64,000 bases of DNA from positions 14,461 through 78,460 of the forward strand of contig JAPOVT010000055.1 in NCBI GenBank assembly GCA_026708015.1. Direction: 5' to 3'. Positions 1-64,000 of this stretch are shown here, in pieces. Made by a program: the position numbers and the translations under genes. This stretch comes from a bacterium. GTDB taxonomy: Bacteria > Actinomycetota > Acidimicrobiia > Acidimicrobiales > Bin134. Under the pieces are notes generated by a model. The model was not told the origin of the DNA. It worked only from the letters and a program-made list of their open reading frames with translations, and ran no database searches. The stretch's first letter is position 1, and the number at the start of each line of letters is the position of its first letter.

Positions 1-2258
1 CGGCCACCCCGGTCATCCCGACGATCGTCGCGGTCCCGGCCGCCCCGATCATCTGAACGAGAACCAGAATCGCGGTCGCCGCCGCTCTCGTCACCGACCA
101 GCTTGAGGCTGATCTTTCCGTTTGGATCGATGTCTTCCACGACAACCTCAAGGTCGTCGCCCAGCGCAACCACGTCCTCAACGCGCTCCACCCGTCGACC
201 TCGGCCCAGCTTGGAGATGTGTACAAGGCCGTCGCGGCCCGGAAGGATGTTCACGAACGCACCGAACGCGGTGATGTTCACCACCTTCCCGTTGTAAACC
301 TCTCCCACATCGGCGGTGGGAGGATCCAGAATCAAGCGGATTTGGCGCTCGGCCTCGTCCACGCAATTGCGGTCGGGCGATGAGATGGTGACGATCCCTG
401 AGTCCTGGCCGTCGTCCACATTGATCTCGGCCCCGGTCTCGGCCTGAATGGAATTGATCACCTTGCCCTTGGGCCCGATGACCTCGCCGATCTTGTCCAG
501 AGGGATCTCGAACTTGACGATCTTGGGGGCGGTAGGCCCAACATCGTCTCGGGGGGCGTCAATGGCCTCGGCCATGACCTCAAGGATCTTCATCCGGGCA
601 TCGCGAGCCTGGTTCAATGCGCCAGCCAGCACGTCGGCGGGCAGACCGTCGATTTTCGTGTCGAGTTGCAGTGCGGTCACGAATTCAGCAGTGCCGGCAA
701 CCTTGAAGTCCATGTCGCCGAAGGCATCCTCGGCACCAAGGATGTCGGTAAGGGTGGTGTATTGGCCCTCGTGGAAGACCAATCCCATGGCGATGCCAGC
801 CACCGGGGCCTTGATGGGCACTCCCGCGTCCATCAGCGACAGCGTGGACGAGCACACCGAACCCATGGAAGTCGATCCATTGGACGAGAGCACCTCCGAC
901 ACCAGCCGCAGCGTGTACGGGAATTCGTCCATGTCGGGGATGACGGGGACCAGCGCCTTCTCGGCCAGGGCCCCGTGCCCGATCTCCCGGCGCTTGGGAC
1001 CCCGCATGAAGCCGGTCTCCCCAGTGGAGTAGGGCGGGAAGTTGTAGTGGTGGATGTACCGCTTCTTGTCGATGGGGTCGATCCCGTCGATCATCTGATC
1101 CATGCGGGCGGTGCCCAGCGTGGTGATGTTCAGCACCTGGGTCTCGCCCCGCTCGAACAGCCCGGACCCATGGGCGGTGTCGACCACCGCGACATCTGAC
1201 CCCAGAGGTCGGAGGTCTGCCGCACCCCGGCCGTCAATCCGGACGCCCTCGCTCACGATGCGGTTGCGGACAATGCTCTTGGTAAGCGAGCGGATGGCCG
1301 CGGAGACCTGCTTGTCGGCCCCATCGGTCTCCTCGAACCGGTCGGCCAGGGCGGCAATGATCTCTTCTTTGGCCTGCGTCTCAGCCTCCTGGCGCTCAGC
1401 CTTGTCGGCGATGGACATGGCCGCGGCCAGCTTCTCGGAACCGATTTCGGCCACCGCCGCCTCTACCTCGGGGCTGTAGTCCACCTGGAGATCGAATTCC
1501 ATGGGGGGCTTCACCCCCGCCGTGGCGATCAGGCGACGCTGTAGGCCCACCGCCTCTTTGATCCATTCCTTGGACTTCTCCAAGCCCTCCGCCAACGCGG
1601 CTTCGTCGACCTTGGGAGTACCGTCTTGGTACAGCGACCAGCTTGCCTCGGTTCCGTTGGCCTCCACCATCATGATGGCCACGTCGCCGTCGTCCAGGAC
1701 TCGGCCGGCTACAACCATCTCGAACGTGGAGTCGGTCCCCTCGGCGTAGGTCGGGTGGGGAATCCACTCCCCATCGGCGCTGTGGGCCACTCGGACTGCG
1801 CCGATCGGCCCTGCGAACGGTATTCCCGAGAGGCTCAGAGCGGCCGATGCCCCGTTTATGGCAATCACGTCATAGGGGTTCTCCTGATCAGCCCCCAGAA
1901 CGGTTCCCACGATGTGGATCTCGTTGCGAAACCCGTCGGGGAAAGAGGGTCGCAGCGGCCGGTCGATCAGCCGGCACGTCAAGATCGCCGACTCCGGGGC
2001 CCGGCCCTCGCGCCGGAAGAACGAGCCGGGGATCTTGCCCGCGGCGTACATCCTCTCCTCGATGTCGACGGTCAGGGGGAAGAAGTCGGCGCCTTCCCGG
2101 ACACGACGAGCCGCAGTTGCGGTCACCAGGATGGTGGTGTCGCCCATTCGGGCGACTACCGCTCCGTCGGCTTGGCCGGCCAGACGGCCAGCCTCAAAGG
2201 ACAGGGTCTTGTTTTCCGCACCGCCGACAACGGCCGATACGGTGATGGCTTCCGCCAT
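1..2258 (-). CDS. pnp: Polyribonucleotide nucleotidyltransferase (PNPase), 3' end outside window
   Basis: PNPase is a phosphorolytic 3'-5' exoribonuclease that degrades mRNA to nucleoside diphosphates and trims structured RNA. The reading frame is open from an ATG at 2258 to the left edge (752 codons seen). The ATG follows an AGAGGAGAA ribosome-binding site. Visible parts are the N-terminal RNase PH-type core, a KH domain with GPKG as its GXXG loop (about residue 593), an S1 domain ending near residue 720, and the start of an Arg/Asp/Gly-rich tail (DDRGGRDRDD-like). Such basic tails are common in actinobacterial PNPases and may aid RNA binding. The stop codon lies beyond base 1. It is downstream of rpsO, the classic rpsO-pnp pair, with a long hairpin between them. 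Confidence 0.96.
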   Translation of the reverse strand, partial: MAEAITVSAVVGGAENKTLSFEAGRLAGQADGAVVARMGDTTILVTATAARRVREGADFFPLTVDIEERMYAAGKIPGSFFRREGRAPESAILTCRLIDRPLRPSFPDGFRNEIHIVGTVLGADQENPYDVIAINGASAALSLSGIPFAGPIGAVRVAHSADGEWIPHPTYAEGTDSTFEMVVAGRVLDDGDVAIMMVEANGTEASWSLYQDGTPKVDEAALAEGLEKSKEWIKEAVGLQRRLIATAGVKPPMEFDLQVDYSPEVEAAVAEIGSEKLAAAMSIADKAERQEAETQAKEEIIAALADRFEETDGADKQVSAAIRSLTKSIVRNRIVSEGVRIDGRGAADLRPLGSDVAVVDTAHGSGLFERGETQVLNITTLGTARMDQMIDGIDPIDKKRYIHHYNFPPYSTGETGFMRGPKRREIGHGALAEKALVPVIPDMDEFPYTLRLVSEVLSSNGSTSMGSVCSSTLSLMDAGVPIKAPVAGIAMGLVFHEGQYTTLTDILGAEDAFGDMDFKVAGTAEFVTALQLDTKIDGLPADVLAGALNQARDARMKILEVMAEAIDAPRDDVGPTAPKIVKFEIPLDKIGEVIGPKGKVINSIQAETGAEINVDDGQDSGIVTISSPDRNCVDEAERQIRLILDPPTADVGEVYNGKVVNITAFGAFVNILPGRDGLVHISKLGRGRRVERVEDVVALGDDLEVVVEDIDPNGKISLKLVGDESGGDRDSGSRSDDRGGRDRDDRRDDRGG

Positions 2259-2312
2259 TTTTTCTCCTCTCCGGACCACGCAAGGTCCGAGCGGGCCGGA
2301 CGGAGCCAGTTC

Positions 2313-2353
2313 CCAGTTGGAGAGGCCCAGGGCTGCTCGGCCCCTTCAACTGG
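2313..2353 (-). promoter_or_regulatory. Long intergenic stem-loop between rpsO and pnp
   Basis: Arms 2313-2327 and 2339-2353 are inverted repeats of 15 bases around an 11-base loop. As minus-strand RNA they form 13 Watson-Crick pairs, one G-U pair and one A-C mismatch. No U-run follows, so it is not a simple terminator. By analogy with E. coli, where RNase III cuts a pnp leader hairpin and PNPase then represses itself, this is a candidate processing and autoregulation site. That role is inference. Confidence 0.5.
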
Positions 2354-2434
2354 CAGCTGGCCATTCTCTAGGCCCGCTTATGTGTTTTCCATTGGTCGCC
2401 TGGGCGACACCCGCTTCTCAGCAGCGCAACCCAC

Positions 2435-2704
2435 TTAGCGTCGAAGGCCGAGTTCGGCAATTATGCCGCGGTACCGCTCCACGTCGTTGTCCTTGACGTA
2501 GTCGAGCAGCCGTCGCCGACGACCCACCATCATCAGCAGGCCCCGCCTGCTGTGGTGGTCCTTCTCATGCACCTTCAGATGCTCGGTGAGGTGATTGATG
2601 CGCTCAGTAAGCAGAGCGATCTGGACCTCAGGCGAGCCTGTGTCGGTGTCGTGCAGGCGGTGCTGTTCGATCGTCGCGGTCTTTGACAGTAGCTTCTCGG
2701 CCAT
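2435..2704 (-). CDS. rpsO: 30S ribosomal protein S15
   Basis: This 89-residue protein has the normal S15 length and sequence. Recognisable blocks are the N-terminal helix, [16 protein letters not shown] (about residues 20-35), [16 protein letters not shown], and the C-terminal RRLLDYVK region. S15 binds 16S rRNA helices early in assembly of the 30S platform. The ATG at 2704 follows a GAGTAGGG purine stretch. It is the first gene of the rpsO-pnp pair and is divergent from the kinase gene to its right, so its promoter should lie within 2705-2842. I could not pick a convincing -35/-10 there. Confidence 0.97.
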
Positions 2705-2842
2705 CCCTACTCAGTGTGTCCGTCGGTCAGAAAACGGGCGATTGCATGGCACCTTGCCGTACTTGAGCCCGGGGGACCCATTCAAGCTACCACCCTGAAG
2801 GCCCGAACACCTACCTGAGAGCTTTTGCGGAATACTGGTGGC

Positions 2843-3712
2843 GTGAGGGTTGTGTCCTTCGGGAGCCTCAACTACGACCTGTCTATCTGGCTGGAACGGC
2901 TTCCTGGCCCGGATGAAACCCTGCGGGCCCAACGGATGGAGGCATTTTCCGGGGGAAAGGGCGCCAACCAGGCGACGGCCGCAGCCCGGCTGGGGGCCGA
3001 CACGCACATGGTGGGCTGCGTGGGCGATGACGACCGGGGCCGTTGGCTGCTGGAAGTGCTCAACGACAGTGGCGTAAACACCAGCCTGGTTCGTATCGCC
3101 GAGGAGCCCACCGGCACCGCGGTGCCGCTCATCTCCCCGGCCGACGTATCTATCGTGATCGTCGCCGGCGCCAACGCCAGCACCGGGGTCGCCGACGCTG
3201 ACGGCGCCGCTGAAGTCATAGCCGCGGCCGATGTGCTGCTGTTGCAAGGAGAGGTGGGGGCGGCCGGCGCTAGGAGGGCGGCCCAGGCGGCCCGTTCGGG
3301 GGGGACCACCGTGGTTTTCAATCCCGCTCCGGTCGATCCATTCCTCGTAGAGGCCGTCGTGCCCCTTACCGATGTCCTGGTGGTGAACCGGGCCGAGCAA
3401 GCCCAGATCGGTGCGATCGGCCCGGAAACCGGCCAATGCGACACAGTCGTCACTTTGGGCGGCCGAGGAGCCCAGATTGACGATGTCTTGGTCCCCTCTT
3501 ACCCCGCAGAAGTCGTGGATCCCACCGGGGCGGGCGATGCCTTCTGCGGTGCCTTGGGCGTTGCCCTAGCCGAAAGTCTCCCGCTGATCGAGGCCGTCCG
3601 ATTCGCCAACGCCGCCGGCGCTCTCGCGGTGCAAACCCCCGGCGCCCAACCCTCCATGCCCACCCGGGCCGAGGTCAACGCCCTGCTCGACGGCCGTCCG
3701 CACCCTCCTTGA
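2843..3712 (+). CDS. PfkB-family carbohydrate kinase, ribokinase-like
   Basis: This is a PfkB-fold sugar kinase of about 289 residues, most like ribokinase, which makes ribose 5-phosphate from ribose and ATP. The first PfkB signature is seen as FSGGKGANQATAAARLG near residue 35. The second, DPTGAGDAFCGAL, carries the catalytic Asp near residue 230. I chose the GTG at 2843 because the family begins with VVSFGSLNYDL; an in-frame TTG at 2825 is the alternative. Sugar specificity cannot be read from sequence, so adenosine or fructose kinase remain possible. No transporter or regulator for a sugar lies nearby. Its 3' end overlaps the convergent monooxygenase gene by 38 bp. Confidence 0.85.
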   Translation: MRVVSFGSLNYDLSIWLERLPGPDETLRAQRMEAFSGGKGANQATAAARLGADTHMVGCVGDDDRGRWLLEVLNDSGVNTSLVRIAEEPTGTAVPLISPADVSIVIVAGANASTGVADADGAAEVIAAADVLLLQGEVGAAGARRAAQAARSGGTTVVFNPAPVDPFLVEAVVPLTDVLVVNRAEQAQIGAIGPETGQCDTVVTLGGRGAQIDDVLVPSYPAEVVDPTGAGDAFCGALGVALAESLPLIEAVRFANAAGALAVQTPGAQPSMPTRAEVNALLDGRPHPP

Positions 3713-4811
3713 GAGCGGGCAGGACGTGGGTGGCGGTGAGGCGCAGGCTTTCCATGACTTTGTCGTGGGGGATGTTGTAGGGGTTCATCATGCACAGCAG
3801 CAGGTCGACGCCTAGGTCGGCGAAGCCCTGACATAGCTCAATGCACTGGTCGGGGTCTCCGGCGATGGAGACACCCTGCTCAACCAGGTCCTCGATATTG
3901 AATGTGGTATCCCAATCGGCGTCTGCGGTCATGCCGGGCAGATACCGGAGGTAGTTCCAGTCGCCGAGGTCGGCCCCCTCTTCTTGGAGCATCTCGGCCA
4001 CGCTGCCCACCAACTTGAACGCCACCGTGGGGTACCACCAAAACGACTCCCGAGCGTTGTCATAGGCCTCGGCTGTGGTGGGCGCGCAGTGGAACATGGC
4101 GAAGGTGGCCACCCGGTCGTTCACGTAACCGCCCACCGGGTCCTGACATGCCTCCAATCCCTCGCGGTAAAGGTTGATCCGAAGCTCCAGTTCCTCCAGC
4201 GACACGCCGGCACTGAACGACAGCAGGCCCATTCCCATCTCCCCCACCAGCTGATGGGTCTCCCGACTGCCAGTGGCAGCCCAAATCGGGGGATGGGGCT
4301 TCTGCACCGGCTTGGGCAGAACCCGGCGACGAGGCATCGACCAGTATTGGCCCTCGAACTCGTATTCGTCATTCAGCCAACAGCCCGCGATGTGCCCTAC
4401 CGCCTCGGCCCACATGGCCCTGGTCTCCCGGGGATCGATTCCGAAACCCTCCAGTTCGGCTCGGGTGGTGGAGCGGCCGGTGCCGAATTCCACTCGTCCC
4501 CCACTGATCACGTCGAGCGTGGCCGCCGACTCGGCACTGCGGACCGGGTGGTTATAGGGCTTCGGGGTCAGGCGCACCCCATAGCCCAATCGAATCTGCT
4601 CGGTGAGTGCAGCCACTGCTCCGTAGAGCACCTCGGGGTTGGAGCTGTGCGACATCTCCTCGAGGAAGTGGTGCTCCACTGTCCAAAAGCTGTGGTATCC
4701 GAGCTGGTCGGCTAGCACGGCCTGCTGGATCAGCTCCCGGTAGCGCAGCATCTCGCTATCGGCGTGCCACGGTCGAGGTACCGGGATCTCAGAGAATAGG
4801 GCTAGCTCCAT
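3675..4811 (-). CDS. LLM-class flavin-dependent oxidoreductase (luciferase-like monooxygenase)
   Basis: This 378-residue TIM-barrel protein belongs to the bacterial luciferase-like family, which uses reduced FMN or F420 to oxidise organic substrates. Visible signs are the N-terminal ELALFSEIP strand, FWTVEHHF (about residues 42-49, the EHHF typical of the family), LGYGVRLTP, the GRVEFGTGRS loop near residue 105 and PPIWAATGS near residue 177. The substrate is unknown. Its ATG is 6 bp from the ribF stop, so it is probably co-transcribed with the FMN/FAD synthetase gene. A functional link through flavin supply is inference. The gene interrupts the usual ribF-rpsO order. Confidence 0.85.
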   Translation of the reverse strand: MELALFSEIPVPRPWHADSEMLRYRELIQQAVLADQLGYHSFWTVEHHFLEEMSHSSNPEVLYGAVAALTEQIRLGYGVRLTPKPYNHPVRSAESAATLDVISGGRVEFGTGRSTTRAELEGFGIDPRETRAMWAEAVGHIAGCWLNDEYEFEGQYWSMPRRRVLPKPVQKPHPPIWAATGSRETHQLVGEMGMGLLSFSAGVSLEELELRINLYREGLEACQDPVGGYVNDRVATFAMFHCAPTTAEAYDNARESFWWYPTVAFKLVGSVAEMLQEEGADLGDWNYLRYLPGMTADADWDTTFNIEDLVEQGVSIAGDPDQCIELCQGFADLGVDLLLCMMNPYNIPHDKVMESLRLTATHVLPALKEGADGRRAGR

Positions 4812-4817
4812 TTCTGA

Positions 4818-5810
4818 CTAGCGGGAAGGTTCCGCCATCAGGATTTCCCGAGACAAGGCAACGTCGATGCGGAGCTGTTTCACCAGGGATTCGATGCCGT
4901 CGAAGCGATGCTCGCTTCGCAGCAGCTCCACAAACTCGACTCTGGCCTCCTCGCCATACAGGTCGCCCTCAAAGTCCAGGAGGTGCGCCTCCAACAGCGA
5001 CTGCTGGGCGTGCTCGTAGAAGGTGGGCCGACGGCCGATATTGATGGCCGCCATGTATCGGGATCCGTCGGGACGGGTGTACCAGCCGGCATACACCGCG
5101 TCGGCCGGCCAGGCCATGACCATGGAAACCGGGATGTTGGCGGTGGGAAACCCAATGGCCATGCCCCGCCGATCACCCAGCACCACCTTGCCCCTGATCT
5201 CGTGGTACCTCCCCAGCATGGCCGCCGCGGTGCGAACATCCCCCCCGGCCAGCGCACGGCGCACGGCAGTGGATGACACTGGCTCGGGCCACTTCTTGTC
5301 ATGATGCAGCAGTTTCACCGCGTGCACTTCGAAGCCCATCTCCATGCCGAATTTCCGCAGCGTATCGATGTTTCCCATACGCGACCGCCCGAAGTGAAAG
5401 TCCTCCCCCACCACCACGCTTCGCACACGAAGCCTGTTCACGAAGACCTGGCGCACAAATTCCTCCGGCATGGTGTGGGCTCTATCTGGGGAGAACTCGA
5501 TCAGGTACACGTACTCAATGCCGGCCGCCTCGAGAAGTTCCAGCTTCTGGTCTAGGGAATTCAGCAGTTTGGGGGCGTTCTCGGGCCGCAAGACCAGCGC
5601 TGGGTGGCGGTCGAATGTGACTACCGCGGGGGCCGCTCCCAGCCGATCCGCCTCGGAGAGGAGCTGATTGATAACGGCCTGGTGCCCGACGTGGACGCCG
5701 TCGTACACCCCGATGCTGGCGGCGGTCTCCTCAATGCGTTCTAGGCGACCAAAGTCTTCGATGACCTGCACCGTGCTGCACGGTAGTGGCCGCAGCGTCA
5801 AACTGGACAA
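4818..5810 (-). CDS. ribF: Bifunctional riboflavin kinase / FAD synthetase
   Basis: RibF converts riboflavin to FMN and then FAD. The N-terminal adenylyltransferase part has GVYDGVHVGHQAVI (about residues 34-47), containing the HxGH nucleotide-binding motif. The C-terminal kinase part has GDRRGMAIGFPTANI (about residues 213-227) and the INIGRRPTF loop. The total of 330 residues fits the family. The longest start is a TTG at 5810. Family alignments begin near residue 14, so the GTG at 5771 is an equal candidate; neither has a strong ribosome-binding site. It follows truB by 31 bp, the usual truB-ribF order. Confidence 0.94.
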   Translation of the reverse strand: MSSLTLRPLPCSTVQVIEDFGRLERIEETAASIGVYDGVHVGHQAVINQLLSEADRLGAAPAVVTFDRHPALVLRPENAPKLLNSLDQKLELLEAAGIEYVYLIEFSPDRAHTMPEEFVRQVFVNRLRVRSVVVGEDFHFGRSRMGNIDTLRKFGMEMGFEVHAVKLLHHDKKWPEPVSSTAVRRALAGGDVRTAAAMLGRYHEIRGKVVLGDRRGMAIGFPTANIPVSMVMAWPADAVYAGWYTRPDGSRYMAAINIGRRPTFYEHAQQSLLEAHLLDFEGDLYGEEARVEFVELLRSEHRFDGIESLVKQLRIDVALSREILMAEPSR

Positions 5811-5841
5811 TCCCGCTCGACTGCGGGCCGCTCAATGTGAA

Positions 5842-6708
5842 TCAAGCGGGGATGACCACCGCTGGTTTGACCATGCCCGGACTGTGCGCTTCGTAGACGG
5901 CCAAGAGTTGTCCCTGCGCCCCGAGCACGGCCCAGGGGCCATCGCCCTCCGCCGCGATCTCCTCGGATCTCAGCACCTGTCCGTGGGCCACCCTTCGGCC
6001 CAGGTTGACGTCGACCGTGACCAAGGGGTAGTCGCGCAAAGCCTCCACCATTGACAGCAGCTCTGGAGCGCCAACCGGTTGAGCTTCATCAACGGCGAAG
6101 GAGCCAACCGCCACCCGGCGCAATGCCCGCAGGTGCCCGCCGCCGCCCAGCGCAGAGGCGATATCGGCAGCCAGCGATCGGACATAAGTTCCCGACGAGC
6201 AGCTCACCTCCATCCGGTACACCCCCGCGGGAGCGTCCAGTGGGGCAACGGCCAGCTCATGGACGGTCACTGGCCGGGCCTCCCGCTCGACCTCGATGCC
6301 CTCTCGGGCCAACTCGTGCAGCCGGCGGCCCCCGATCTTGATGGCCGAGACCATGGGCGGCACCTGCATGATGTCGCCGACGAATCGGGAAGCGGCCTCA
6401 GCCACCTGCTTCGGGGTGACTTCGGCCATATCGTGGAGTGCGGTGACCTCGCCAGACGCGTCCAGCGTGGTGGTCTCAGCGCCCAATACCAGCTCGCCCA
6501 CGTACTGCTTGGGAAGCGGTGTGAGGAATCGCAGCAGCCGGGTGGCCCGACCCACTCCCAAAAGCAGTACCCCGGTGGCGTCGGGGTCCAGCGTCCCGGA
6601 ATGCCCTACTTTGCGAGTGCCGAGGATCCCCCGGGCCTTGGCCACCACGTCGTGGGAGGTCCAACCCGCCTCTTTGTCGATGACAGCCAGCCCATCGACG
6701 GTTGTCAC
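5842..6708 (-). CDS. truB: tRNA pseudouridine(55) synthase
   Basis: TruB makes pseudouridine 55 in the T-loop of most tRNAs. The motif GHSGTLDPDATGVLLL (residues 35-50) contains the catalytic Asp41. The second motif appears as CSSGTYVRSLAADIA near residue 170. A C-terminal PUA-like part completes the 288 residues. The GTG start overlaps the rbfA stop by 4 bp (GTGA), which indicates translational coupling. Its place after rbfA and before ribF matches the conserved infB-rbfA-truB-ribF order. Confidence 0.95.
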   Translation of the reverse strand: MTTVDGLAVIDKEAGWTSHDVVAKARGILGTRKVGHSGTLDPDATGVLLLGVGRATRLLRFLTPLPKQYVGELVLGAETTTLDASGEVTALHDMAEVTPKQVAEAASRFVGDIMQVPPMVSAIKIGGRRLHELAREGIEVEREARPVTVHELAVAPLDAPAGVYRMEVSCSSGTYVRSLAADIASALGGGGHLRALRRVAVGSFAVDEAQPVGAPELLSMVEALRDYPLVTVDVNLGRRVAHGQVLRSEEIAAEGDGPWAVLGAQGQLLAVYEAHSPGMVKPAVVIPA

Positions 6709-7079
6709 TCTTCGGCCTCGTCGGCCAGATTCCGCAGAATCTGGTCGACCCTCTCACCGGCTGATATTGACGGGTCGAGGGCGAACGACAGGTCGGGCAC
6801 CCTCCGGACGGCGGCGGAGCGGGCAACCGCCTGTTTGAGCTGGTAGCGATGCTCCTCCAACGCCTCCAGGGCCTCGGTGGCCGCGTCATCGTCCAAGGCG
6901 CTGATGTACACCGTGGCCCGGCTCAACTCGACGCTGGTTTCCACTCCGGTAACGCTGGTCAGCGCTAATCGCTCATCGTCCAGTTGGGCCAGCTCAGAGG
7001 CCACAATCTCGCGCAGCAACTCCCCGAGGCGGGCTGACCGTGAATAGCGGAAGGGTCGCGACGACCGGCTGCGGGCCAT
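6705..7079 (-). CDS. rbfA: 30S ribosome-binding factor A
   Basis: RbfA is a small KH-fold factor that binds late 30S precursors near the 16S rRNA 5' helix. I chose the ATG at 7079 (MARSRSSRPFRYSRSAR) because the first 22 residues of the longer frame would run into the DUF503 gene. The 124-residue product has the helix RLGELLREIVASEL, the VTGVETSVELSRATVYIS strand region and a C-terminal ISAGERVDQILRNL that matches family ends. It starts 3 bp after the DUF503 stop and overlaps truB by 4 bp. Confidence 0.92.
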   Translation of the reverse strand: MARSRSSRPFRYSRSARLGELLREIVASELAQLDDERLALTSVTGVETSVELSRATVYISALDDDAATEALEALEEHRYQLKQAVARSAAVRRVPDLSFALDPSISAGERVDQILRNLADEAEE

Positions 7080-7081
7080 GC

Positions 7082-7375
7082 CTATTCGTCGGTGTTGAGC
7101 CAATGGGCCGTGGAGTCCACCACTTCGATGTCGGGAATCGACCACATGTACCGATCCACCTCATCGGCCATTGTCCGGCACTGGCTGGGCTGTCCCGACA
7201 CCAAAGCCACTCCCACCTCGGCTCGCTGCCAGAGATCGGTGTGCCCGGTCTCCGCCACCGAGATGCCGAATTTGCGGGCCACGCCCGACAGAACCGGACG
7301 CAATGCCGAGCGACGCTCCTTCAGCGATTGGCAGCCCGGGATGTGCAAGTCATAGACCACGGCGAGAACGTGCAT
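7082..7375 (-). CDS. DUF503 (YlxP-like) protein
   Basis: This 97-residue protein matches the DUF503/YlxP family: an N-terminal hydrophobic strand (HVLAVVYDLHIPG), the SLKERRSALRPVL helix and FGISVAETGHTDLWQRAEVGVA. The family has a ferredoxin-like fold. It is nearly always found between infB and rbfA, as here, which suggests a part in translation initiation or 30S maturation; its molecular role is not established. It lies 24 bp after infB and 2 bp before rbfA, so it is in the same transcription unit. Confidence 0.9.
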   Translation of the reverse strand: MHVLAVVYDLHIPGCQSLKERRSALRPVLSGVARKFGISVAETGHTDLWQRAEVGVALVSGQPSQCRTMADEVDRYMWSIPDIEVVDSTAHWLNTDE

Positions 7376-7399
7376 CGGTTCACCTCACCCCTCGTGTTT

Positions 7400-10078
7400 T
7401 CAGACTCGGGCGACTTCCCGCTCCTCAAACGTCTCGATGATGTCGCCTTGCTTGAGGTCTTGGAAGTCGGACAAGCCGATGCCGCACTCGAAACCGGACT
7501 GCACTTCGCGCACATCCTCTTTGAATCGCTTGAGTGAGGAGACTGTGCCCCGCCAGATGACCGCGCCATCCCGCAAGAACCGGACTTTGGAGCCTCGGGA
7601 GATGGCGCCGTTGAGCACATAGCAGCCAGCCACCGCGCCGACCCGGGGAATCCGGAAGATCTCCCGTACCTCGGCGTCGCCGGTGACGACTTCCTCGAAC
7701 TCCGGGGCGAGCATCCCCACCATGGCGTTTTCCACGTCCTCGATCAGCTTGTAGATGATCTCGTAGGTGCGGATTTCCACTTTCTCCAGCTCAGCCAGCT
7801 CTCTGGCCTTGCGATCGGGCCTGACGTTGAAGCCGATGATGGTGGCGTTGGACGCGGCGGCCAATTGGATGTCATTGGCAGTCACCCCGCCCACACCCCG
7901 GTGGACAAAGGCCAGCTTCACCTCGTCGCGCCCCAGTCGCTGGAGGCTGTCCACAACTGCCTCGAGCGACCCGTTCACATCTGCTTTGACGATGAGGTTC
8001 AGCGTGGCGGTCTCGCCGGCCTGGATCTGGTTGAAAATGTCCTCTAGGCGGGCGCCGCCCGCGGTGGCGGCAGCGTCCCGGCCCAGGCTGGCGATCCGCT
8101 GGGAGTGCTCTCGTGTTTGGGCGACCTTGGCCGCCACCTTCTCGTTGGGAGCGACCACAAAGGCGTCCCCGGCGTTGGCCACGTCGGAGAGGCCAAGCAC
8201 CTGCACCGGCTTCGATGGCAAAGCCTCCTTAATCTGGTTGCCGCGGTCGTCGAGCAATGCCCGGACCCGTCCCCAAGATGCCCCGGCAACCACTGGATCC
8301 CCTCGCCTTAGGGTTCCGTGCTGGACCAACAATGTGGCTACGGGGCCTCGTCCGATATCCAAGTTGGATTCCAATACCACTCCTCGGGCCCGACCCTCCG
8401 GATCGGCCCGCAGATCCTCCACTTCGGCCACCACGGCCAGCTGTTCGAGCAAGTCGTCGATACCGAGATTCTGAAGAGCAGAGATCTCCACCATGATTGT
8501 TTCGCCACCCCACTGCTCGGGCACCAGCTCGTGCTCGGAGAGCTGCTGCATGGTCCGATTGGGATCGGCGTTGTTGCGATCGATCTTGTTGACGGCCACG
8601 ACGATGGGAACATCCGCCGCCTGGGCATGGTTGATGGCCTCCAGTGTCTGGGGCATAACGCCGTCGTCGGCTGCCACTACCAGCACCACGATGTCGGTGG
8701 CGTCGGCGCCCCGGGCCCGCATGGCTGTGAAGGCGGCGTGGCCGGGGGTGTCGATGAACGTCAGGGTTCGCCCTTCCTTGTCCACCTGATAGGCGCCGAT
8801 GTGCTGGGTGATGCCCCCGGCCTCGCCCTCGGCCACGTTGGCGTTGCGGATTTGGTCGAGCAACTTGGTCTTGCCGTGATCCACGTGGCCCATGACGGTG
8901 ATCACCGGAGGTCGGATGGGGAAGTCCTCTGTGAGCTCACCTTGGTCGAAGTCGGCTTCTAGCAGTTTGAGCAGTTCGTTTTCCTGCTCCTCCCCGGGAT
9001 CCACCAGTCGGATCTCGGCGCCTACCTCGGCGGCAAAGAGCTCGATCATGTCGTCGGTCAGAGACTGGGTAGCGGTGACCATCTCTCCCTGCTGCATGAG
9101 AAACCGGACTACATCAGCAGCCGTCTGATTCAGCTTCGGACCCACCTCCAGCGGAGTCGACGCCCGCTCGATCACCACCTCACCCGTGGGTGCAGCCGCA
9201 TCCGTCGGGGTGTAGTCGGGGATGTTCATGGGCTGGAGGTCTTCGGCCACCCGCCGACGCCGCCGGCTCTTGCGCCGCCTCTGCTGAGGGCGCTGGGGAC
9301 CCCCTCGACCCCGACCTGCTGGGCCTCCGGGGCCGCTGGGCGGACCTCCTAGGGCTCCAGACGGGCCGCGTGCCGGCAACGGTGCCGGAGACCGACCAGG
9401 CGTTACGACCCCGGGTCCTTGGGTTCCGGCCGCTGGGCGGACTGGACCGCGTGGGCCCCGGCGCGGACTCGGCGACGGACCCCGACCGCCCCGACCAGGG
9501 GGTGGGGGAATCGGCTTGCCCGAAGAAGACGTAGGCGGTCGGCCGGGGGGTGGGGGAATCGGCTTGCCCGAGCGTGAGACTGGTGGAATGGTTCGAGCAG
9601 AGGCTGCTGGCTGAGCAGCAGGTGGTTCGGCTGCCGGTTTGGGGGCAGTTCGGGGTGACGGGGTCGGGGCAACGGAGGGAGGCTCAGCTGGGGGCGCTGC
9701 TGGACGGGGGCGAGGTGACATCCCGCCGCTGGAGGTGACCACCCGCGTCGGCTTCGGGGGTTCCACGGACTCGGGCTCGGGCTCAAGCTCAGGCTCCGAT
9801 TTGAACTCGGGTTCTGGTTCGGGCTCCGGCTCCGGTTCGGGCTCCGGCTCCGGTTCGGGCTCGGGTTCTGGTTCGGGCTCCGGCTCCGGTTCGGGCTCGG
9901 GGGGCCGAATCAGGCCATCACGATCCGCTCGCCGCCGGACGCGGTCAGCTTGAGCATCCACGATGCTCGAGGAGTGGCTGTTGACGCCGATCCCCAGTTT
10001 CATGCAGAGATCAAGCGTTTCCTTGTTCGTGAGGCCGAGCTCGCGGGCAAGCTCGTACACCCGAATTTTTGCTGGCAA
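7400..10078 (-). CDS. infB: Translation initiation factor IF-2
   Basis: IF-2 is the GTPase that brings initiator tRNA to the ribosome and promotes subunit joining. From the preferred start the protein has 892 residues: an N-terminal IF2_N domain ([13 protein letters not shown]), a long low-complexity linker with a Glu-Pro block and Pro/Gly/Arg-rich stretches, then the G domain with [13 protein letters not shown] and NKID, followed by the C-terminal barrel domains. I prefer the TTG at 10078 because the family starts at (M)[10 protein letters not shown] and an AAGAAAGAA purine run precedes it. The ATG at 10120 adds 14 non-family residues and sits inside a hairpin loop. The usual ylxR gene between nusA and infB is absent. 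Confidence 0.95.
9805..9902 (-). repeat. Glu-Pro hexanucleotide repeat block in infB
   Basis: The DNA alternates 6-base units (plus-strand forms ggctcc, ggttcg, ggctcg, ggttct) that encode an uninterrupted run of Glu-Pro pairs in the IF-2 linker. Longer 18- and 36-base subpatterns recur, which points to growth by slippage or unequal exchange. It lies wholly in frame inside infB. Confidence 0.85.
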
Positions 10079-10111
10079 ATGGTTCTTTCTTGGTCCGTCC
10101 GCAATGCGCGG

Positions 10112-10140
10112 CCGACCCATTTGGGTCGGGATTTTATTTT
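10112..10140 (+). promoter_or_regulatory. Perfect hairpin with T-rich flank at the infB 5' end
   Basis: CCGACCC (10112-10118) pairs with GGGTCGG (10123-10129) around a 4-base loop. On the plus strand it is followed by GATTTTATTTT, which looks like an intrinsic terminator. On the minus strand, the sense strand of infB, it would hold the upstream ATG at 10120 in the loop. No plus-strand gene needs termination here. It may block antisense transcription or occlude the upstream ATG. Both roles are inference. Confidence 0.45.
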
Positions 10141-10187
10141 CTCACGCCCAGCCGTCAGATTTCGAAGTCAATCTGAGGCGCTGGTCT

Positions 10188-11351
10188 TTACCCCGTTGGA
10201 GGACCGCCTTCCACTGGTTCCCCCAACTCCTCAACCGGGCCCCCTTCACTGCCCTCAGCTGCCCATTCCTCGGCCGAAAGCGCGGGGCCCCCTTCAGCCG
10301 GCCGCCAAACCTGCTCGCCGGTTGTCTCGTCGACAACCCATTCTCCCTCGGCCCAGTCCATCGCCTCATAGGCGGCTTCCTGGGCCAACTGGGTTTCGCT
10401 CTTGATATCGATTCGCCATCCGGTCAATCGGGCAGACAGGCGCGCATTCTGGCCTTCTTTGCCGATGGCCAGCGAAAGCTGGTAGTCGGGCACGACGACC
10501 TCGGCAACCCCGGACTCCTCGTCAATGGACACCTCTTTGATCTTGGCCGGAGACAGCGCTTTGGCCACGAAGTCGGCCGGATCATCCGCGAAGGGAACGA
10601 TGTCGATCTTCTCCCCCCGCAACTCGTTGACCACCATCCGCACCCGGGCACCTCGAGCCCCCACGCACGCTCCAACGGGATCCACGTTGGTGTCATTGGA
10701 CGACACTGCGATCTTCGTCCGGTGACCGGGTTCTCGGGCACATGCCTTGATCTCCACCACGCCATCGGCGATTTCCGGAACTTCCAGTTCGAACAGCCGT
10801 CTGATCAGTCCAGGATGGGTTCGGCTAACCACGATTTGCGGGCCCTTGGCCGTCTTGCGGACCTCCACGATGTAGGCCTTGAGCCGGCTGTTGGCGTCAG
10901 GGCGCTCAAAGGGCACCTGCTCGGCCTGGGGCAAGAGCGCCTCCACGCGTCCCAAATCCAGGAGGGTGTAGCGGGCATCGTTCTGCTGAATGATCCCGGT
11001 CACGATGTCACCCTCGCGGCCGGCATATTCCTCGTACTTGAGCTCGCGCTCCACCTCTCGAATCCGCTGCATCATGACCTGCTTGGCCGTCTGGGCCGCG
11101 ATGCGTCCGAAGCCGTCGGGAGTAACATCGAACGGTTCTCCGATGGGCTCACCGTCGTCATCCAGCTTTTGCGCGAAGACCTGGATGTCGGCCGTCTCAG
11201 GATTGATCGTGACCCAGGCGTATTCCTCGCTGTCGGGCATGCGCTTATAGGCCGATTCAAGGGCATCGGCCAGCGCAGCCAGCAGGGCTTCCACCGAGAT
11301 TCCCTTGTCTGCGGCCAGCGCTTGCAGGGCTTCCAGCATGTCAGGATTCAT
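10188..11351 (-). CDS. nusA: Transcription elongation factor NusA
   Basis: NusA binds RNA polymerase and controls pausing, termination and antitermination. The 387-residue product has the N-terminal polymerase-binding domain (MNPDMLEALQALA, then AYKRMPDSEEYAWV), an S1 domain (residues about 130-200), and two KH domains, with VGARGARVRMVVNEL and LAIGKEGQNARLSARL as their GXXG regions. The acidic C-terminal repeats of proteobacterial NusA are absent, as usual in actinobacteria; a short acidic Glu/Gly tail is present. The ATG at 11351 follows AAGGAGAA and overlaps the rimP stop by 4 bp (ATGA). A longer start upstream would run into rimP. Confidence 0.95.
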   Translation of the reverse strand: MNPDMLEALQALAADKGISVEALLAALADALESAYKRMPDSEEYAWVTINPETADIQVFAQKLDDDGEPIGEPFDVTPDGFGRIAAQTAKQVMMQRIREVERELKYEEYAGREGDIVTGIIQQNDARYTLLDLGRVEALLPQAEQVPFERPDANSRLKAYIVEVRKTAKGPQIVVSRTHPGLIRRLFELEVPEIADGVVEIKACAREPGHRTKIAVSSNDTNVDPVGACVGARGARVRMVVNELRGEKIDIVPFADDPADFVAKALSPAKIKEVSIDEESGVAEVVVPDYQLSLAIGKEGQNARLSARLTGWRIDIKSETQLAQEAAYEAMDWAEGEWVVDETTGEQVWRPAEGGPALSAEEWAAEGSEGGPVEELGEPVEGGPPTG

Positions 11352-11830
11352 CGGCTGCTCTTCTCCTTGATCTTTTTCTTCGGCTCCGGACCCCATTCAA
11401 AAACGGTCCTGGCCTTGGTGATGTCGCTGAACGAAAACCTACGAGGAACTCCGTCCTCTTCTATGGTAATCCCATCATCATCGCATCCCATCAGCACACC
11501 CTGGATCCGGCGTTGCCCCTCGATTTGGGGGCCGAGTTTGACGCTAATGGCCTCGCCAATTGCCCGGGCATAGTGCTCTGGCCGCCGCAGCGGCCGCTCC
11601 AAGCCAGGGCTGGTTATCTCCAGGGTGTAGCGGCCGGGAACGAGGTCGTTGTCATCCAGCAGTCGAGAGGCCACCTTGGAGGCGTCGGCCACTTCATCCA
11701 GGCTGATGCCGCCGGGTTTGTCCACGATGATGCGTAAAACCCCGCCTCCGTAAGTGATGTCGTACACCTCCAGGCCCCTACCCTGGAAAAGAGGCGCGAG
11801 CAGGTCGTACACGTTGTCTGCTACCGACAT
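11348..11830 (-). CDS. rimP: Ribosome maturation factor RimP
   Basis: RimP binds 16S rRNA and S12 during 30S assembly. I chose the ATG at 11830 (MSVADNVYDLLAPLFQGRG), which has an AAAGGGG site just upstream and gives 160 residues, normal for the family. Visible blocks are the N-terminal alpha/beta domain with GLEVYDITYGGGVLRI, ASRLLDDNDLVPGRYTLEITSPGLERPL (split across about residues 61-85) and the C-terminal SH3-like barrel. The Lys-rich end KKKIKEKSSR is followed by the nusA overlap. It appears to be the first gene of the rimP-nusA-infB unit. Confidence 0.93.
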   Translation of the reverse strand: MSVADNVYDLLAPLFQGRGLEVYDITYGGGVLRIIVDKPGGISLDEVADASKVASRLLDDNDLVPGRYTLEITSPGLERPLRRPEHYARAIGEAISVKLGPQIEGQRRIQGVLMGCDDDGITIEEDGVPRRFSFSDITKARTVFEWGPEPKKKIKEKSSR

Positions 11831-11878
11831 CTCGCCCCTTTCCTGGCTGGTGGTCTTCTGCCCCTCCCCAAAGTCAGA

Positions 11879-11902
11879 AGGCGTGGGCCCCAGCCCACGC
11901 CT
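11879..11902 (-). promoter_or_regulatory. 10-bp perfect hairpin in the rimP leader
   Basis: AGGCGTGGGC (11879-11888) and GCCCACGCCT (11893-11902) form a perfect 10-bp stem with a 4-base loop. It lies about 50 bases before rimP and just downstream of a candidate promoter, so it would form the 5' end of the transcript. No U-run follows. A role in mRNA stability or feedback control is possible but unproven. Confidence 0.45.
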
Positions 11903-11908
11903 CACCCG

Positions 11909-11936
11909 ACTAAAGAGATCGACGATACGCCGTCAA
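11909..11936 (-). promoter_or_regulatory. Candidate sigma-A-type promoter of rimP-nusA-infB
   Basis: On the minus strand TTGACG (plus 11931-11936) is followed after 16 bases by TTTAGT (plus 11909-11914). This is a good -35 and a fair -10. It lies in the gap between proS and rimP, with transcription predicted to begin near 11902, at the foot of the leader hairpin. Confidence 0.4.
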
Positions 11937-11983
11937 TCTTACCCGCTGAACGCAGGCATGTCGCTGCACAGGCGGGGCATATT

Positions 11984-13396
11984 TCAGTAGCTGCGGCCGC
12001 AGACAGCCACCAGATCGGGCTCGTCGCCCGCCTGGGGCAGAGTCCCGTCGGGGCGTTGCAAGCACCGCACGGTTATCGCTTCCTCGGCCAGGGCAGCTTC
12101 GCCTTCAGGCCCGAGTTTGGCCCAGGGAATGCGGGCGAACCCGATAACGGCCGCCTCCCGGACCTCATCTGTTGTTGTCGCCTCGGAAATTCGGGAGTCC
12201 CTCCACGCCATGGCATCGTCGTAGACGCTTTGCTGGATGGCCTCCAGGAGCGATTCCACCCTCTTCGGCGCCTCAGAGAGGCTGACCGCCACCTTCTCGC
12301 CGCCAATCCGAGACACCAGGATGGCCTGTCCCTGCTCCAAATCGCGGGGGCCGATCTCCACCCTGACGGGCACGCCCTTCAGCTCCCAGTCGGTGGCCCT
12401 GCGGCCAAATCCCGTTCCCGTGCGATCGTCCACCCTCGCCCGCATTCCGGCCGCGCCGAGTTCATCGGCCAGCCGGCGGCAGGCATCCACCACCCCCTCG
12501 GCATCCCGCACCGCAATGACCGCGACTTGAATGGGTGCCAAACGGGGCGGGACGACCAAGCCGCGGTCGTCGCCGTGGGCCATGATCAACCCACCCACCA
12601 TTCGAGACGACACTCCCCACGAGGTCTGCCACACATGTGACTGGTTTCCCTCGCCATCTAGGTACGTGATGTCGAACATGGTGGCGAAGCTCTGACCCAG
12701 CTCGTGGGAAGTCCCCATCTGGAGCGCCTTGCCGTCTCGCATCATCCCTTCGAGGCACATCGAGTTGATGGCCCCGGGAAACCGCTCAGCCTCGGTCTTG
12801 TATCCGATGAGCACCGGGATGGCCAGCACCGACTCCATGAAGTCCCGATACACCTCGTGGAGGATTCGGGCGGCATAGTCACGGGCCTCCTGGCGAGTGG
12901 CATGGGCGGTGTGGCCCTCCTGCCACAAGAACTCGGTGGTCCGCAGGAAGATCCGGGGGCGCATCTCCCAGCGGACCACGTTGGCCCACTGGTTGATCAG
13001 CAGCGGCAGGTCGCGATGGCTCTGCACCCACTTGGAGAAATAGGCATTGATGATGGTCTCGCTGGTGGGGCGCACCACCACCGGCTCAGTCAGCTCGCGG
13101 CCTCCGCCCTGGGTGACCACAGCCAGTTCGGGGCTGAAACCCTCGACGTGGTCTGACTCCCGGTTCAGGTAGCTCTCGGGGATGAACAGCGGAAAGTAGG
13201 CGTTGTCGGCCCCCGCAGCCTTGATCCGCTGGTCCACCTCCGCCTGCATCCGCTCCCAAAGGGCATACCCATAGGGCCGGATCACCATGGTGCCCCGCAC
13301 CGGCCCGTTGTCAGCCAACTCCGCTTTGTTGAGGATGTCCTGATACCAGCGGGGAAAGTCCTCGGTCTGCGAGGTAAGCACCCCTTTGTCAGCCAT
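11984..13396 (-). CDS. proS: Prolyl-tRNA synthetase, archaeal/eukaryotic-like short form
   Basis: ProRS charges tRNA-Pro. This 470-residue form lacks the large insertion (INS) editing domain of the common bacterial type. It has class II motifs (VVRPTSETI; NQWANVVRWEMRPRIFLRTTEF split across about residues 115-155), an anticodon-binding domain and a C-terminal extension that ends in Tyr (VAVCGRSY). These are hallmarks of the archaeal-like type also known from Thermus. The ATG at 13396 follows AGGAGA, which overlaps the end of ispG; the GTG two codons upstream is less likely. Confidence 0.93.
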   Translation of the reverse strand: MADKGVLTSQTEDFPRWYQDILNKAELADNGPVRGTMVIRPYGYALWERMQAEVDQRIKAAGADNAYFPLFIPESYLNRESDHVEGFSPELAVVTQGGGRELTEPVVVRPTSETIINAYFSKWVQSHRDLPLLINQWANVVRWEMRPRIFLRTTEFLWQEGHTAHATRQEARDYAARILHEVYRDFMESVLAIPVLIGYKTEAERFPGAINSMCLEGMMRDGKALQMGTSHELGQSFATMFDITYLDGEGNQSHVWQTSWGVSSRMVGGLIMAHGDDRGLVVPPRLAPIQVAVIAVRDAEGVVDACRRLADELGAAGMRARVDDRTGTGFGRRATDWELKGVPVRVEIGPRDLEQGQAILVSRIGGEKVAVSLSEAPKRVESLLEAIQQSVYDDAMAWRDSRISEATTTDEVREAAVIGFARIPWAKLGPEGEAALAEEAITVRCLQRPDGTLPQAGDEPDLVAVCGRSY

Positions 13397-13398
13397 TC

Positions 13399-14622
13399 TC
13401 ACGCTCTCCTGCGGATCATTTCGATCTTCTGACTCGCCTGGTTGGCATCATCACCCTGATCGACCAGCAAGCGGCTCCTGTCCCGCTCGGCTTCTCGCGC
13501 CGCGGCCACTGTGTCGGCCCTTTCCAGCGCGGCCTCAGCACCATGCTCGTGAATGAACTCCGCCCACTCAACCAGGGAGGACACCATTTCCTCCTCAGCC
13601 ACCACGGCCACGTTGCGGCCCTTGACGAACAGGTGGCCCCGCTTGTTGCCAGCCGCGATGCCGATGTCAGCGTCGCGCGCCTCGCCGGGTCCGTTGACCA
13701 CACAGCCCATGACCGCCACTTGCAGGGGGATCTCCCGGTCGCCGAACGCTTCCATGGCCTGATCGGCTACGGCGTACACGTCGATCTCGGCCCGACCGCA
13801 GCTCGGGCAGGCGATCAAGTCCACGTTCTTGCGCTCCCGCAGCCCCATGGACTCAAGGAGCTGGCGGCCGGCCTTGGCCTCTTGCACCGGGTCGGCGGTG
13901 AGGCTGTACCGGATGGTGTCGCCTATGCCATCGGCCAACAGCGTGCCGATGCCCGCAGTGGATTTGATCAACCCCACGGGGGGCGGCCCCGCTTCGGTCA
14001 CCCCGAGGTGCAGGGGATGGTCGGTGACCTCGGATAACTGGCGGTAGGCCTCGATCATGAGAGGCACGCTGGACGCCTTGACCGAGATCTTGACATCGTT
14101 GAAGTCCATTTCCCGGAAGTAGTCGAGCTCCATCTGGGCCGACTCCACCATGGCTTCCGAGGTAACTCGGTCGCCGTGCTTTCGGTACAGGTCAGGGTGC
14201 AGTGATCCCCCATTCACCCCGATGCGAATGGGAACCCCTCGATCTCGGCATTCCGAGGCCACCGCCCGGATGTGCTCGGGCTTGCGGATATTTCCGGGAT
14301 TCAGCCTCAGGCACTGGACGCCGGCGTCCAGCGCGGCCAGCGCCATGCGGTACTGGTGGTGAATGTCGGCCACGATCGGCACCGGAGAGCGGGGCACGAT
14401 CTGGGCCAAACCCTCGGCAGCCTCGATCTCATTGCAGGTGCAGCGGACAATATCGGCCCCCGCCGCAGCCAGGGCGTATATCTGCTGAAGGGTGCCCTCC
14501 ACATCAGCAGTGCGAGTAGTGGTCATGGACTGGACAGTGATGGGCGCGCCACCGCCGACGGCCACATCCCCCACATGGATTCGGCGGGTGGGACGCCGCT
14601 CGAAAGCTGCCTCTACTTCCAT
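13399..14622 (-). CDS. ispG: 4-hydroxy-3-methylbut-2-en-1-yl diphosphate synthase (IspG)
   Basis: IspG carries out the next-to-last step of the MEP isoprenoid pathway, reducing MEcPP to HMBPP with a [4Fe-4S] cluster. The 407-residue protein has the TIM-barrel part (ITVQSMTTTRTADV, ADIHHQYRMAL, LRLNPGNI) and the cluster part with ACPSCGR and GCVVNGPGEARDAD, which supply the three Cys and the Glu ligand. It follows rseP and dxr, the usual actinobacterial dxr-rseP-ispG order. The C-terminus is longer than usual (an Ala/Glu/Arg-rich helix). It directly abuts proS. Confidence 0.96.
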   Translation of the reverse strand: MEVEAAFERRPTRRIHVGDVAVGGGAPITVQSMTTTRTADVEGTLQQIYALAAAGADIVRCTCNEIEAAEGLAQIVPRSPVPIVADIHHQYRMALAALDAGVQCLRLNPGNIRKPEHIRAVASECRDRGVPIRIGVNGGSLHPDLYRKHGDRVTSEAMVESAQMELDYFREMDFNDVKISVKASSVPLMIEAYRQLSEVTDHPLHLGVTEAGPPPVGLIKSTAGIGTLLADGIGDTIRYSLTADPVQEAKAGRQLLESMGLRERKNVDLIACPSCGRAEIDVYAVADQAMEAFGDREIPLQVAVMGCVVNGPGEARDADIGIAAGNKRGHLFVKGRNVAVVAEEEMVSSLVEWAEFIHEHGAEAALERADTVAAAREAERDRSRLLVDQGDDANQASQKIEMIRRRA

Positions 14623-14682
14623 GCCCTCAGCTTGGCACGCCCGGCGCGTGGCGTTCGCAATTGTTAGCGGCCATCACGTTCA

Positions 14683-15996
14683 TCAACTCGGAATCTCCAC
14701 CGGATCGGTGAAGTCGAGATAGACCGACCCGATGAAGACAAAGGCCAGTATCAAGATCACGGCATAGGCCACCGGCACCATTTTGGAGACGTCGGCGCTG
14801 TATCGACGGCCTCGCCAGGACCGCAGTCGCTCGTAGGTGGCGATCACCACATGGCCGCCATCAAAGGGAAGAAGCGGGATCATGTTGAAGACCCCGATGA
14901 ACACATTCAACAGAGCCAAGAACAGCAGCAGATTCCCGTAGCCGTTCTCGGTGAGGTCAGCGCCTATCTTGAGCGCGCCGAAGATCGATACCACTCGGTC
15001 GCCGTCGTCGACGGGGGCCGCCGTGGTGAATCCCCTTCCGGACGGAACTGTGCTCTGCTGGGATGGTTCGTCGGCCACATCGCGGAAGAAGTCATTGAGC
15101 CCGCTGGGGGAGAAGAATCTGCCGATGCCGAAAACTGATTCCTTGACCAGGAAACCGAATTCATCCAGCGTGTCAGGTACGGCCTCAAGGTATCCGACCT
15201 CCACCTGATGACGCGACCAGGCTGAAGCAGATGAGATGCCGATAAACCCCCTGTTGGAGTCATCAGGATGAGTGCCCAGCGTCAGCGTGCGGACTAGCTC
15301 TTCGTCTCCCCTGACTACCCCCAAGCTCACCGGAGTACCCGGTTCGGGCAATACCGCCACCATCTCGCTCATGGTGGCTACCGGACTGTCGTCGACCGAG
15401 ACAATGCGATCGCCCGGCAGCAGCCCCGCCCTCCCAGCCGGTGAGCCGGGAGCCACGAAGTTCACCGTCCAATCGGGTGAGGGCACGTCTTCGTGCTTGC
15501 CCCCAATAACCAGGAAGGAGAAGATCAGAACCAGCGCCAGCAGAAAATGCACGGTCGAACCGGCCACGGCCACCGACATCCGCCGCCAGTAGGGCTTGCT
15601 GCGATACGTGCGGTGTTCGTCAGCCGGGGGAACTTCCTCCAGATTGTTCATCCCGATGATCCGCACATAGGCACCGGCCGGTATCGCCTTAATGCCGTAG
15701 ACGGTCTCGCCCCGGCGGACTGACCACAGGCGAGGCCCGAATCCCAAGAAGAACTCGGTGACCCTCATGCCCGCCGCCCGGGCAGCGACAAAGTGGCCCA
15801 TCTCGTGCAGGAAGATCATGCCGATAACGGCCAGCACGACGATGAGCATCGGAAGTCCCCAGACCACCTGCACCAGGGCGAGCAAGCCGGCCACCAGCGC
15901 CAAACCTCCCCAACCCTCGCGCGATGCCCGCAAATTGCCGAGCGGGGTCGCCGGAGGCTGACTGCTCCCCGTGGAGCCGACTTGATGGAAGGTCAT
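14683..15996 (-). CDS. rseP: Site-2 protease, M50 family (RseP-like)
   Basis: This is an intramembrane zinc metalloprotease that cleaves anti-sigma factors and other membrane proteins after a first site-1 cut. The active site HEMGH is at residues 64-68, inside the first membrane segments. A PDZ domain follows (about residues 180-260), and the third motif NMIPLLPFDGGH near residue 380 supplies the zinc-binding Asp. The length of 437 fits. It lies 3 bp from dxr and 60 bp before ispG; the conserved link with MEP genes is positional and its meaning is not known. Confidence 0.93.
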   Translation of the reverse strand: MTFHQVGSTGSSQPPATPLGNLRASREGWGGLALVAGLLALVQVVWGLPMLIVVLAVIGMIFLHEMGHFVAARAAGMRVTEFFLGFGPRLWSVRRGETVYGIKAIPAGAYVRIIGMNNLEEVPPADEHRTYRSKPYWRRMSVAVAGSTVHFLLALVLIFSFLVIGGKHEDVPSPDWTVNFVAPGSPAGRAGLLPGDRIVSVDDSPVATMSEMVAVLPEPGTPVSLGVVRGDEELVRTLTLGTHPDDSNRGFIGISSASAWSRHQVEVGYLEAVPDTLDEFGFLVKESVFGIGRFFSPSGLNDFFRDVADEPSQQSTVPSGRGFTTAAPVDDGDRVVSIFGALKIGADLTENGYGNLLLFLALLNVFIGVFNMIPLLPFDGGHVVIATYERLRSWRGRRYSADVSKMVPVAYAVILILAFVFIGSVYLDFTDPVEIPS

Positions 15997-15999
15997 CGC

Positions 16000-17175
16000 T
16001 TAGGTGCGGTCGGGTTGGCTAGCGACAACTTGCTCAGCCGCGGCTCGGGCTTTGCCGTCGATCTCCATGACCGCCTCCAGGGAGTCGGCCTCGGTGCCGT
16101 CGTGGTCGCCTAAGACCGTCTCCAGAATCTCGGGAATTGCCGTCCATCGTATCCGCTCATCGAGAAAAGCCTGCACGGCCACCTCGTTGGCCGCATTCAG
16201 CAAAGCGGGTGCGGTCTCGCCCATGCGCCCGGCGGCGTAGGCCAGCTCCAGACAGGGAAACGCCTCGGTGTCGGGGGGCTCGAAGTCCAAGCGGCGCAGC
16301 TCGGCCCAGTCGATGCGGCCAAATGGGGTGGCAATGCGGTCGGGATAGGCCATGGCGTAGCCGATGCACAGCCGCATGTCGGGCAGGGAGAGCTGGGCAA
16401 TGGTGGCGCCATCGGTGTACTCCACCATGGAATGGACCACCGACTGGGGGTGGATCACCACCTCTATGCGGTCATACCCCATTCCGAACAGCTCGTTGGC
16501 CTCGATCACTTCCAAGCCTTTGTTCATCAGCGTGGACGAGTCCACCGTGATCTTGGGGCCCATGCTCCAAGTGGGGTGGGCCAATGCATGCTCCACGGTC
16601 ACATTGACCAACTCGCTCCGTGTTCGGCCACGGAACGGCCCGCCGCTGGCGGTGAGCACTATGCGGTGAACGCGCTCCATTCCCGCTTCGGTGGTGAACA
16701 CATCGTTGGCCCGCAGGCACTGGTGGACCGCGCAATGCTCACTGTCCACCGGCAGTAGCTCGGCGCCCGGGGTCTGTCGGGCCCGCTGGACGACCGGGCC
16801 GGCGGCGATCAGCGACTCCTTGTTAGCCAGTGCCAGGCGTCGGCCATTCTCCAGGGCGGCCAGCGTCACTGGCAGACCGGCGAATCCGACAACCCCGTTG
16901 ACAACCACATCCCCCATGGCAGCTGCCTCGGCCAGTGCGGTTGAGCCGCTGGCCACGGTCACCCCCGGCAGCGCCTCCTGTACTTCGGGGGCCAGACCGT
17001 CATCGCCGACCACCACAAGGCGGGGGCGAAATTCCCGGGCTTGGGCCACCAATTGCTCGACGGAGCGTCCCGCTCCCAGAGCCACCACGTCCCAGGCCTC
17101 AGGTTCGGCCCGAACCACGTCCAGCGTCTGAACGCCGATTGAGCCAGTGGAACCAAGCAATGACAGGGAGGTCAT
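16000..17175 (-). CDS. dxr: 1-deoxy-D-xylulose 5-phosphate reductoisomerase
   Basis: Dxr converts DXP to MEP, the first committed step of the non-mevalonate isoprenoid route. The NADPH-binding loop GSTGSIGVQTLDVV is at residues 8-21. The metal and substrate region LPVDSEHCAVHQC is near residue 145, TASGGPFRGRT near residue 180, and HPQSVVHSMVEYTDG near residue 242. The 391 residues fit the family. It is 30 bp downstream of cdsA and 3 bp upstream of rseP. Confidence 0.97.
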   Translation of the reverse strand: MTSLSLLGSTGSIGVQTLDVVRAEPEAWDVVALGAGRSVEQLVAQAREFRPRLVVVGDDGLAPEVQEALPGVTVASGSTALAEAAAMGDVVVNGVVGFAGLPVTLAALENGRRLALANKESLIAAGPVVQRARQTPGAELLPVDSEHCAVHQCLRANDVFTTEAGMERVHRIVLTASGGPFRGRTRSELVNVTVEHALAHPTWSMGPKITVDSSTLMNKGLEVIEANELFGMGYDRIEVVIHPQSVVHSMVEYTDGATIAQLSLPDMRLCIGYAMAYPDRIATPFGRIDWAELRRLDFEPPDTEAFPCLELAYAAGRMGETAPALLNAANEVAVQAFLDERIRWTAIPEILETVLGDHDGTEADSLEAVMEIDGKARAAAEQVVASQPDRT

Positions 17176-17205
17176 AAGCGAATCACGTCGGTATCGACCG
17201 GAGGC

Positions 17206-18489
17206 TCAGATCACCCCAAGCATGAGAGCGGTGAAGTAGGTGGCCGGCAGGACGAAGAGCAGGGCGTCGATCCGGTCCAACATGCCTCCATGGCCGGGCA
17301 GCAAAGATCCCATGTCCTTGATCCCGAGGTCTCGCTTGAGGGCCGACTCCAGAAGATCGGAGAGCGGGGCAACCGCGGCAACCACGATGCCCAGGATGAC
17401 GCCATCGGAGCGCGACCCGGGCTCTTCCCCGAAGGGGCCGACCTCCAGAATGGAGATGAACACCAATGCGACCGCAATGGTGAGAATCGTGCCGCCGATC
17501 AAGCCCTCCACTGTCTTGTTCGGACTGGACTTTGACAACGGCGTGCGGCCTGCGGCCCGCCCGACGGCGAACGCCCCCACATCGTGGGCCACGGTCAAAA
17601 TCACCGCGCTCAGTAACAGTTCCGCTCCATCCGGTCTGTCCAACAGGAGCCCGCCGAACGCCCCGGTGACTCCGATGTAGGTGATGCCCAGCAGGGTGAC
17701 CCCGAGATTGGCCAGCGGACGGTCACGGCCAATACCGCCCAAATACCAGAGCCCGGCTCCGAACAGAGCGAATACCAATACCATCACCATGCCGTCGGCA
17801 CCCCGCCAAAAGGCAGCTATAGGCAGGGCAACCACCGCGGCGAATCCCACCAGCGTTGGGGGCTGATAGCCAGCATGGCGAAGCGTGGTGAACCACTCCG
17901 CCGCGGCGATGAGCAGTGCTATGACCAGCACCGCAAGGGCGACCCGCTCTCCCAGGGCGATCGCGCCTAGCACGATGCCGCCCAGCAGCAATCCGACCAC
18001 TACGGCCCTCATCAGGTTGCCGTTGGCGCCAGCAGCCCTCGGGTGGATACCCGTCGAATGCGGTGCCGATAGGGGCGACGGCATTTCTGCAACGGACGGA
18101 GAATCGGCTACGTCCAAAGACAGCACCTCATCCACCCGGTCCACCGAGGGAAACTCCACCGCCTCGGTGGGCTCAGGGTCTTCGAAGACGCTTGCCCCTT
18201 CGGTTGCTCCGCCGACATCAATTGGGCTGCCTCCAACGGGATCAGCTAGGTCGGCAAAAGTATGCTCGTCCGAGTCTTCGCGCCACCGGGGCGCGGCCTC
18301 GGTCAGGCTGTCCCAGCCCTCGTCGGCGTCGGAGCCGGTGTCGGCAGGTTCATCCCAAACAGCAAGTTCGGACTCATCCTCTTCTTCGTCGAACAGGGAA
18401 GTCAGATCGTCCAAGAAGGTGGCCTGATCGTCTTCAGGCACCTCTTCGGACTGGTCATTTGGTCGTTGGAAAGGATTGTCGTCGTCCAC
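17206..18489 (-). CDS. cdsA: Phosphatidate cytidylyltransferase with acidic N-terminal extension
   Basis: CdsA makes CDP-diacylglycerol from phosphatidate and CTP, feeding all phospholipid synthesis. The C-terminal half is a polytopic membrane protein ending in the CdsA signature (SALKRDLGIKDMGSLLPGHG followed by GMLDRID). The first 160 or so residues are highly acidic, rich in Asp, Glu and Ser, with no membrane segment, and are not part of the catalytic domain. Their function is unknown. uppS, often next to cdsA, is absent. The start is 12 bp after the frr stop, so it shares a transcript with frr and dxr. Confidence 0.92.
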   Translation of the reverse strand: MDDDNPFQRPNDQSEEVPEDDQATFLDDLTSLFDEEEDESELAVWDEPADTGSDADEGWDSLTEAAPRWREDSDEHTFADLADPVGGSPIDVGGATEGASVFEDPEPTEAVEFPSVDRVDEVLSLDVADSPSVAEMPSPLSAPHSTGIHPRAAGANGNLMRAVVVGLLLGGIVLGAIALGERVALAVLVIALLIAAAEWFTTLRHAGYQPPTLVGFAAVVALPIAAFWRGADGMVMVLVFALFGAGLWYLGGIGRDRPLANLGVTLLGITYIGVTGAFGGLLLDRPDGAELLLSAVILTVAHDVGAFAVGRAAGRTPLSKSSPNKTVEGLIGGTILTIAVALVFISILEVGPFGEEPGSRSDGVILGIVVAAVAPLSDLLESALKRDLGIKDMGSLLPGHGGMLDRIDALLFVLPATYFTALMLGVI

Positions 18490-18501
18490 TGCCCCTCCAG
18501 G

Positions 18502-19098
18502 CTAGATCTCGAGCAGCTCTTGTTCTTTGACACTCAAGGCATCATTTATCAGCTGCTCATGGTCGTGGGTTAGCCGGTCGAGCTCCTTCTCGGTCCGGGC
18601 GGCGATGTCCTCGGAGACATCCCCGTCTTTGCTGAGCTGGTCGATGTCGTGGCGGCTGCTGCGGCGGGTGTTTCGAATCGCCACTCGCCCCTCTTCAGCC
18701 ATCTGCTTAACCAATCTGACTAGCTCGCGGCGGCGCTCTTCGGTCAGAGGTGGGAACGTGAGCCTCACAACATTGCCGTCGTTGCTGGGATTGAGCCCGA
18801 GGTCGGCTTGGATGATGGCCCTCTCGATGGCCGCTATGGAGCTCTTGTCGAATGGGGAGATGACGAGCAGCTGCGCTTCGGGAACGCTGAAGCTGGCCAG
18901 CTGTTGCAAGGGCACCTCGGTGCCGTAGTACTCCACGAGAAACCGTTCGAACAGCGCCGGAGAGGCCCGCCCGGTTCTGACGGAGGCAAATTGCTGGCGT
19001 GTGTGATGGACGGCGGAGTCCATGCGCCCACCGGCTTCGTCCAACACCAAATCGGTCAGCTCATCGCCGGTTGTCATAATTTCGATGCCTAGGGGCAT
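18502..19098 (-). CDS. frr: Ribosome recycling factor
   Basis: RRF, together with EF-G, splits post-termination ribosomes. The tRNA-shaped three-helix domain is seen in FASVRTGRASPALFERFLVE and LGLNPSNDGNVVRLTFPPLT, with TEERRRELVRLVKQMAEEGR and RNTRRSSRHDIDQL following. All are strongly conserved. The ATG at 19098 is 3 bp from the pyrH stop. The ATG at 19077 (MTTGDELTD) would give 191 residues and is also plausible; neither has a clear ribosome-binding site. Confidence 0.95.
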   Translation of the reverse strand: MPLGIEIMTTGDELTDLVLDEAGGRMDSAVHHTRQQFASVRTGRASPALFERFLVEYYGTEVPLQQLASFSVPEAQLLVISPFDKSSIAAIERAIIQADLGLNPSNDGNVVRLTFPPLTEERRRELVRLVKQMAEEGRVAIRNTRRSSRHDIDQLSKDGDVSEDIAARTEKELDRLTHDHEQLINDALSVKEQELLEI

Positions 19099-19101
19099 CC
19101 C

Positions 19102-19842
19102 TCATGACACCAGAGTACCGATCAACTGCCCGTCGAGTATGGCGCTTACGTTTCCCGGCTTCATCAGGTCGAACACCACGATGGGCAACTTGTTATCCAT
19201 GCACAAAGAGACCGCGGTGCTGTCCATGGCCCTCAGGCCCTGGGACAGCACGTCCAAGTACTGCACTTCATCGAGCTTCTCGGCATTGGGATCGGTGCGG
19301 GGATCGGCGGTGTAAATCCCGTCGGTTCCGCTATGGGTGCCCTTCAGGAGAACTCCGGCCTCGATTTCCACGGCCCGCAGCGCGGCTGCGGTATCGGTGG
19401 TGAAGAACGGATTGCCGGTTCCAGCGGCGAAGATGACCACACGGCCCTTTTCCAAGTGTCGAATTGCCCGGCGGCGGATGTATGGCTCGGCCACCTGGGC
19501 CATGCCGATGGCCGTCTGCACCCGAGTGGGCTGATTGAGCCTTTCGAGGGTGTCTTGCAGCGCAAGCGCGTTGATGACGGTGGCCAGCATCCCCATGTAG
19601 TCGGCCTGGGCCCGGTCCATTCCCGCGCCCGCCCCGGTCATCCCCCGCCAGATGTTCCCGCCGCCCACCACCACGGCCACATCCACATCGAACTCAGCCC
19701 TGACCTTGACGATCTCGGTGGCGATCTGCGCGGCGATCTCCCCGTCAATGCCGTATCCAGCCTCTCCGGCAAAGGCCTCGCCGGAGAGCTTCAAGACGAT
19801 TCGGTCCCACCGGCCCGACCTCTTGGTGCGCTCGCTGGTCAT
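19102..19842 (-). CDS. pyrH: UMP kinase
   Basis: PyrH phosphorylates UMP to UDP; it is a hexameric amino-acid-kinase-fold enzyme regulated by GTP and UTP. Visible motifs are [11 protein letters not shown] (about residues 16-26), [11 protein letters not shown] near residue 60, and the [17 protein letters not shown] nucleotide region near residue 140. At 246 residues it is the normal size. It lies between tsf (9 bp) and frr (3 bp) in the conserved rpsB-tsf-pyrH-frr unit. Confidence 0.97.
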
Positions 19843-19851
19843 GCCTCTTAG

Positions 19852-20643
19852 CTAACTGCCGATAGTCGCCAGCTCGAACCGGACAATCTCGCCGTCCCCC
19901 AACCGGGACTGCACAGTCTCCTTCTCCCCGAACATGCCCTGTTCCAGCAACACCCGCTCTGCGTACCACGCCCTGAGTCGGCCGGTGACGATCTTGTCCC
20001 AGGCCTGTTCAGGCTTGCCCTCTGCCTTGGTCATCTCGGTCAGCGCAACGCGCTCCCTCTCAACCTCTTCGGGGTCGACATCATCTCGGTGCAAGACCGA
20101 GGGTTTGGCGAAGGCAATATGAAGGGCGATCTCATGGGCCAGCTCCTGGCTGATGCCGCGGGCCTCCACCACGACCGCACTGGTCCCCCGGCCGTCCTGG
20201 GTGTGGAGGTAGGTGTCCAGAATGTTCCCATCAGCGGCCTGAACCTTGACCACCTTGCCCAACCGGACGTTCTCCTTCTTGGCCAGACTGAGATCCTCGA
20301 TTTCAGCCTTGCGGGACTCCACCGAGTCTTCCCCCTCGGCTAACACCAACTGGGCCAGCTCTTCGGCCATAGAGGTGAAGTCGTTCGCCTTGGCTGAGAA
20401 GTCGGTCTCGCATTGAAGCTCCACAATGGCGGCTGCCTCACCGTCGGCGGCAAGGGCCACTGTTCCCTGGTCGCTGGCCCTATCTGCTCGGGCCGCAGCC
20501 TTGGCCATGCCCTTCTCGCGGAGCCATTGGGTGGCGGCCTCCATGTCGCCCTCATTCTCAGTGAGGGCGCGCTTGCAGTCCATCATTCCGGCGCCAGTGG
20601 CATCGCGAAGGGACTTGACGTCTTGGGCGGTAAACGAACTCAC
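19852..20643 (-). CDS. tsf: Elongation factor Ts
   Basis: EF-Ts is the nucleotide exchange factor for EF-Tu. The N-terminal UBA-like region ([16 protein letters not shown], residues about 12-27) is clear. So is the core with [12 protein letters not shown] near residue 80, matching the CETDFVARND family block. At 263 residues it has a single-repeat core. It starts with GTG and overlaps the rpsB stop by 4 bp (GTGTGA context), so its translation is probably coupled to S2. Confidence 0.96.
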
Positions 20644-21692
20644 ACTTGCTCCTGGGGTTCGGTCGATTCGGCATCAACAGCTAGCTCAGCAGTCTCGACC
20701 GCCGGGACATCCTCAGCGGGAGCAGCCTCCGAAGCCGCCGGAGCCCCCTCATCCGACTGCGATTCCGCCACCGCCGGAGCTTCCTCAGCGGGAGCAGCCT
20801 CCGAAGCCGCCGGAGCCCCCTCATCCGACTGCGATTCCGCCACCGCCGGAGCTTCCTCAGCGGGAGCAGCCTCCGAAGCCGCCGGAGCCCCCTCATCCGA
20901 CTGCGATTCCGCCACCGCCGGAGCTTCCTCAGCGGGAGCGGCCGATGTGTCGTCTTCCGTCGGAGCATCTTCCGTCGGTTGGGACTTGGCGGAGGCATTT
21001 CCCTGAGCGATGAAGCGGCCTTCGAGTACCGCATCGCTGATGATTCGACACATCAGCTCTCCTGACCGGATCGCGTCGTCATTTCCAGGGATGACGAATT
21101 GAATGACGTCGGGATCGCAATTCGTGTCCACTACGGCTATTACCGGCAGCTTCAACTTGTTGGCCTCGGCCACCGCAATGTGTTCCTTTTTCGTGTCGAG
21201 CACGAAAACCGCATCGGGAGGTCGAGTCAGGTCGCGAATGCCGTTCAAGTTGCGCTCAAGCTTCGCCAATTCCCGGGAGATGAGCAACGCCTCCTTCTTG
21301 GGCATCACGTCAAGCTCGCCCGAACTGCGCATCCGCTGGAATTCCTTCATCTTGCCCATGCGCTTGGAGATCGTCTCGAAGTTGGTCAGGAGACCACCCA
21401 GCCAACGCTCGTTCACATAGGGCATGCCCACCCGCTCGGCGTAACTCTGCACGCTGTCTTGGGCTTGCTTCTTGGTTCCCACAAACAGCACTTGGCCGCC
21501 CTTGGCCACCAAGTCTCGAACAAAGGTGTAGGCCGCCTCGATATGGGCAAGCGTCTGGGTCAGATCGATGATGTAGATACCGTTGCGCTCGCCGAAAATA
21601 AACCTCTGCATTTTCGGATTCCAACGGCGGGTCTGGTGTCCGAAGTGGACTCCAGCATCGAGCAGCTGACGCATCGTCACGACTGGCGCCAT
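20640..21692 (-). CDS. rpsB: 30S ribosomal protein S2 with repetitive acidic tail
   Basis: S2 binds the 30S neck and is needed for S1 and mRNA docking. Residues 1-230 are a normal S2 ([38 protein letters not shown] near residue 194). The remaining 120 residues form an Ala/Glu/Pro/Ser acidic tail, mostly three identical 24-residue copies. Such tails occur in actinobacterial S2 but are usually shorter. The ATG follows AGAGGAGAA at good spacing. It heads the rpsB-tsf-pyrH-frr unit, with a 143-bp upstream gap that holds an inverted repeat. Confidence 0.96.
20712..20938 (-). repeat. Three perfect 72-bp tandem repeats in the rpsB tail
   Basis: Units at 20712-20783, 20784-20855 and 20856-20927 are identical at the DNA level, and a fourth partial copy begins at 20928. 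Each encodes 24 residues, so the frame is kept. The DNA identity, including synonymous positions, points to recent duplication or homogenisation. Copy number may vary between strains. Confidence 0.93.
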
Positions 21693-21723
21693 GGTGTTTC
21701 TCCTCTCCCAGCGGTTCTTCGAG

Positions 21724-21766
21724 ACCCGGGGTCAGCACCAATTGGCGACCGTGGGATGCCCCGGGT
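21724..21766 (-). promoter_or_regulatory. Inverted repeat in the rpsB leader
   Basis: ACCCGGGG (21724-21731) and CCCCGGGT (21759-21766) form a perfect 8-bp stem around 27 bases, which contain the smaller palindrome CCAATTGG. It lies 32-74 bases before the S2 start. S2 mRNA leaders are autoregulatory targets in several bacteria, so this is a candidate S2-binding leader. No terminator U-run follows. Confidence 0.35.
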
Positions 21767-21835
21767 GGAATTTGTCTACGGCCGGAAACTGCTTTCAGGC
21801 CGGGATCAACGATAGCCGGACGATGGCTTCGAACC

Positions 21836-22414
21836 CTAGTGGTCCGGCTGCAAATTGGTCTGGGTATTCTGCTTCGCAGGAAGCCGACCGCGGCCATCCG
21901 GCTCACTATGGGGCACCAACCGCACGCGTCCCGATGACAAAACCTGGGCAGGATCAAGATATTGGTCTCCGGTGCGAACACTGAAGAAGAACCGCTCCGA
22001 TGTGGTGCCCAGCAACTGACCAGGAGACACCATGTCGCCCTCGTCAACTGCTATCCAGCCCAGGTATCCATATGAGGTGCGCAGCCCGTCGCGGTGAAGC
22101 ACAGTCACAAACCGGTTGCGGGCCACTTGACCGGCGAACACCACCTCGCCTCCGGCTGAAGCCCATACCGGCTGGCCCGGCTCAGGATCGTACTCCAAGC
22201 CCCGATTACCCGGTGCGCCCACATGGGCCGGAGGTCGAAAGGAATCGACAACCTCGGCGCCCACCGGAGGCTGGTACATCACGGGTGACAGCGCCGCCGC
22301 CTCATTCAGAGCAGGCGGTAGGGACGTATCCGGCGCGGGCTGAGCAGGGCTGAGTGCCAGCCAGGCCGACACCGCTACAGCAGCCAAGCCGCCGATGCGC
22401 ATACCCAGCACCAT
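21836..22414 (-). CDS. Degenerate M23 (LytM-like) family protein, probably inactive
   Basis: An N-terminal signal or anchor segment (RIGGLAAVAVSAWLALSPA) is followed by a LytM-like beta domain at about residues 65-157, recognisable from QPVWASAGGEVVFAGQVARN, LRTSYGYLG and DQYLDPAQVL. M23 endopeptidases need an HxxxD pair and a later HxH. Here the first pair is N70 and E74, and the HxH position reads RFF (141-143). It is therefore probably a non-catalytic, exported cell-wall protein, perhaps an amidase activator like EnvC or NlpD. That role is inference. The 192-residue gene sits between xerC and rpsB on the same strand. Confidence 0.72.
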   Translation of the reverse strand: MVLGMRIGGLAAVAVSAWLALSPAQPAPDTSLPPALNEAAALSPVMYQPPVGAEVVDSFRPPAHVGAPGNRGLEYDPEPGQPVWASAGGEVVFAGQVARNRFVTVLHRDGLRTSYGYLGWIAVDEGDMVSPGQLLGTTSERFFFSVRTGDQYLDPAQVLSSGRVRLVPHSEPDGRGRLPAKQNTQTNLQPDH

Positions 22415-22480
22415 GGCTTGTCCTCAGTCTTCTGAAGCCAGGGGGAAGCCGGCTGCCAGGCTACCGGCAAACCGCGGTTG

Positions 22481-23389
22481 TCAGGCCCGAGGGTGGCTCT
22501 TCTCCACCACCCGTCGAAGCCGATCACGGCTGACGTGGGTGTATATCTGCGTGGATCCCAGATCAGCGTGGCCCAACAGCTCCTGCACCTGCCGCAGGTC
22601 CGCCCCGCCGTCGAGCAGATGGGTGGCGAAGGTGTGCCGCAGTGCGTGGGGGTTGGTTTGAGTGCTCGCTCGACGGTTGACGAGCCGCCGCACGGCCTGA
22701 GTGTTCAGCGGTCGCCCGTACAGGTTCACGAACACGGCATCACCGGCTGTGGATGGATCAGCCATCTCCGGCCGCCCATGGTCCAACCACTCCTCCAGGG
22801 CGACGGCCGCCGGCTCGCTCAGCGGCACGATCCGTTGCTTCGATCCCTTTCCGTACACGATCAGGCGCCGACGGGGCAGATCAATGTCCCCAACCCGCAT
22901 GGCGCACACTTCGCTGACCCGCAGGCCACTGCCGTAGAGCAGCTCCAGCACCGCAATGTCGCGAGCCTGCCGAACGCGGCTGTCGTCGGCCACCACGGCA
23001 CGCGGCTCGTCTAGCAGAGTCCCCAGTTCCTCGGCGCGCAGTACGCGGGGCAGCCGTCGCTCTCGTGTCGGTGTCATCGCCCCAACAGTGGGGTCTGCGG
23101 CGACCCGGCCGGTGCGCTCCGCCCAACCGAAATAGCGTCGCAAGGACGTAGCCTTGCGGGCCACCGTCTTGCGGGCATAGCCCTTGGTGCTCAGGTGGGC
23201 CAGATACCTGCGGACCATGCGCAGGTCGACGTCTGCGGGACTGGGATCCCAGGAATCCGCTGCCCCGGAGCCGTGTCGGCTGTCGGCAAGCCATCCGGAG
23301 AACGCGGCAATTTCACGGCAGTACATCGCCGCGGTTTCGTCGCTGACCGAAGCGGTCGACGCGGCAAACGCGTCCAGATCCCACCCCAT
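22481..23389 (-). CDS. xerC: Tyrosine recombinase, XerC/XerD type
   Basis: Xer recombinases resolve chromosome dimers at dif. The 302-residue protein has an N-terminal SAM-like DNA-binding domain (CREIAAFSGWL, VRRYLAHLSTKGY). Its catalytic domain has the first Arg in YGSGLRVSEVCAMRV, HALRHTFATHLLDGG carrying HxxR, LLGHADLGSTQIY carrying the second His, and the nucleophile Tyr in QIYTHV. I chose the ATG at 23389; a TTG one codon earlier exists. The position next to dprA and comM is common for xerC, but XerD cannot be excluded without its partner. Confidence 0.9.
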   Translation of the reverse strand: MGWDLDAFAASTASVSDETAAMYCREIAAFSGWLADSRHGSGAADSWDPSPADVDLRMVRRYLAHLSTKGYARKTVARKATSLRRYFGWAERTGRVAADPTVGAMTPTRERRLPRVLRAEELGTLLDEPRAVVADDSRVRQARDIAVLELLYGSGLRVSEVCAMRVGDIDLPRRRLIVYGKGSKQRIVPLSEPAAVALEEWLDHGRPEMADPSTAGDAVFVNLYGRPLNTQAVRRLVNRRASTQTNPHALRHTFATHLLDGGADLRQVQELLGHADLGSTQIYTHVSRDRLRRVVEKSHPRA

Positions 23390-23420
23390 CAACTCTCAAG
23401 ACTACGGGCTGTTGGCCGAC

Positions 23421-24572
23421 TCACCGGGGAATGCCCACCCGCTCTATCCAGCGGCCCGATACTGCCACCCAGCCCGCAACCCGCAGTTCCTCCACTGCTC
23501 CGGCCACTTCTGACATGGTCAAACCGGTACGCCCTTTGATCTGCTCGGCATCGGCGGGCTGCCAGCCCAGCGCCTCCAGCACTCGCTGCCCGGCATCGCC
23601 GGGGTCGGGGCGGGTGTCCAACGGGGCGGTCTCGGCGCCGGACAGGCCCAAGACCAAGAGGACGTCATCAGCGTCGCGGCAGGGGGCGCAGCCGTCGGCC
23701 AGCAATTCAAGGCATCCATCGGATGCCGGGCTGCGGACCGGACCGGGTACCGCCAGCACCGCCCGATCCCTGGCCGCAGCCTCAGCCACGGTATGCATGG
23801 CGCCGCCCGAGGCGTGGGACTCCACCACGACCACCACATCGGCCAGCGCAGCGATGATCCGGTTTCGAGCCGGAAACCGCCACCGCTCGGGCGAGGCTCC
23901 CAAAGGGGCCTCTCCCAACAGCACTCCTTGTTCGGCCACCGCTTGCCACAGGGCTCGGTTGCGCTCGGGATAGACCCGGTCCATGCCGTTGCCCACCACT
24001 GCTATCGGTGGCGCTGCTCTGGCTTGCAGTGCCCCGGCATGAGCGGCGGCATCGATGCCCAGCGCTAGTCCGGAGACGACGCCCACGCCTGCTGAGGCCA
24101 AGTCCCGGCCCAATTCGAAGGCCACATCACTGCCGTAGCGGGTGCATCGGCGCGTCCCGACGATGGCCACTCGTGGACCGCCGACCACCTGGGGGTCTCC
24201 CTTGTGGAACACGACCGCGGGCGGATCCACGTCATCAGACAGAGCAGATGGGTATCCGGGGGTGCCCAGTGCAGCCACACCCACCCTGTATTCGCGGTGC
24301 CGCGCCCATAACGCCGCCACATCCAAGCCAGCCGCGGTGCGCTGCCACTGGCTGTACAGGTCTTGCTTGCCGGCTATCTGGGCCAATTCAGGTGATGCCG
24401 GTACCTGCAAGCGGGCCCACACCACGGGCGGGCTCCCGATCTCGAGCAGCGCCCGCAATCGGGCTGGCCCCACCGCGGGCAGCGATACCAGCGCCACAAG
24501 CCAGGCCTCCACGGGCAACTCGCCCCCTTCTTCGCCATGGGGTCCGGCCACGGAGAACTCATCGGCGGGCAC
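23421..24572 (-). CDS. dprA: DNA processing protein DprA
   Basis: DprA (Smf) binds incoming single-stranded DNA and loads RecA during natural transformation. The Rossmann domain is clear: VAIVGTRRCTRYGSDVA, VVSGLALGIDAAAHAGAL, GNGMDRVYPERN and FPARNRIIAALADVVVVVES. A C-terminal winged-helix (DML1-like) part is seen from VLEALGWQPADAEQIKGRTG. I chose the GTG at 24572 (VPADEF), which follows GGAGC and overlaps the comM stop by 14 bp. The frame extends upstream inside comM with non-family sequence. The product is 383 residues. Confidence 0.92.
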   Translation of the reverse strand: MPADEFSVAGPHGEEGGELPVEAWLVALVSLPAVGPARLRALLEIGSPPVVWARLQVPASPELAQIAGKQDLYSQWQRTAAGLDVAALWARHREYRVGVAALGTPGYPSALSDDVDPPAVVFHKGDPQVVGGPRVAIVGTRRCTRYGSDVAFELGRDLASAGVGVVSGLALGIDAAAHAGALQARAAPPIAVVGNGMDRVYPERNRALWQAVAEQGVLLGEAPLGASPERWRFPARNRIIAALADVVVVVESHASGGAMHTVAEAAARDRAVLAVPGPVRSPASDGCLELLADGCAPCRDADDVLLVLGLSGAETAPLDTRPDPGDAGQRVLEALGWQPADAEQIKGRTGLTMSEVAGAVEELRVAGWVAVSGRWIERVGIPR

Positions 24573-26094
24573 TGGAGCAGCTCCATGGATCGTGAACCAC
24601 TGTGACCGGCTCAGTCCGCATGAACAGCGCCTGGGCGACGATGCCGCCGGTAAGCGGCGGCCCCTGACCGGCCAAGTCGCACAGGGTGAGGGCGACCCTT
24701 CGCACCCGCTGGAATCCTCGGGCAGTAAGACGGCCCTCGGCAATGGAGTGGCTGAACAGGTTCTTGGCATCTGGGTCCAGGGGAGCGAATTGATCCAGGG
24801 CACCATCGGGCAGCTCGCTGTTGGAGGCCACGCCGCGGTCGCGGGCGACAGCTCGGGCCTGATCCACCCTGTCGCGAACCTGCGCCGAGGATTCACCCGG
24901 CGGGGCGTCGAAGAGATCGCTCACCTCCGGCCGGCCTACATGAATCCTCAGGTCAAATCGATCCAGGAGCGGTCCGCTCAGCCGCCGGGCGTAGCGCAAA
25001 CGGGCCACTGGCGTACACCGGCACATGCCTGGCTGTCCAAGCTCTCCGCATGGACACGGGTTCATCGCCCCGACCAATAGGAACCGAGCGGGAAATGTAG
25101 CCATGGCCGCAGCCCGGTTGACCCGAATCGACCCTTCTTCAAGGGGCTGGCGCAGCGCATCCAGGGCTTGGGGCCCGAACTCCCCCATCTCGTCCAGAAA
25201 CAGCACGCCCCCATGGGCGCAGCTGATCGCCCCAGGACGCAGAGTATGGCTCCCCCCGCCGACCAAGGCGATCATCGACGCCGAATGGTGGGGGGCCTGC
25301 CAAGGAGCTCGGCGAATCAAGCCCGAGGACGGCAAGTCCAAGCCAGCGGCGGAGTGCACCATTGTGGCCTCGATGGCGGTGTTCTCATCCAACGGGGGAA
25401 GCAGGCCGGGGAGCCGGCGGGCCAGCATGGTCTTGCCCGCTCCTGGAGGACCGATCAACAGCAAGTGGTGCCCACCGGCGGCAGCCACTTCCAATCCCAG
25501 ACGGGCCATGTGCTGTCCTCTCACATCAGCCAAATCCGCGCCGTCCTCCCGCAAGTCAGCCGACCCCAGCAGGGGCGGTTCCGGCCACGAGTCCTTGCCT
25601 CGGAGAGCGGCGACAAGCTCTGTCAGCGTGGTGGGCGCCCTTACCACAGGACCGTTGGCCAGCGCAGCCTCCGCGGCGCTCTCCGGAGCTACGACAATGG
25701 CGGCAGTCTCCAGAGAGCGCACCTGGGGCAGAACGCCGGGAACCGACCGGAGCCGTCCGTCGAGCCCCAGTTCGGCCAGAAAGGCCATATTCTCCACGGC
25801 ATCAGCAGGCAGTTGCTCATCGGCAACCAGAACTCCTATAGCGATGGCCAGGTCGAGACCAGAGCCTTCCTTGCGGATGCCCGAGGGAGCCAGGTTGACG
25901 GTGATGCGGCCCGGGGGCCAATCGACGCCGCTGGACAACAGCGCGGCGCGAACCCGGTCACGGGCCTCCCGGCAAGCGGCATCGGGCAAGCCCACCACCG
26001 TGAAGGTGGGCAAGCCCGACGACACGTGGACCTCCACGGAAACCGGATATCCGGTAATGCCGGCGAGAACGGAGGCGGGAATGGTTGCAAGCAC
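24559..26094 (-). CDS. comM: ComM / YifB family Mg-chelatase-like AAA+ protein
   Basis: ComM is a hexameric AAA+ helicase that aids branch migration when transforming DNA is integrated. The 511-residue protein has an N-terminal Lon-like domain (FTVVGLPDAACREARDRV), Walker A GPPGAGKTMLARRLPG (about residue 217), Walker B LFLDEMGEF and a Cys-rich insert (NPCPCGELGQPGMCRC) typical of the family. A C-terminal chelatase domain (RGFQRVRRVALTLCDL) closes it. The start is GTG. It overlaps dprA, a common pairing. Confidence 0.93.
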   Translation of the reverse strand: MLATIPASVLAGITGYPVSVEVHVSSGLPTFTVVGLPDAACREARDRVRAALLSSGVDWPPGRITVNLAPSGIRKEGSGLDLAIAIGVLVADEQLPADAVENMAFLAELGLDGRLRSVPGVLPQVRSLETAAIVVAPESAAEAALANGPVVRAPTTLTELVAALRGKDSWPEPPLLGSADLREDGADLADVRGQHMARLGLEVAAAGGHHLLLIGPPGAGKTMLARRLPGLLPPLDENTAIEATMVHSAAGLDLPSSGLIRRAPWQAPHHSASMIALVGGGSHTLRPGAISCAHGGVLFLDEMGEFGPQALDALRQPLEEGSIRVNRAAAMATFPARFLLVGAMNPCPCGELGQPGMCRCTPVARLRYARRLSGPLLDRFDLRIHVGRPEVSDLFDAPPGESSAQVRDRVDQARAVARDRGVASNSELPDGALDQFAPLDPDAKNLFSHSIAEGRLTARGFQRVRRVALTLCDLAGQGPPLTGGIVAQALFMRTEPVTVVHDPWSCSSARR

Positions 26095-26108
26095 GGCGAG
26101 TGCTTTCT

Positions 26109-26124
26109 CGAGGATGATTCCTCG
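26109..26124 (-). promoter_or_regulatory. Short hairpin in the comM leader
   Basis: CGAGGA (26109-26114) and TCCTCG (26119-26124) form a perfect 6-bp stem with a TGAT loop, 15-30 bases before the comM start. No U-run follows on the minus strand. It could affect access to the start region. The rest of the 133-bp gap shows no clear promoter. Confidence 0.2.
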
Positions 26125-26227
26125 TGCCTGAAGAGAGACCCGTTTCGCTGGTCACGAGCGTTCTCCGACCATAGCCACAGCCGGTGACAACTTCACCGTC
26201 TTCGGCAGTCCGGAGGGACAGATCCCC

Positions 26228-26605
26228 TCAGAGCACCTCGTTGATATAGCGGAGGACCGCGTCGATTTCGTCCGAGGTCAACAGGCCGCTGAAACCCGGC
26301 ATGCGGTTCTTCCCCTCTGAGACCACGGCGACAGCTCCGTTGGGATCAGGATATTCCTGCAACAGCCGACCACGGTTCAGGCGGGGACCGTCGCCGGTCC
26401 CGCTGCCATCGGCTCCGTGGCAAGACGCGCACCGGTCAACGAACACTCCCCGTCCGGCCACCAACACGGGATCGGGGGTCCCATCGGGACCAGCCTCCAC
26501 CTCAGGAGAGAAACCCGACCCGCATCCGACGCCTACCGCCGAGAACAAGGCCAAAACCACAACCCAAACGACAACGGCTTTCCTTGCAGCCACCAGTGGG
26601 AACAT
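26228..26605 (-). CDS. Membrane-anchored c-type cytochrome (single haem)
   Basis: The 125-residue protein has one N-terminal hydrophobic segment (AVVVWVVVLALFSAVGVGCG), then a mono-haem cytochrome c domain with CASCHG (CxxCH) and a distal Met in NRMPGFSG. The domain ends SDEIDAVLRYINEVL, typical of small class I cytochromes. Cys after the hydrophobic segment suggests a lipoprotein, although the lipobox is imperfect. It would act outside the membrane as an electron carrier; no partner oxidase or dehydrogenase is in the window. I chose the ATG at 26605; an upstream in-frame start adds nine residues. Confidence 0.82.
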   Translation of the reverse strand: MFPLVAARKAVVVWVVVLALFSAVGVGCGSGFSPEVEAGPDGTPDPVLVAGRGVFVDRCASCHGADGSGTGDGPRLNRGRLLQEYPDPNGAVAVVSEGKNRMPGFSGLLTSDEIDAVLRYINEVL

Positions 26606-26724
26606 ACTGGGATATCGGCTTCGATCCCACACGAAAGCAGCGTCGGACTCGATTCGACTACTGGTACGTGGCCGCGGGTGTGCTGGTTTGCGTCGGGCTG
26701 ATTCTGTGGGCCTTGCTGGGCTGA
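26596..26724 (+). CDS. Candidate small single-pass membrane protein (42 aa)
   Basis: A plus-strand frame from GTG 26596 to TGA 26724 encodes 42 residues. It has a polar basic start (GFDPTRKQRRTRFDYWYVAA) and then a membrane helix (GVLVCVGLILWALLG) that ends at the stop. The basic-then-hydrophobic layout and GC-rich third positions look like a real tiny membrane protein. It exactly fills the gap between the cytochrome and yraN genes. There is no clear ribosome-binding site, and the start overlaps the divergent cytochrome start by 10 bp, so translation might be leaderless or begin elsewhere. Function is unknown. Confidence 0.5.
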   Translation: MGTYWDIGFDPTRKQRRTRFDYWYVAAGVLVCVGLILWALLG

Positions 26725-26731
26725 CTGCGAC

Positions 26732-27076
26732 CTAGAACGCCGCTTCGATCACCCGCAGCTCGCGCCCCATCACCTCGGCAACGTCGAATCGAAGCTGCAC
26801 TGGTCCTGACCGCTCCTGCTCGGCCAACCACTGGGCAGCCAATCGGCGTATCCGACGCTGCTTCTGCCATCCAACGGCCTCGGCGGGAGTGCCGAACGCC
26901 AGCGACGTCCGAGTCTTCACCTCACATACGGCAACGATCGACCCCCGCTGCACGATCACATCCAATTCGCCCCTGCTGCACCGCCAGTTGCGGTCGAGAA
27001 CCTGAAACCCCTGGCGGCGATACCACCGCACCACTCGGTCTTCGCCCCAACGGCCCAGCGCCTGTCTGTATGCCAT
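26732..27076 (-). CDS. UPF0102 (YraN-like) nuclease-fold protein
   Basis: This 114-residue protein belongs to the YraN family. It begins YRQALGRWGEDRVVRWYRRQG and has the PD-(D/E)xK-like core GELDVIVQRG followed by VCEVKTRT, which carry the Asp, Glu and Lys of the nuclease fold. The family is widespread and usually found near rplS and comM, as here. Its role is unproven; a DNA or Holliday-junction link is often suggested. I chose the ATG at 27076 (MAYRQALG), as the longer frame adds 46 non-family residues and overlaps rplS. Confidence 0.88.
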   Translation of the reverse strand: MAYRQALGRWGEDRVVRWYRRQGFQVLDRNWRCSRGELDVIVQRGSIVAVCEVKTRTSLAFGTPAEAVGWQKQRRIRRLAAQWLAEQERSGPVQLRFDVAEVMGRELRVIEAAF

Positions 27077-27122
27077 GCCTGCACCGTAAACACGGTGGGT
27101 GACAATTTGGCCAAGGGCTTGG

Positions 27123-27467
27123 CTAGAAGCGCTTCTCCTTGACCCGGGCGGCCCGACCAATCCGATCTCGCAGGTAGTAGAGCTTGGCTCGGCGCACATC
27201 GCCGCGGGCTCCAACCTCGATCTTGGCGATGATGGGCGAGTGAACCGGAAAAGTGCGCTCTACTCCCACACCGAAGCTGACCTTTCGAACGGTGAATGTC
27301 TCCCGTATTCCGCTGCCCTGTCGGCGGATGACCACTCCCTCGAATATCTGGACCCGCTCGCGGCTGCCCTCCACCACCCGGACATGGACCTTCACCGCGT
27401 CGCCGGGGCTGAACTCAGGAATGTCAGAGCGTCTGGTATCGCGATCAACGATGTCGGTGGGATTCAT
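27123..27467 (-). CDS. rplS: 50S ribosomal protein L19
   Basis: L19 lies at the 30S-50S interface. The 114-residue sequence has the usual [43 protein letters not shown] (split across about residues 40-62), [13 protein letters not shown] and [20 protein letters not shown]. It follows trmD in the conserved rpsP-rimM-trmD-rplS order, separated by a 73-bp gap that holds a perfect TATAAT on the coding strand. The ATG start is at 27467, with a modest AAGAGGCG before it. Confidence 0.97.
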
Positions 27468-27524
27468 GGCACGCCTCTTGTGAGTACTTCAGCGCCCAAC
27501 TCTGGCATCGGGGCGCGACGAGAA

Positions 27525-27530
27525 ATTATA
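27525..27530 (-). promoter_or_regulatory. Perfect TATAAT -10 box upstream of rplS
   Basis: On the minus strand the bases read TATAAT, an exact -10 consensus, 58 bases before the rplS ATG and just after the trmD stop. The only nearby -35 candidate, TTCGGC, is weak and 19 bases away. In a GC-rich genome an exact TATAAT in an intergenic gap is unlikely to be chance. It suggests an internal promoter for rplS. Confidence 0.45.
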
Positions 27531-27540
27531 TCCGGCCCGT

Positions 27541-28263
27541 TTATGAAAGGCCGAACTCATCTAGGAGCGATCGCTCCTCGTCGCTCAGGCCGCCCCGGGC
27601 GTCGACGAGGTCGGGCCGCAAGGCCACCGTCCGGGCGAGGGATTGGGCCTTCCGCCAGCGCTCTACACGGCCGTGATCTCCCGACAACAGCACGTCCGGC
27701 ACCGGCCAGCCCCTGAATTCCGCAGGCCGGGTGTAGTGGGGATACTCCAACAACCCGTCGCTGAAGGAGTCCTCGGCGGACGAAAGCTCGTTTCCCAACA
27801 CGCCGGGGACCAGCCGCCCGACGGTCTCGATTACCGCCATGGCCCCGAATTCCCCTCCGGCCAATACGAAGTCGCCCATTGACAGCTCATCGTCCACAAG
27901 ATGATCTCGAACTCGCTGGTCTACCCCTTCATAACGACCGCACAACAGTGAGAATCCCTCTCCGGAGGCCAGCTCGCGGGCAATGGTCTGATCGAATCGG
28001 CGGCCAGCGGGACCGAGAAGAAACAGGGGACGGGGGGGATCGGCCTGCTCCACCGCTCTGAACAATGGCTCCGGCATCATCACCATTCCCGCACCGCCTC
28101 CGAATGGGGCGTCGTCCACTGAGCGATGGGGGTCGCCCGCACCAGCCCGCAGATCGTGAATCCGAACGACAAGGCGGCCCTGCTCCACCCCCCTGCCGAT
28201 CACCCCGAAGTCCAAGAACTCCTCGAACATCGAGGGAAAGATGGTGAATACGTCGACTCTCAT
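27541..28263 (-). CDS. trmD: tRNA (guanine(37)-N1)-methyltransferase
   Basis: TrmD makes m1G37 next to the anticodon, preventing frameshifts. The SPOUT-family knot is seen in LLCGRYEGVDQRV and DFVLAGGEFGAMAVIE. The N-terminus MRVDVFTIFPSMFEEF and the ending block PHYTRPAEFRGWPVPDVLLSGDH (split across about residues 188-210) are typical. I chose the ATG at 28263 because the family starts there; the longer TTG start overlaps the rimM stop. Product of 240 residues. Confidence 0.96.
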   Translation of the reverse strand: MRVDVFTIFPSMFEEFLDFGVIGRGVEQGRLVVRIHDLRAGAGDPHRSVDDAPFGGGAGMVMMPEPLFRAVEQADPPRPLFLLGPAGRRFDQTIARELASGEGFSLLCGRYEGVDQRVRDHLVDDELSMGDFVLAGGEFGAMAVIETVGRLVPGVLGNELSSAEDSFSDGLLEYPHYTRPAEFRGWPVPDVLLSGDHGRVERWRKAQSLARTVALRPDLVDARGGLSDEERSLLDEFGLS

Positions 28264-28277
28264 GGCTCGTTGAACCC

Positions 28278-28742
28278 TCAAGTCTCGTCGAACAGGCCGC
28301 TCGGGACATCCACGATCAGCCGATCCCCGGACTGCTCGACAAGAAAGGTAAGCGGGACCAAGGCGCCGGACTCCGAAACCAGCAGATCGCTGGCCGGATT
28401 CTGCTGCACTGCCTCAACCCTCCCCCGCTCTGTGCCGTCGGTCTCACAGATCATCTTGCCGATCAACTCGTGAACCCAAAGCTCGTCGGGATCGAAAATG
28501 GGCGAGGCCCGAAGCACCTGACCCCGCAGACACTCGGCAGCGTCCCGGCCCAAAACCTCGGCAAACTGAACTATCCATCGGCGCTGGAAGGCCCGGGCCT
28601 CCACCACCGTGAGCGGACCGGAATCGGACGTCAGCACCGATCCGGCTTCGAGGCGTTCGGTGCGGTTGGTCCAGAGCGTGACCACCGTCTCCCCCCGGAC
28701 CCCGTGGGCCCGGTCGATACGGCCTACCTCAAGTTGAGACAC
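28278..28742 (-). CDS. rimM: Ribosome maturation factor RimM
   Basis: RimM binds S19 and helps 30S head maturation. The 154-residue protein has the N-terminal barrel (LEVGRIDRAHGVRGETVV) and the C-terminal PRC-barrel part (ELWVHELIGKMICETDGTERGRV; LLVDVPSGLF-like end). It lies between khpA (29-bp gap) and trmD, the conserved order. It starts with GTG. Confidence 0.94.
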   Translation of the reverse strand: MSQLEVGRIDRAHGVRGETVVTLWTNRTERLEAGSVLTSDSGPLTVVEARAFQRRWIVQFAEVLGRDAAECLRGQVLRASPIFDPDELWVHELIGKMICETDGTERGRVEAVQQNPASDLLVSESGALVPLTFLVEQSGDRLIVDVPSGLFDET

Positions 28743-28771
28743 ACCACTAGCCGAGGGGGCACGCCCGCCGG

Positions 28772-29182
28772 TCAGTCGACGAATTCAACGTCGATGGAAC
28801 TGCCGTCTTTGCTAGCCGCAGCCCGCACCAGCGTGCGAATGGAGTTGGCTACCCGGCCCCGGCGTCCGATAACCCGGCCCATGTCCCCTTCGGCCACCGT
28901 GACCTCCAGCGTGACCGAACCCTGACGCTCGACTATTTCCACTTCCACGTCGTCGGGGTTCTCCACCACCGACTTGACCAGGAATTCCAAGACATTTCGA
29001 GCGGTTGGGACTTCGATGGTGTTGATGTCGTCATCCTCGTCGAAATCGTCGTCCTCGAAGTCTTCGCGGTAGTCGTCGTCCTCGAAGTCGTCGTTCCTGA
29101 CATCTTCGTTCACAGGGACCTCGTTCTCAGGATCGTCGTTCATAGCGTCGTCGCCTTCGGCGTCAAAGTCGGTGTCGCTCAC
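28772..29182 (-). CDS. khpA: KH-domain RNA-binding protein KhpA with acidic N-terminal extension
   Basis: Residues 60-136 are a typical KhpA single KH domain: RNVLEFLVKSVVENPDDV and GRVIGRRGRVANSIRTLV, where GRRG is the GXXG loop. KhpA partners KhpB/Jag and binds many RNAs. The first 58 or so residues are almost wholly Asp, Glu and Asn and are not part of the family; normal length is about 76-80. The long GTG start is supported by its 4-bp overlap (GTGA) with the rpsP stop. An in-frame ATG at codon 14 is another choice. The acidic arm could modulate RNA binding (inference). Confidence 0.9.
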   Translation of the reverse strand: MSDTDFDAEGDDAMNDDPENEVPVNEDVRNDDFEDDDYREDFEDDDFDEDDDINTIEVPTARNVLEFLVKSVVENPDDVEVEIVERQGSVTLEVTVAEGDMGRVIGRRGRVANSIRTLVRAAASKDGSSIDVEFVD

Positions 29183-29775
29183 GATTCCCCGTCCTCGGCC
29201 TTCTCAGCGTCTTCCTCTGCGGCCTCCTCAGCCTCAGCTGTTTCAGCGTTTGAGTCTGACTCTTCCTCTGCGGATGCGGCTTCGGAATCCTCACCAGGCT
29301 CGGACCCTGCATCGGGCACCTCCGCCAAGGCATCTTCGGCTGGGGCATCCACCGCCTCCGCCGAGGCATCTTCGGCTGGGGCATCCACCGCCTCCGCCGA
29401 GGCATCTTCGGCTGGGGCATCCACCGCCTCCGCCGAGGCATCTTCGGCTGGGGCATCCACCGCCTCCGCCGAGGCGGCCTTGGTCACTTTCGCCGGTACA
29501 CTGATCGCGGGGGCGGCTTCTCCGGTGAACTCTTCCCACGCACCCGATATAACCAGCAGCTTCTGCACCCGCTCGCTGGGTTGGGCGCCATGGCGAAGCC
29601 AGTGCAGGGCCCGTTCGTTGTCGATCTCGATCAGAGACGGCTCCTGGCGAGGGTTGTAGGTGCCCACAATCTCGATGAATCGCCCATTTCGGGCCTTGCG
29701 GGAGTCGGCGGCCACCACGCGGTACGTGGGCTGCTTCTTCTTGCCCATCCGCATCAGCCGGAGTTTTACTGCCAC
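29179..29775 (-). CDS. rpsP: 30S ribosomal protein S16 with long repetitive tail
   Basis: The first 85 residues are a normal S16 (VKLRLMRMGKKKQPTYRVV, RFIEIVGTYNPRQEPS, WLRHGAQPSERVQKLL). The following 110 residues form an Ala/Asp/Glu acidic tail, including identical 12-residue copies (DAPAEDASAEAV). Typical S16 is 80-120 residues. The start is GTG. S16 binds 16S rRNA near the 5' domain and speeds 30S assembly; the tail would extend into solvent (inference). It heads the rpsP-khpA-rimM-trmD-rplS series. Confidence 0.95.
   Translation of the reverse strand: MAVKLRLMRMGKKKQPTYRVVAADSRKARNGRFIEIVGTYNPRQEPSLIEIDNERALHWLRHGAQPSERVQKLLVISGAWEEFTGEAAPAISVPAKVTKAASAEAVDAPAEDASAEAVDAPAEDASAEAVDAPAEDASAEAVDAPAEDALAEVPDAGSEPGEDSEAASAEEESDSNAETAEAEEAAEEDAEKAEDGES
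29317..29479 (-). repeat. 36-bp tandem repeats in the rpsP tail
   Basis: Identical 36-bp units lie at 29345-29380, 29381-29416 and 29417-29452. A partial fourth unit runs from 29453 and a diverged copy lies before 29345. Each encodes 12 acidic residues and keeps the frame. It is the same kind of expansion as in rpsB, but with an unrelated unit length. Confidence 0.93.
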
Positions 29776-29913
29776 TAGCCGGTCAGCCCTTCTGTCTACT
29801 TGGGTCCATTGGACGTTCTGAGCCCAATTGGCCCGTCATCAGTGCCGGTGCAGGCACGAACCGGCGCCGACCGCCGGAATGGGCAAACTCTACCCGCCCA
29901 AAATCCCTACGGG

Positions 29914-31344
29914 CTACCTCAGGGATGAGAGATCGAATTCCCCGTCCTCCAACCCCGGCAGGGTCAGCTTGGGCTTTCCCGGTTTCCTCTGCTGGCCACC
30001 CGGCGGGGTCACCCGACTGCCCTTTCGACCCTTCTTGGACTTCTTGCGGCCCGAACCCGGCCCTTTGCCCCCCATTCGCTTCATCATCCGCTGCACCTCG
30101 CTGAACTGACGCAGGAGTTGGGAGACCTCGGAGGGCCGAGTACCGGAGCCGGCGGCGATCCTCTGCCGGCGAGAGCCGTCAACGATCCGGGGGGTAGCCC
30201 GCTCCTGCGGGGTCATCGAGCAGATGATGGCCTCGACCTGGGCGATCTGATCATCCTCGATCTCAGCATTGCGCAATTCGGGAGATACGCCGGGGAGCAT
30301 TCCCACGAGATTCTGGAGCGAGCCCATCTTCTTGAGCTGGCGCATCTGCTCCAGGAAGTCCGCCAGCGTGAACTCCCCCTCCAGCAGCTTGGCCGCGGTT
30401 GCCTCGGCCTCGGCCTCCTCGTAGACCTGCTCGGCCTTCTCCACCAGGGTCAAGACATCGCCCATGCCGAGAATCCGGCTGGCAACCCGGTCGGGGTGGA
30501 ACAGCTCGAACTCGTCGATCTTCTCACCGGTGGAGGAGAAGGCGATGGGCCGGCCCACCACCTCTTTCACCGACAGCGCGGCGCCGCCGCGGGCATCGCC
30601 GTCCACTTTGGTGAGGATCACCCCGTCGAGCTCCAGAATCTCATGGAACGACTCTGCCGTGGTCACCGCGTCCTGACCGGTCATGGCGTCGACCACCAAG
30701 AAGGTGTAGTGGGGCTCGATGGCGTCGGATATCCGTCCGACCTGGTCCATCATCTCCTGGTCGATGGCCAGCCGACCGGCGGTGTCGCATATCACCACGT
30801 CGCGGTTGGCTGCCACCGCTTCAGCAACCCCCTGTCGGGCTACTGCTACGGGGTCGGAGGGCTCGCTGAACACCGGTACCTCAATGGAGGCCCCCAGGGT
30901 GCGGAGCTGCTCTACCGCAGCCGGACGCTGCAAATCGGCGCCCACCAGCATCGGGTTGCGACCCTGCTGTTTGAACCAGGAGGCAAGCTTGGCCGCGTTG
31001 GTGGTCTTGCCCGAGCCTTGAAGCCCGGCCAACAGCACCACCGTGGGAGCCTTGGCCGGATGGGAGATTTCCAGGGTTTCACCGCCCAGGGCGGCAATCA
31101 GCTCCTCATGGACGAACTTGATCACCTGCTGGACCGGGTTCAGTGCCTTGTGAACCTCAGCCCCCACACACCGCTGGCGGACCCTGTCCTGAAAGCCCCG
31201 GACCACATGGAGGTTGACGTCGGCCTCCAACAGGGCCAAGCGGATCTCCCGCAGCACCTCGTCGACGTCGCTCTCCCGCAAGATCCCCAGACCCCGCATG
31301 CGCTTGAAAATGCCCTCGAACCGGTTGCTCAGCGTGTCGAACAT
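29914..31344 (-). CDS. ffh: Signal recognition particle protein Ffh (SRP54)
   Basis: Ffh with 4.5S RNA recognises signal sequences of membrane and exported proteins. The NG domain has GLQGSGKTTNAAKLASW (G1), DTAGRL (G3) and TKVDGDARGG (G4), and the Met-rich M domain has MGSLQNLVGMLPG and VQRMMKRMGGKG. The 476 residues end in a basic tail. It lies 58 bp after ftsY, so both halves of the targeting system are co-located. No SRP RNA gene was recognised in the window. Confidence 0.97.
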   Translation of the reverse strand: MFDTLSNRFEGIFKRMRGLGILRESDVDEVLREIRLALLEADVNLHVVRGFQDRVRQRCVGAEVHKALNPVQQVIKFVHEELIAALGGETLEISHPAKAPTVVLLAGLQGSGKTTNAAKLASWFKQQGRNPMLVGADLQRPAAVEQLRTLGASIEVPVFSEPSDPVAVARQGVAEAVAANRDVVICDTAGRLAIDQEMMDQVGRISDAIEPHYTFLVVDAMTGQDAVTTAESFHEILELDGVILTKVDGDARGGAALSVKEVVGRPIAFSSTGEKIDEFELFHPDRVASRILGMGDVLTLVEKAEQVYEEAEAEATAAKLLEGEFTLADFLEQMRQLKKMGSLQNLVGMLPGVSPELRNAEIEDDQIAQVEAIICSMTPQERATPRIVDGSRRQRIAAGSGTRPSEVSQLLRQFSEVQRMMKRMGGKGPGSGRKKSKKGRKGSRVTPPGGQQRKPGKPKLTLPGLEDGEFDLSSLR

Positions 31345-31402
31345 GGGCTGCCCAGACTACGCCCTTGTGCAACAGATTGGATATCCGACACGAAGGGAAG
31401 GG

Positions 31403-32290
31403 TTAGGAGAACAGGGCCTCGACATACTCGTCGGCATCGAATTCCACCAAGTCGGCTATGCCTTCCCCCAAGCCCACCAATTTCACCGGGATGTCCAGTT
31501 CATCTTGCACGGCCATGACGATGCCGCCCTTGGCCGACCCGTCGAGCTTGGTAAGGACCACCCCAGTCAGCTCAGCCGACTCGGTGAACTGGCGGGCTTG
31601 GGCCAGCCCGTTCTGGCCGGTGCTGGCGTCGATCACCAACAGCACCTCGGTGACCGTTCCCGGCCCCTTGCCGGCCACTCGGTGGATCTTGGCCAGCTCT
31701 TCCATCAAGTTGGCTCGGGTGTGCAGACGGCCGGCGGTATCGGCCATGACCAGCGGAACCCCTGAGGCGGCCGCGTGCTCGACGGCGTCGAAGATGACCG
31801 AGCTTGGATCTGCGCCTTCTGCGCCCCGCACCAGCTCGGCCCCTGATCGATCGGCCCACTGGCCAAGCTGCTCAGCGGCCGCGGCTCGAAACGTGTCCCC
31901 CGCGGCCAGCACCACCTTGCGTCCGCTTCGAACCTCCCGGTCGGCCAGCTTGCCGATGGTGGTGGTTTTGCCCACCCCGTTCACACCCACGAACAGCCAT
32001 ACCGCAGGGTTTCCCTCGGTACCCAGCTCAAGGTCTCGGCCCCCCAGATCTTCGGCTATCTGGGATTTCAGCAGGGCCACCAACTGCTCAGGATCGCTGA
32101 CCTTCTTCGCTTTAGCCTGCTCTTTGAGCCGATCCAGCAGCGCGGTGGTGGTGCCCACACCGGCGTCGGCCAGAATCAGCGCGTCCTCCAGTTCCTCCCA
32201 GGTGGCGTCGTCCACTCCCCGAGAAACCACCGAGGCCAAAAAACCCGAGAACGTCCCCCGAGCGGTGGGCCAGCGTCGGCGAGACACCAC
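31403..32290 (-). CDS. ftsY: Signal recognition particle receptor FtsY
   Basis: FtsY docks SRP-ribosome complexes at the membrane through its GTPase. The N domain (RWPTARGTFSGFLASVVSRG) is followed by the G domain with GVNGVGKTTTIGKLAD, DTAGRLHTRANLMEEL and TKLDGSAKGG. At 295 residues it lacks the long acidic or transmembrane A domain of many actinobacterial FtsY proteins. It lies 6 bp after the htrA stop and before ffh. The start at 32290 gives MVSRRRWP; a cytosolic, peripherally bound receptor is expected. Confidence 0.95.
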   Translation of the reverse strand: MVSRRRWPTARGTFSGFLASVVSRGVDDATWEELEDALILADAGVGTTTALLDRLKEQAKAKKVSDPEQLVALLKSQIAEDLGGRDLELGTEGNPAVWLFVGVNGVGKTTTIGKLADREVRSGRKVVLAAGDTFRAAAAEQLGQWADRSGAELVRGAEGADPSSVIFDAVEHAAASGVPLVMADTAGRLHTRANLMEELAKIHRVAGKGPGTVTEVLLVIDASTGQNGLAQARQFTESAELTGVVLTKLDGSAKGGIVMAVQDELDIPVKLVGLGEGIADLVEFDADEYVEALFS

Positions 32291-32296
32291 AAGACC

Positions 32297-33712
32297 CTAT
32301 TCTTCGTCTTCGGGATCTTCGACAGATGGCCGAGAGCCGATGACCACGGTAAGCGTGATGTGCTCGTCGTCGCGGACCACCTCCAATTCCACTTCCGTTC
32401 CCGGAACGCGGAACTGAACCTTGGCGGCTAGCTCAGTGAACGTCGAAACCACCTCATTGTCGATCAGAATGATCAAATCCCCCTCCATCATCCCGGCTCG
32501 CTCGGCGGGAGTATCCGGCTCCACTTCCACCACAAGGGCTCCGGGGTGGCCTATCTCGGGATCAGTCCCGTAGACGCCCAGATACCCCAGTTCGGTGCTC
32601 TCACCGTTCAGGATGCGCTGGACGATATTGAGGGCGATGTCGGAGGGGATGGCGAACCCCAAACCAATGTTGCCGAACGAACCACCCGTTCGAATAAGAG
32701 TGTTCACTCCGATGACCTGTCCGGCTCGATTGGCCAGAGCGCCACCTGAGTTGCCGGGGTTGATGGGGGCATCGGTCTGGATCATCTCGACGAAGGCACC
32801 GTCACCGGTCCCCTCTCTGATGGCCCGGCCCACCGCGCTGACAATCCCCGAGGTCACCGACTGCTGCAACCCGAACGGACTGCCCACAGCCACCGCCAAT
32901 TGTCCCACTTCGACGGTGGTGCGATCGGCAAAGACTGCCGGCGTCAGTGCCATTTCCGTGTCAACCCGTATCAGGCCGACATCGATCGCCGGGGCGGTTC
33001 CCACGACGACGCCCTCAGCTCGGGTGCCGTCGGCAAACTGCACTCTCACCGTCTCAGCATCGCCCAGAACGTGGGCGTTGGTCAGAATATGACCGGACGA
33101 GTCGTAGATGATCCCAGAACCCTGTCCACCCCTTGGCTCCGGATCGGGAAGCTCGAATTCTTCAGGAAGCTCGTCCCCAGGCTCCCAGTCCTCAGGGGGA
33201 AATTCGGGAGCAATCTCGGGATCTTCGAAATCAGGTCCCTTCACCTGAATGAGCACCACCGAGGGAATGACCGCTCGGGCTACCGCCACCACCGGGTCAT
33301 CAGGTACCAGCGGGCTAGGTAGTTGGTCGGCGCCAGGGGATTCGCCTGACGGTGTCTGGTCGGAGGGCGCAACCACCAGCGGAGCTTGCAAGGTCGGCCC
33401 TCCGGCTGGGGCACTCACCACCTGCGGACCCGAGACCACCACAATCTCAGGAGGCAGAGCGTCCCGGTTGAAGAAGATGCTGCCCACGCCGATTCCGATG
33501 CCAACCAGACCCAATACGGCCAGCAGCACCGAAGCCACCAGCATGATCACTGCGGGATTGCGGGGTTGAGGCGGTGGGCTGGCTTGGGGCAGCCACTCCA
33601 CCACTTCTACCTCGCGCGGCGCAGGCACATTCCTGGGTTGCTCGTTTGAGTCCTCCAGTTCCCACCCTAGGGGATCCCACTCCGACCGGGGATCTTCCGG
33701 TCCGTTGCTCAT
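32297..33712 (-). CDS. HtrA/DegP-like serine protease with PDZ domain, membrane-anchored
   Basis: A single N-terminal membrane segment (about residues 53-79) follows a cytosolic acidic and proline-rich arm. The trypsin-like domain has His214 in TNAHVLGD, Asp244 in PAIDVGLIRVD and Ser322 in NPGNSGGAL, all three catalytic residues intact. A C-terminal PDZ domain spans about residues 375-465. It would act outside the membrane on misfolded proteins, like the HtrA/PepD group. It sits between smc and ftsY, 2 bp and 6 bp from them, an unusual spot for this gene. Confidence 0.92.
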   Translation of the reverse strand: MSNGPEDPRSEWDPLGWELEDSNEQPRNVPAPREVEVVEWLPQASPPPQPRNPAVIMLVASVLLAVLGLVGIGIGVGSIFFNRDALPPEIVVVSGPQVVSAPAGGPTLQAPLVVAPSDQTPSGESPGADQLPSPLVPDDPVVAVARAVIPSVVLIQVKGPDFEDPEIAPEFPPEDWEPGDELPEEFELPDPEPRGGQGSGIIYDSSGHILTNAHVLGDAETVRVQFADGTRAEGVVVGTAPAIDVGLIRVDTEMALTPAVFADRTTVEVGQLAVAVGSPFGLQQSVTSGIVSAVGRAIREGTGDGAFVEMIQTDAPINPGNSGGALANRAGQVIGVNTLIRTGGSFGNIGLGFAIPSDIALNIVQRILNGESTELGYLGVYGTDPEIGHPGALVVEVEPDTPAERAGMMEGDLIILIDNEVVSTFTELAAKVQFRVPGTEVELEVVRDDEHITLTVVIGSRPSVEDPEDEE

Positions 33713-33714
33713 CC

Positions 33715-36700
33715 TCAGCCTTGCTCGACCAAAACCTTCGGTTCAGAGGCTACCACCACTCTTTCGGAAAGCACTTTCGAGCTTCCTCCCGGTTTCATGG
33801 ACACTCCGTACAGGCAGTCGGCCGCCTCCATGGTGCGCTTCTGGTGGCTCACGATGAGTAGCTGGGCGTCGGCCCGGAATTCGTCGACAAGCTGGAGGAA
33901 GCGGTGCAGGTTGACGTCGTCAAGGGCCGCCTCCACCTCGTCCATGACATAGAACGGCGAAGGACGACTGCGGAACACGGCAAACAAGAAGGCCAGCGCG
34001 GTAAGCGAGCGCTCCCCGCCCGAGAGCAGGCTCAGACGCCTGATGTTCTTGCCTGATGGGCGGGCCTCGATCTCCACCCCGGTGTCCAGCAGCGCATCAG
34101 GCTGAGTGAGCCGCAACTGGCCCTCGCCGCCGGGAAAGAGCGTCTGGAACAGATCAGCGAAATTGCGGGCCACGTCGGCATAGGCCGACGAGAACACGCT
34201 GACGATCTCCTCGTCGATCTTGCGAATCACCTTGCGAAGCTCCCGGCGACTCTGGCGGATGTCGTCGATCTGGGCCTGGGTGAACTCATATCGCTCCGAG
34301 AGCGCCTCATACTCCTCCAACGCCAGCGGATTGACCGGTCCCATGATGCGTAGTTCTTGCTCCAAAGCCCTGACTCGGTCGGCGGGGGCGACGCCTGGTT
34401 CCGCAGGAGGGCATTGGGTGGCCACTGCCTCGGCGGGCTCGCAGTCCAGTTCGCGGCGACACCGATCTGTGGCTGCTTCCAGCCTGATCCCTGCTTCGGC
34501 CAACTCGATCTCCGCGCTGCGGTCTCTCTCCCTGCACTGACCCAACTGCGCTTCGGCCTGTGCCCTCTGGCTGCGCAAGCTCTCGAGCCGTTGGGCAGCG
34601 ATCCGAGCCGCCTCAGATTCCTCGGCCCGCCGCTGCCGTAGCTCTTCAAGCTGACGGCTGGCCTCCTGGAAACGCTCAACCACCAAGTCCATCATCTGGT
34701 CGACGATGGCGAGACGCTGGTCGACAGCCTCTCGACGAGAGGCGGCTTCGGCCCGGGCCTGGGTCATCTGGCTCAATCGTCGCTCGACTTCGTCTCGCTG
34801 CGCAGTCAGGATCCGGCGTCGCTCTTCTACCCCGGCCGCCCTCACCCGAAAGTCGGAGCGGAGGCTGCCAACCGCCTGGGACTTCTGGGCCAGCTCATCG
34901 CGGTCTCGGTTCAAGCTCTCGGCACGGGCTCGCTGCTCGACCTCTTTAGCCTGATGTTGGGGCAACTCCTGGTGGAGATCGCCCAGCCGACGGCGATCCT
35001 CGTCAATCCTGGCATCCAGCTCTGAGCACCGAGGGCCGAGAGCCCCAATTCCCACCTCCGCGTCGCGAAGCTCTCGCTCTACCGCATTGGCCCGAGCCTG
35101 AACCGCATCTCGGGCTTCGAGATGGCCGCGGGCCGCCTCACGGGTCCGGGCTTCTTCTTGCCCTGCCTCATCCAACCGTTTATCGGCCACAGCCAACTGC
35201 TGTTCAGCGGCGTTGACCGCCTCCTGTGCCCCGGCCGACGCCTCAATGGCCTCCTCGAGCAGTCCCCTGGTGGCCCCAGAACGGCGAACACCCACTCGCC
35301 ACCCGGTAGAGGAGAACCGGTCGCCCCGGCGGGTAACCACCACTGCGGCAGGATCGGCGATCGCCGCCTCGGCCGCCTGGTCGCTGCTTTCGACTACCCC
35401 GACTAATCCGACCAAGGCGTCCAACAACTGGTCCACCCCGGCCACCGACGAGCGCACACGGGGGCGCAACGGATCGCCGACGCCCGGAATCTCCGCCTCG
35501 GGGACTGATCCGCCCAGAGCCAAGACCGCACCGCTCACACTGTCGGCCTCCAGGGTGGCGATTGCTCTCATGGCAACTTCAGTGTCGGTGGCGATTACCG
35601 CAGCGATTGCCTCGCCAGCCGCGGCTTCAAAGGCGGCCTCCCATCCCCGGTCCACTTCCACCAACTCGACCAAGGTGCCCAGCACGCCTTCGATACCAAC
35701 CAGGCGCTGGGCTCCGGATTGATCGCGTGCTTCATCCAGAGCCAGGGAGAGGGCCTCCCGACGGGCCTCCCAAGCTTGAAGTTCTCCGACCGCCTCCCCG
35801 AGAGCGGACTTCTGCTGCTCGCGGGCCGCGCGAGCCTCCCTGACGGCCTTTTCTGCCCGATCTTGCTCCTGCTCCCGCGCCTGTCGAGCGATCTCCGCGT
35901 CCTTGGCCTCAGCCCAACATCGGTCCAACTCTTCGACCAGTTCTTGTCGGCGCTCCTCCAAGGCCTCCAGATTCTGGCCCAGGCGATCCGACTCGACCTG
36001 GTCCCGATCAATCGACGCCTCCAAGATCCTTATCTCGCCCTTGATCCGGGGAACATCCGACTCCGGATCCGGAACGCCCTGATCGCCCCATCGCTCGTCG
36101 AACGACAGGCGGAGCTGCTCCAACTCACCTTCAGCACCGGCTACGGCTGTCGCCGCGGGCTCCAGGGCTGCCGCCGAATCTTCTACCTCGAGCAGTTCTC
36201 TGCCGAGGCGATTCGATTCGGCCTCCAGCGTGGCCACCACGTCCTCGTCCATTCCGGCGTTGCGATCGCGCTGCAAGCGAAGACGACGCTCCGACAACAA
36301 GGCCTCCAGTCCCCGCAAGCGCTCGGTGATCCCCTCGAATCGCATCAGCGCATCGCTGATGTCTTGTCCGTCGGCGGCCGAGAGTTGGGCCTCGGCAGCG
36401 GCCAGATCCCGATCCAAGGCCTCCGCCTGCACTGAAAGCTGCTGCATCTCGCGGCGATCCGCGGCCTGATCCTGCGTCAGCTGGCGAACCCGTCGGCGCA
36501 GCTGATCAATCTCCTGACCAGCAAGATAGCGGCGAAGACCACTCAGTTCCGCCACCAAGTCGCCATGGCGCCGAGCGGCCTCGGCTTGTCGCTCCAGCGG
36601 TCGAAGCTGGCGCCGGATCTCCCGAACCACGTCGGACAGACGGGTGAGGTTGGCCTCGGATGCGGCCAGCCTCCGCTCTGACTTCTCCTTGCGGCGGCGA

Positions 36701-37209
36701 TACTTCAAAACGCCGGCGGCCTCTTCGATAACCGCCCGTCGGTCTTCGGGTCGGGCGCTCAGGACGCCCTCAATCTGGTGCTGGGAGACGATCACATGCT
36801 GTTGGCGGCCCACGCCAGAGTCGCTCAGCAGTTCTTGGATGTCAAGCAGGCGACAGGGCACCCCGTTGATGGCGTAAGTGCTGTCTCCGCTGCGAAACAG
36901 CGTGCGGGTAATGGTCACCTCTTCGAATTCGATGGGCAGGAGACGAGACGTGTTGTCGATGCTCAGCGACACCTCTGCTCGGCCCAAGCCCGCCCGGGAG
37001 GTGGTCCCGGCGAAGATGACGTCGTCCATCTTGGCCGAGCGCACCGTTGTCGGGGCTTGAGCCCCCAGTGCCCAAGCCACCGCGTCAACCACATTGGATT
37101 TGCCGCTGCCGTTCGGCCCCACGATCACCGTCACACCGGGCTCGAATACCAGCGTGGTGGAATCGGCGAAGGATTTGAACCCCTTGAGCGTCAACGCCTT
37201 CAAGAACAC
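33715..37209 (-). CDS. smc: Chromosome segregation protein SMC
   Basis: SMC is the long coiled-coil ATPase of the bacterial condensin. The 1164-residue protein has Walker A GPNGSGKSNVVDAVAWALG at residues 31-49. Two long coiled-coil arms flank a hinge (about residues 515-650, containing GWEAAFEAAAGEAIAAVI). The ABC signature LLSGGERSLTALAFLF and Walker B YVMDEVEAALDDVN lie near the C-terminus. It follows the mutM-position gene by 66 bp; the rnc-mutM-smc-ftsY order is conserved in actinobacteria. Its ScpA/ScpB partners are not in the window. Confidence 0.97.
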   Translation of the reverse strand: MFLKALTLKGFKSFADSTTLVFEPGVTVIVGPNGSGKSNVVDAVAWALGAQAPTTVRSAKMDDVIFAGTTSRAGLGRAEVSLSIDNTSRLLPIEFEEVTITRTLFRSGDSTYAINGVPCRLLDIQELLSDSGVGRQQHVIVSQHQIEGVLSARPEDRRAVIEEAAGVLKYRRRKEKSERRLAASEANLTRLSDVVREIRRQLRPLERQAEAARRHGDLVAELSGLRRYLAGQEIDQLRRRVRQLTQDQAADRREMQQLSVQAEALDRDLAAAEAQLSAADGQDISDALMRFEGITERLRGLEALLSERRLRLQRDRNAGMDEDVVATLEAESNRLGRELLEVEDSAAALEPAATAVAGAEGELEQLRLSFDERWGDQGVPDPESDVPRIKGEIRILEASIDRDQVESDRLGQNLEALEERRQELVEELDRCWAEAKDAEIARQAREQEQDRAEKAVREARAAREQQKSALGEAVGELQAWEARREALSLALDEARDQSGAQRLVGIEGVLGTLVELVEVDRGWEAAFEAAAGEAIAAVIATDTEVAMRAIATLEADSVSGAVLALGGSVPEAEIPGVGDPLRPRVRSSVAGVDQLLDALVGLVGVVESSDQAAEAAIADPAAVVVTRRGDRFSSTGWRVGVRRSGATRGLLEEAIEASAGAQEAVNAAEQQLAVADKRLDEAGQEEARTREAARGHLEARDAVQARANAVERELRDAEVGIGALGPRCSELDARIDEDRRRLGDLHQELPQHQAKEVEQRARAESLNRDRDELAQKSQAVGSLRSDFRVRAAGVEERRRILTAQRDEVERRLSQMTQARAEAASRREAVDQRLAIVDQMMDLVVERFQEASRQLEELRQRRAEESEAARIAAQRLESLRSQRAQAEAQLGQCRERDRSAEIELAEAGIRLEAATDRCRRELDCEPAEAVATQCPPAEPGVAPADRVRALEQELRIMGPVNPLALEEYEALSERYEFTQAQIDDIRQSRRELRKVIRKIDEEIVSVFSSAYADVARNFADLFQTLFPGGEGQLRLTQPDALLDTGVEIEARPSGKNIRRLSLLSGGERSLTALAFLFAVFRSRPSPFYVMDEVEAALDDVNLHRFLQLVDEFRADAQLLIVSHQKRTMEAADCLYGVSMKPGGSSKVLSERVVVASEPKVLVEQG

Positions 37210-37275
37210 CTATGCGACCCTACCCAGCGGAGGGCCGTGATTAGTGGAACTACTTGCCCAAATGCGCTTCGGAGG

Positions 37276-38121
37276 TCAGATCTGGCACTGCTCGCAATAG
37301 TACGTCCACCGACGACGGAAGCGATATTTCTGGATGGGGCGGTGGCAGCGGGGACAGGGCCGGCCCTTCTGGCCCGCCTGCTTGAACACGTTGAGGTATT
37401 CCTCGTAGCCGCCCGGCTGGCCGTGAACATCTAAGTAGTGGCCATCCTCCAACGACGCCCCCCGGTGCTTGGCCGCGTCGTGAAGCGTCTCCACCATCGC
37501 CCGGTGCAGCCGCCGCACCTCTTGGGGCCCCAACGAGTTGGGCAGGCGGTCGAATCGCAAACCGGCGGCGAACAGGATCTCATCGGAGTACATCTCGCCC
37601 AAACCGACCACAACGCGATCATCGGTCAGCACGGCCTTCAACTTGGCGTCCTGAGCCAAGAGGATCTGGCCGAACATGCGCCAGGGCACCGGCTGATCGA
37701 GGGGATCGATGCCCAGCCCGTCCAACTCGGGGACTTCCTCGACCAGCTTTTCGGCGTTGGCCAGGAAGAGCTCAGCGTCTCCCGGCTCATCCACCAGCCG
37801 GAGCTGCCCGCTCTTCGTGAAGGTGATCGACAGGGCGGTGTTGGAGTCGACCTCGTCCCGGTTGGCGTGGCGTCGCAGCTGGCCGCCGGTGCCCAAGTGA
37901 GCCACCACCACATCTTCGCTGTCCAGGCTCATGATCAAGAACAGCCCCCGACGGCGCACACTGGTGATCTTCAGCTTCTCCAACCGGTTGACGAATTTCT
38001 TCGGTCCTCCCGATCGCTTGGCATACCCCGATTCCATGACCTCCACCGACTTGATGCGAAGACCGGACAGCTCCCTGTCCAGGTCGCGGCGGATGGTCTC
38101 GATTTCCGGCAATGCGATCAT
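37276..38121 (-). CDS. mutM: Fpg/MutM-family protein lacking catalytic residues (probable pseudoenzyme)
   Basis: The protein (281 residues) sits at the mutM locus between rnc and smc and has the whole Fpg fold, including the C-terminal zinc finger (CPRCHRPIQKYRF, then YYCEQCQ). Canonical Fpg begins MPELPEVET; here it begins MIALPEIET, so the nucleophile Pro2 and Glu3 are Ile and Ala. The catalytic Lys57 position is Leu60 (RRRGLFLIM). The HLGM Met is Thr78, the DPRxFG loop reads DEPGDAEL, and the GxGN Asn is Glu176. The ATG has a GGAG site. It probably binds DNA but cannot excise 8-oxoguanine by the known route. A TTG start at codon 4 would give MPEIET, but it shortens the strand by three residues. 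Confidence 0.85.
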   Translation of the reverse strand: MIALPEIETIRRDLDRELSGLRIKSVEVMESGYAKRSGGPKKFVNRLEKLKITSVRRRGLFLIMSLDSEDVVVAHLGTGGQLRRHANRDEVDSNTALSITFTKSGQLRLVDEPGDAELFLANAEKLVEEVPELDGLGIDPLDQPVPWRMFGQILLAQDAKLKAVLTDDRVVVGLGEMYSDEILFAAGLRFDRLPNSLGPQEVRRLHRAMVETLHDAAKHRGASLEDGHYLDVHGQPGGYEEYLNVFKQAGQKGRPCPRCHRPIQKYRFRRRWTYYCEQCQI

Positions 38122-38149
38122 CGGGTCACTCCTACTCGTACTGATGAGA

Positions 38150-38872
38150 TCACGAGGCTGCTCCGGCCCCGGCGGCGACCGCCCCAGAGTCCAGGGTCTG
38201 CCAGGTTGAGGCCGCTGCGGCCTGCTCGGCCTGCTTCTTGGACCGGCCCTCGCCTCTTCCCCGCTCCACGCCGTTCATGTACACAACGGCGAGGAATTGC
38301 TTGGCGTGGTCGGGACCCTTCTCCGACAGGCGATACTCCAGGGCATCTAAGCCGCTGCGGGCGCAGTACTCCTGCAATCTGGTCTTGAAGTCTCGGATAC
38401 CGGGGCCCTCGGCCGCCGCAGCGATGCGATCGGCCAGCCATCCCCGGACCAGATCGGTCAGAACCTCCCAGGGAGCATCCAGGTAGACCGCGCCGATCAC
38501 CGCCTCCATGGCATCAGAGAGAATCGACTGCTTCTCCCGCCCTCCAGACGCCTCTTCACCCCGCCCGAGGCGGAGAGCCTTGCCCAGCTGAAGCTCAATG
38601 GCCAGATCGGCCAGTGTCTCGGCTCGGACCACCTCAGCTCGCAGGGGAGCCAATTGGCCCTCGGCCATCTGGGGGTAGGCGGCGTATACGTGATCGGTCA
38701 CCACCAGGGCCAACACTGCATCGCCCAAGAACTCCAGTCGCTCGTTGGAGGAAGCCCCGGCGTGGTCGGCACACCAAGATCGATGGGTCACCGCCTCCAC
38801 CAGCAAGCTGGGCTGGGTGAAGCTGTAGCCGAGGCGTTCGGCTAGAGCTGCGAGGTCGGGATCGGAAGTCAG
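38150..38872 (-). CDS. rnc: Ribonuclease III, probable CTG start
   Basis: RNase III cuts double-stranded RNA in rRNA precursors and mRNA leaders. The signature NERLEFLGDAVL and the second acidic motif ILSDAMEAVIGAVYLD are intact, followed by a dsRNA-binding domain (DFKTRLQEYC to SKKQAEQAAA). The first ATG/GTG/TTG in frame (38806) would cut off the conserved first helix. The frame continues upstream as LTSDPDLAALAERLGYSFTQ, matching family N-termini, with no standard start. A CTG at 38872 overlaps the acpP stop as CTGA, the same 4-bp pattern as other pairs here, so I infer a CTG start and a 240-residue protein. Confidence 0.88.
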   Translation of the reverse strand: MTSDPDLAALAERLGYSFTQPSLLVEAVTHRSWCADHAGASSNERLEFLGDAVLALVVTDHVYAAYPQMAEGQLAPLRAEVVRAETLADLAIELQLGKALRLGRGEEASGGREKQSILSDAMEAVIGAVYLDAPWEVLTDLVRGWLADRIAAAAEGPGIRDFKTRLQEYCARSGLDALEYRLSEKGPDHAKQFLAVVYMNGVERGRGEGRSKKQAEQAAAASTWQTLDSGAVAAGAGAAS

Positions 38873-39168
38873 GAGCTTCGGCTCAGACGGCCGTGGACAT
38901 AGTCGACGGCGTCTCGCACCGTCTTGAGATCCTCCAGATCTTCATCGTCGATGCTGAATCCGACCGTCCTCTCGCTCAATTCCTCTTCCAGAGTCTCAAC
39001 CAACTCAATGAGGGCGAGTGAGTCGGCATCAAGATCGTCGGCAAAGGCCTGGCCCTCGCTTATCCGGTCGGGAGAGATCTCCAAAATGTCGGCCAAACAC
39101 TCGGTGACGAGGCTCAAGACCCCGTCGCGATCCAGCGGACTCTGTTCGACATGGGTTTCGGATGGCAC
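38869..39168 (-). CDS. acpP: Acyl carrier protein
   Basis: ACP carries growing acyl chains on a phosphopantetheine arm. The 99-residue product has DADSLALIELVETLEEEL; Ser50 in DSL is the attachment site. I chose the GTG at 39168 (VPSETHVEQS), which has GGAGAA five bases upstream. The longer frame runs into plsX with non-family sequence. It lies between plsX and rnc, the common plsX-acpP-rnc order, and its stop overlaps the inferred CTG start of rnc. Confidence 0.9.
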   Translation of the reverse strand: MPSETHVEQSPLDRDGVLSLVTECLADILEISPDRISEGQAFADDLDADSLALIELVETLEEELSERTVGFSIDDEDLEDLKTVRDAVDYVHGRLSRSS

Positions 39169-39256
39169 GTCTTCTCCGGGCGGTTCAGCAATACTGCGCC
39201 CGAAAAGTATAAGCCAGCTTGCCGCTGTTCCCACCCACTGGACGCAGATGTAACCC

Positions 39257-40252
39257 CTATTCAGGTGACAGGACTCGGTGCAAGGAGCCCACGGTGTCGC
39301 GTTCGGCCAGCTCATGAGCCACCTGTATGGCGTTGGCCAACGCCCTCGGTGACGAGGCCCCGTGACTGATAATGCTCACACCGCTCACCCCGAGCAGGAT
39401 GGCGCCGCCCACTGAGTCGGGGCTGAACTCCTCATAAAGCGGTCCAAGCGCCGGGGCCAGCAGCTTGGCCCCCTGACGGGCCTCATCAGAGGAGTCGAGG
39501 GCGCCCAGCAGTGCGCCGATCAACTGCTTGGCTACCCCCTCGGCGGTCTTGAGGGCCACATTCCCGGTAAAGCCGTCGGTCACGATCACGTCCACGAGGT
39601 CTTCCAACAGGTCTCGCCCCTCGACATTGCCAGCGAACACCGCTCCTGTCCGATCCTGCCAGTCCCGGTCCCCCAACAGATCGAAAGCCTCCTTGACCAG
39701 GGGCGATCCCTTGCCAGCCTCCTCGCCATTGGACAAGAGACCGATCCTGGGCACTTCGACCCCCCACCGGTCGCGGCAGTAAACCGCTCCCATCTGGGCG
39801 AACTGCACCAACCACCCGGCGCTGCACTCGGTGTTGGCCCCTGAGTCCAGCAGCACATTGGGCCAGGCCCGGCCCGGAACGAGAATCGGAGTGGCAATAG
39901 CAGGCCGGGACACCCCCCGGATCCGGCCCATTCTCAGCAGAGATGCGGCCATTGCCGCTCCGGTATTACCGGCGCTGACCATGGCCGCGGCCCGCCCGTC
40001 GCGCACCGCCTCGGCGGCCCGAACGACCGAAGAGTCCTTCATCTTGCGGACGCTGGAAGCTCCCTCGGCCCCCATGGCGATTACCTGCGATGCAGGGATT
40101 ACCTCGAAGTCCCCAGACCCAGTCAGCTGCTCGGGTTGTCCCACCAGCAGTATGGGAATGCCCCGCTCAGCGGCGATTTGGACACCGGCCAACACCGACT
40201 GAGGGGCATCGTCACCCCCCATTGCGTCCACGGCAACGGGAAGCGAAGTCAA
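39257..40252 (-). CDS. plsX: Phosphate acyltransferase PlsX
   Basis: PlsX makes acyl-phosphate from acyl-ACP and phosphate, the acyl donor for PlsY in phospholipid synthesis. The 331-residue protein starts PVAVDAMGGDDAPQSVLAG and has the family blocks MVSAGNTGAAMAASLLRMGR and VTDGFTGNVALKTAEGVAK. The Rossmann-like fold is expected at the membrane surface. It lies 32 bp after rpmF and 88 bp before acpP. Confidence 0.96.
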   Translation of the reverse strand: MTSLPVAVDAMGGDDAPQSVLAGVQIAAERGIPILLVGQPEQLTGSGDFEVIPASQVIAMGAEGASSVRKMKDSSVVRAAEAVRDGRAAAMVSAGNTGAAMAASLLRMGRIRGVSRPAIATPILVPGRAWPNVLLDSGANTECSAGWLVQFAQMGAVYCRDRWGVEVPRIGLLSNGEEAGKGSPLVKEAFDLLGDRDWQDRTGAVFAGNVEGRDLLEDLVDVIVTDGFTGNVALKTAEGVAKQLIGALLGALDSSDEARQGAKLLAPALGPLYEEFSPDSVGGAILLGVSGVSIISHGASSPRALANAIQVAHELAERDTVGSLHRVLSPE

Positions 40253-40284
40253 TTGACGCCCCTTATGTGACTGCGGAGAGTGGC

Positions 40285-40464
40285 TCAGGCCACTTCAACC
40301 GCTTCACGCCCGGCGTACCAGCCGCACACCTTGCACACTCGGTGCGGCCGTTTGACCGCTCCGCAGCGGGGGCATGTGCTCTGAGCTGGCGCGGACACTC
40401 GCCAGGCCGCGGCCCGGCGGCTGCGGCCCTTGGCTTTGGATGTCTTCTTCTTGGGTACAGCCAT
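40285..40464 (-). CDS. rpmF: 50S ribosomal protein L32
   Basis: A 59-residue frame encodes L32: MAVPKKKTSKAKGRSRRAA at the start, then STCPRCGAVKRPHRVCKVCG with two CxxC zinc-binding pairs, ending WYAGREAVEVA. The length is normal. The zinc ligands are intact, so this is the zinc-containing (C+) form. The ATG at 40464 is followed 32 bp after the stop by plsX and preceded by DUF177, the conserved DUF177-rpmF-plsX order. Confidence 0.96.
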   Translation of the reverse strand: MAVPKKKTSKAKGRSRRAAAWRVSAPAQSTCPRCGAVKRPHRVCKVCGWYAGREAVEVA

Positions 40465-40534
40465 CGAACGGTCCTACATGGGGAAGGGAAATGCCGCGCC
40501 ATGATCGGAATCGGCGCGAACGCAACGGACAAAT

Positions 40535-41032
40535 CTACTTGCCGGTGCGCAGCGCGTCTAACGCAGCCCAGCGAGGGTCTTTGGGACGGTCTTCGGGTGA
40601 GGGCTCAGGCTGGTTCATGGGGTAGTCATCGGGCGCCGGCCCGACACAATCCTCGGAGCAGAGCGGTGCGATGGGCAGGGCGAGGACAACGCAGTCGCGA
40701 ACCATGGGGGTCAGGTCTACTTCGCCGTCTTGAATCGGATAAGTCTCCTCATCATCTGGGGCGGTGCTGAACATCTCCCGCAATTCCTGCTGCACCGTCT
40801 GCTCAATGGGCTCCAAACACCGCCGGCACGATCCTTGCCATCCCGCTTCCAGTGAGCCGGTCACCTCCAGTCCGCTGACCACCGACTCCAGTTGGAGTTG
40901 GATGTCAACCGGACCGCGAACCGCGGCATCCGAGGTTGCCCAGCCGTCGACATCTACGTGGATCGAGAGCTCGCGGTGCGAACCGGGACGGCGCAGCAGT
41001 TCCGCAACCGGTACTCTCAGCTGGCTCGACAT
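40535..41032 (-). CDS. DUF177 (YceD-like) protein
   Basis: The 165-residue protein matches DUF177/YceD, with GSLEAGWQGSCRRCLEPIEQ carrying CxxC, EMFSTAPDDEETYPI, and PIAPLCSEDCVG with a second Cys pair. The family is linked with 23S rRNA accumulation in plants and E. coli and is nearly always upstream of rpmF, as here. I chose the ATG at 41032 (MSSQLRVPVAELL); the frame continues upstream into the coiled-coil gene with non-family sequence. Confidence 0.9.
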   Translation of the reverse strand: MSSQLRVPVAELLRRPGSHRELSIHVDVDGWATSDAAVRGPVDIQLQLESVVSGLEVTGSLEAGWQGSCRRCLEPIEQTVQQELREMFSTAPDDEETYPIQDGEVDLTPMVRDCVVLALPIAPLCSEDCVGPAPDDYPMNQPEPSPEDRPKDPRWAALDALRTGK

Positions 41033-41067
41033 GGCAACCGGCTCGACATGGCCTCTTCCCTCGCAGA

Positions 41068-41658
41068 TCAGCCCAAGGTGTCCTGGTCGAAGAAACCGTC
41101 GTCCGGCTCCGGTTCCGGTTCGGGGCCGTAGACTCGAACCAGATCGGCCAGCGGGTCTCCCTGGAGTCGGGTCCGCGCCTCCTTGACGGTGTTCAGAATT
41201 CGCTCTAGGGCGTTCTCGAAGCTGCCCAGCTTGGTGTCGCAATAGTCCTCGGTCTCCAAGCGCAGTCGTCGAGCGGTGGCTTCGGCCTCTTCCACCATCC
41301 GCCGGGCCCGCTGCTCGGCTGCCTTGACCACTTCGGTGCGCTGCACCATGGCCTCTGCCTGGGTTCGGGCGGCCACCAAGATCTCGTCTCCCTCTCGGTG
41401 AACCCTCTTCAGGAAGTCCTCACGTTCTTTGAGCAGCCAGCGAGCCGCCCGCATCTCCTCGGGAAGACGGTTCAGGCAGTTTTGAAGCAGTTCGAGGACT
41501 TCCTCTTTGTTGATCATGGAAGATGCCGACAGGGGCATCGGCCGGGCCGCGTCAATCAACTCGATCGCTCGGCGCAACAGCAGATCAAACTCGGGATCCA
41601 CGAACGTCCCGGCGGTCGTTTGGTGCGTTGCCGTTGAGTTGGGGTCGATATCAGTCAT
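41068..41658 (-). CDS. Coiled-coil protein, DivIVA-like (Rv2927c-type)
   Basis: This 196-residue protein is mostly one long helix (about residues 50-165), rich in Ala, Glu and Arg: EEVLELLQNCLNRLPEEM, ILVAARTQAEAMVQRTEV, EQRARRMVEEAEATARRLR. The layout resembles DivIVA-related or ATP-synthase-b-like proteins that actinobacteria carry between coaD and DUF177. No membrane segment is present. It overlaps the coaD stop by 8 bp. A role in polar growth or cell-wall scaffolding is possible but is only suggested by the fold and location. Confidence 0.75.
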   Translation of the reverse strand: MTDIDPNSTATHQTTAGTFVDPEFDLLLRRAIELIDAARPMPLSASSMINKEEVLELLQNCLNRLPEEMRAARWLLKEREDFLKRVHREGDEILVAARTQAEAMVQRTEVVKAAEQRARRMVEEAEATARRLRLETEDYCDTKLGSFENALERILNTVKEARTRLQGDPLADLVRVYGPEPEPEPDDGFFDQDTLG

Positions 41659-42130
41659 CTGGGTACCTCTCGATCAGTCGTTCGGCCACCGGCGGGGGGA
41701 CCATGGAGTCAATCTGCTGGCCGAAGCGGGCGAGCTCGCGTATCAGCTTGGAAGCCAGAAACGAGTGCTTGCTGGCTGAGGGGATGAAGAGCGTGTGGAC
41801 TCCGGAGACGGCTTGGTTCATCTGGGCCATCTGAAGCTCGTTCTCGAAATCCGATACCGCCCTGAGGCCCTTTACGATGAAGTCAACGCCCTCCCTTTTG
41901 GCCAGGTCCACCACCAGGCTGGCGAACTTCGTGGTCCGCACATTGGGCAGGTGGGCAAAGCACTCCTCCAGCATCGCCTGACGCTCGTCCAGCTTGAACA
42001 AAGGGGTCTTCTGAGGGTTGTGTACCGCGGCCACGATCACCTCTTCGAACAGGCGCGCCGCGGTCTCCACGATCTCCATATGACCGTTGTGTATGGGATC
42101 AAACGATCCGGGGAACAGGACACGCGTCAC
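41651..42130 (-). CDS. coaD: Pantetheine-phosphate adenylyltransferase
   Basis: CoaD makes dephospho-CoA from 4'-phosphopantetheine and ATP. The nucleotidyltransferase loop GSFDPIHNGHMEIV (residues 8-21) contains HxGH (HNGH). EGVDFIVKGLRAVSDFENEL (residues about 75-94) and the C-terminal SSKHSFLASKLIREL-like block match the family. Its 159 residues are normal. It lies 27 bp after rsmD, the common rsmD-coaD pair. Confidence 0.96.
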   Translation of the reverse strand: MTRVLFPGSFDPIHNGHMEIVETAARLFEEVIVAAVHNPQKTPLFKLDERQAMLEECFAHLPNVRTTKFASLVVDLAKREGVDFIVKGLRAVSDFENELQMAQMNQAVSGVHTLFIPSASKHSFLASKLIRELARFGQQIDSMVPPPVAERLIERYPDD

Positions 42131-42157
42131 GAAGGGGTCTCCTGGGGTCTTTGGTTG

Positions 42158-42682
42158 CTATCGCCGGGTGGCAATCACCACAACGGTACCCGCGTAGCGC
42201 CGCTGTTTTACGACATCCCAGTGGGCTCCGAGCTCCACTGCCTGATCGGACTCAGCCACCACTGTGTCCGAGGGGAGCTGGGACACCAATTCAGGCCAGG
42301 CATCGAACCCATAGGGGGGATCGCACAGAGCCACGTCGAAGCCATAGCCCAGCCCGGCAAGCTCTCTCATGACATCGCCGGGCACCACCCGGCAGCGGTC
42401 GTTGAACCCGGTGATATCGATGTTGGCCTTCAGCGCGGCCAGCGCAGCCGGAGCCGACTCCACGAACGTGGCCGAGGCTGCTCCTCGGGACACGGCCTCC
42501 AGCCCTAGCGCCCCGGAGCCGGCAAACAGGTCCAGCACGTTGGCGCCTTCCAGACAGCCCTGGCTGTGCAGCGAGTTGAAGACCGCCTCCCGAACCCTGC
42601 TGGTGGTGGGCCGCACTTCGATGCCCTCGGGGGTGCTCAACCGCCGCCCCCGGGCCTCCCCGGCGATGATCCGAAGCGTCAT
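42158..42682 (-). CDS. rsmD: 16S rRNA (guanine(966)-N(2))-methyltransferase
   Basis: RsmD methylates G966 of 16S rRNA in the 30S subunit. The 174-residue Rossmann-fold protein has the N-terminal RIIAGEARGRRL, VLDLFAGSGALGLEAVSRGA (SAM-binding) and CDPPYGFD, the DPPY catalytic motif for N2-methylation of guanine. It starts 2 bp after the acetyltransferase stop and precedes coaD. Confidence 0.95.
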   Translation of the reverse strand: MTLRIIAGEARGRRLSTPEGIEVRPTTSRVREAVFNSLHSQGCLEGANVLDLFAGSGALGLEAVSRGAASATFVESAPAALAALKANIDITGFNDRCRVVPGDVMRELAGLGYGFDVALCDPPYGFDAWPELVSQLPSDTVVAESDQAVELGAHWDVVKQRRYAGTVVVIATRR

Positions 42683-42684
42683 CG

Positions 42685-43314
42685 CTATTCGGGAGGGCGG
42701 GGTTCTCGGGCCATCGGGGTGATCAGCACCCCGTCGCCCAGCGTGAACTCGTCGTAGGGCTCAAAACCGTGGCGTCGATAGAAGCCCACGTTGGCCGGGT
42801 TGCTCGACTCCAGATAGGCCAGGGCGCCGATCCGGTCACAGCGATCAAGCATGGGCGCCAGTACCTTGCTTCCCAGACCCTTGCTCTGCTGTTGCGATGA
42901 CGTGCCCAACACCGCCAAATACCAGTGGGGCTCGTCCAACCGGGCCCGTTGCATCTTTCCCAAAGCCTCCATTCGGGATGGGGCCAGATCCCCTACCAGC
43001 TCGGTCATCATGGCGATGAAGGCCCTTTGGCCCTCAGACTCGCCTGGATCAGCCTCGTCGCTTCCCGTTGTCTGGCCGTCCTGGTCTTTGGGGGGTTGCC
43101 AGTAGGCCACGCATCCGTCGGCCCGGGTTCCGTGCAGCTCAGAGCCGGAGGGTAGATGGTCGAGACAGAAGCCCCACCAGCGGGTCAAGCACTCCAGCCG
43201 GGAGGCATCGTCGGGAAACACCCACTTCATCAGCGGATCCTGCTCAAAGGCGTCGGCCCAGATTTCGGCGATTCGGTCCCGTCGTTCCATACCCATTCGC
43301 ACGATCTCCAACAC
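42685..43314 (-). CDS. GNAT-family N-acetyltransferase
   Basis: The 209-residue protein is a GNAT acyltransferase. The acetyl-CoA loop is QQQSKGLGSKVLAPML (Q-x-x-G-x-G), and the final strand-helix region is LESSNPANVGFYRRHGFEP. The substrate is unknown. It is inserted between recG and rsmD on the same strand, 16 bp and 2 bp from them, so it is likely co-transcribed. This insertion is not part of the usual recG-rsmD-coaD order. Confidence 0.87.
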   Translation of the reverse strand: MLEIVRMGMERRDRIAEIWADAFEQDPLMKWVFPDDASRLECLTRWWGFCLDHLPSGSELHGTRADGCVAYWQPPKDQDGQTTGSDEADPGESEGQRAFIAMMTELVGDLAPSRMEALGKMQRARLDEPHWYLAVLGTSSQQQSKGLGSKVLAPMLDRCDRIGALAYLESSNPANVGFYRRHGFEPYDEFTLGDGVLITPMAREPRPPE

Positions 43315-43330
43315 GGTTCCTCCTCGAACC

Positions 43331-45502
43331 TCAGCTCTTCAGCAGGTAGTCGGCGTCGTCGTCTACCAATAGCAGTTCTACTTCGGCCCGCAGCTCTGCT
43401 TTTTGTTGAAGGTCTGGATCATCGTCCAGCATCTCCCCGGCGGCTTGACGGGCCCACACCACCCAGTCCTTGTCCCGGCGCAGGGAGGCCAGTTGCAAAT
43501 CGTTCCGGCCCTTTTGGCGCTCTCCCAAGATGGTGCCCTCGCCCCGCAATTCCAAGTCGGCCTCGGCCAATTCGAACCCATCGGTGGTGTCCACCAAGGC
43601 CCGGAGCCGCTCCGCGGCCACCCCCACCGCATCGGCGGCCAGCAGGCAGCAGGAAGATTCCTGCTCGCCCCGGCCCACTCGGCCTCTGAGCTGGTGAAGC
43701 TGCGCTATCCCGAACCGATCAGCGTCCACGATCACCATGATGGTGGCGTTGGGCACATCCACCCCTACTTCGATCACGGTGGTGGCCACCAGCACATCGA
43801 TGGTCCCGCTTCGAAACAGGTCCATCACCGACTCCTTCTCGGCTGGGGTGAGCCGCCCGTGGAGCAAGCCGACTTGCAGACCGGCCAGCTCGTCTCCTTG
43901 CAGGCGCTCGTAAGTCTCGGTGACCGAGCGGGCCTCGATGCTGTCTGACTCGTCGATCAGCGGGCACACCACATACGCCTGGCGGCCCTTGCCCACTTCC
44001 GCTCTGACCTGCTCCCACACTTCGGCTTCCTCAGCGGCAGATCGAGCCCAATGGGTGGCGATCGGGGTTCGCCCCGGGGGCATCTCATTGAGCGTGGACA
44101 CGTCCAGGTCGCCGTACACGGTCATGGCCGCGGTTCGGGGGATAGGAGTGGCCGTCATGACCAGCACATCAGGAGTGGCTGCTTGGGAGCCCTTGGCCCG
44201 CAGCGCGGCACGTTGCTCCACCCCAAAGCGGTGCTGCTCGTCCACCACAACCACTCCCAGCGAGCAGAAGCCCACCCCCTCCTGAATGAGGGCGTGGGTG
44301 CCGATCACAATGTCGATGGTCCCTTTGGCCAAGGACTCCTGGATATGAGCCCGCTCGGCTCTCGGCGTTTGGTTGGTGAGCAAGGCCACCTTCAGGGGCC
44401 GCTCGGCCAGCAGAGTTCCAGATGCAGGTACGGCCAGGTCCTTCAGTAGAGAGCGAATCCCCAAAAAGTGCTGGGTGGCCAGCACCTCGGTGGGGGCCAT
44501 CAGCGCTCCCTGGTGCTCGCCCTGAACCGCGGTGAGCATCGCGGCCACCGCGACCACGGTCTTGCCCGCCCCCACATCGCCCTGCAAGAGGCGGTGCATC
44601 GGCACCGGACGGGCCATGTCGGCCACCACTTCGGCGATCACCCGGCGCTGGGCACCGGTGAGGGAAAACCCCAGCGAGGCTGTGAACCGGTCGACCAGCT
44701 CTCCGCCGGTGTCATGGCAGATGCCGACTGCGGCCCGCTCCACCGCCCGCTTGCGCATGATGAGCTTGAGCTGGAGACGCAGCAGTTCGTCGAACACCAG
44801 CCGATCGCGAGCGGTGTACTGGGCGTCCATGGAGTCGGGTCGATGGATGCCCTCTATGGCCTGATGGCGGCCGATCAAGCCGTGGCGCTGCCGCAGCGAC
44901 TCGGGAACCGGATCGCTGATCCCCCGCTGCTCGGATCGCCGCAAGGCTTCGTCCACCCACCGCCTGATTTCCCGGGTCTGTAGTCCGGCCTTGCCCGACT
45001 GGGGGTACACCGGCACGATGCGACCGGTCTCATCGCCCACCAGATCCACGATGGGGTTGGTCATCTGGCTCTGACCCCGATATCGGTCCAGCTTTCCGAA
45101 TACCACCACCTCCTGGCCCTCGGACAGCTGGCGGTCCCGCCAGGGCTGATTGAAGAAGATCAGGCCCAGGCGGCCGGTGTCATCGCTGACCGTCACCCTG
45201 ACCAGCGTTCGGCTGCCTCGGAGCCGCTTGGAGAACACGCTGTCGACTTGGGCCATCACCATGGCCTCCACGCCGTCTTCCAAATCTGAGATGGAGGCTC
45301 GGTTCGTCCGATCGATGTATCGACGGGGGTAGTAGGTCAACAGATCCAGCACCGACTCCACCTCGACTGAAGCCAGTGCCTTGGCCTTGGCCCGTCCCAC
45401 CCCGCTCAGCACCTCGACATTCATAGCCTCGAAGTCGGCCATCGTGAGCGGAGACCGACTGGCCACTCCCTGTTCAGAGCTGTCCGAGGGCGGCGTGGTC
45501 AC
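43331..45502 (-). CDS. recG: ATP-dependent DNA helicase RecG
   Basis: RecG remodels stalled replication forks and branched DNA. The N-terminal OB/wedge domain (about residues 80-170) precedes the helicase core with GDVGAGKTVVAVAAML (motif I), DEQHRFGV (motif II) and QLRGRVGRGEQESS (motif VI). The 723 residues are full length. It starts with GTG, overlapping the fakA stop by 4 bp (GTGA). Confidence 0.97.
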   Translation of the reverse strand: MTTPPSDSSEQGVASRSPLTMADFEAMNVEVLSGVGRAKAKALASVEVESVLDLLTYYPRRYIDRTNRASISDLEDGVEAMVMAQVDSVFSKRLRGSRTLVRVTVSDDTGRLGLIFFNQPWRDRQLSEGQEVVVFGKLDRYRGQSQMTNPIVDLVGDETGRIVPVYPQSGKAGLQTREIRRWVDEALRRSEQRGISDPVPESLRQRHGLIGRHQAIEGIHRPDSMDAQYTARDRLVFDELLRLQLKLIMRKRAVERAAVGICHDTGGELVDRFTASLGFSLTGAQRRVIAEVVADMARPVPMHRLLQGDVGAGKTVVAVAAMLTAVQGEHQGALMAPTEVLATQHFLGIRSLLKDLAVPASGTLLAERPLKVALLTNQTPRAERAHIQESLAKGTIDIVIGTHALIQEGVGFCSLGVVVVDEQHRFGVEQRAALRAKGSQAATPDVLVMTATPIPRTAAMTVYGDLDVSTLNEMPPGRTPIATHWARSAAEEAEVWEQVRAEVGKGRQAYVVCPLIDESDSIEARSVTETYERLQGDELAGLQVGLLHGRLTPAEKESVMDLFRSGTIDVLVATTVIEVGVDVPNATIMVIVDADRFGIAQLHQLRGRVGRGEQESSCCLLAADAVGVAAERLRALVDTTDGFELAEADLELRGEGTILGERQKGRNDLQLASLRRDKDWVVWARQAAGEMLDDDPDLQQKAELRAEVELLLVDDDADYLLKS

Positions 45503-47157
45503 TCCACTCCGAAATAGAACGGATAGAGCGGCTGGTTGCCCTCGTGGATCTCCACTTCGATCGCAGGATGATGCTCGGCCAACCAGGAGGACACTTCTCC
45601 GACATCGGCCGATACGGCGTCGGCCCCGGCGATCACCGTCACCAGCTCATGGCCGTCGTCGATGATCTCGGCCAGCAGCCCGGTGGCCGCCTGTGCCGCG
45701 CCCTGGGCCACCACCCGCAACCCACCGCGATCCAGGCCCAGCCACTGACCCGCGGCGATGGGTCCCAACTCGCTCTCGGTGTCGCGCACTGCTTGGGTGA
45801 CCTCCCCGGTCACCACCTCGGAGGCGGCGTCGGCCATGGCCTCCTGGTTCTGATCGGCGGTGGCCGACGGGTCATAGGCCATCAAGGCGGCCAAGCCCTC
45901 AGCGATCCCCTTGGTCGGCACGACCCGCACCACCGCATCGGTGCAGTCGTCCACCCGCTCGGCCACCGGCACTATGTTTTTGTTGTTGGGGAGAAGCACA
46001 ATCTCGGCGGCGTCGAGTTGCTCCACCGCCTGCACGAAATGCTCGGTGGAGGGATTCATCGTCTGGCCCCCGGCGATGACGGCTCGAACCCCGAGCGACT
46101 CGAAAATGCGGCGCACCCCCGCCCCCACCGACACGGCCACCACTGCGGTGTGAACCGGCTCGCCGGCAATGGTGGTGACGGTCCCGCCGATCTCGGCGGC
46201 GGCAAGCGACTCCACATGTCTGACCTGTTCGAACAAGTCGGTCACCCGTATGTCGTACGGACGACCGACGCCGATGCCCGCCTCAATGCTGGCACCGATG
46301 TCGTTGCTGTGGATATGGCAGTTCCACAAGCCGTCGCCGCCCACCACCACGATGGAATCGCCCAGGGCCTCCCACGCGGAGCGGAAGTCGCCGATACGGT
46401 CGTCGTCGGCCTCCAGGAAGAACATCACCTCATAGCGGGTGCCGTCCGCATCGTCATCGACTCCGTGGGGATCGTCGGCCCCGGCCACTGCCGCACCCAC
46501 TCCCGCCGTGGGGTCCACCGACGGCGGGTCGGGCAGCGGCCGACCGTCCATCGCGGTGATCAGCGCATCCAGAAAGAGCAGAAATCCCGCTCCCCCGGCG
46601 TCCACCACGTTGGCCCGGGCCAACTGGGGCAGCAGCTCCGGCGTGCGATCCAGCGACGCCCGTCCCGCCTGCTGGCATCCCTCCACCAATTGGATGAGGC
46701 CGTCGACGCCCTCCTCGACCGCTTCGGCAGCCGCGTTGGCCACATCTCGCACCACGGTGAGGATGGTCCCCTCCACCGGGGTAGACACCGCTTCATCGGC
46801 CGCGGCCGAAGCCTGTTTCAGCGCACCGGCCAGTACAGGGGGATCCATATGGCCAGCAGCGGCCACCGTGTCGGCCAAGCCGCGCAAGATCTGCGACAGG
46901 ATCACTCCAGAGTTGCCCCGAGCCCCCATGAGCGATCCGTGGCTGATGGCGTGGCACACCTCGGCCATCCCCTCACCAGCGCCGGTCACCTCGGCCACCA
47001 CCGTTTCCAGGGTGAGCGCCATGTTGGTGCCGGTATCGCCATCGGGAACCGGGTAAACGTTGAGCTGGTTGATGACGTCCCGGTGCATGCCGAGGACGTC
47101 TCGGTACCGCTCCATCGCCGCCCGCAATCCATCGGCACCCAGCCGGTTTGCCGTCAT
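45499..47157 (-). CDS. DAK2-domain protein, fatty acid kinase FakA-like
   Basis: The 552-residue protein has an N-terminal DAK2 domain with NVYPVPDGDTGTNMALTLE (the three Asp ligands for Mg-ATP) and GARGNSGVILSQILRG. A middle and C-terminal DegV/FakA-like region follows, with LLPNNKNIVPVAERV. In Firmicutes FakA phosphorylates fatty acids carried by FakB for phospholipid synthesis. No FakB lies in the window, so the substrate is assumed. The gene precedes recG, a common actinobacterial pair. The ATG at 47157 has GAGGAGC directly upstream. Confidence 0.88.
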   Translation of the reverse strand: MTANRLGADGLRAAMERYRDVLGMHRDVINQLNVYPVPDGDTGTNMALTLETVVAEVTGAGEGMAEVCHAISHGSLMGARGNSGVILSQILRGLADTVAAAGHMDPPVLAGALKQASAAADEAVSTPVEGTILTVVRDVANAAAEAVEEGVDGLIQLVEGCQQAGRASLDRTPELLPQLARANVVDAGGAGFLLFLDALITAMDGRPLPDPPSVDPTAGVGAAVAGADDPHGVDDDADGTRYEVMFFLEADDDRIGDFRSAWEALGDSIVVVGGDGLWNCHIHSNDIGASIEAGIGVGRPYDIRVTDLFEQVRHVESLAAAEIGGTVTTIAGEPVHTAVVAVSVGAGVRRIFESLGVRAVIAGGQTMNPSTEHFVQAVEQLDAAEIVLLPNNKNIVPVAERVDDCTDAVVRVVPTKGIAEGLAALMAYDPSATADQNQEAMADAASEVVTGEVTQAVRDTESELGPIAAGQWLGLDRGGLRVVAQGAAQAATGLLAEIIDDGHELVTVIAGADAVSADVGEVSSWLAEHHPAIEVEIHEGNQPLYPFYFGVE

Positions 47158-47213
47158 GCTCCTCGATGCTACCTAGTCGAGCCTGCCCGACTCGCGAACC
47201 GTCTGGACCAGCC

Positions 47214-47229
47214 ATTACCCTGCCGTAAT
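47214..47229. promoter_or_regulatory. Short inverted repeat in the fakA/cold-shock-like divergent gap
   Basis: ATTAC (47214-47218) and GTAAT (47225-47229) are perfect inverted half-sites six bases apart in the 99-bp divergent gap. They could be an operator or part of a promoter. No confident -35/-10 pair was seen. The signal is weak by itself. Confidence 0.2.
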
Positions 47230-47256
47230 CCCCGATCACTGTCAGAAAGAGTCCCT

Positions 47257-47505
47257 GTGCAGGGTGTGATCAAGGCATACGATCCCGCAACCGGTCTTGG
47301 CGTTGTGGTGCGAGACACCGACCTGGCCGAGTTCGACTTGGCTGCCGATGCGCTAGAGGGATCGGTGTTCCGGATGCTGCGCCAAGGCCAGCGAGTGCTG
47401 TTCGATCTAGATGAAGGGCAAGCCACCCGTCTGCGGTTGGGCTCAGAGGTAGACATGGGCACCCCATCCTTCCTCACCGCCGCCGGCGACCCGGAGCCCG
47501 CGTGA
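47257..47505 (+). CDS. Cold-shock-domain-like small protein, atypical
   Basis: From the GTG at 47257 this frame encodes 82 residues. GVIKAYDPATGLGVVV and LRQGQRVLFDLDEGQATRLRLG fit the start and end of a cold-shock beta-barrel (compare GTVKWFNPEKGFGFI in CspA). The nucleic-acid-binding RNP1 aromatics (KGFGFI) are TGLGVV here, and RNP2 (VFVHF) is AEFDLA. So the fold may be kept but RNA binding by the usual face is doubtful. Its stop overlaps the pckA start by 4 bp (GTGA), implying coupled translation. The N-terminus could begin at another start. Confidence 0.75.
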   Translation: MQGVIKAYDPATGLGVVVRDTDLAEFDLAADALEGSVFRMLRQGQRVLFDLDEGQATRLRLGSEVDMGTPSFLTAAGDPEPA

Positions 47506-49160
47506 GCCCTTCGGTTGCCGACCAGCTAGGCGCTCGCTTCGGCTTGGACTCGGTGGACATCCGGGCCGGGCTGACCCAAGACGATCTGTTCGCCGCCGCC
47601 ATCGCCGGAGACCGGGGCCGCACCCGCATCGATGGAGGCGAGCACGACCAGAAGGCGTTCGCCACCGCTTTGGGCACCGACGGGCCGCTGATCTTCTACT
47701 CCGATCCCACGTGTACCGGCCGTCCCGTTCAGGACACCTTTGCGGTGGCCTGGCCCGAGTTGGTGGACGACGTGTGGTGGAAGGCGGACTTCAACAAGCT
47801 GGACGGCGACCACTACTCGGGATTGCTGGAGCGAGTGCTGGCCCATCTGAACGAGCGGCAGGCTGTGCTGTACACCGCCGACGTGTTCTGCGGCTGGGAT
47901 CCCGAGTTCGCCATCCCCTATCGGCTGGTCAGCGAATACGCCACCCACGCCTACTTCGCCAACATCATGTTCCCCAAAGGCGTGCGCGACGACGCCGACC
48001 GCTATGCCGTCGGCTGGACCATGATCAACGTCCCCAGCTTCCGCTGCGATCCCGACCGCGACGGCACCCGCACCGACCGGGCGGTCATCATGGACCTGCG
48101 CAATCGGCTGGGGCTGGTGCTCGGGCGGTCCGACTATTGCGGCGTAGTCAAGAAGACCATGTTCACGGTGATGAACTTCGTTCTGCCCGATGCCAAGCAG
48201 CTCACCATGCACTGCTCGGCCAACGTGGACAGCAGCGGCAACAGCGCCATCTTGTTCGGCCTGTCGGGCACCGGGAAGACAACCCTGTCGGCCGACCCCG
48301 ACCGCAGCCTGATCGGCGACGACGAGCATGTGTGGACCGAATCGGGGATCGCCAATTTTGAGGACGGCTGCTACGCCAAGCTCATCGACTTGGACAAGGA
48401 GGCCGAACCGATCATCGCCGCCGCCTTGTCGAGGGGGGGAACCCTCATCGAGAACGTTCCCGCCCTGCCCGGCCGGGATCTGGCCGACACCGACCCCCAA
48501 GAGCTCGACCTCGCCGACGACTCCATCACTGAGAACACCCGGTTCGCTTATCCGCTCTCGTGCAACCCCCACGTGGCCCCTGGCGCCAAAGGGCCTCACC
48601 CCCGCACCATCGTGCTGTTGACCGCCGATGCTTTCGGCGTGCTCCCCCCGGTGTCGATCCTCGATCGGGACGAGGTGATGTACCACTTCGTGATGGGGTT
48701 CACCGCCAAGCTGGCTGGCACGGAAGTGGGCGTGGTGGAGCCGCAGGCCACGTTCAGCGCCTGCTTCGGAGCGCCGTTCATGTCGCACAAGCCATCGGTG
48801 TACGCCGAGCTGCTGGCCCATCGCATGGATGCCCACTCGGCCCGCTGCATCCTGTTGAACACCGGCTGGTCAGGAGGGCCCTACGGGGTGGGGAACCGCA
48901 TGTCCATCTCCCACACCCGGGCGCTGCTCAACGCGGCCCTCAACGGCGACCTCGACACCGTGGACACCGTCAGGCTCCCCATCTTGGGGCTGCGAGTCCC
49001 CGTCTCGTGCCCGGGTGTCCCCGATGAGGTGTTGAACCCCCGGAACACCTGGAGCGATCCCGACGCCTACGACGAAGCCGCCGTTCGGCTGCGCGACCTG
49101 TTCCGCCAGAACTTCCAAGATCAGGACTACGCCGCGCTGGGCATCCAGGAGATGCTCTAA
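47502..49160 (+). CDS. pckA: Phosphoenolpyruvate carboxykinase (ATP)
   Basis: PckA converts oxaloacetate and ATP to PEP and CO2, the entry to gluconeogenesis. The P-loop GLSGTGKTTLSADP (near residue 253), the metal site region GDDEHVW and ENTRFAYPL, and the C-terminal NTGWSGGPYGVG are diagnostic of the ATP form, not the GTP form found in many mycobacteria. The 552 residues are full length. It starts with GTG overlapping the cold-shock-like gene. It is cytosolic. Confidence 0.95.
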   Translation: MSPSVADQLGARFGLDSVDIRAGLTQDDLFAAAIAGDRGRTRIDGGEHDQKAFATALGTDGPLIFYSDPTCTGRPVQDTFAVAWPELVDDVWWKADFNKLDGDHYSGLLERVLAHLNERQAVLYTADVFCGWDPEFAIPYRLVSEYATHAYFANIMFPKGVRDDADRYAVGWTMINVPSFRCDPDRDGTRTDRAVIMDLRNRLGLVLGRSDYCGVVKKTMFTVMNFVLPDAKQLTMHCSANVDSSGNSAILFGLSGTGKTTLSADPDRSLIGDDEHVWTESGIANFEDGCYAKLIDLDKEAEPIIAAALSRGGTLIENVPALPGRDLADTDPQELDLADDSITENTRFAYPLSCNPHVAPGAKGPHPRTIVLLTADAFGVLPPVSILDRDEVMYHFVMGFTAKLAGTEVGVVEPQATFSACFGAPFMSHKPSVYAELLAHRMDAHSARCILLNTGWSGGPYGVGNRMSISHTRALLNAALNGDLDTVDTVRLPILGLRVPVSCPGVPDEVLNPRNTWSDPDAYDEAAVRLRDLFRQNFQDQDYAALGIQEML

Positions 49161-49205
49161 CGCGTCCAGAACTGCAATTCCCCGGGATCTGCCGGAGACA
49201 CCTGA

Positions 49206-49514
49206 CTACATGAAAATCTGGGCCACAAACACGGCCCAGACGCTGAGGATGAAGGCTGACAGCGTGCCGAAGTGGATGCGTGCCTGCCTAGCCAACTTGG
49301 ACTCCAGCCTGGCGAACCCGATCTCCATCTTGGACCCCAATTCGGCCCTCTCTGCTCGCGCTTCGGCTAGCCCGACTTGCAAATCGGCCTTGGTGGCCAG
49401 TTCGTCGCGCCCCTCGGGGAGGATGCACCTCATTAGAGTCTCCGTGGCCTCCTCGCCGATTGCGACAGCCAAACTGGCTGCCATCTGCCTACGCTCAACT
49501 TCGCTCACCGACAT
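49206..49514 (-). CDS. Small coiled-coil protein with C-terminal membrane anchor
   Basis: The 102-residue protein has a charged helical part (RRQMAASLAVAIGEEATETL, ELATKADLQVGLAEARAERA, ELGSKMEIGFARLESKLARQ) and one C-terminal hydrophobic helix (FGTLSAFILSVWAVFVAQIF). The layout resembles DUF1640/CCDC90-like tail-anchored proteins; function unknown. I chose the ATG at 49514, which has AAAAGGGCG upstream; longer starts at 49532 and 49553 exist. It is a single gene between pckA and galE. Confidence 0.6.
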   Translation of the reverse strand: MSVSEVERRQMAASLAVAIGEEATETLMRCILPEGRDELATKADLQVGLAEARAERAELGSKMEIGFARLESKLARQARIHFGTLSAFILSVWAVFVAQIFM

Positions 49515-49634
49515 CTCAACGCCCTTTTCCATGAATAAGACCAGAAAGGGCACACTACGAAGCCGGTGCCGACGGCATCTGTGATCCTAAACCCGCCCCC
49601 TACCAAACACAACCACCAAAACCCCAGGCAAGCA

Positions 49635-50654
49635 CTAATGACCGCGATAGCCCTTGGGATGGGTGGATTGCCAGGCCCAGGCATCTCGACACATCCCGGC
49701 TAGCGACCGGGTAGCCGACCAGCCCAACTCCGAGCGGGCCTTCCTGGAATCGGCCCACAACTCGGGCACGTCGCCCGGGCGGCGGTCTAGCTCCTCATAG
49801 GGCAGGGGGTGGCCGGTGGCCTCCCGCATGGCGGCGATCACCTCTAGCACCGACGCACCCCGGCCGGTGCCCAGGTTGTAGGTGTGCGCTTCCCCGGAAG
49901 AGGCCTCCAATTGCTCCAAGGCGGCCACATGACCACCGGCCAAGTCCATCACGTGGATGTAGTCGCGCAACGCGGTGCCGTCGGGAGTGGGATAGTCGGT
50001 GCCGTAGAGCGGCAGTTGGGAGTGGCGCCCTACGGCCACTTGGAGCAGGTAAGGCATCAAGTTGCCGGGAATGCCCTCGGGATCCTCCCCGATCAATCCG
50101 CTGGGGTGGGCGCCCACCGGGTTGAAATAGCGAAGCAAAGCCGCCGACCAACGGGGGTCGGCCCGGACCACGTCAGCAATCATCTGCTCGATGAGGAGCT
50201 TGGTCCAGCCGTAGGGATTGGCCGGGCGGGTTGTGGCCGTCTCGGGTACCGGCAGTTCGTCAGGCAGCCCATAAACCGTGGCTGAGGAAGAGAACACGAT
50301 CCGGCGGACGCCGCAGCGCTGCATCACCTCCAAGAGCACGGCGGCCGACTCCAGGTTATGGCGGTAGTACCGCAGCGGGTTGGCCACCGAGTCGGGCACG
50401 GATTTGAGGCCCGCGAAGTGCAACACCGCGTCGGGGCGGACGTCGACCACGACTTTCTCCAGCGCGGATTCGTCCCGACAGTCGGCTATGTCGAGACGAG
50501 GGCGGTGGCCGGCGATCTCCCCCACCGCGTCGATGGCGGCGGAGGAGGAGTTGGCCAGGCTGTCCAGCACCGCCACCTCGTAGCCGGCCTCGAGCAGGGC
50601 GACGCAGGTGTGGCTGCCGATGTAACCCGCTCCCCCTGCCACCAGCACCGTTGC
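49635..50654 (-). CDS. galE: UDP-glucose 4-epimerase
   Basis: GalE interconverts UDP-glucose and UDP-galactose for galactose use and surface polysaccharides. The 339-residue short-chain-dehydrogenase-fold protein has GGAGYIGSHTCVALLEAGY (NAD binding), SSSATVYG, the catalytic NPYGWTKLL (YxxxK) and the family block RYFNPVGAHPSGLIGEDP. I chose the ATG at 50654 (MATVLVAGGAGYIG); a GTG four codons upstream is possible. It stands alone, with no other sugar-nucleotide gene nearby. Confidence 0.94.
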   Translation of the reverse strand, partial: ATVLVAGGAGYIGSHTCVALLEAGYEVAVLDSLANSSSAAIDAVGEIAGHRPRLDIADCRDESALEKVVVDVRPDAVLHFAGLKSVPDSVANPLRYYRHNLESAAVLLEVMQRCGVRRIVFSSSATVYGLPDELPVPETATTRPANPYGWTKLLIEQMIADVVRADPRWSAALLRYFNPVGAHPSGLIGEDPEGIPGNLMPYLLQVAVGRHSQLPLYGTDYPTPDGTALRDYIHVMDLAGGHVAALEQLEASSGEAHTYNLGTGRGASVLEVIAAMREATGHPLPYEELDRRPGDVPELWADSRKARSELGWSATRSLAGMCRDAWAWQSTHPKGYRGH

Positions 50655-50705
50655 CATGTTGGGCACGTTAGCGGCGTGTTGTTGGGGCAGAGCAGCAGAC
50701 TGCGG

Positions 50706-52265
50706 CTAGCCCGGCCCTCGCAGGACGCGGGTCTTGCCGTACATGGAGCCGAACAGCAGCCGGCCGTCGTCGTCCACGGTTACCCCCGCACCGATGGTGT
50801 TGAACTTGGAACCACCCAGGACGTAGTGGAACCGCGACTCTCCGGTAGCCCAGTCGGCGGCCTCGATCGTCCAGCGCTCGTCGCGAACCCCGCAGGTGTA
50901 GACCAGCCCGCTCTCCTCGGCCACGAAGGGAACCGAGTTGGGCGAGGAGATGTCGAGGTTGACCCACGCCTCCTTCAGCTCTCGGGACGCCGGATCCCAT
51001 TCGTATTTGTGGAGGCCGTGGGGCTGGTATTCCGGCTTGTGGCCGAGCATGAAGCACAGCATTCGGGCCGCCTGCGCGGGATAGCCGTCGGGGATCGAGG
51101 CCGGCTCGTTGTTCACCGTCATGGCGCCGTATCCCGACACGGTGATCGACTGCTCGGTCTTGATCTCAGCCCGGTCGGGGTTGCCCATGTTGGCCGGCCC
51201 GATGCCGGCGATGCGGCGGTCCGGCGCGTTGGGCAGCTGCTCCCAGTCGTCGGGGATCTCGTCGCGCCACAACAGGGTGATGTTGACCACCTCGTCGCCG
51301 TCGCCGATAACCACGAACTTGTCCTCGTCGGGGCCGAAACCCATGAGCGATGGCGTGGTGCCCGAGCCGTGACCGCCGCCGTTGCGATAGGGCGCCGTCC
51401 AGCAGCCGTGAGCAGGATCGTCGGTGATCTCGGTGCCCGTCCAGCGCAGCTTGTGGTGGTGGTCGTTGGACGACACGTAGATGCCGTTGTCGCTGTCCAC
51501 GCAGATGCTGGTGCGAACCCAGCCGTAGCCGGTATTGCCCCGCTCCGCAGCCCGCCGAGCGCAATACTCAGCGCCGATCTCGGCCCCGCCTGCTATCTGA
51601 AGGGCGTGATAGGCGCTGAAGTCGCGCTCCAGAACTATGACCCAGCCGTGATCGGTGGTCATCACCAGCTTGCCGTCGAAGGTCATGTTCATCCCCACGA
51701 AGAAGCCCTCGATGTGGTCGGGCTTGTTCCATCGGTCTCGCTCCACAATGGGCGCCGCAGGATCGGAGGGATCGGTCTCCACATAGGCCACCGCGTGGTC
51801 TTTGCGACCGAGAAACAGGGTGTGGTCGCAATCCAGCAGCGCATAGACCCCGTCAATGCCGGTCATGAATCTCATCGAGAGCTCGATGGCGTGTTCGACG
51901 GCCTCCCAGCCGTCCTTCTTGTCGAGGCCGAGCAAATTGACCTCCAGATCTTCGATGGGAGTGCGACCTTCCCCGCCTACAATCTCGTGGTCGGCCAGCA
52001 ACTCAAGGGTCTCGTAGTCGAGCTTGGCGATGTTCTGGCGGCCGTTGCTCCACACCACCCGTCGGCCGTCGGGATACAGCCCCGAAATCAAATGGCCGAA
52101 ATGGCACGGACCGAGCCAGGCGTACTGGAGGTCGGTCGTCTCGTTGAGCGTCTCGGTGGGGCCCTCTGGCCCACGCCAGGGCACGTTGTCCTGCTGGTCG
52201 CACCGGCCATGGGCAATGCCGTAGGAGGAATCGGCGAGATACGGATTGGCGGGAGCACCGTTCAT
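50706..52265 (-). CDS. Unrecognised 519-residue protein, possible beta-propeller
   Basis: I do not recognise this family. The protein has no signal peptide or membrane segment. It contains repeated short strand-like units with Asp/Gly turns (DGVYALLDCDHTLFLG, VCVDSDNGIYVSSNDHHH-like, GVTVDDDGRLLFGSMYG), which suggests a propeller such as quinoprotein or SMP-30-like folds. Blocks rich in His, Trp and Asp include NGRQNIAKLDYE, TTDHGWVIV, NGGGHGSGTTPSL and GHKPEYQPHG. The ATG at 52265 is the only clear start. It lies between galE and a divergent RAM-domain gene. Alternatives include a sulfatase-like or phosphatase-like enzyme; function is unassigned. Confidence 0.8.
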   Translation of the reverse strand: MNGAPANPYLADSSYGIAHGRCDQQDNVPWRGPEGPTETLNETTDLQYAWLGPCHFGHLISGLYPDGRRVVWSNGRQNIAKLDYETLELLADHEIVGGEGRTPIEDLEVNLLGLDKKDGWEAVEHAIELSMRFMTGIDGVYALLDCDHTLFLGRKDHAVAYVETDPSDPAAPIVERDRWNKPDHIEGFFVGMNMTFDGKLVMTTDHGWVIVLERDFSAYHALQIAGGAEIGAEYCARRAAERGNTGYGWVRTSICVDSDNGIYVSSNDHHHKLRWTGTEITDDPAHGCWTAPYRNGGGHGSGTTPSLMGFGPDEDKFVVIGDGDEVVNITLLWRDEIPDDWEQLPNAPDRRIAGIGPANMGNPDRAEIKTEQSITVSGYGAMTVNNEPASIPDGYPAQAARMLCFMLGHKPEYQPHGLHKYEWDPASRELKEAWVNLDISSPNSVPFVAEESGLVYTCGVRDERWTIEAADWATGESRFHYVLGGSKFNTIGAGVTVDDDGRLLFGSMYGKTRVLRGPG

Positions 52266-52343
52266 GGGCCTACATCATTGCGCTGCGCCTGACCCGCTAG
52301 CCCATTCGAGCGCGACTTTGAGTACGATGCGGGATAACCGACC

Positions 52344-52350
52344 GGAGGTG
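52344..52350 (+). promoter_or_regulatory. Strong ribosome-binding site for the RAM-domain gene
   Basis: GGAGGTG lies seven bases before the GTG start at 52358. It matches the anti-Shine-Dalgarno sequence almost exactly and fixes the start. Confidence 0.7.
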
Positions 52351-52357
52351 TAGTCAC

Positions 52358-52594
52358 GTGGGTGTCAGCTCTTATGTTCTGATCCAGACCGAAATGGACA
52401 AGGCCCGCCAGGTGGCCGAGGCCATACGCGAGATCGATGGCGTGGTGATCTCTGAGATCATGACCGGCCCGTACGATGTGATCGCCAAAGCCGAGGCTGA
52501 GTCCATGGACCAGCTCGGCCGCCTGGTGGTGAGCCAGATCCAGATGGTGGACGGCATTACCCGGACCCTCACCTGCCCCGTTGTAAACCTTTAG
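52358..52594 (+). CDS. Solo Lrp/AsnC ligand-binding (RAM) domain protein
   Basis: The 78-residue protein is only the effector-binding RAM domain of Lrp/AsnC regulators (SYVLIQTEMDKARQVAEAI, DGVVISEIMTGPYDVIAKAE, VDGITRTLTCPVV), with no helix-turn-helix. Such stand-alone domains form ring oligomers and bind amino acids; they may regulate enzymes or full-length Lrp proteins. The GTG start has a strong GGAGGTG site. It is divergent from the 519-residue gene. Confidence 0.88.
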   Translation: MGVSSYVLIQTEMDKARQVAEAIREIDGVVISEIMTGPYDVIAKAEAESMDQLGRLVVSQIQMVDGITRTLTCPVVNL

Positions 52595-52612
52595 CCCAGG
52601 CTTGGCCTTCAA

Positions 52613-52999
52613 TTAGCTGAGGATCATGGCCCGAATGGCCAGGCCGGCCAGAAAGAAGCTGCCGCCGGCATAAAGCAGCTCGCGGCGGTGGGCGAGTTGC
52701 ATTCGATAGGCGTAGACGATGGCCACCGCGGCGATGGCAGCGAAACCGTAGAGGCGGTGCAAGTCTCCCGGATCGGCCCCCGAGCGGTTCTCGTACACGA
52801 CACCCACGATCACCTGGGCGAAGATGATGCATTGGGCCACCGCGATGAACGCCCACAGCGGCCAGCCCCGCAACCGCGGTCGAAAGTGGGCGCCCAGAGC
52901 CCACCCCCCCGCGGCGGCGTTGGCCAGCATCACCACCCAGGAGAACCAGTCGTGGAAGCCGGCCAGCGACGCGGCCAACAAGCTCGAACCTGAGCTCAC
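52613..52999 (-). CDS. Four-helix integral membrane protein of unknown function
   Basis: The 128-residue protein has about four hydrophobic helices (SWVVMLANAAAGGWALGA, WPLWAFIAVAQCIIFAQVIV, LYGFAAIAAVAIVYAY, GSFFLAGLAIRAMIL). No known motif was seen. Two His residues (in FHDWFSW and GDLHRLYGF) lie near helix ends, loosely like small b-type cytochromes, but this is weak. I chose the GTG at 52999, which overlaps the PIG-L stop by 4 bp (GTGA), so the two are co-expressed. Confidence 0.75.
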   Translation of the reverse strand: MSSGSSLLAASLAGFHDWFSWVVMLANAAAGGWALGAHFRPRLRGWPLWAFIAVAQCIIFAQVIVGVVYENRSGADPGDLHRLYGFAAIAAVAIVYAYRMQLAHRRELLYAGGSFFLAGLAIRAMILS

Positions 53000-53796
53000 C
53001 TGAACAAGTCGGCGGCAAATTCGCCGGTGCGCGGTGGTCCGGGGGCCACGTACCACTCGGTAGCGAATGCGTCGGCGAATTGCTCGTCGGTCATGGAGCC
53101 GAAGAAGGAGTCGGCGGTGATCTGACTGGTGTGGGCCAGCATGGCGGCCCGCTTGCGCTCCAGGTAGGGGCTCACATCCACTGCATGGGTGATGTCCGCC
53201 TCCTCAGTCCCGAACTCCTCCTCCCTGAACCGCTCCGCCCGCTCGATGTCCATCTCCTCCATTGCCTCGGCAAATGACTCCACCTCGGCCATTTGCCGCA
53301 GGATCTGGGTGCGGTTCATGGTGGCGTAGAACACCTTTCCGACACCGGCTCTGCGGGCTGCGTCCACCCCTACCCGGTGAACTTGGATGTGGTCGGGATG
53401 GCCGTAGCCGCCGTGGTCGTCGTACACGGTTAGCACATCGGCCGATTCCTCCACCAGGATGCGGGCCACCCGCTCCACCGCCTCTTCGAAGTCGGCCTGC
53501 CAGAAGCAGGCGGGATTGTTGTTGGACTCCTCGCCGGCCATGCCCGAGTCCTCGTAGCCCAGAAACTCCACCCGATGGGCGCCGATGATCTTGGCCGCAT
53601 CCAGGGTCTCAGCTGCCCGCCTCTCTCCCAGCGTCTCGCCCGGGCTGAGCGCATCGGGCTCCACCTCGCCCTGCTCTCCTTTGGTGGCCACTACCAACAC
53701 CACTCGGTGGCCATCGTCGGCGGCCTTCATCATCGTGCCGGAAGTAGCAATTGCCTCATCATCGGGATGGGCGTGAAAGTTCACCATGGTGGCCAT
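52996..53796 (-). CDS. PIG-L/LmbE-family deacetylase (MshB/Mca-like)
   Basis: The 266-residue zinc hydrolase has HAHPDDEAI near residue 8 and GHPDHIQVHR near residue 135, the zinc ligands of PIG-L deacetylases. Actinobacterial members include MshB, which deacetylates the mycothiol precursor GlcNAc-Ins, and Mca, which cleaves mycothiol S-conjugates. TKGEQGE and YDDHGGYGHPDH resemble that group, but which of the two it is cannot be decided. It is followed by an overlapping membrane protein gene. The ATG at 53796 or the one three codons later could be the start. Confidence 0.88.
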   Translation of the reverse strand: MATMVNFHAHPDDEAIATSGTMMKAADDGHRVVLVVATKGEQGEVEPDALSPGETLGERRAAETLDAAKIIGAHRVEFLGYEDSGMAGEESNNNPACFWQADFEEAVERVARILVEESADVLTVYDDHGGYGHPDHIQVHRVGVDAARRAGVGKVFYATMNRTQILRQMAEVESFAEAMEEMDIERAERFREEEFGTEEADITHAVDVSPYLERKRAAMLAHTSQITADSFFGSMTDEQFADAFATEWYVAPGPPRTGEFAADLFR

Positions 53797-53832
53797 CTAG
53801 TTGACCATTCCCATCCGCTCGATCTCTCCCAT

Positions 53833-54969
53833 CTACTTGACGGCCCCTGATGCTCTCAGTGCGGCCACCGCGGCAGCATCGAAACCCCAGTCGGACATCA
53901 CCTCGTCGGTGTGCTGGCCGGGGTTGGGGGCGGGGCGGTCAATCTGGGCCGGGGTACGGCTGAAACGGGGAGCAGGGCCGGGCTGGAGAGCGCCGCCCAC
54001 TTCCACAAACGTGCCCCGAGCGATGTTGTGGGGATGCTCCGGGGCCTCGGCCAGGCTGAGAACCGGTGCAAAGCAGACGTCGGAGCCGTCGAGAATCTCG
54101 CACCACTCGTCCCGGGTCTTGGTCTTGACTGCGGCGGCCAGTCGGTCACGCATCTCCGGCCATGTGGTGCGGTCGTTCTGGTCGATCCCGTCCGCGTCGA
54201 TGCCTGTTTTCTCCACCATCTCGGCGAAGAACTGGGGCTCCAGCGAGCCCAGCGAGATGTACTCCCCGTCGGCGCACTCGTAGACGTCATAGAACCAGGC
54301 ACCGGTGTCCAGCATGTTGGTGCCCCGCGGCCCCCATGCCCCCATGGCCTGCATGCCATAGATCATGGTGATCAACAGGGCGGAGCCCTCCACCATGGAG
54401 GCGTCGACTACTTGGCCTTGGCCCGAAGTGCGAGCCTCCAGCATCCCGGCCAGCATCCCGAGGGCGAGCAGCATCCCTCCCCCGCCGAAGTCTCCGGCCA
54501 GGTTCACCGGAGGCACAGGTGCCTCCCCCTCCCGGCCGATGGCCCCCAGCACGCCCGACAGGGCGATGTAGTTGATGTCGTGGCCGGCCATGGACGAGTA
54601 GGGGCCGTCCTGGCCCCATCCGGTCATCCGCCCGTACACCAGCTTGGGGTTACGGGCCAGGCAGGCGTCGGGTCCGATGCCCAGGCGCTCGGCCACGCCG
54701 GGGCGGAATCCCTCGATCAGCCCGTCGGCGCCCTCCACCAGCTTGAGCACGGTCTCGGCACCCTCGGGGTGCTTGAGATCGACGCCCACGCTGCGGCGAC
54801 CCCGGTTCAACAGATCGGGATGAGGGGTGTCGGGGACTTCGTCTCGGACCCGGTCCGCCCGGTCGATCCGCACCACGTCGGCCCCCAGATCGGCCAGCAT
54901 CATCGCCGCGAACGGCCCCGGCCCAATCCCCGCGATCTCTACTACGCGAATGCCCTTCAGCGGTCCCAT
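53833..54969 (-). CDS. CaiB/BaiF family III CoA protein, AMACR-like
   Basis: The 378-residue protein belongs to the family III CoA transferase fold and is closest in motifs to alpha-methylacyl-CoA racemase, which inverts the 2-methyl centre of branched acyl-CoA before beta-oxidation. Signs are GIRVVEIAGIGPGPFAAMML, LADLGADVVRID, GWGQDGPYSSMAGHDINY (the catalytic His) and NLAGDFGGGGM (the catalytic Asp). The ATG at 54969 follows AGGAGG at ideal spacing. A CoA-transferase role is the alternative. Confidence 0.88.
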   Translation of the reverse strand: MGPLKGIRVVEIAGIGPGPFAAMMLADLGADVVRIDRADRVRDEVPDTPHPDLLNRGRRSVGVDLKHPEGAETVLKLVEGADGLIEGFRPGVAERLGIGPDACLARNPKLVYGRMTGWGQDGPYSSMAGHDINYIALSGVLGAIGREGEAPVPPVNLAGDFGGGGMLLALGMLAGMLEARTSGQGQVVDASMVEGSALLITMIYGMQAMGAWGPRGTNMLDTGAWFYDVYECADGEYISLGSLEPQFFAEMVEKTGIDADGIDQNDRTTWPEMRDRLAAAVKTKTRDEWCEILDGSDVCFAPVLSLAEAPEHPHNIARGTFVEVGGALQPGPAPRFSRTPAQIDRPAPNPGQHTDEVMSDWGFDAAAVAALRASGAVK

Positions 54970-55056
54970 GCTGCCTCCTGAGGTCTTCACCGCTGGGACA
55001 GTACCCGCGATCTTCTCAATCGGGGCAGCCCAAGATGCCGGTCGTAGTCCGACTGC

Positions 55057-55407
55057 TCAGCCCCAGCCCAATTCGTCGAGGCGATCGTCTTCGATGCCGA
55101 AGTGGTGGGCAATCTCGTGGATGACGGTGATGCACACTTGCTCCACTACCTCGGACTCGGTTTCACACCCCTCGCAGATCGGCAGCCGGTAGATGTAGAT
55201 GCGGTCGGGCATCACCATCCCACCCCCGCCGTAGTCGGCTCGGTCGGTGAGCGGCACCCCGTCGTACAGCCCCCAGATGTCCGGTTCCTCCCCCTCGTCT
55301 TCCACCAGCACCGCCACGTTGTCCATCAACTCGGCCAGGTCATCGGGAATCTCATCCAACGCCTGAGCCACCAACGCCTCAAACCGCTCCCGCGACACCA
55401 CAACCAT
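55057..55407 (-). CDS. Zincin-like metallopeptidase family protein
   Basis: The 116-residue protein begins VVVSRERFEALVAQALDEIP and has the zinc-protease motif HEIAHHFGIEDDRL (HExxH plus the following Asp/Glu), typical of the minimetallopeptidase group found in actinobacteria and proteobacteria. Middle blocks PDIWGLYDGVPLTDR and RIYIYRLPI also fit. I chose the ATG at 55407, which follows GGGAGG at about nine bases; the ATG three codons upstream is too close to that site. It is divergent from the helicase gene. Substrates are unknown. Confidence 0.85.
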   Translation of the reverse strand: MVVVSRERFEALVAQALDEIPDDLAELMDNVAVLVEDEGEEPDIWGLYDGVPLTDRADYGGGGMVMPDRIYIYRLPICEGCETESEVVEQVCITVIHEIAHHFGIEDDRLDELGWG

Positions 55408-55485
55408 CCCCGACATCCTCCCACAAGGATGAGGCCTCTTGACCTGGTGCAATAGAAGTGTCACCGGCGTCGATACCTTGGTGGG

Positions 55486-56934
55486 GTGAGCGTGTTTGAA
55501 GGGCTCTTGGAGGGGCTGAACGAGCGGCAGCGGGCCGCGGTAGAGGCGCCGGGGACACCGCTGTGCATCCGCGCCGGGGCGGGCACCGGCAAGACCAGGG
55601 TGCTCACCCGCCGAATTGCCCACCAAGCTGGCATCGGCAACATCGACCCCAAGCGCACCTTGGCCATCACGTTCACCCGCAAGGCGGCCGATGAGCTACG
55701 CGAGCGCCTGGCTGGACTGGGGCTGCGGGACTCGGTAAGCGCAGGCACCTTTCACAGCACCGCCTATGCCCAGCTGCGCACTCGCTGGGCCGAGAGGGGG
55801 GTCAGGCCACCAGAATTGGTGCAGGACAAGCGGGGCCTGGTCGCCCGGGCGGCAAGACAAGCAGGACTGCGTCTGGCCAAGGCCGAGGTGCAAGATGCGG
55901 TAACCGAAATCGAGTGGGCCAAGGCCCACCGCATCACCCCCGGTGACTATCGCGAAAGGGCTGCCGGCCTCCGCCGGCGGCCGGCACTGGACCACGGCGT
56001 CGTCGCCGACCTCTATCAACGCTACGAGAGCGAGAAGGACAAGCGGCGAGTGGTGGACTTCGACGACCTGTTGATCCTGGCACTGAGGGACTTGACCGAA
56101 GACCCCGACTACGCCGAGGCCCGCCGCTGGAGTTACCGGCACCTTTTCGTCGACGAATTCCAAGATGTGAACCAACTCCAGTTCGACTTGCTGCGAGCCT
56201 GGCTGGGAGACGGCAACGACCTATGCGCGGTGGGCGACCCCAACCAGGCCATCTACAGCTGGAACGGCGCTAACTCCGACTACATCGAGCGGTTCGCCAC
56301 CTGGTTCCCCGGTGCTGAGGTGCTCGACCTGGTGGACAATTACCGCTCCACTCCCCAGATATTGGCCGCGGGACGGGCGGTTTTGCCTGCGGGGGCGGCC
56401 AAATTGGCGTCCCACAGCCTGGACGGTCCCCGGCCGACGGTGAGCACCCATGTCGACGATTTCGATGAGGCGGCAACCATCGCTCGCGCCTTGCGCGACG
56501 CCAAGGGCCCCGAAATGGCGTGGTCGTCGATGGCCGTGCTGGCCCGCACCAATGCCCAGACCGCCAAGCTGGCCACCGCACTGGAAAAGGCCCAGATCCC
56601 CTGTCGAGTTCGCATCGACTCCCACCGAACCGATGACGGCGCGGGAGCAGCCCCACCCAAAGGCTCCGACGCAGTGGATGTGGCCACGTTCCATGCGGCC
56701 AAGGGATTGGAGTGGCCCATCGTGCATTTGGCTGGCCTGGAGCAGGGACTAGTGCCCATCAGCCGGGCTCAGACTTCAGCCGAGGTCGCTGAGGAGCGAA
56801 GGCTGCTCTATGTGGCCATCACCAGGGCCGAGAGAGAGCTGCACTGCCACTGGGCCGCGGAGCGGGCTTTCGGAGACCGGACGTCAGCCCGCTCCCCCTC
56901 TCCCTATCTGAACGCCATCCTCAGTGCGCCCTGA
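55486..56934 (+). CDS. Compact UvrD/Rep-like SF1 helicase without a 2B subdomain
   Basis: A 482-residue SF1A helicase with all core motifs: GAGTGKTRV (residues 31-39), TFTRKAADELRERL, VDEFQDVN (222-229), GDPNQAIYSWNGA, NYRST (285-289), TFHAAKGLEW (401-410) and VAITRAERELH. In UvrD and PcrA about 270 residues separate the NYRS and HxAKGLE motifs; here only about 115 do, so the regulatory 2B subdomain is missing. It may be a minimal or highly processive motor for repair. The GTG start has a weak site (GGTGGG). No C-terminal extension or nuclease is present. Confidence 0.9.
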   Translation: MSVFEGLLEGLNERQRAAVEAPGTPLCIRAGAGTGKTRVLTRRIAHQAGIGNIDPKRTLAITFTRKAADELRERLAGLGLRDSVSAGTFHSTAYAQLRTRWAERGVRPPELVQDKRGLVARAARQAGLRLAKAEVQDAVTEIEWAKAHRITPGDYRERAAGLRRRPALDHGVVADLYQRYESEKDKRRVVDFDDLLILALRDLTEDPDYAEARRWSYRHLFVDEFQDVNQLQFDLLRAWLGDGNDLCAVGDPNQAIYSWNGANSDYIERFATWFPGAEVLDLVDNYRSTPQILAAGRAVLPAGAAKLASHSLDGPRPTVSTHVDDFDEAATIARALRDAKGPEMAWSSMAVLARTNAQTAKLATALEKAQIPCRVRIDSHRTDDGAGAAPPKGSDAVDVATFHAAKGLEWPIVHLAGLEQGLVPISRAQTSAEVAEERRLLYVAITRAERELHCHWAAERAFGDRTSARSPSPYLNAILSAP

Positions 56935-56953
56935 GCTGTGCATCCCCCGCGGG

Positions 56954-59104
56954 CTAGAGATCAAACGGGATGAGGACCACCACCACGGTGGCATCGCAGT
57001 CTCGAAGCACCTGCTCTACACGGTGGCCTAGGAATGGTCGATCTCCAACCCGTCTGAGGTTGGCCCCCATGACCACCAGGTCGGCCTCAATGTCTCGTTG
57101 CAGCTTCAAAATCTCATCGGCCGGCGAGGTGCCCTCCATCACTACCGTCTGAGTGGTTGCCCCCAGTTCTAGAGCGAGCGTCTCGGCTTGGGCTACCACC
57201 TGCACGCCGACGATGCTGCCGGTGCGGGCAATCATCCGGCGGCTGAACAGCGACGGCAGCCCCGCGGGTTCGCTCCTAATGGTATTGACGTGGGTGAGGT
57301 GTAGTTCGGTGCCGAGTTGGGCGCTGAGGTTGAAGGCCACCTCCTGGGCGGCCCGCGACACCGGGCTGCCGGTAACCGGAACCACCGCCCGGCTATAGGC
57401 CCCCGGGAGCGGCCGATCCATGTTTCTCGCCCGGCGCACCACCACGACCGGAATGGGGCTCTCCGACAAGACCCCGTCAACCAGAGGCGAGATCACCTGC
57501 ATGGTGTCGGCGTAATCCAGAGCGCCCAGCCCGATAACGCCGAACCCCAGCCGACTCTCGTCGATGATGGCCCGCACCGGGTCGTCTCCGCGCACCCGCC
57601 GGTGCTCCATCGCCCGGTCGTGCAGCACATTGCGCAGTGGGGTGATGTCCACTTCGGCGTCACGGTCACCCACCGTGAGCACAGTGGCCCCGGCCTCGAT
57701 GGGCCAAGCGAAGTGTAGAACCTGGGCCGCGGCGATGGACTCCGGGCCGCCCCGACTGGGCAGCAAGAGCCGTGACGTCCGCACGACGAGGTTTCGACTC
57801 AGCGCCTGCTCCCGGCCCAATCGCTCCTGCTCGTCGGGGGTTCCCTGCCAGTTGTTCACCACTCCTCGCAGCGTGGCCGAGGCGAACAGCGAGGTGAGCA
57901 CCGGCACCAGCACGATCACCGTGAAGGCGGTAGGGCTGAACACCCCGACGCTCAACCCCACAGTGGCGATGACGATCTCCAGTGTTCCTCGGGCATTCAG
58001 TCCGGCCCCCAAGGCCAGTCCAGCCCGGTGGGTACGGCCGGCAAGGCGGGCACCTCCGTAGGCCCCGGCAAACTTGAAGACGATGGCCACTCCGAGCACG
58101 ATCAAGGCCCACCACAGAGCCTCGGCGTTGTCCAACAGGCGGAGATCTACCTGCAAGCCAGCAGTGGCGAAGAACACCGGCGCAAACAGGGCATTGGTCA
58201 GTCCCTCCAGATGGTGGAGAACGTCGTCGTGCTGAAAGCGGGACCGGTGTAGCACCACCCCGGCTACGAATGCTCCCAGCACGGCCTCCACTCCCAGCCA
58301 TTCGGTGGCAACTCCGAAGCCCAGCATGGTCACCATGGCCACGCCCAGTGCCGCGGCCAGGCTGCCCCCGGTGCGCCGCACTTGTCGCAACAGCAAGTCC
58401 ACGACGCGCTGGCCCACTGTCAGCGCCAACACCCCGAAGGCCGCAATCCCCCCCAGCGTGGCCAACACTTGCCCGGCCGACACTTCGCCTGAGGTGGCCA
58501 AGCCGGTGAACACGCCCAGCAAGATCCAGCCGATCACATCGTTGGCCATGCCCGCAGCCACAGTGATCTGGCCGAAGTCCCGGCGCATCAGCCCCAGTTC
58601 GCTGAGGATCTTTGCCACTACTGCCAGAGACGACACAGCGACCGCCAACGCCACGAACAACGTGAACGTGAGCCGTTCGGCACCCTCGGCCAAGAACAAA
58701 GAGGGCAGCAACAGGCCGACCACGATGCCGCCGATCAGCGGCACCACCAGGCTGCCCGTGGTCACCAACAGCGCCGGCCGCCCCAGCTTGGTGATGAGAC
58801 CCAAGTCGGTCTCGAAACCGGTCACCACCAACAGCAGAGCCACCCCCATCCAACTGACCGCGACCAGCAAAGTCCACTGCCCGCCCTGGCCGATCTCTGG
58901 CAAGAACCACTCGAAACCCGACTCCCACACCACCCCGAACACCGACGGCCCCAGCACGAGCCCGGCCAGCAGCGCTCCCACCACCGAGGGCATCCCCACC
59001 CTTCTCATCACCAGGCCGAAGAGATGGGAGACGGCCACCAGTACCAGGATGTTCACCCAAAAGACCAGAAGGTCGAACCCTCCCGTTTCGGCGGCAAAGA
59101 CCAT
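56954..59104 (-). CDS. CPA2-family cation:proton antiporter fused to universal-stress domains
   Basis: The N-terminal two thirds (about residues 1-400) are a polytopic Kef/NapA-type antiporter (12 or so helices; TGFETDLGLI, AAGMANDVIGWIL with the transport Asp, GLNARGTLEIVIATVGL). Two C-terminal USP-like domains follow, about residues 430-560 and 575-716, the second with DLVVMGANLRRVGDRPFLG. The usual KTN nucleotide domain is absent, so USP domains may sense nucleotide or stress instead (inference). Which cation is moved (K+ or Na+) is unknown. I chose the ATG at 59104; an upstream ATG overlaps xthA. Confidence 0.88.
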   Translation of the reverse strand: MVFAAETGGFDLLVFWVNILVLVAVSHLFGLVMRRVGMPSVVGALLAGLVLGPSVFGVVWESGFEWFLPEIGQGGQWTLLVAVSWMGVALLLVVTGFETDLGLITKLGRPALLVTTGSLVVPLIGGIVVGLLLPSLFLAEGAERLTFTLFVALAVAVSSLAVVAKILSELGLMRRDFGQITVAAGMANDVIGWILLGVFTGLATSGEVSAGQVLATLGGIAAFGVLALTVGQRVVDLLLRQVRRTGGSLAAALGVAMVTMLGFGVATEWLGVEAVLGAFVAGVVLHRSRFQHDDVLHHLEGLTNALFAPVFFATAGLQVDLRLLDNAEALWWALIVLGVAIVFKFAGAYGGARLAGRTHRAGLALGAGLNARGTLEIVIATVGLSVGVFSPTAFTVIVLVPVLTSLFASATLRGVVNNWQGTPDEQERLGREQALSRNLVVRTSRLLLPSRGGPESIAAAQVLHFAWPIEAGATVLTVGDRDAEVDITPLRNVLHDRAMEHRRVRGDDPVRAIIDESRLGFGVIGLGALDYADTMQVISPLVDGVLSESPIPVVVVRRARNMDRPLPGAYSRAVVPVTGSPVSRAAQEVAFNLSAQLGTELHLTHVNTIRSEPAGLPSLFSRRMIARTGSIVGVQVVAQAETLALELGATTQTVVMEGTSPADEILKLQRDIEADLVVMGANLRRVGDRPFLGHRVEQVLRDCDATVVVVLIPFDL

Positions 59105-59111
59105 CGCCGAC

Positions 59112-59936
59112 TCAGCCGCCCCCGGCGGCTTCATCCCAGTCGAAGTCCACCACCACCGGGGCGTGGTCCGACGGTTTCTCCCCCTTGCGGGCGTTGCGAT
59201 CCATGAGCACCGTGGTCACCCGCTGGGCCAGCAGCTCGGTAGCCATGACCATGTCTATGCGCATTCCCTGGCGCTTGTGGAAGCGTCCGGCCTGATAGTC
59301 CCAGAAGGTATAGAGGCCGTCGTCAGACCACCGGCGGCGGAACACGTCCACCAGGCCCCAGTCCTCCACCGCGGCAAACGCCTCGCGCTCGGGCCCGCTC
59401 ACATGGGTTAGCCCCTCGAAGGCGGCGATGTCCCACACGTCGTTGTCGGCCGGGGCCACGTTGAAGTCACCGGCAACCACCACTGGCGCCCCGGCATCGG
59501 CGTTGGCCTCCAGATGGGACCGGAGCCGGCCCAACCAGTCCAACTTGTAGCGGTAGTGGTCGTGGCCCAGCTCCCGCCCGTTGGGGATGTAAGCGCTGGC
59601 CACTCGCACATCAGCGCACGTGGCCCATACGATTCGGGCGTCGGGATCGGCCTCGCGGCCGTCGGCGAACCCGTTGCCGGGGTCGGCCAGCCCCACCCGG
59701 CTCAAGATGGCCACCCCGTTCCATCTTCCCTCACCGTGGTGAACCCACTCGTAGCCCATGGCCTTGAAGGCCAATCCGGGAAAGGCGTCGTCGGCCATTT
59801 TGGTCTCCTGCATGCACAGCACATCGGGGTCGGCCAGCTCCAGCCACTCTTGAACTCGGGGCATGCGGGCGTTCAGCGAGTTCACATTCCAAGTGGCCAG
59901 CCGCACCCGCAGAACCTTAGTAGTCCCGAAGTTCAT
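59112..59936 (-). CDS. xthA: Exodeoxyribonuclease III
   Basis: ExoIII is an AP endonuclease and 3'-5' exonuclease in base excision repair. The 274-residue protein has ATWNVNSLNARMPRVQEWL, LCMQETKM with the metal Glu, VVAGDFNVAPADNDVWD with Asp/Asn, and the C-terminal PSDHAPVVVDFDWDE with the catalytic His. The ATG at 59936 has AGGGAGAG just upstream; a GTG ten codons later is possible. It is head-to-head with kgd, with only 11 bp between the two starts. Confidence 0.95.
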   Translation of the reverse strand: MNFGTTKVLRVRLATWNVNSLNARMPRVQEWLELADPDVLCMQETKMADDAFPGLAFKAMGYEWVHHGEGRWNGVAILSRVGLADPGNGFADGREADPDARIVWATCADVRVASAYIPNGRELGHDHYRYKLDWLGRLRSHLEANADAGAPVVVAGDFNVAPADNDVWDIAAFEGLTHVSGPEREAFAAVEDWGLVDVFRRRWSDDGLYTFWDYQAGRFHKRQGMRIDMVMATELLAQRVTTVLMDRNARKGEKPSDHAPVVVDFDWDEAAGGG

Positions 59937-59947
59937 AGACTCTCCCT

Positions 59948-62900
59948 ATGACCCCCGACGCCGAGTCGATAGTCGGCCAGAACGCCTGGTTGGTCGACGA
60001 GATGCACCGCCAGTACTTGGCCGACCCCGAGTCGGTGAGCGAGAGCTGGCGGGACTTCTTCTCCGACTACCGTCCCGACCGAGTCCTTCCTGAGTCGGCC
60101 GCCCCAGTGGCCCGACTTCAGGCGGTGCCCGATCCGGCCGAGACGGCTGAGCCTCTACCGGGAGATCCGCTGCGGGGGGCGGCGGCCCGCATCGCCCAGA
60201 ACATGGAGGCCAGCCTGGCCATTCCCACCGCCACCAGCTTCCGGGAAGTTCCGGCCAAGCTGCTCGACGTCAACCGCCGGATCGTCAACGGCTACCTGGG
60301 GCGCACCGACGGGCGCAAGGTGTCGTACACCCACCTGATCGCCTACGCCGTGGTGCAGGCCATCGCCCATCACCGTCCGGTGATGAACTCCACCTTTGTC
60401 GACACCGAAAGCGGGCCCCGAGTCGTCCGCCACCCCCACATCGGCTTGGGCATCGCCGTGGACGTGGAGAAAGCCGACGGCTCCCGCTCGCTTCTAGTGC
60501 CCTGCATTCAAGATGCCGACACGCTGGACTTTCCCAATTTTGTCGAGCGCTACGACACCATGGTCCGCAAGGTGCGAAACAACGACCTGAGCCCCGACGA
60601 CTTCGCCGGAGTCACCGTGAGCATCACCAACCCCGGCACCCTGGGCACGGTGCAGTCGGTGCCCCGGCTCATGCCCGGCCAAGGGGTCATCGTGGGTGTG
60701 GGCACCATCGACTACCCCACCGCCTACCAGGCCGCCGATTCCCGCACGCTGGCCGACCTCGGGGTGTCGAAGGTGATCACGCTGTCGTCAACCTACGACC
60801 ACCGCATCATCCAGGGCGCCGAGTCGGGCATGTTCTTGGGCGCGGTCCACGAGCTTCTGCTGGGCAAACACGAATTCTACGAGGACATTTTCCGAGCGGT
60901 AGGCGTGCCCTACGAGGCCGTGCGCTGGCGGCCCGACATCCTTCCCTTAGACCGAGAGCAGGCCGTTATCACCAAGCAGGTGCAGGTGAACGCGCTTATC
61001 AACATGCACCGGGTGCGGGGCCACCTCATCGCCGACCTCGACCCTCTTTCAGCCAACGAGCCCGCAATGCATGCCGAACTCGACCCGGCCACCTATGGAC
61101 TCACCATCTGGGACCTCGACCGGGAGTTTCTCACCACCGGGCTGGGCGGGATCGACTTGGGCCAACCCGACGGCAAGATGCCGCTGGGCGATATCTTGCA
61201 TGTGCTCCGCAACGCCTACTGCCGCACGGTGGGCGTGGAGTACATGCACATCCAGGAACCCGGCGAGAAGCAGTGGATCCAGGAGCAAGTGGAGGCGATG
61301 GGCATCCCCATGGGGCTCGACGAGAAGCTGCATATTCTGGATCGGCTGAACGCGGCCGAGGCGCTGGAGCGCTTCTTGGACACCAAGTACGTGGGTCAGA
61401 AGCGGTTCGGGATCGAGGGAGCCGAGAGCGCCATCGTGGTACTGGACGCGGTACTGGGCCGGGCTGCCGACCTGGGCATGACCTCGGCCATCATGGGCAT
61501 GGCCCACCGGGGACGGCTCAACGTGCTGGTGAACATCGTGGGCAAGGACTACGGACAGCTGTTCGGCGAATTCGAGGGTAACTTGGACGAGTCGTCCACC
61601 CAGGGGTCGGGGGACGTGAAGTACCACCTGGGGATGACCTCGGAATTCGTGAGCATGGCCGGCAACCGGATCCCGGTAGAACTGGCCGCCAATCCTTCTC
61701 ACCTGGAGGCGGTCAACCCGGTGGTCGAGGGCATGGTCCGGGCCCGCTTGGACCACCTCAGCGACGACCAGGTGGAGCACAGCCCAGTGAGCGGGTTGGT
61801 TCGGGGCCAAGTCGCCAACGAGGACGACCTCTACCCGGTGCTACCGGTGCTGGTACACGGCGATGCCGCCTTCGCCGGCCAAGGGGTGGTGAGCGAGACG
61901 TTGAATCTGTCGCTGATCGAGGGGTATCTCACCGGAGGCACGGTGCATCTGGTGATCAACAACCAGGTGGGATTCACCACCACCGCGGAGTCGGCTCGCT
62001 CCAGCTACTACTGCACCGACGTGGCCAAGATGATCCAGGCCCCCATCTTCCACGTCAACGGCGACGACCCCGAGGCCTGTACCCGGGTGGCGCACTTGGC
62101 GCTGGCCTATCGCAACCACTTCCACAAGGACGTGGTTATCGACATGTGGTGCTACCGCCGGCAAGGGCACAATGAGGCCGACGATCCCAGCTACACCCAA
62201 CCGGAGATGTACCGGCGAATCGAGGGCCATCGCTCGGTGCGAAAGCGGTATGTGGAATCGCTGGTGAAGCGGGGAGACATCACCCTGGAAGAGGCTGAGC
62301 AGGCCATGGATCAATTCCGGGCCAAGCTTCAGGAGGCATTGGAGGAAACCCGGGACCAGGCGGCGGACGGGGGCCCGGGCGAGACCGTTGGGATCGAGGC
62401 CGCAGGCAAGCGAGAACTCCAACTGTCGATTTCGGCGGGGCTGTCCGACCCCACTCCCAACGTCTCGCCGCCGGTGGATACCGGTGTGTCGGAAAAGCAG
62501 ATCAAGCGAGTGTTCAATGCTCTGACATCGGTGCCCGACGGGTTCGTGCTGCACCCCAAGCTGGCCCGCCAGTTCGAAGCCCGCGACGCGATGATGGTGC
62601 AGGGGATGGTGGACTGGGGGCTGGCCGAAGCGCTGGCCTTCGGCACCCTGCTCGACGAGGGGACATCGATCCGCCTGGCGGGCCAGGACTCTCGGCGGGG
62701 AACGTTCTCCCACCGCCACAGCACCCTGGTTTGCAACCAAACTGCCCGGGAACACTGCCCGCTGGCCGGATTGGCCCGCCATGGGGCCAAGCTGTGGGCC
62801 TACGACTCGCTGCTTTCGGAGTACGCCGCTCTGGGCTTCGAATACGGCTATTCGGTGGGCGACACCGATGCGCTTGTCCTTTGGGAGGCCCAATTCGGGG

Positions 62901-63646
62901 ATTTCGTCAACGGCGCCCAGATCATCATCGACCAGTTCGTGGTGTCGGCTGAGGACAAGTGGAACCAGCAATCAGGACTGGTGATGCTGCTGCCCCACGG
63001 ATTCGAGGGCCAGGGTCCGGAGCACTCCTCCGGCCGGATCGAGCGGTTCTTGCAGTCGGTGGCTGAGAACAACATCCGGGTGGCCAACCTGTCGACTGCG
63101 GCCCAGTACTTCCATCTGCTCCGAGACCAAGCCAAGCGCTCCACCCGCAAGCCGCTGGTGCTGTTCACTCCAAAGTCGCTGCTGCGCCACCGCGACGCGA
63201 GATCACCGGTGGCTGACCTGGCCAGCGGCTGGTTTTCGCCGGTGTTGGGCGATACGAACGGTCCTGAGCCGGGACAGGTCACCGGGGTTGTACTGGCCAG
63301 CGGGAAGATCTGCCACGAGGCCACCGCCCAGCGAGACCGGGAAGGCACCCCCGCCGCCGTGCTGCGGGTGGAGCAGCTCTATCCCTGGCCGGCCAGCGCC
63401 CTAGCCGAGGCTCTTGCCCACTACCCCAAGCTCAACAAAATCGTCTGGCTCCAAGAAGAGCCCCAGAACATGGGGCCGTGGAACTATGTGAAGGGGCACC
63501 TCCACGATGCATTCGGCGATCGCTGCGAAATTCTCAGAGCAAGTCGCAACGAGTCATCCAGCCCCGCCACCGGCAGCGCCGCGGTACACGCCCAAGAGCA
63601 GTCCGAGCTCATTTCCCGAACTTTTGCGCTTCTAAGCGTCAAGTAA
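59948..63646 (+). CDS. kgd: Multifunctional 2-oxoglutarate metabolism enzyme (Kgd)
   Basis: Kgd joins an E2-like succinyltransferase domain and the thiamine-diphosphate E1 domain of 2-oxoglutarate dehydrogenase in one chain, as in mycobacteria (1231 residues there; 1232 here). The order seen is a short N-terminal arm (QNAWLVDEMHRQYLADP), the E2-type catalytic part (SSTYDHRIIQGAESGMFLGA), then E1 with MGMAHRGRLNVLVNIVGKDY, ThDP-site GDAAFAGQGVV and NNQVGFTT. The lipoyl domain is absent, as expected. It acts in the TCA cycle. Actinobacterial forms are controlled by a FHA protein such as GarA, not in this window. Confidence 0.96.
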   Translation: MTPDAESIVGQNAWLVDEMHRQYLADPESVSESWRDFFSDYRPDRVLPESAAPVARLQAVPDPAETAEPLPGDPLRGAAARIAQNMEASLAIPTATSFREVPAKLLDVNRRIVNGYLGRTDGRKVSYTHLIAYAVVQAIAHHRPVMNSTFVDTESGPRVVRHPHIGLGIAVDVEKADGSRSLLVPCIQDADTLDFPNFVERYDTMVRKVRNNDLSPDDFAGVTVSITNPGTLGTVQSVPRLMPGQGVIVGVGTIDYPTAYQAADSRTLADLGVSKVITLSSTYDHRIIQGAESGMFLGAVHELLLGKHEFYEDIFRAVGVPYEAVRWRPDILPLDREQAVITKQVQVNALINMHRVRGHLIADLDPLSANEPAMHAELDPATYGLTIWDLDREFLTTGLGGIDLGQPDGKMPLGDILHVLRNAYCRTVGVEYMHIQEPGEKQWIQEQVEAMGIPMGLDEKLHILDRLNAAEALERFLDTKYVGQKRFGIEGAESAIVVLDAVLGRAADLGMTSAIMGMAHRGRLNVLVNIVGKDYGQLFGEFEGNLDESSTQGSGDVKYHLGMTSEFVSMAGNRIPVELAANPSHLEAVNPVVEGMVRARLDHLSDDQVEHSPVSGLVRGQVANEDDLYPVLPVLVHGDAAFAGQGVVSETLNLSLIEGYLTGGTVHLVINNQVGFTTTAESARSSYYCTDVAKMIQAPIFHVNGDDPEACTRVAHLALAYRNHFHKDVVIDMWCYRRQGHNEADDPSYTQPEMYRRIEGHRSVRKRYVESLVKRGDITLEEAEQAMDQFRAKLQEALEETRDQAADGGPGETVGIEAAGKRELQLSISAGLSDPTPNVSPPVDTGVSEKQIKRVFNALTSVPDGFVLHPKLARQFEARDAMMVQGMVDWGLAEALAFGTLLDEGTSIRLAGQDSRRGTFSHRHSTLVCNQTAREHCPLAGLARHGAKLWAYDSLLSEYAALGFEYGYSVGDTDALVLWEAQFGDFVNGAQIIIDQFVVSAEDKWNQQSGLVMLLPHGFEGQGPEHSSGRIERFLQSVAENNIRVANLSTAAQYFHLLRDQAKRSTRKPLVLFTPKSLLRHRDARSPVADLASGWFSPVLGDTNGPEPGQVTGVVLASGKICHEATAQRDREGTPAAVLRVEQLYPWPASALAEALAHYPKLNKIVWLQEEPQNMGPWNYVKGHLHDAFGDRCEILRASRNESSSPATGSAAVHAQEQSELISRTFALLSVK

Positions 63647-64000
63647 TCGTCTGGCCACCTCTCGGGCCTCGTCCAGGGTGTCGACGATCCGTTCCTCGGG
63701 AACCCGTTGGAGGGCGTCGAGAGAGCTCAAGGTCCGGGCGGGCAACCCAGAGAGGGCCATCACGATGCATTCGGTGTCCTGGTCGATGGCCGCGTCGATG
63801 AGCTGCTCGAGAACCAATGCCGCGCTGTCGTCTATGTAGATGGTCTCGGAGAAATCGAAGATCACCACCTCGTGGTCCCGGATGTCCACGGTGACGGTGT
63901 TGATGATCTTGTTGGACGACGCCACCGAGAAGCTTCCCCGAAAGGCGACCATGCCCACTCGGGCAGCATGGGGATCCGCCCCTGCTTCGGAGGACGTCAC
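63632..64000 (-). CDS. STAS-domain protein, C-terminal part of a probable SulP-type transporter (5' end outside window)
   Basis: The frame is open to the right edge; 122 codons are seen ending at TAG (63632). The residues VAFRGSFSVASSNKI, EVVIFDFSETIYIDDSAALV and LEQLIDAAIDQ are a STAS domain like that at the C-terminus of SulP anion permeases. The GTG at 64000 could also be a start of a free STAS protein, but the linker-like first 15 residues favour a longer permease. The anion is unknown. It overlaps the kgd 3' end by 15 bp (convergent). Confidence 0.75.
   Translation of the reverse strand: MTSSEAGADPHAARVGMVAFRGSFSVASSNKIINTVTVDIRDHEVVIFDFSETIYIDDSAALVLEQLIDAAIDQDTECIVMALSGLPARTLSSLDALQRVPEERIVDTLDEAREVARRLLDA

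Follow-up and report, generated by a model that had tools for sequence, protein, structure and literature searches.

Fpg/Nei proteins are usually treated as base-excision enzymes. Their DNA-handling parts comprise Asn174, Lys60, the intercalation loop and the zinc finger, while Leu4/Glu8/Arg57 and Lys160/Asp178 stabilise the helix and the H2TH motif (PMC3188539). AlkD2, which is paralogous to AlkD, a glycosylase built of HEAT-like repeats, shows no excision activity and only weak DNA binding (PMC4433238). In mycobacteria, Fpg1 (Rv2924c) is active and encoded next to rnc; Fpg2 (Rv0944) is encoded at a distance, and that of M. tuberculosis lacks the N-terminal part (PMC2734929). In the literature that we searched, we found no Fpg-fold pseudoenzyme or pseudoglycosylase, no MutM-SMC interaction, and no description of a clade such as the one presented here.

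The window, which is the whole stretch of 64,000 nucleotides analysed here, carries mutM between rnc and smc. The encoded protein shares the full-length fold and the genomic position of MutM/Fpg (TIGR00577/PRK01103; 1r2y, 1ee8, 1k82) and keeps the equivalents of its core residues Leu4, Glu6, Glu8, Arg57, Lys160 and Asp178, but it is without Pro2, Glu3, Lys57, the Met/Arg/Phe probes and the Asn phosphate contact, and falls below the equivalog cut-offs. It is highly likely, in our judgement, that catalysis has passed to an acquired MutM, and that the vertically inherited syntenic MutM of these Acidimicrobiia is now a pseudoenzyme kept for a non-catalytic role.

The syntenic mutM gene and its protein

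The gene and its surroundings lie on the minus strand, and the opposite (plus-strand) frame over 37276-38121 is interrupted by a stop:

37276..38121, minus strand: degenerate syntenic mutM, 281 aa, ATG start, TGA stop (profile matches, closest structures, model)
38129..38133, minus strand: Shine-Dalgarno sequence AGGAG, 7 nt before the ATG, conserved in congeners
38150..38806, minus strand: rnc (RNase III), conserved upstream neighbour (tblastn synteny)
33715..37209, minus strand: smc, conserved downstream neighbour (tblastn synteny)

The N-terminus is secure. An earlier note on this DNA had held that a different start, one bringing Pro2/Glu3 into register, would overturn its reading; this objection fails, with the ATG used in 22/22 congeners (the genomes of the window's genus) and AGGAG 7 nt upstream. 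An internal TTG at codon 4, giving an 'MPE' start, was considered and rejected, since the codon is CTA, CTC or CTT in 10/22 congeners and the resulting 'MPE' is three residues out of register.

The protein matches Pfam PF01149 (Fpg N-terminal) and PF06831 (H2TH) above cut-off; zf-FPG_IleRS scores 17.3 bits, below its cut-off of 21.3. Full-length matches to PRK01103 (197.4 bits, cut-off 212) and TIGR00577 (182.4, cut-off 203.3) both fall below threshold, and the closest solved sequences are MutM proteins. The AlphaFold model, built with 59 homologues, has a pLDDT of 91.6 and a pTM of 0.87, and its best PDB match is the MutM structure 1r2y (Z 34.7, 2.1 Å over 273 residues). As predicted by this model, the Fpg/MutM fold, consisting of the N-terminal beta-sandwich, the H2TH motif and the C-terminal finger, is intact in the window protein; the two Pfam domains and the similarity to 1r2y thus agree with the earlier reading that the fold remains. 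A homologue without the zinc cysteines also gives a confident model (pLDDT 92.6), in which helices and strands follow one another as in the window protein, the two-stranded finger included.

Residues are numbered as in MutM of B. stearothermophilus (Bst), whose Lys60 is Lys57 of E. coli. The replacements listed in the earlier note (Pro2, Glu3, Lys57, the Met, DPRxFG and the Asn) are all present in the open reading frame:

38113..38118, minus strand: Ile2-Ala3 replacing the catalytic Pro2-Glu3 (I/L and A fixed in 22/22 congeners)
38104..38106, minus strand: conserved Glu6 (unchanged in each of the 77 degenerate non-congeners with data)
37942..37944, minus strand: Leu60 replacing the catalytic and phosphate-binding Lys60 (E. 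coli Lys57; Leu60 in 22/22 congeners)
37888..37890, minus strand: Thr78 replacing the intercalating Met77 (alignment to Bst MutM, congeners)
37774..37791, minus strand: DEPGDA at residues 111-116 replacing the void-filling DPRxFG loop (Arg112, Phe114)
37594..37596, minus strand: Glu176 replacing the phosphate-binding Asn174 of the H2TH motif (fixed in 22/22 congeners)
37285..37356, minus strand: C-terminal zinc finger (Cys256, 259, 276, 279; Arg271), kept in the window's genus, gone in about two thirds of degenerate homologues

Mapped on Bst MutM, the window protein has Pro113 at the position of Arg112, Asp115 at that of Phe114, and Phe in place of Tyr242. It keeps Glu6, Glu8, Arg57, Lys160 (=Lys162), Asp178, Lys258, Arg264 (=Arg271) and the four zinc cysteines. 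Throughout the genus, the zinc finger, Arg271 and Lys162 are retained, and His75 mostly so. Ala3, Leu60 and Glu176 are fixed in all 22 congeners, Ala3 and Leu60 despite varying codons. Methionine aminopeptidase would leave Met1 in front of an Ile2 or Leu2. Judged from these residues, the window MutM is very probably unable to cut damaged bases.

The degenerate form across Acidimicrobiia

The sample comprised 140 rnc-mutM-smc syntenic genes from Acidimicrobiales, mostly from MAGs, which were called degenerate or canonical by Pro2/Glu3/Lys60 together with the Arg/Phe loop. By this measure 100 genes are degenerate (22 of them in the window's genus), 39 canonical and 1 intermediate (G026); rnc and smc flank nearly all 140 loci in the same direction. 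All 22 genomes of the window's genus (73-100% identity) share the degenerate state. The named relatives are Acidimicrobiia MAGs, among them Candidatus Poriferisocius and the Sva0996 marine group. The carriers are marine and sponge-associated bacteria that together make up a large group, and a large part of their class. That the state is peculiar to one assembly was considered and rejected, since it recurs in 22 species of the genus and in about 20 families.

Across the degenerate clade, Lys60 is kept in 4% (3/78 non-congeners), His74 in 6%, Asn174 in 9%, Arg264 in 29%, Arg112 in 1%, and Met77 and Phe114 in 0%; the equivalents of Tyr242 and His94/96 are also lost, and Asn174 is often replaced by Asp, Glu or Pro. 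Position 60 may hold Leu, Thr, Met, Arg or Gly, which offers no common substitute nucleophile, and the residue at position 2 is often one that would keep Met1 in place. The median net charge goes from +8 in canonical to -1 in degenerate proteins and the pI from 9.35 to 6.7 (window protein, +1 and 7.7). The zinc cysteines except Cys276 are kept in about a third of degenerate homologues, so that the retention of the zinc-finger Cys and the finger Arg, as claimed from the window, holds for its genus but not for the wider clade. Likewise, the replacements at Ala3, Leu60 and Glu176 are fixed among the congeners, but those at the N-terminus are not fixed clade-wide: Glu3 is kept in 67/77 degenerate non-congeners with data, and Pro2 in 14.

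Meanwhile, the degenerate proteins retain the LPExE helix, Lys51, Arg57 and Arg108, and the basic helix with Arg203, Arg204, Arg207 and Lys218 is nearly invariant. Lys51, Thr102, Arg108, Arg207, His214 and Lys218 are among the positions at which degenerate proteins show higher conservation than canonical ones. Of the two residue sets described in PMC3188539, the one stabilising the helix and H2TH survives. The earlier note had called the protein DNA-binding, which the wider comparison does not support: with Lys60, His74, Asn174, Arg264, Arg112, Phe114, Met77, the positive charge and often the zinc finger lost clade-wide, the degenerate protein probably no longer grips DNA in the canonical way.

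The MutM tree places nearly all degenerate genes in a single clade that branches from among the canonical genes, and G251 (family f23) has a separate origin. In the SMC tree, G265 (f14) and G251 group with canonical members of their own families, and the two trees conflict over the placement of G265. Elsewhere the SMC tree has poor resolution and a bad root, and it was therefore left out of the origin count. The sequences suggest at least two independent replacements (the main clade and genus g145 of f23) and up to about five; G265, f132 and f128 are candidate further origins, which shared-site decay may draw together in the MutM tree.

Two single genes depart from the general pattern. The intermediate G026 (f6, L067) keeps Pro2, Glu3, Glu6 and Lys60, has HLDTTG, DPRGSG and GLGAIY where the probing and phosphate-contact motifs would stand, and yielded no Fpg-B (the second Fpg described below). 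Having lost the probing loop while keeping the catalytic residues, without Fpg-B, it indicates that decay may sometimes precede replacement. In the nearly closed genome G032 (f12, L054), the canonical syntenic mutM has a frameshift near the N-terminus.

A second, intact Fpg in the same genomes

The genome of the window carries an intact Fpg, termed Fpg-B, on contig C61 at 25681-26478, with the motifs MPELPEVETIRR, RKGKYL, HLGMTG, DVRRFG and GVGNIYG. The earlier note had offered a retained dead fold and a takeover of repair elsewhere as alternatives; given this second enzyme, they become two halves of one history. Orthologues of Fpg-B (at least 50% identity in most families) are present in 22/22 congeners and 72/78 other degenerate genomes, and in 0/39 canonical ones (Fisher p 5e-25, uncorrected for kinship). 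A sign test over well-supported SMC-tree branches counts about 4 concordant and 0 discordant pairs (p about 0.125), the independent events behind the association being few. All inspected Fpg-B proteins carry the canonical residues at the catalytic and probing positions. Its nearest outside relatives belong to other classes of the phylum (44-52% identity), which suggests horizontal acquisition, with a presumed direction of transfer.

The pairing is also seen elsewhere in the class. In f132, which belongs to another order, Fpg-B is present in 7/7 degenerate genomes (six by their residues, and G899 by its matching scores) and in 0/6 canonical ones. Genus g145 of f23 (G251, G231) combines the degenerate syntenic gene with a different canonical second Fpg, G265 combines it with a divergent Fpg-B that branches apart from the others, and four genomes of f128 (residues read in 3 of them) pair it with yet another second Fpg.

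Fpg-B was not found in six degenerate genomes of the order (G038, G192, G074, G146, G367 and G078), where it was either missed in incomplete assemblies or is not strictly needed. In G192 (f35), with 98% stated completeness, the sole H2TH protein found is the degenerate MutM, and this genome may have no canonical Fpg/Nei. Additionally, two Fpg-B genes (G005:C91:17697-18494 and G132:C22:36162-36968) contain one in-frame TAG each, by assembly error or recent loss.

Further Fpg/Nei-type genes occur in the window's genome. One, at C9:9315-10085 (L003) on the minus strand, encodes PEIIEVEYYRR, RFGMTG, DPRRLG and a CPxHQ finger; it has no ATG, GTG or TTG in register, and its likely start is an in-register CTG (M-PEIIEVE) preceded by a purine-rich stretch. 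Genes of the same type in congeners (L210-L213) have a Leu codon at the same start position. Apparent Fpg hits with an in-frame TGA in congeners were set aside as alignments overrunning the ordinary stop of this gene type. The fourth gene, at C35:26574-26894 (L004), contains MPELPDVVVYLE and shows an apparent frame break after about 110 residues in this assembly.

Selection on the degenerate gene

To compare constraint, dN/dS was estimated by the Nei-Gojobori method among congeners, in the same genomes for all genes. The values are 0.085 for the degenerate mutM, 0.18 for Fpg-B, 0.12 for SMC and 0.08 for RNase III, and dN of the degenerate gene is below that of Fpg-B in 107/119 genome pairs. 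Thus the dead copy is under tighter amino-acid constraint than the working Fpg-B or SMC, and purifying selection on the reading frame, for which the earlier note proposed a test, is evident in the window's genus. Moreover, 151/281 positions are invariant across 22 species, and the frame is open in nearly all homologues. A syntenic-type gene, called at a best E of 1e-38 or lower, beyond the reach of Fpg-B itself, is kept in 175/181 Fpg-B genomes; the remaining six are fragmented or incomplete assemblies. With the catalytic residues replaced, the fold kept, the rnc-mutM-smc order conserved and selection purifying, the proposal of a pseudoglycosylase retained at a syntenic site is supported.

Proposed history and alternatives

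We propose that an ancestor acquired Fpg-B, a canonical MutM akin to those found in other classes of actinobacteria, as a second copy, which would have made the resident MutM redundant for 8-oxoG excision and so freed its catalytic residues. The resident protein has lost Pro2, Glu3, Lys57/60, the probing loop, the phosphate clamp and its positive charge, as seen in the sequences, and in many lineages the zinc finger as well. The cutting parts were apparently lost because the acquired copy took over. Decay did not go beyond this, with the fold, the LPExE helix, the basic helix and strong constraint persisting. Since the old protein is kept under tighter selection than the working copy, it very likely does something else. 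The retained surface would most likely serve as a non-catalytic scaffold or contact with a partner protein, and less likely as a new contact with nucleic acid. By position, RNase III or SMC may be that partner, and by co-occurrence Fpg-B may be; the last is the weaker candidate because genomes without Fpg-B keep the degenerate protein. The adjacency that is seen neither favours nor rules out the role with SMC raised in the earlier note.

The competing explanations differ in what the protein still does. It might bind DNA, a DNA structure or RNA without cutting, acting as a lesion sensor or as a chromosome-organisation factor beside SMC, as the nearly invariant basic helix (Arg203, Arg204, Arg207, Lys218) and the zinc finger, Arg271, Lys162 and mostly His75 kept in the window's genus would suggest; we regard this as rather unlikely, given the clade-wide loss of DNA contacts, the shift in charge from +8 to -1 and the absence of zinc Cys in two thirds of homologues. 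The smc gene adjoins it in nearly all loci, but the rnc-mutM-smc order is also found in genomes with canonical MutM, so the degenerate form is not distinguished by this adjacency. The near-perfect co-occurrence with Fpg-B would fit a non-catalytic subunit or regulator of that enzyme in a hetero-oligomer. Yet the degenerate protein is kept without detectable Fpg-B (G192, G074, G146, G038 and f58), in f23-g145 and f128 its companion is a different second Fpg each time, and canonical MutM works as a monomer, all of which make such a complex improbable.

It is very improbable that the protein is still a glycosylase or lyase, acting on a different substrate through a re-invented active site: although the fold, Glu3 (67/77) and Pro2 (14 non-congeners) are kept, there is no common replacement nucleophile, position 60 being varied and Met1 often expected to stay in front of position 2, and the flipped-base clamp and void-filling loop are absent. 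Finally, the loss of many once-essential residues within a conserved gene string could point to a decaying pseudogene or an ORF that merely couples translation of rnc and smc. This we find hardly credible beside the 151/281 invariant positions, the open frames, and retention in 175/181 Fpg-B genomes, and pseudogene decay itself is rejected by the dN/dS of 0.085.

Returning to the retained pseudoenzyme, its non-catalytic role may predate the replacement, as a second job of MutM. We tentatively entertain, while leaning against it, the broader idea that MutM holds an old second, non-catalytic job tied to its rnc-smc position, for which alone several Acidimicrobiia lineages kept the protein once 8-oxoG excision had passed to an acquired MutM; if so, the canonical MutM of other bacteria would be a two-function protein. 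That a dead copy is constrained more than a live one suggests that the MutM fold has a function yet to be discovered. Canonical, intermediate (G026), degenerate and zinc-less proteins provide a natural separation-of-function series. For genome annotation, 8-oxoG repair is assigned to the syntenic mutM, and here the probable real enzyme sits elsewhere.

Comparison with known systems

Zinc-less members of the PFNei and MeNeil1 clades remain active glycosylases with their catalytic residues, unlike the degenerate MutM. These Fpg/Nei proteins have lost the zinc Cys and kept the two-stranded finger, like the modelled zinc-less homologue (PMC3188539). The closest described precedent is AlkD2, a glycosylase-fold paralogue kept beside an active enzyme (PMC4433238). 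However, its fold is unrelated, its inactivity was measured whereas that of the degenerate MutM is deduced from sequence, and AlkD2 is substantially less conserved (PMC4433238), while the degenerate MutM is more constrained than its active paralogue. Mycobacteria are likewise actinobacterial, with several Fpg/Nei paralogues and an rnc-linked fpg1, but the arrangement is reversed: there the linked copy is active and the distant one truncated, whereas here the linked copy is full-length but, by its sequence, dead, and the distant one is intact (PMC2734929).
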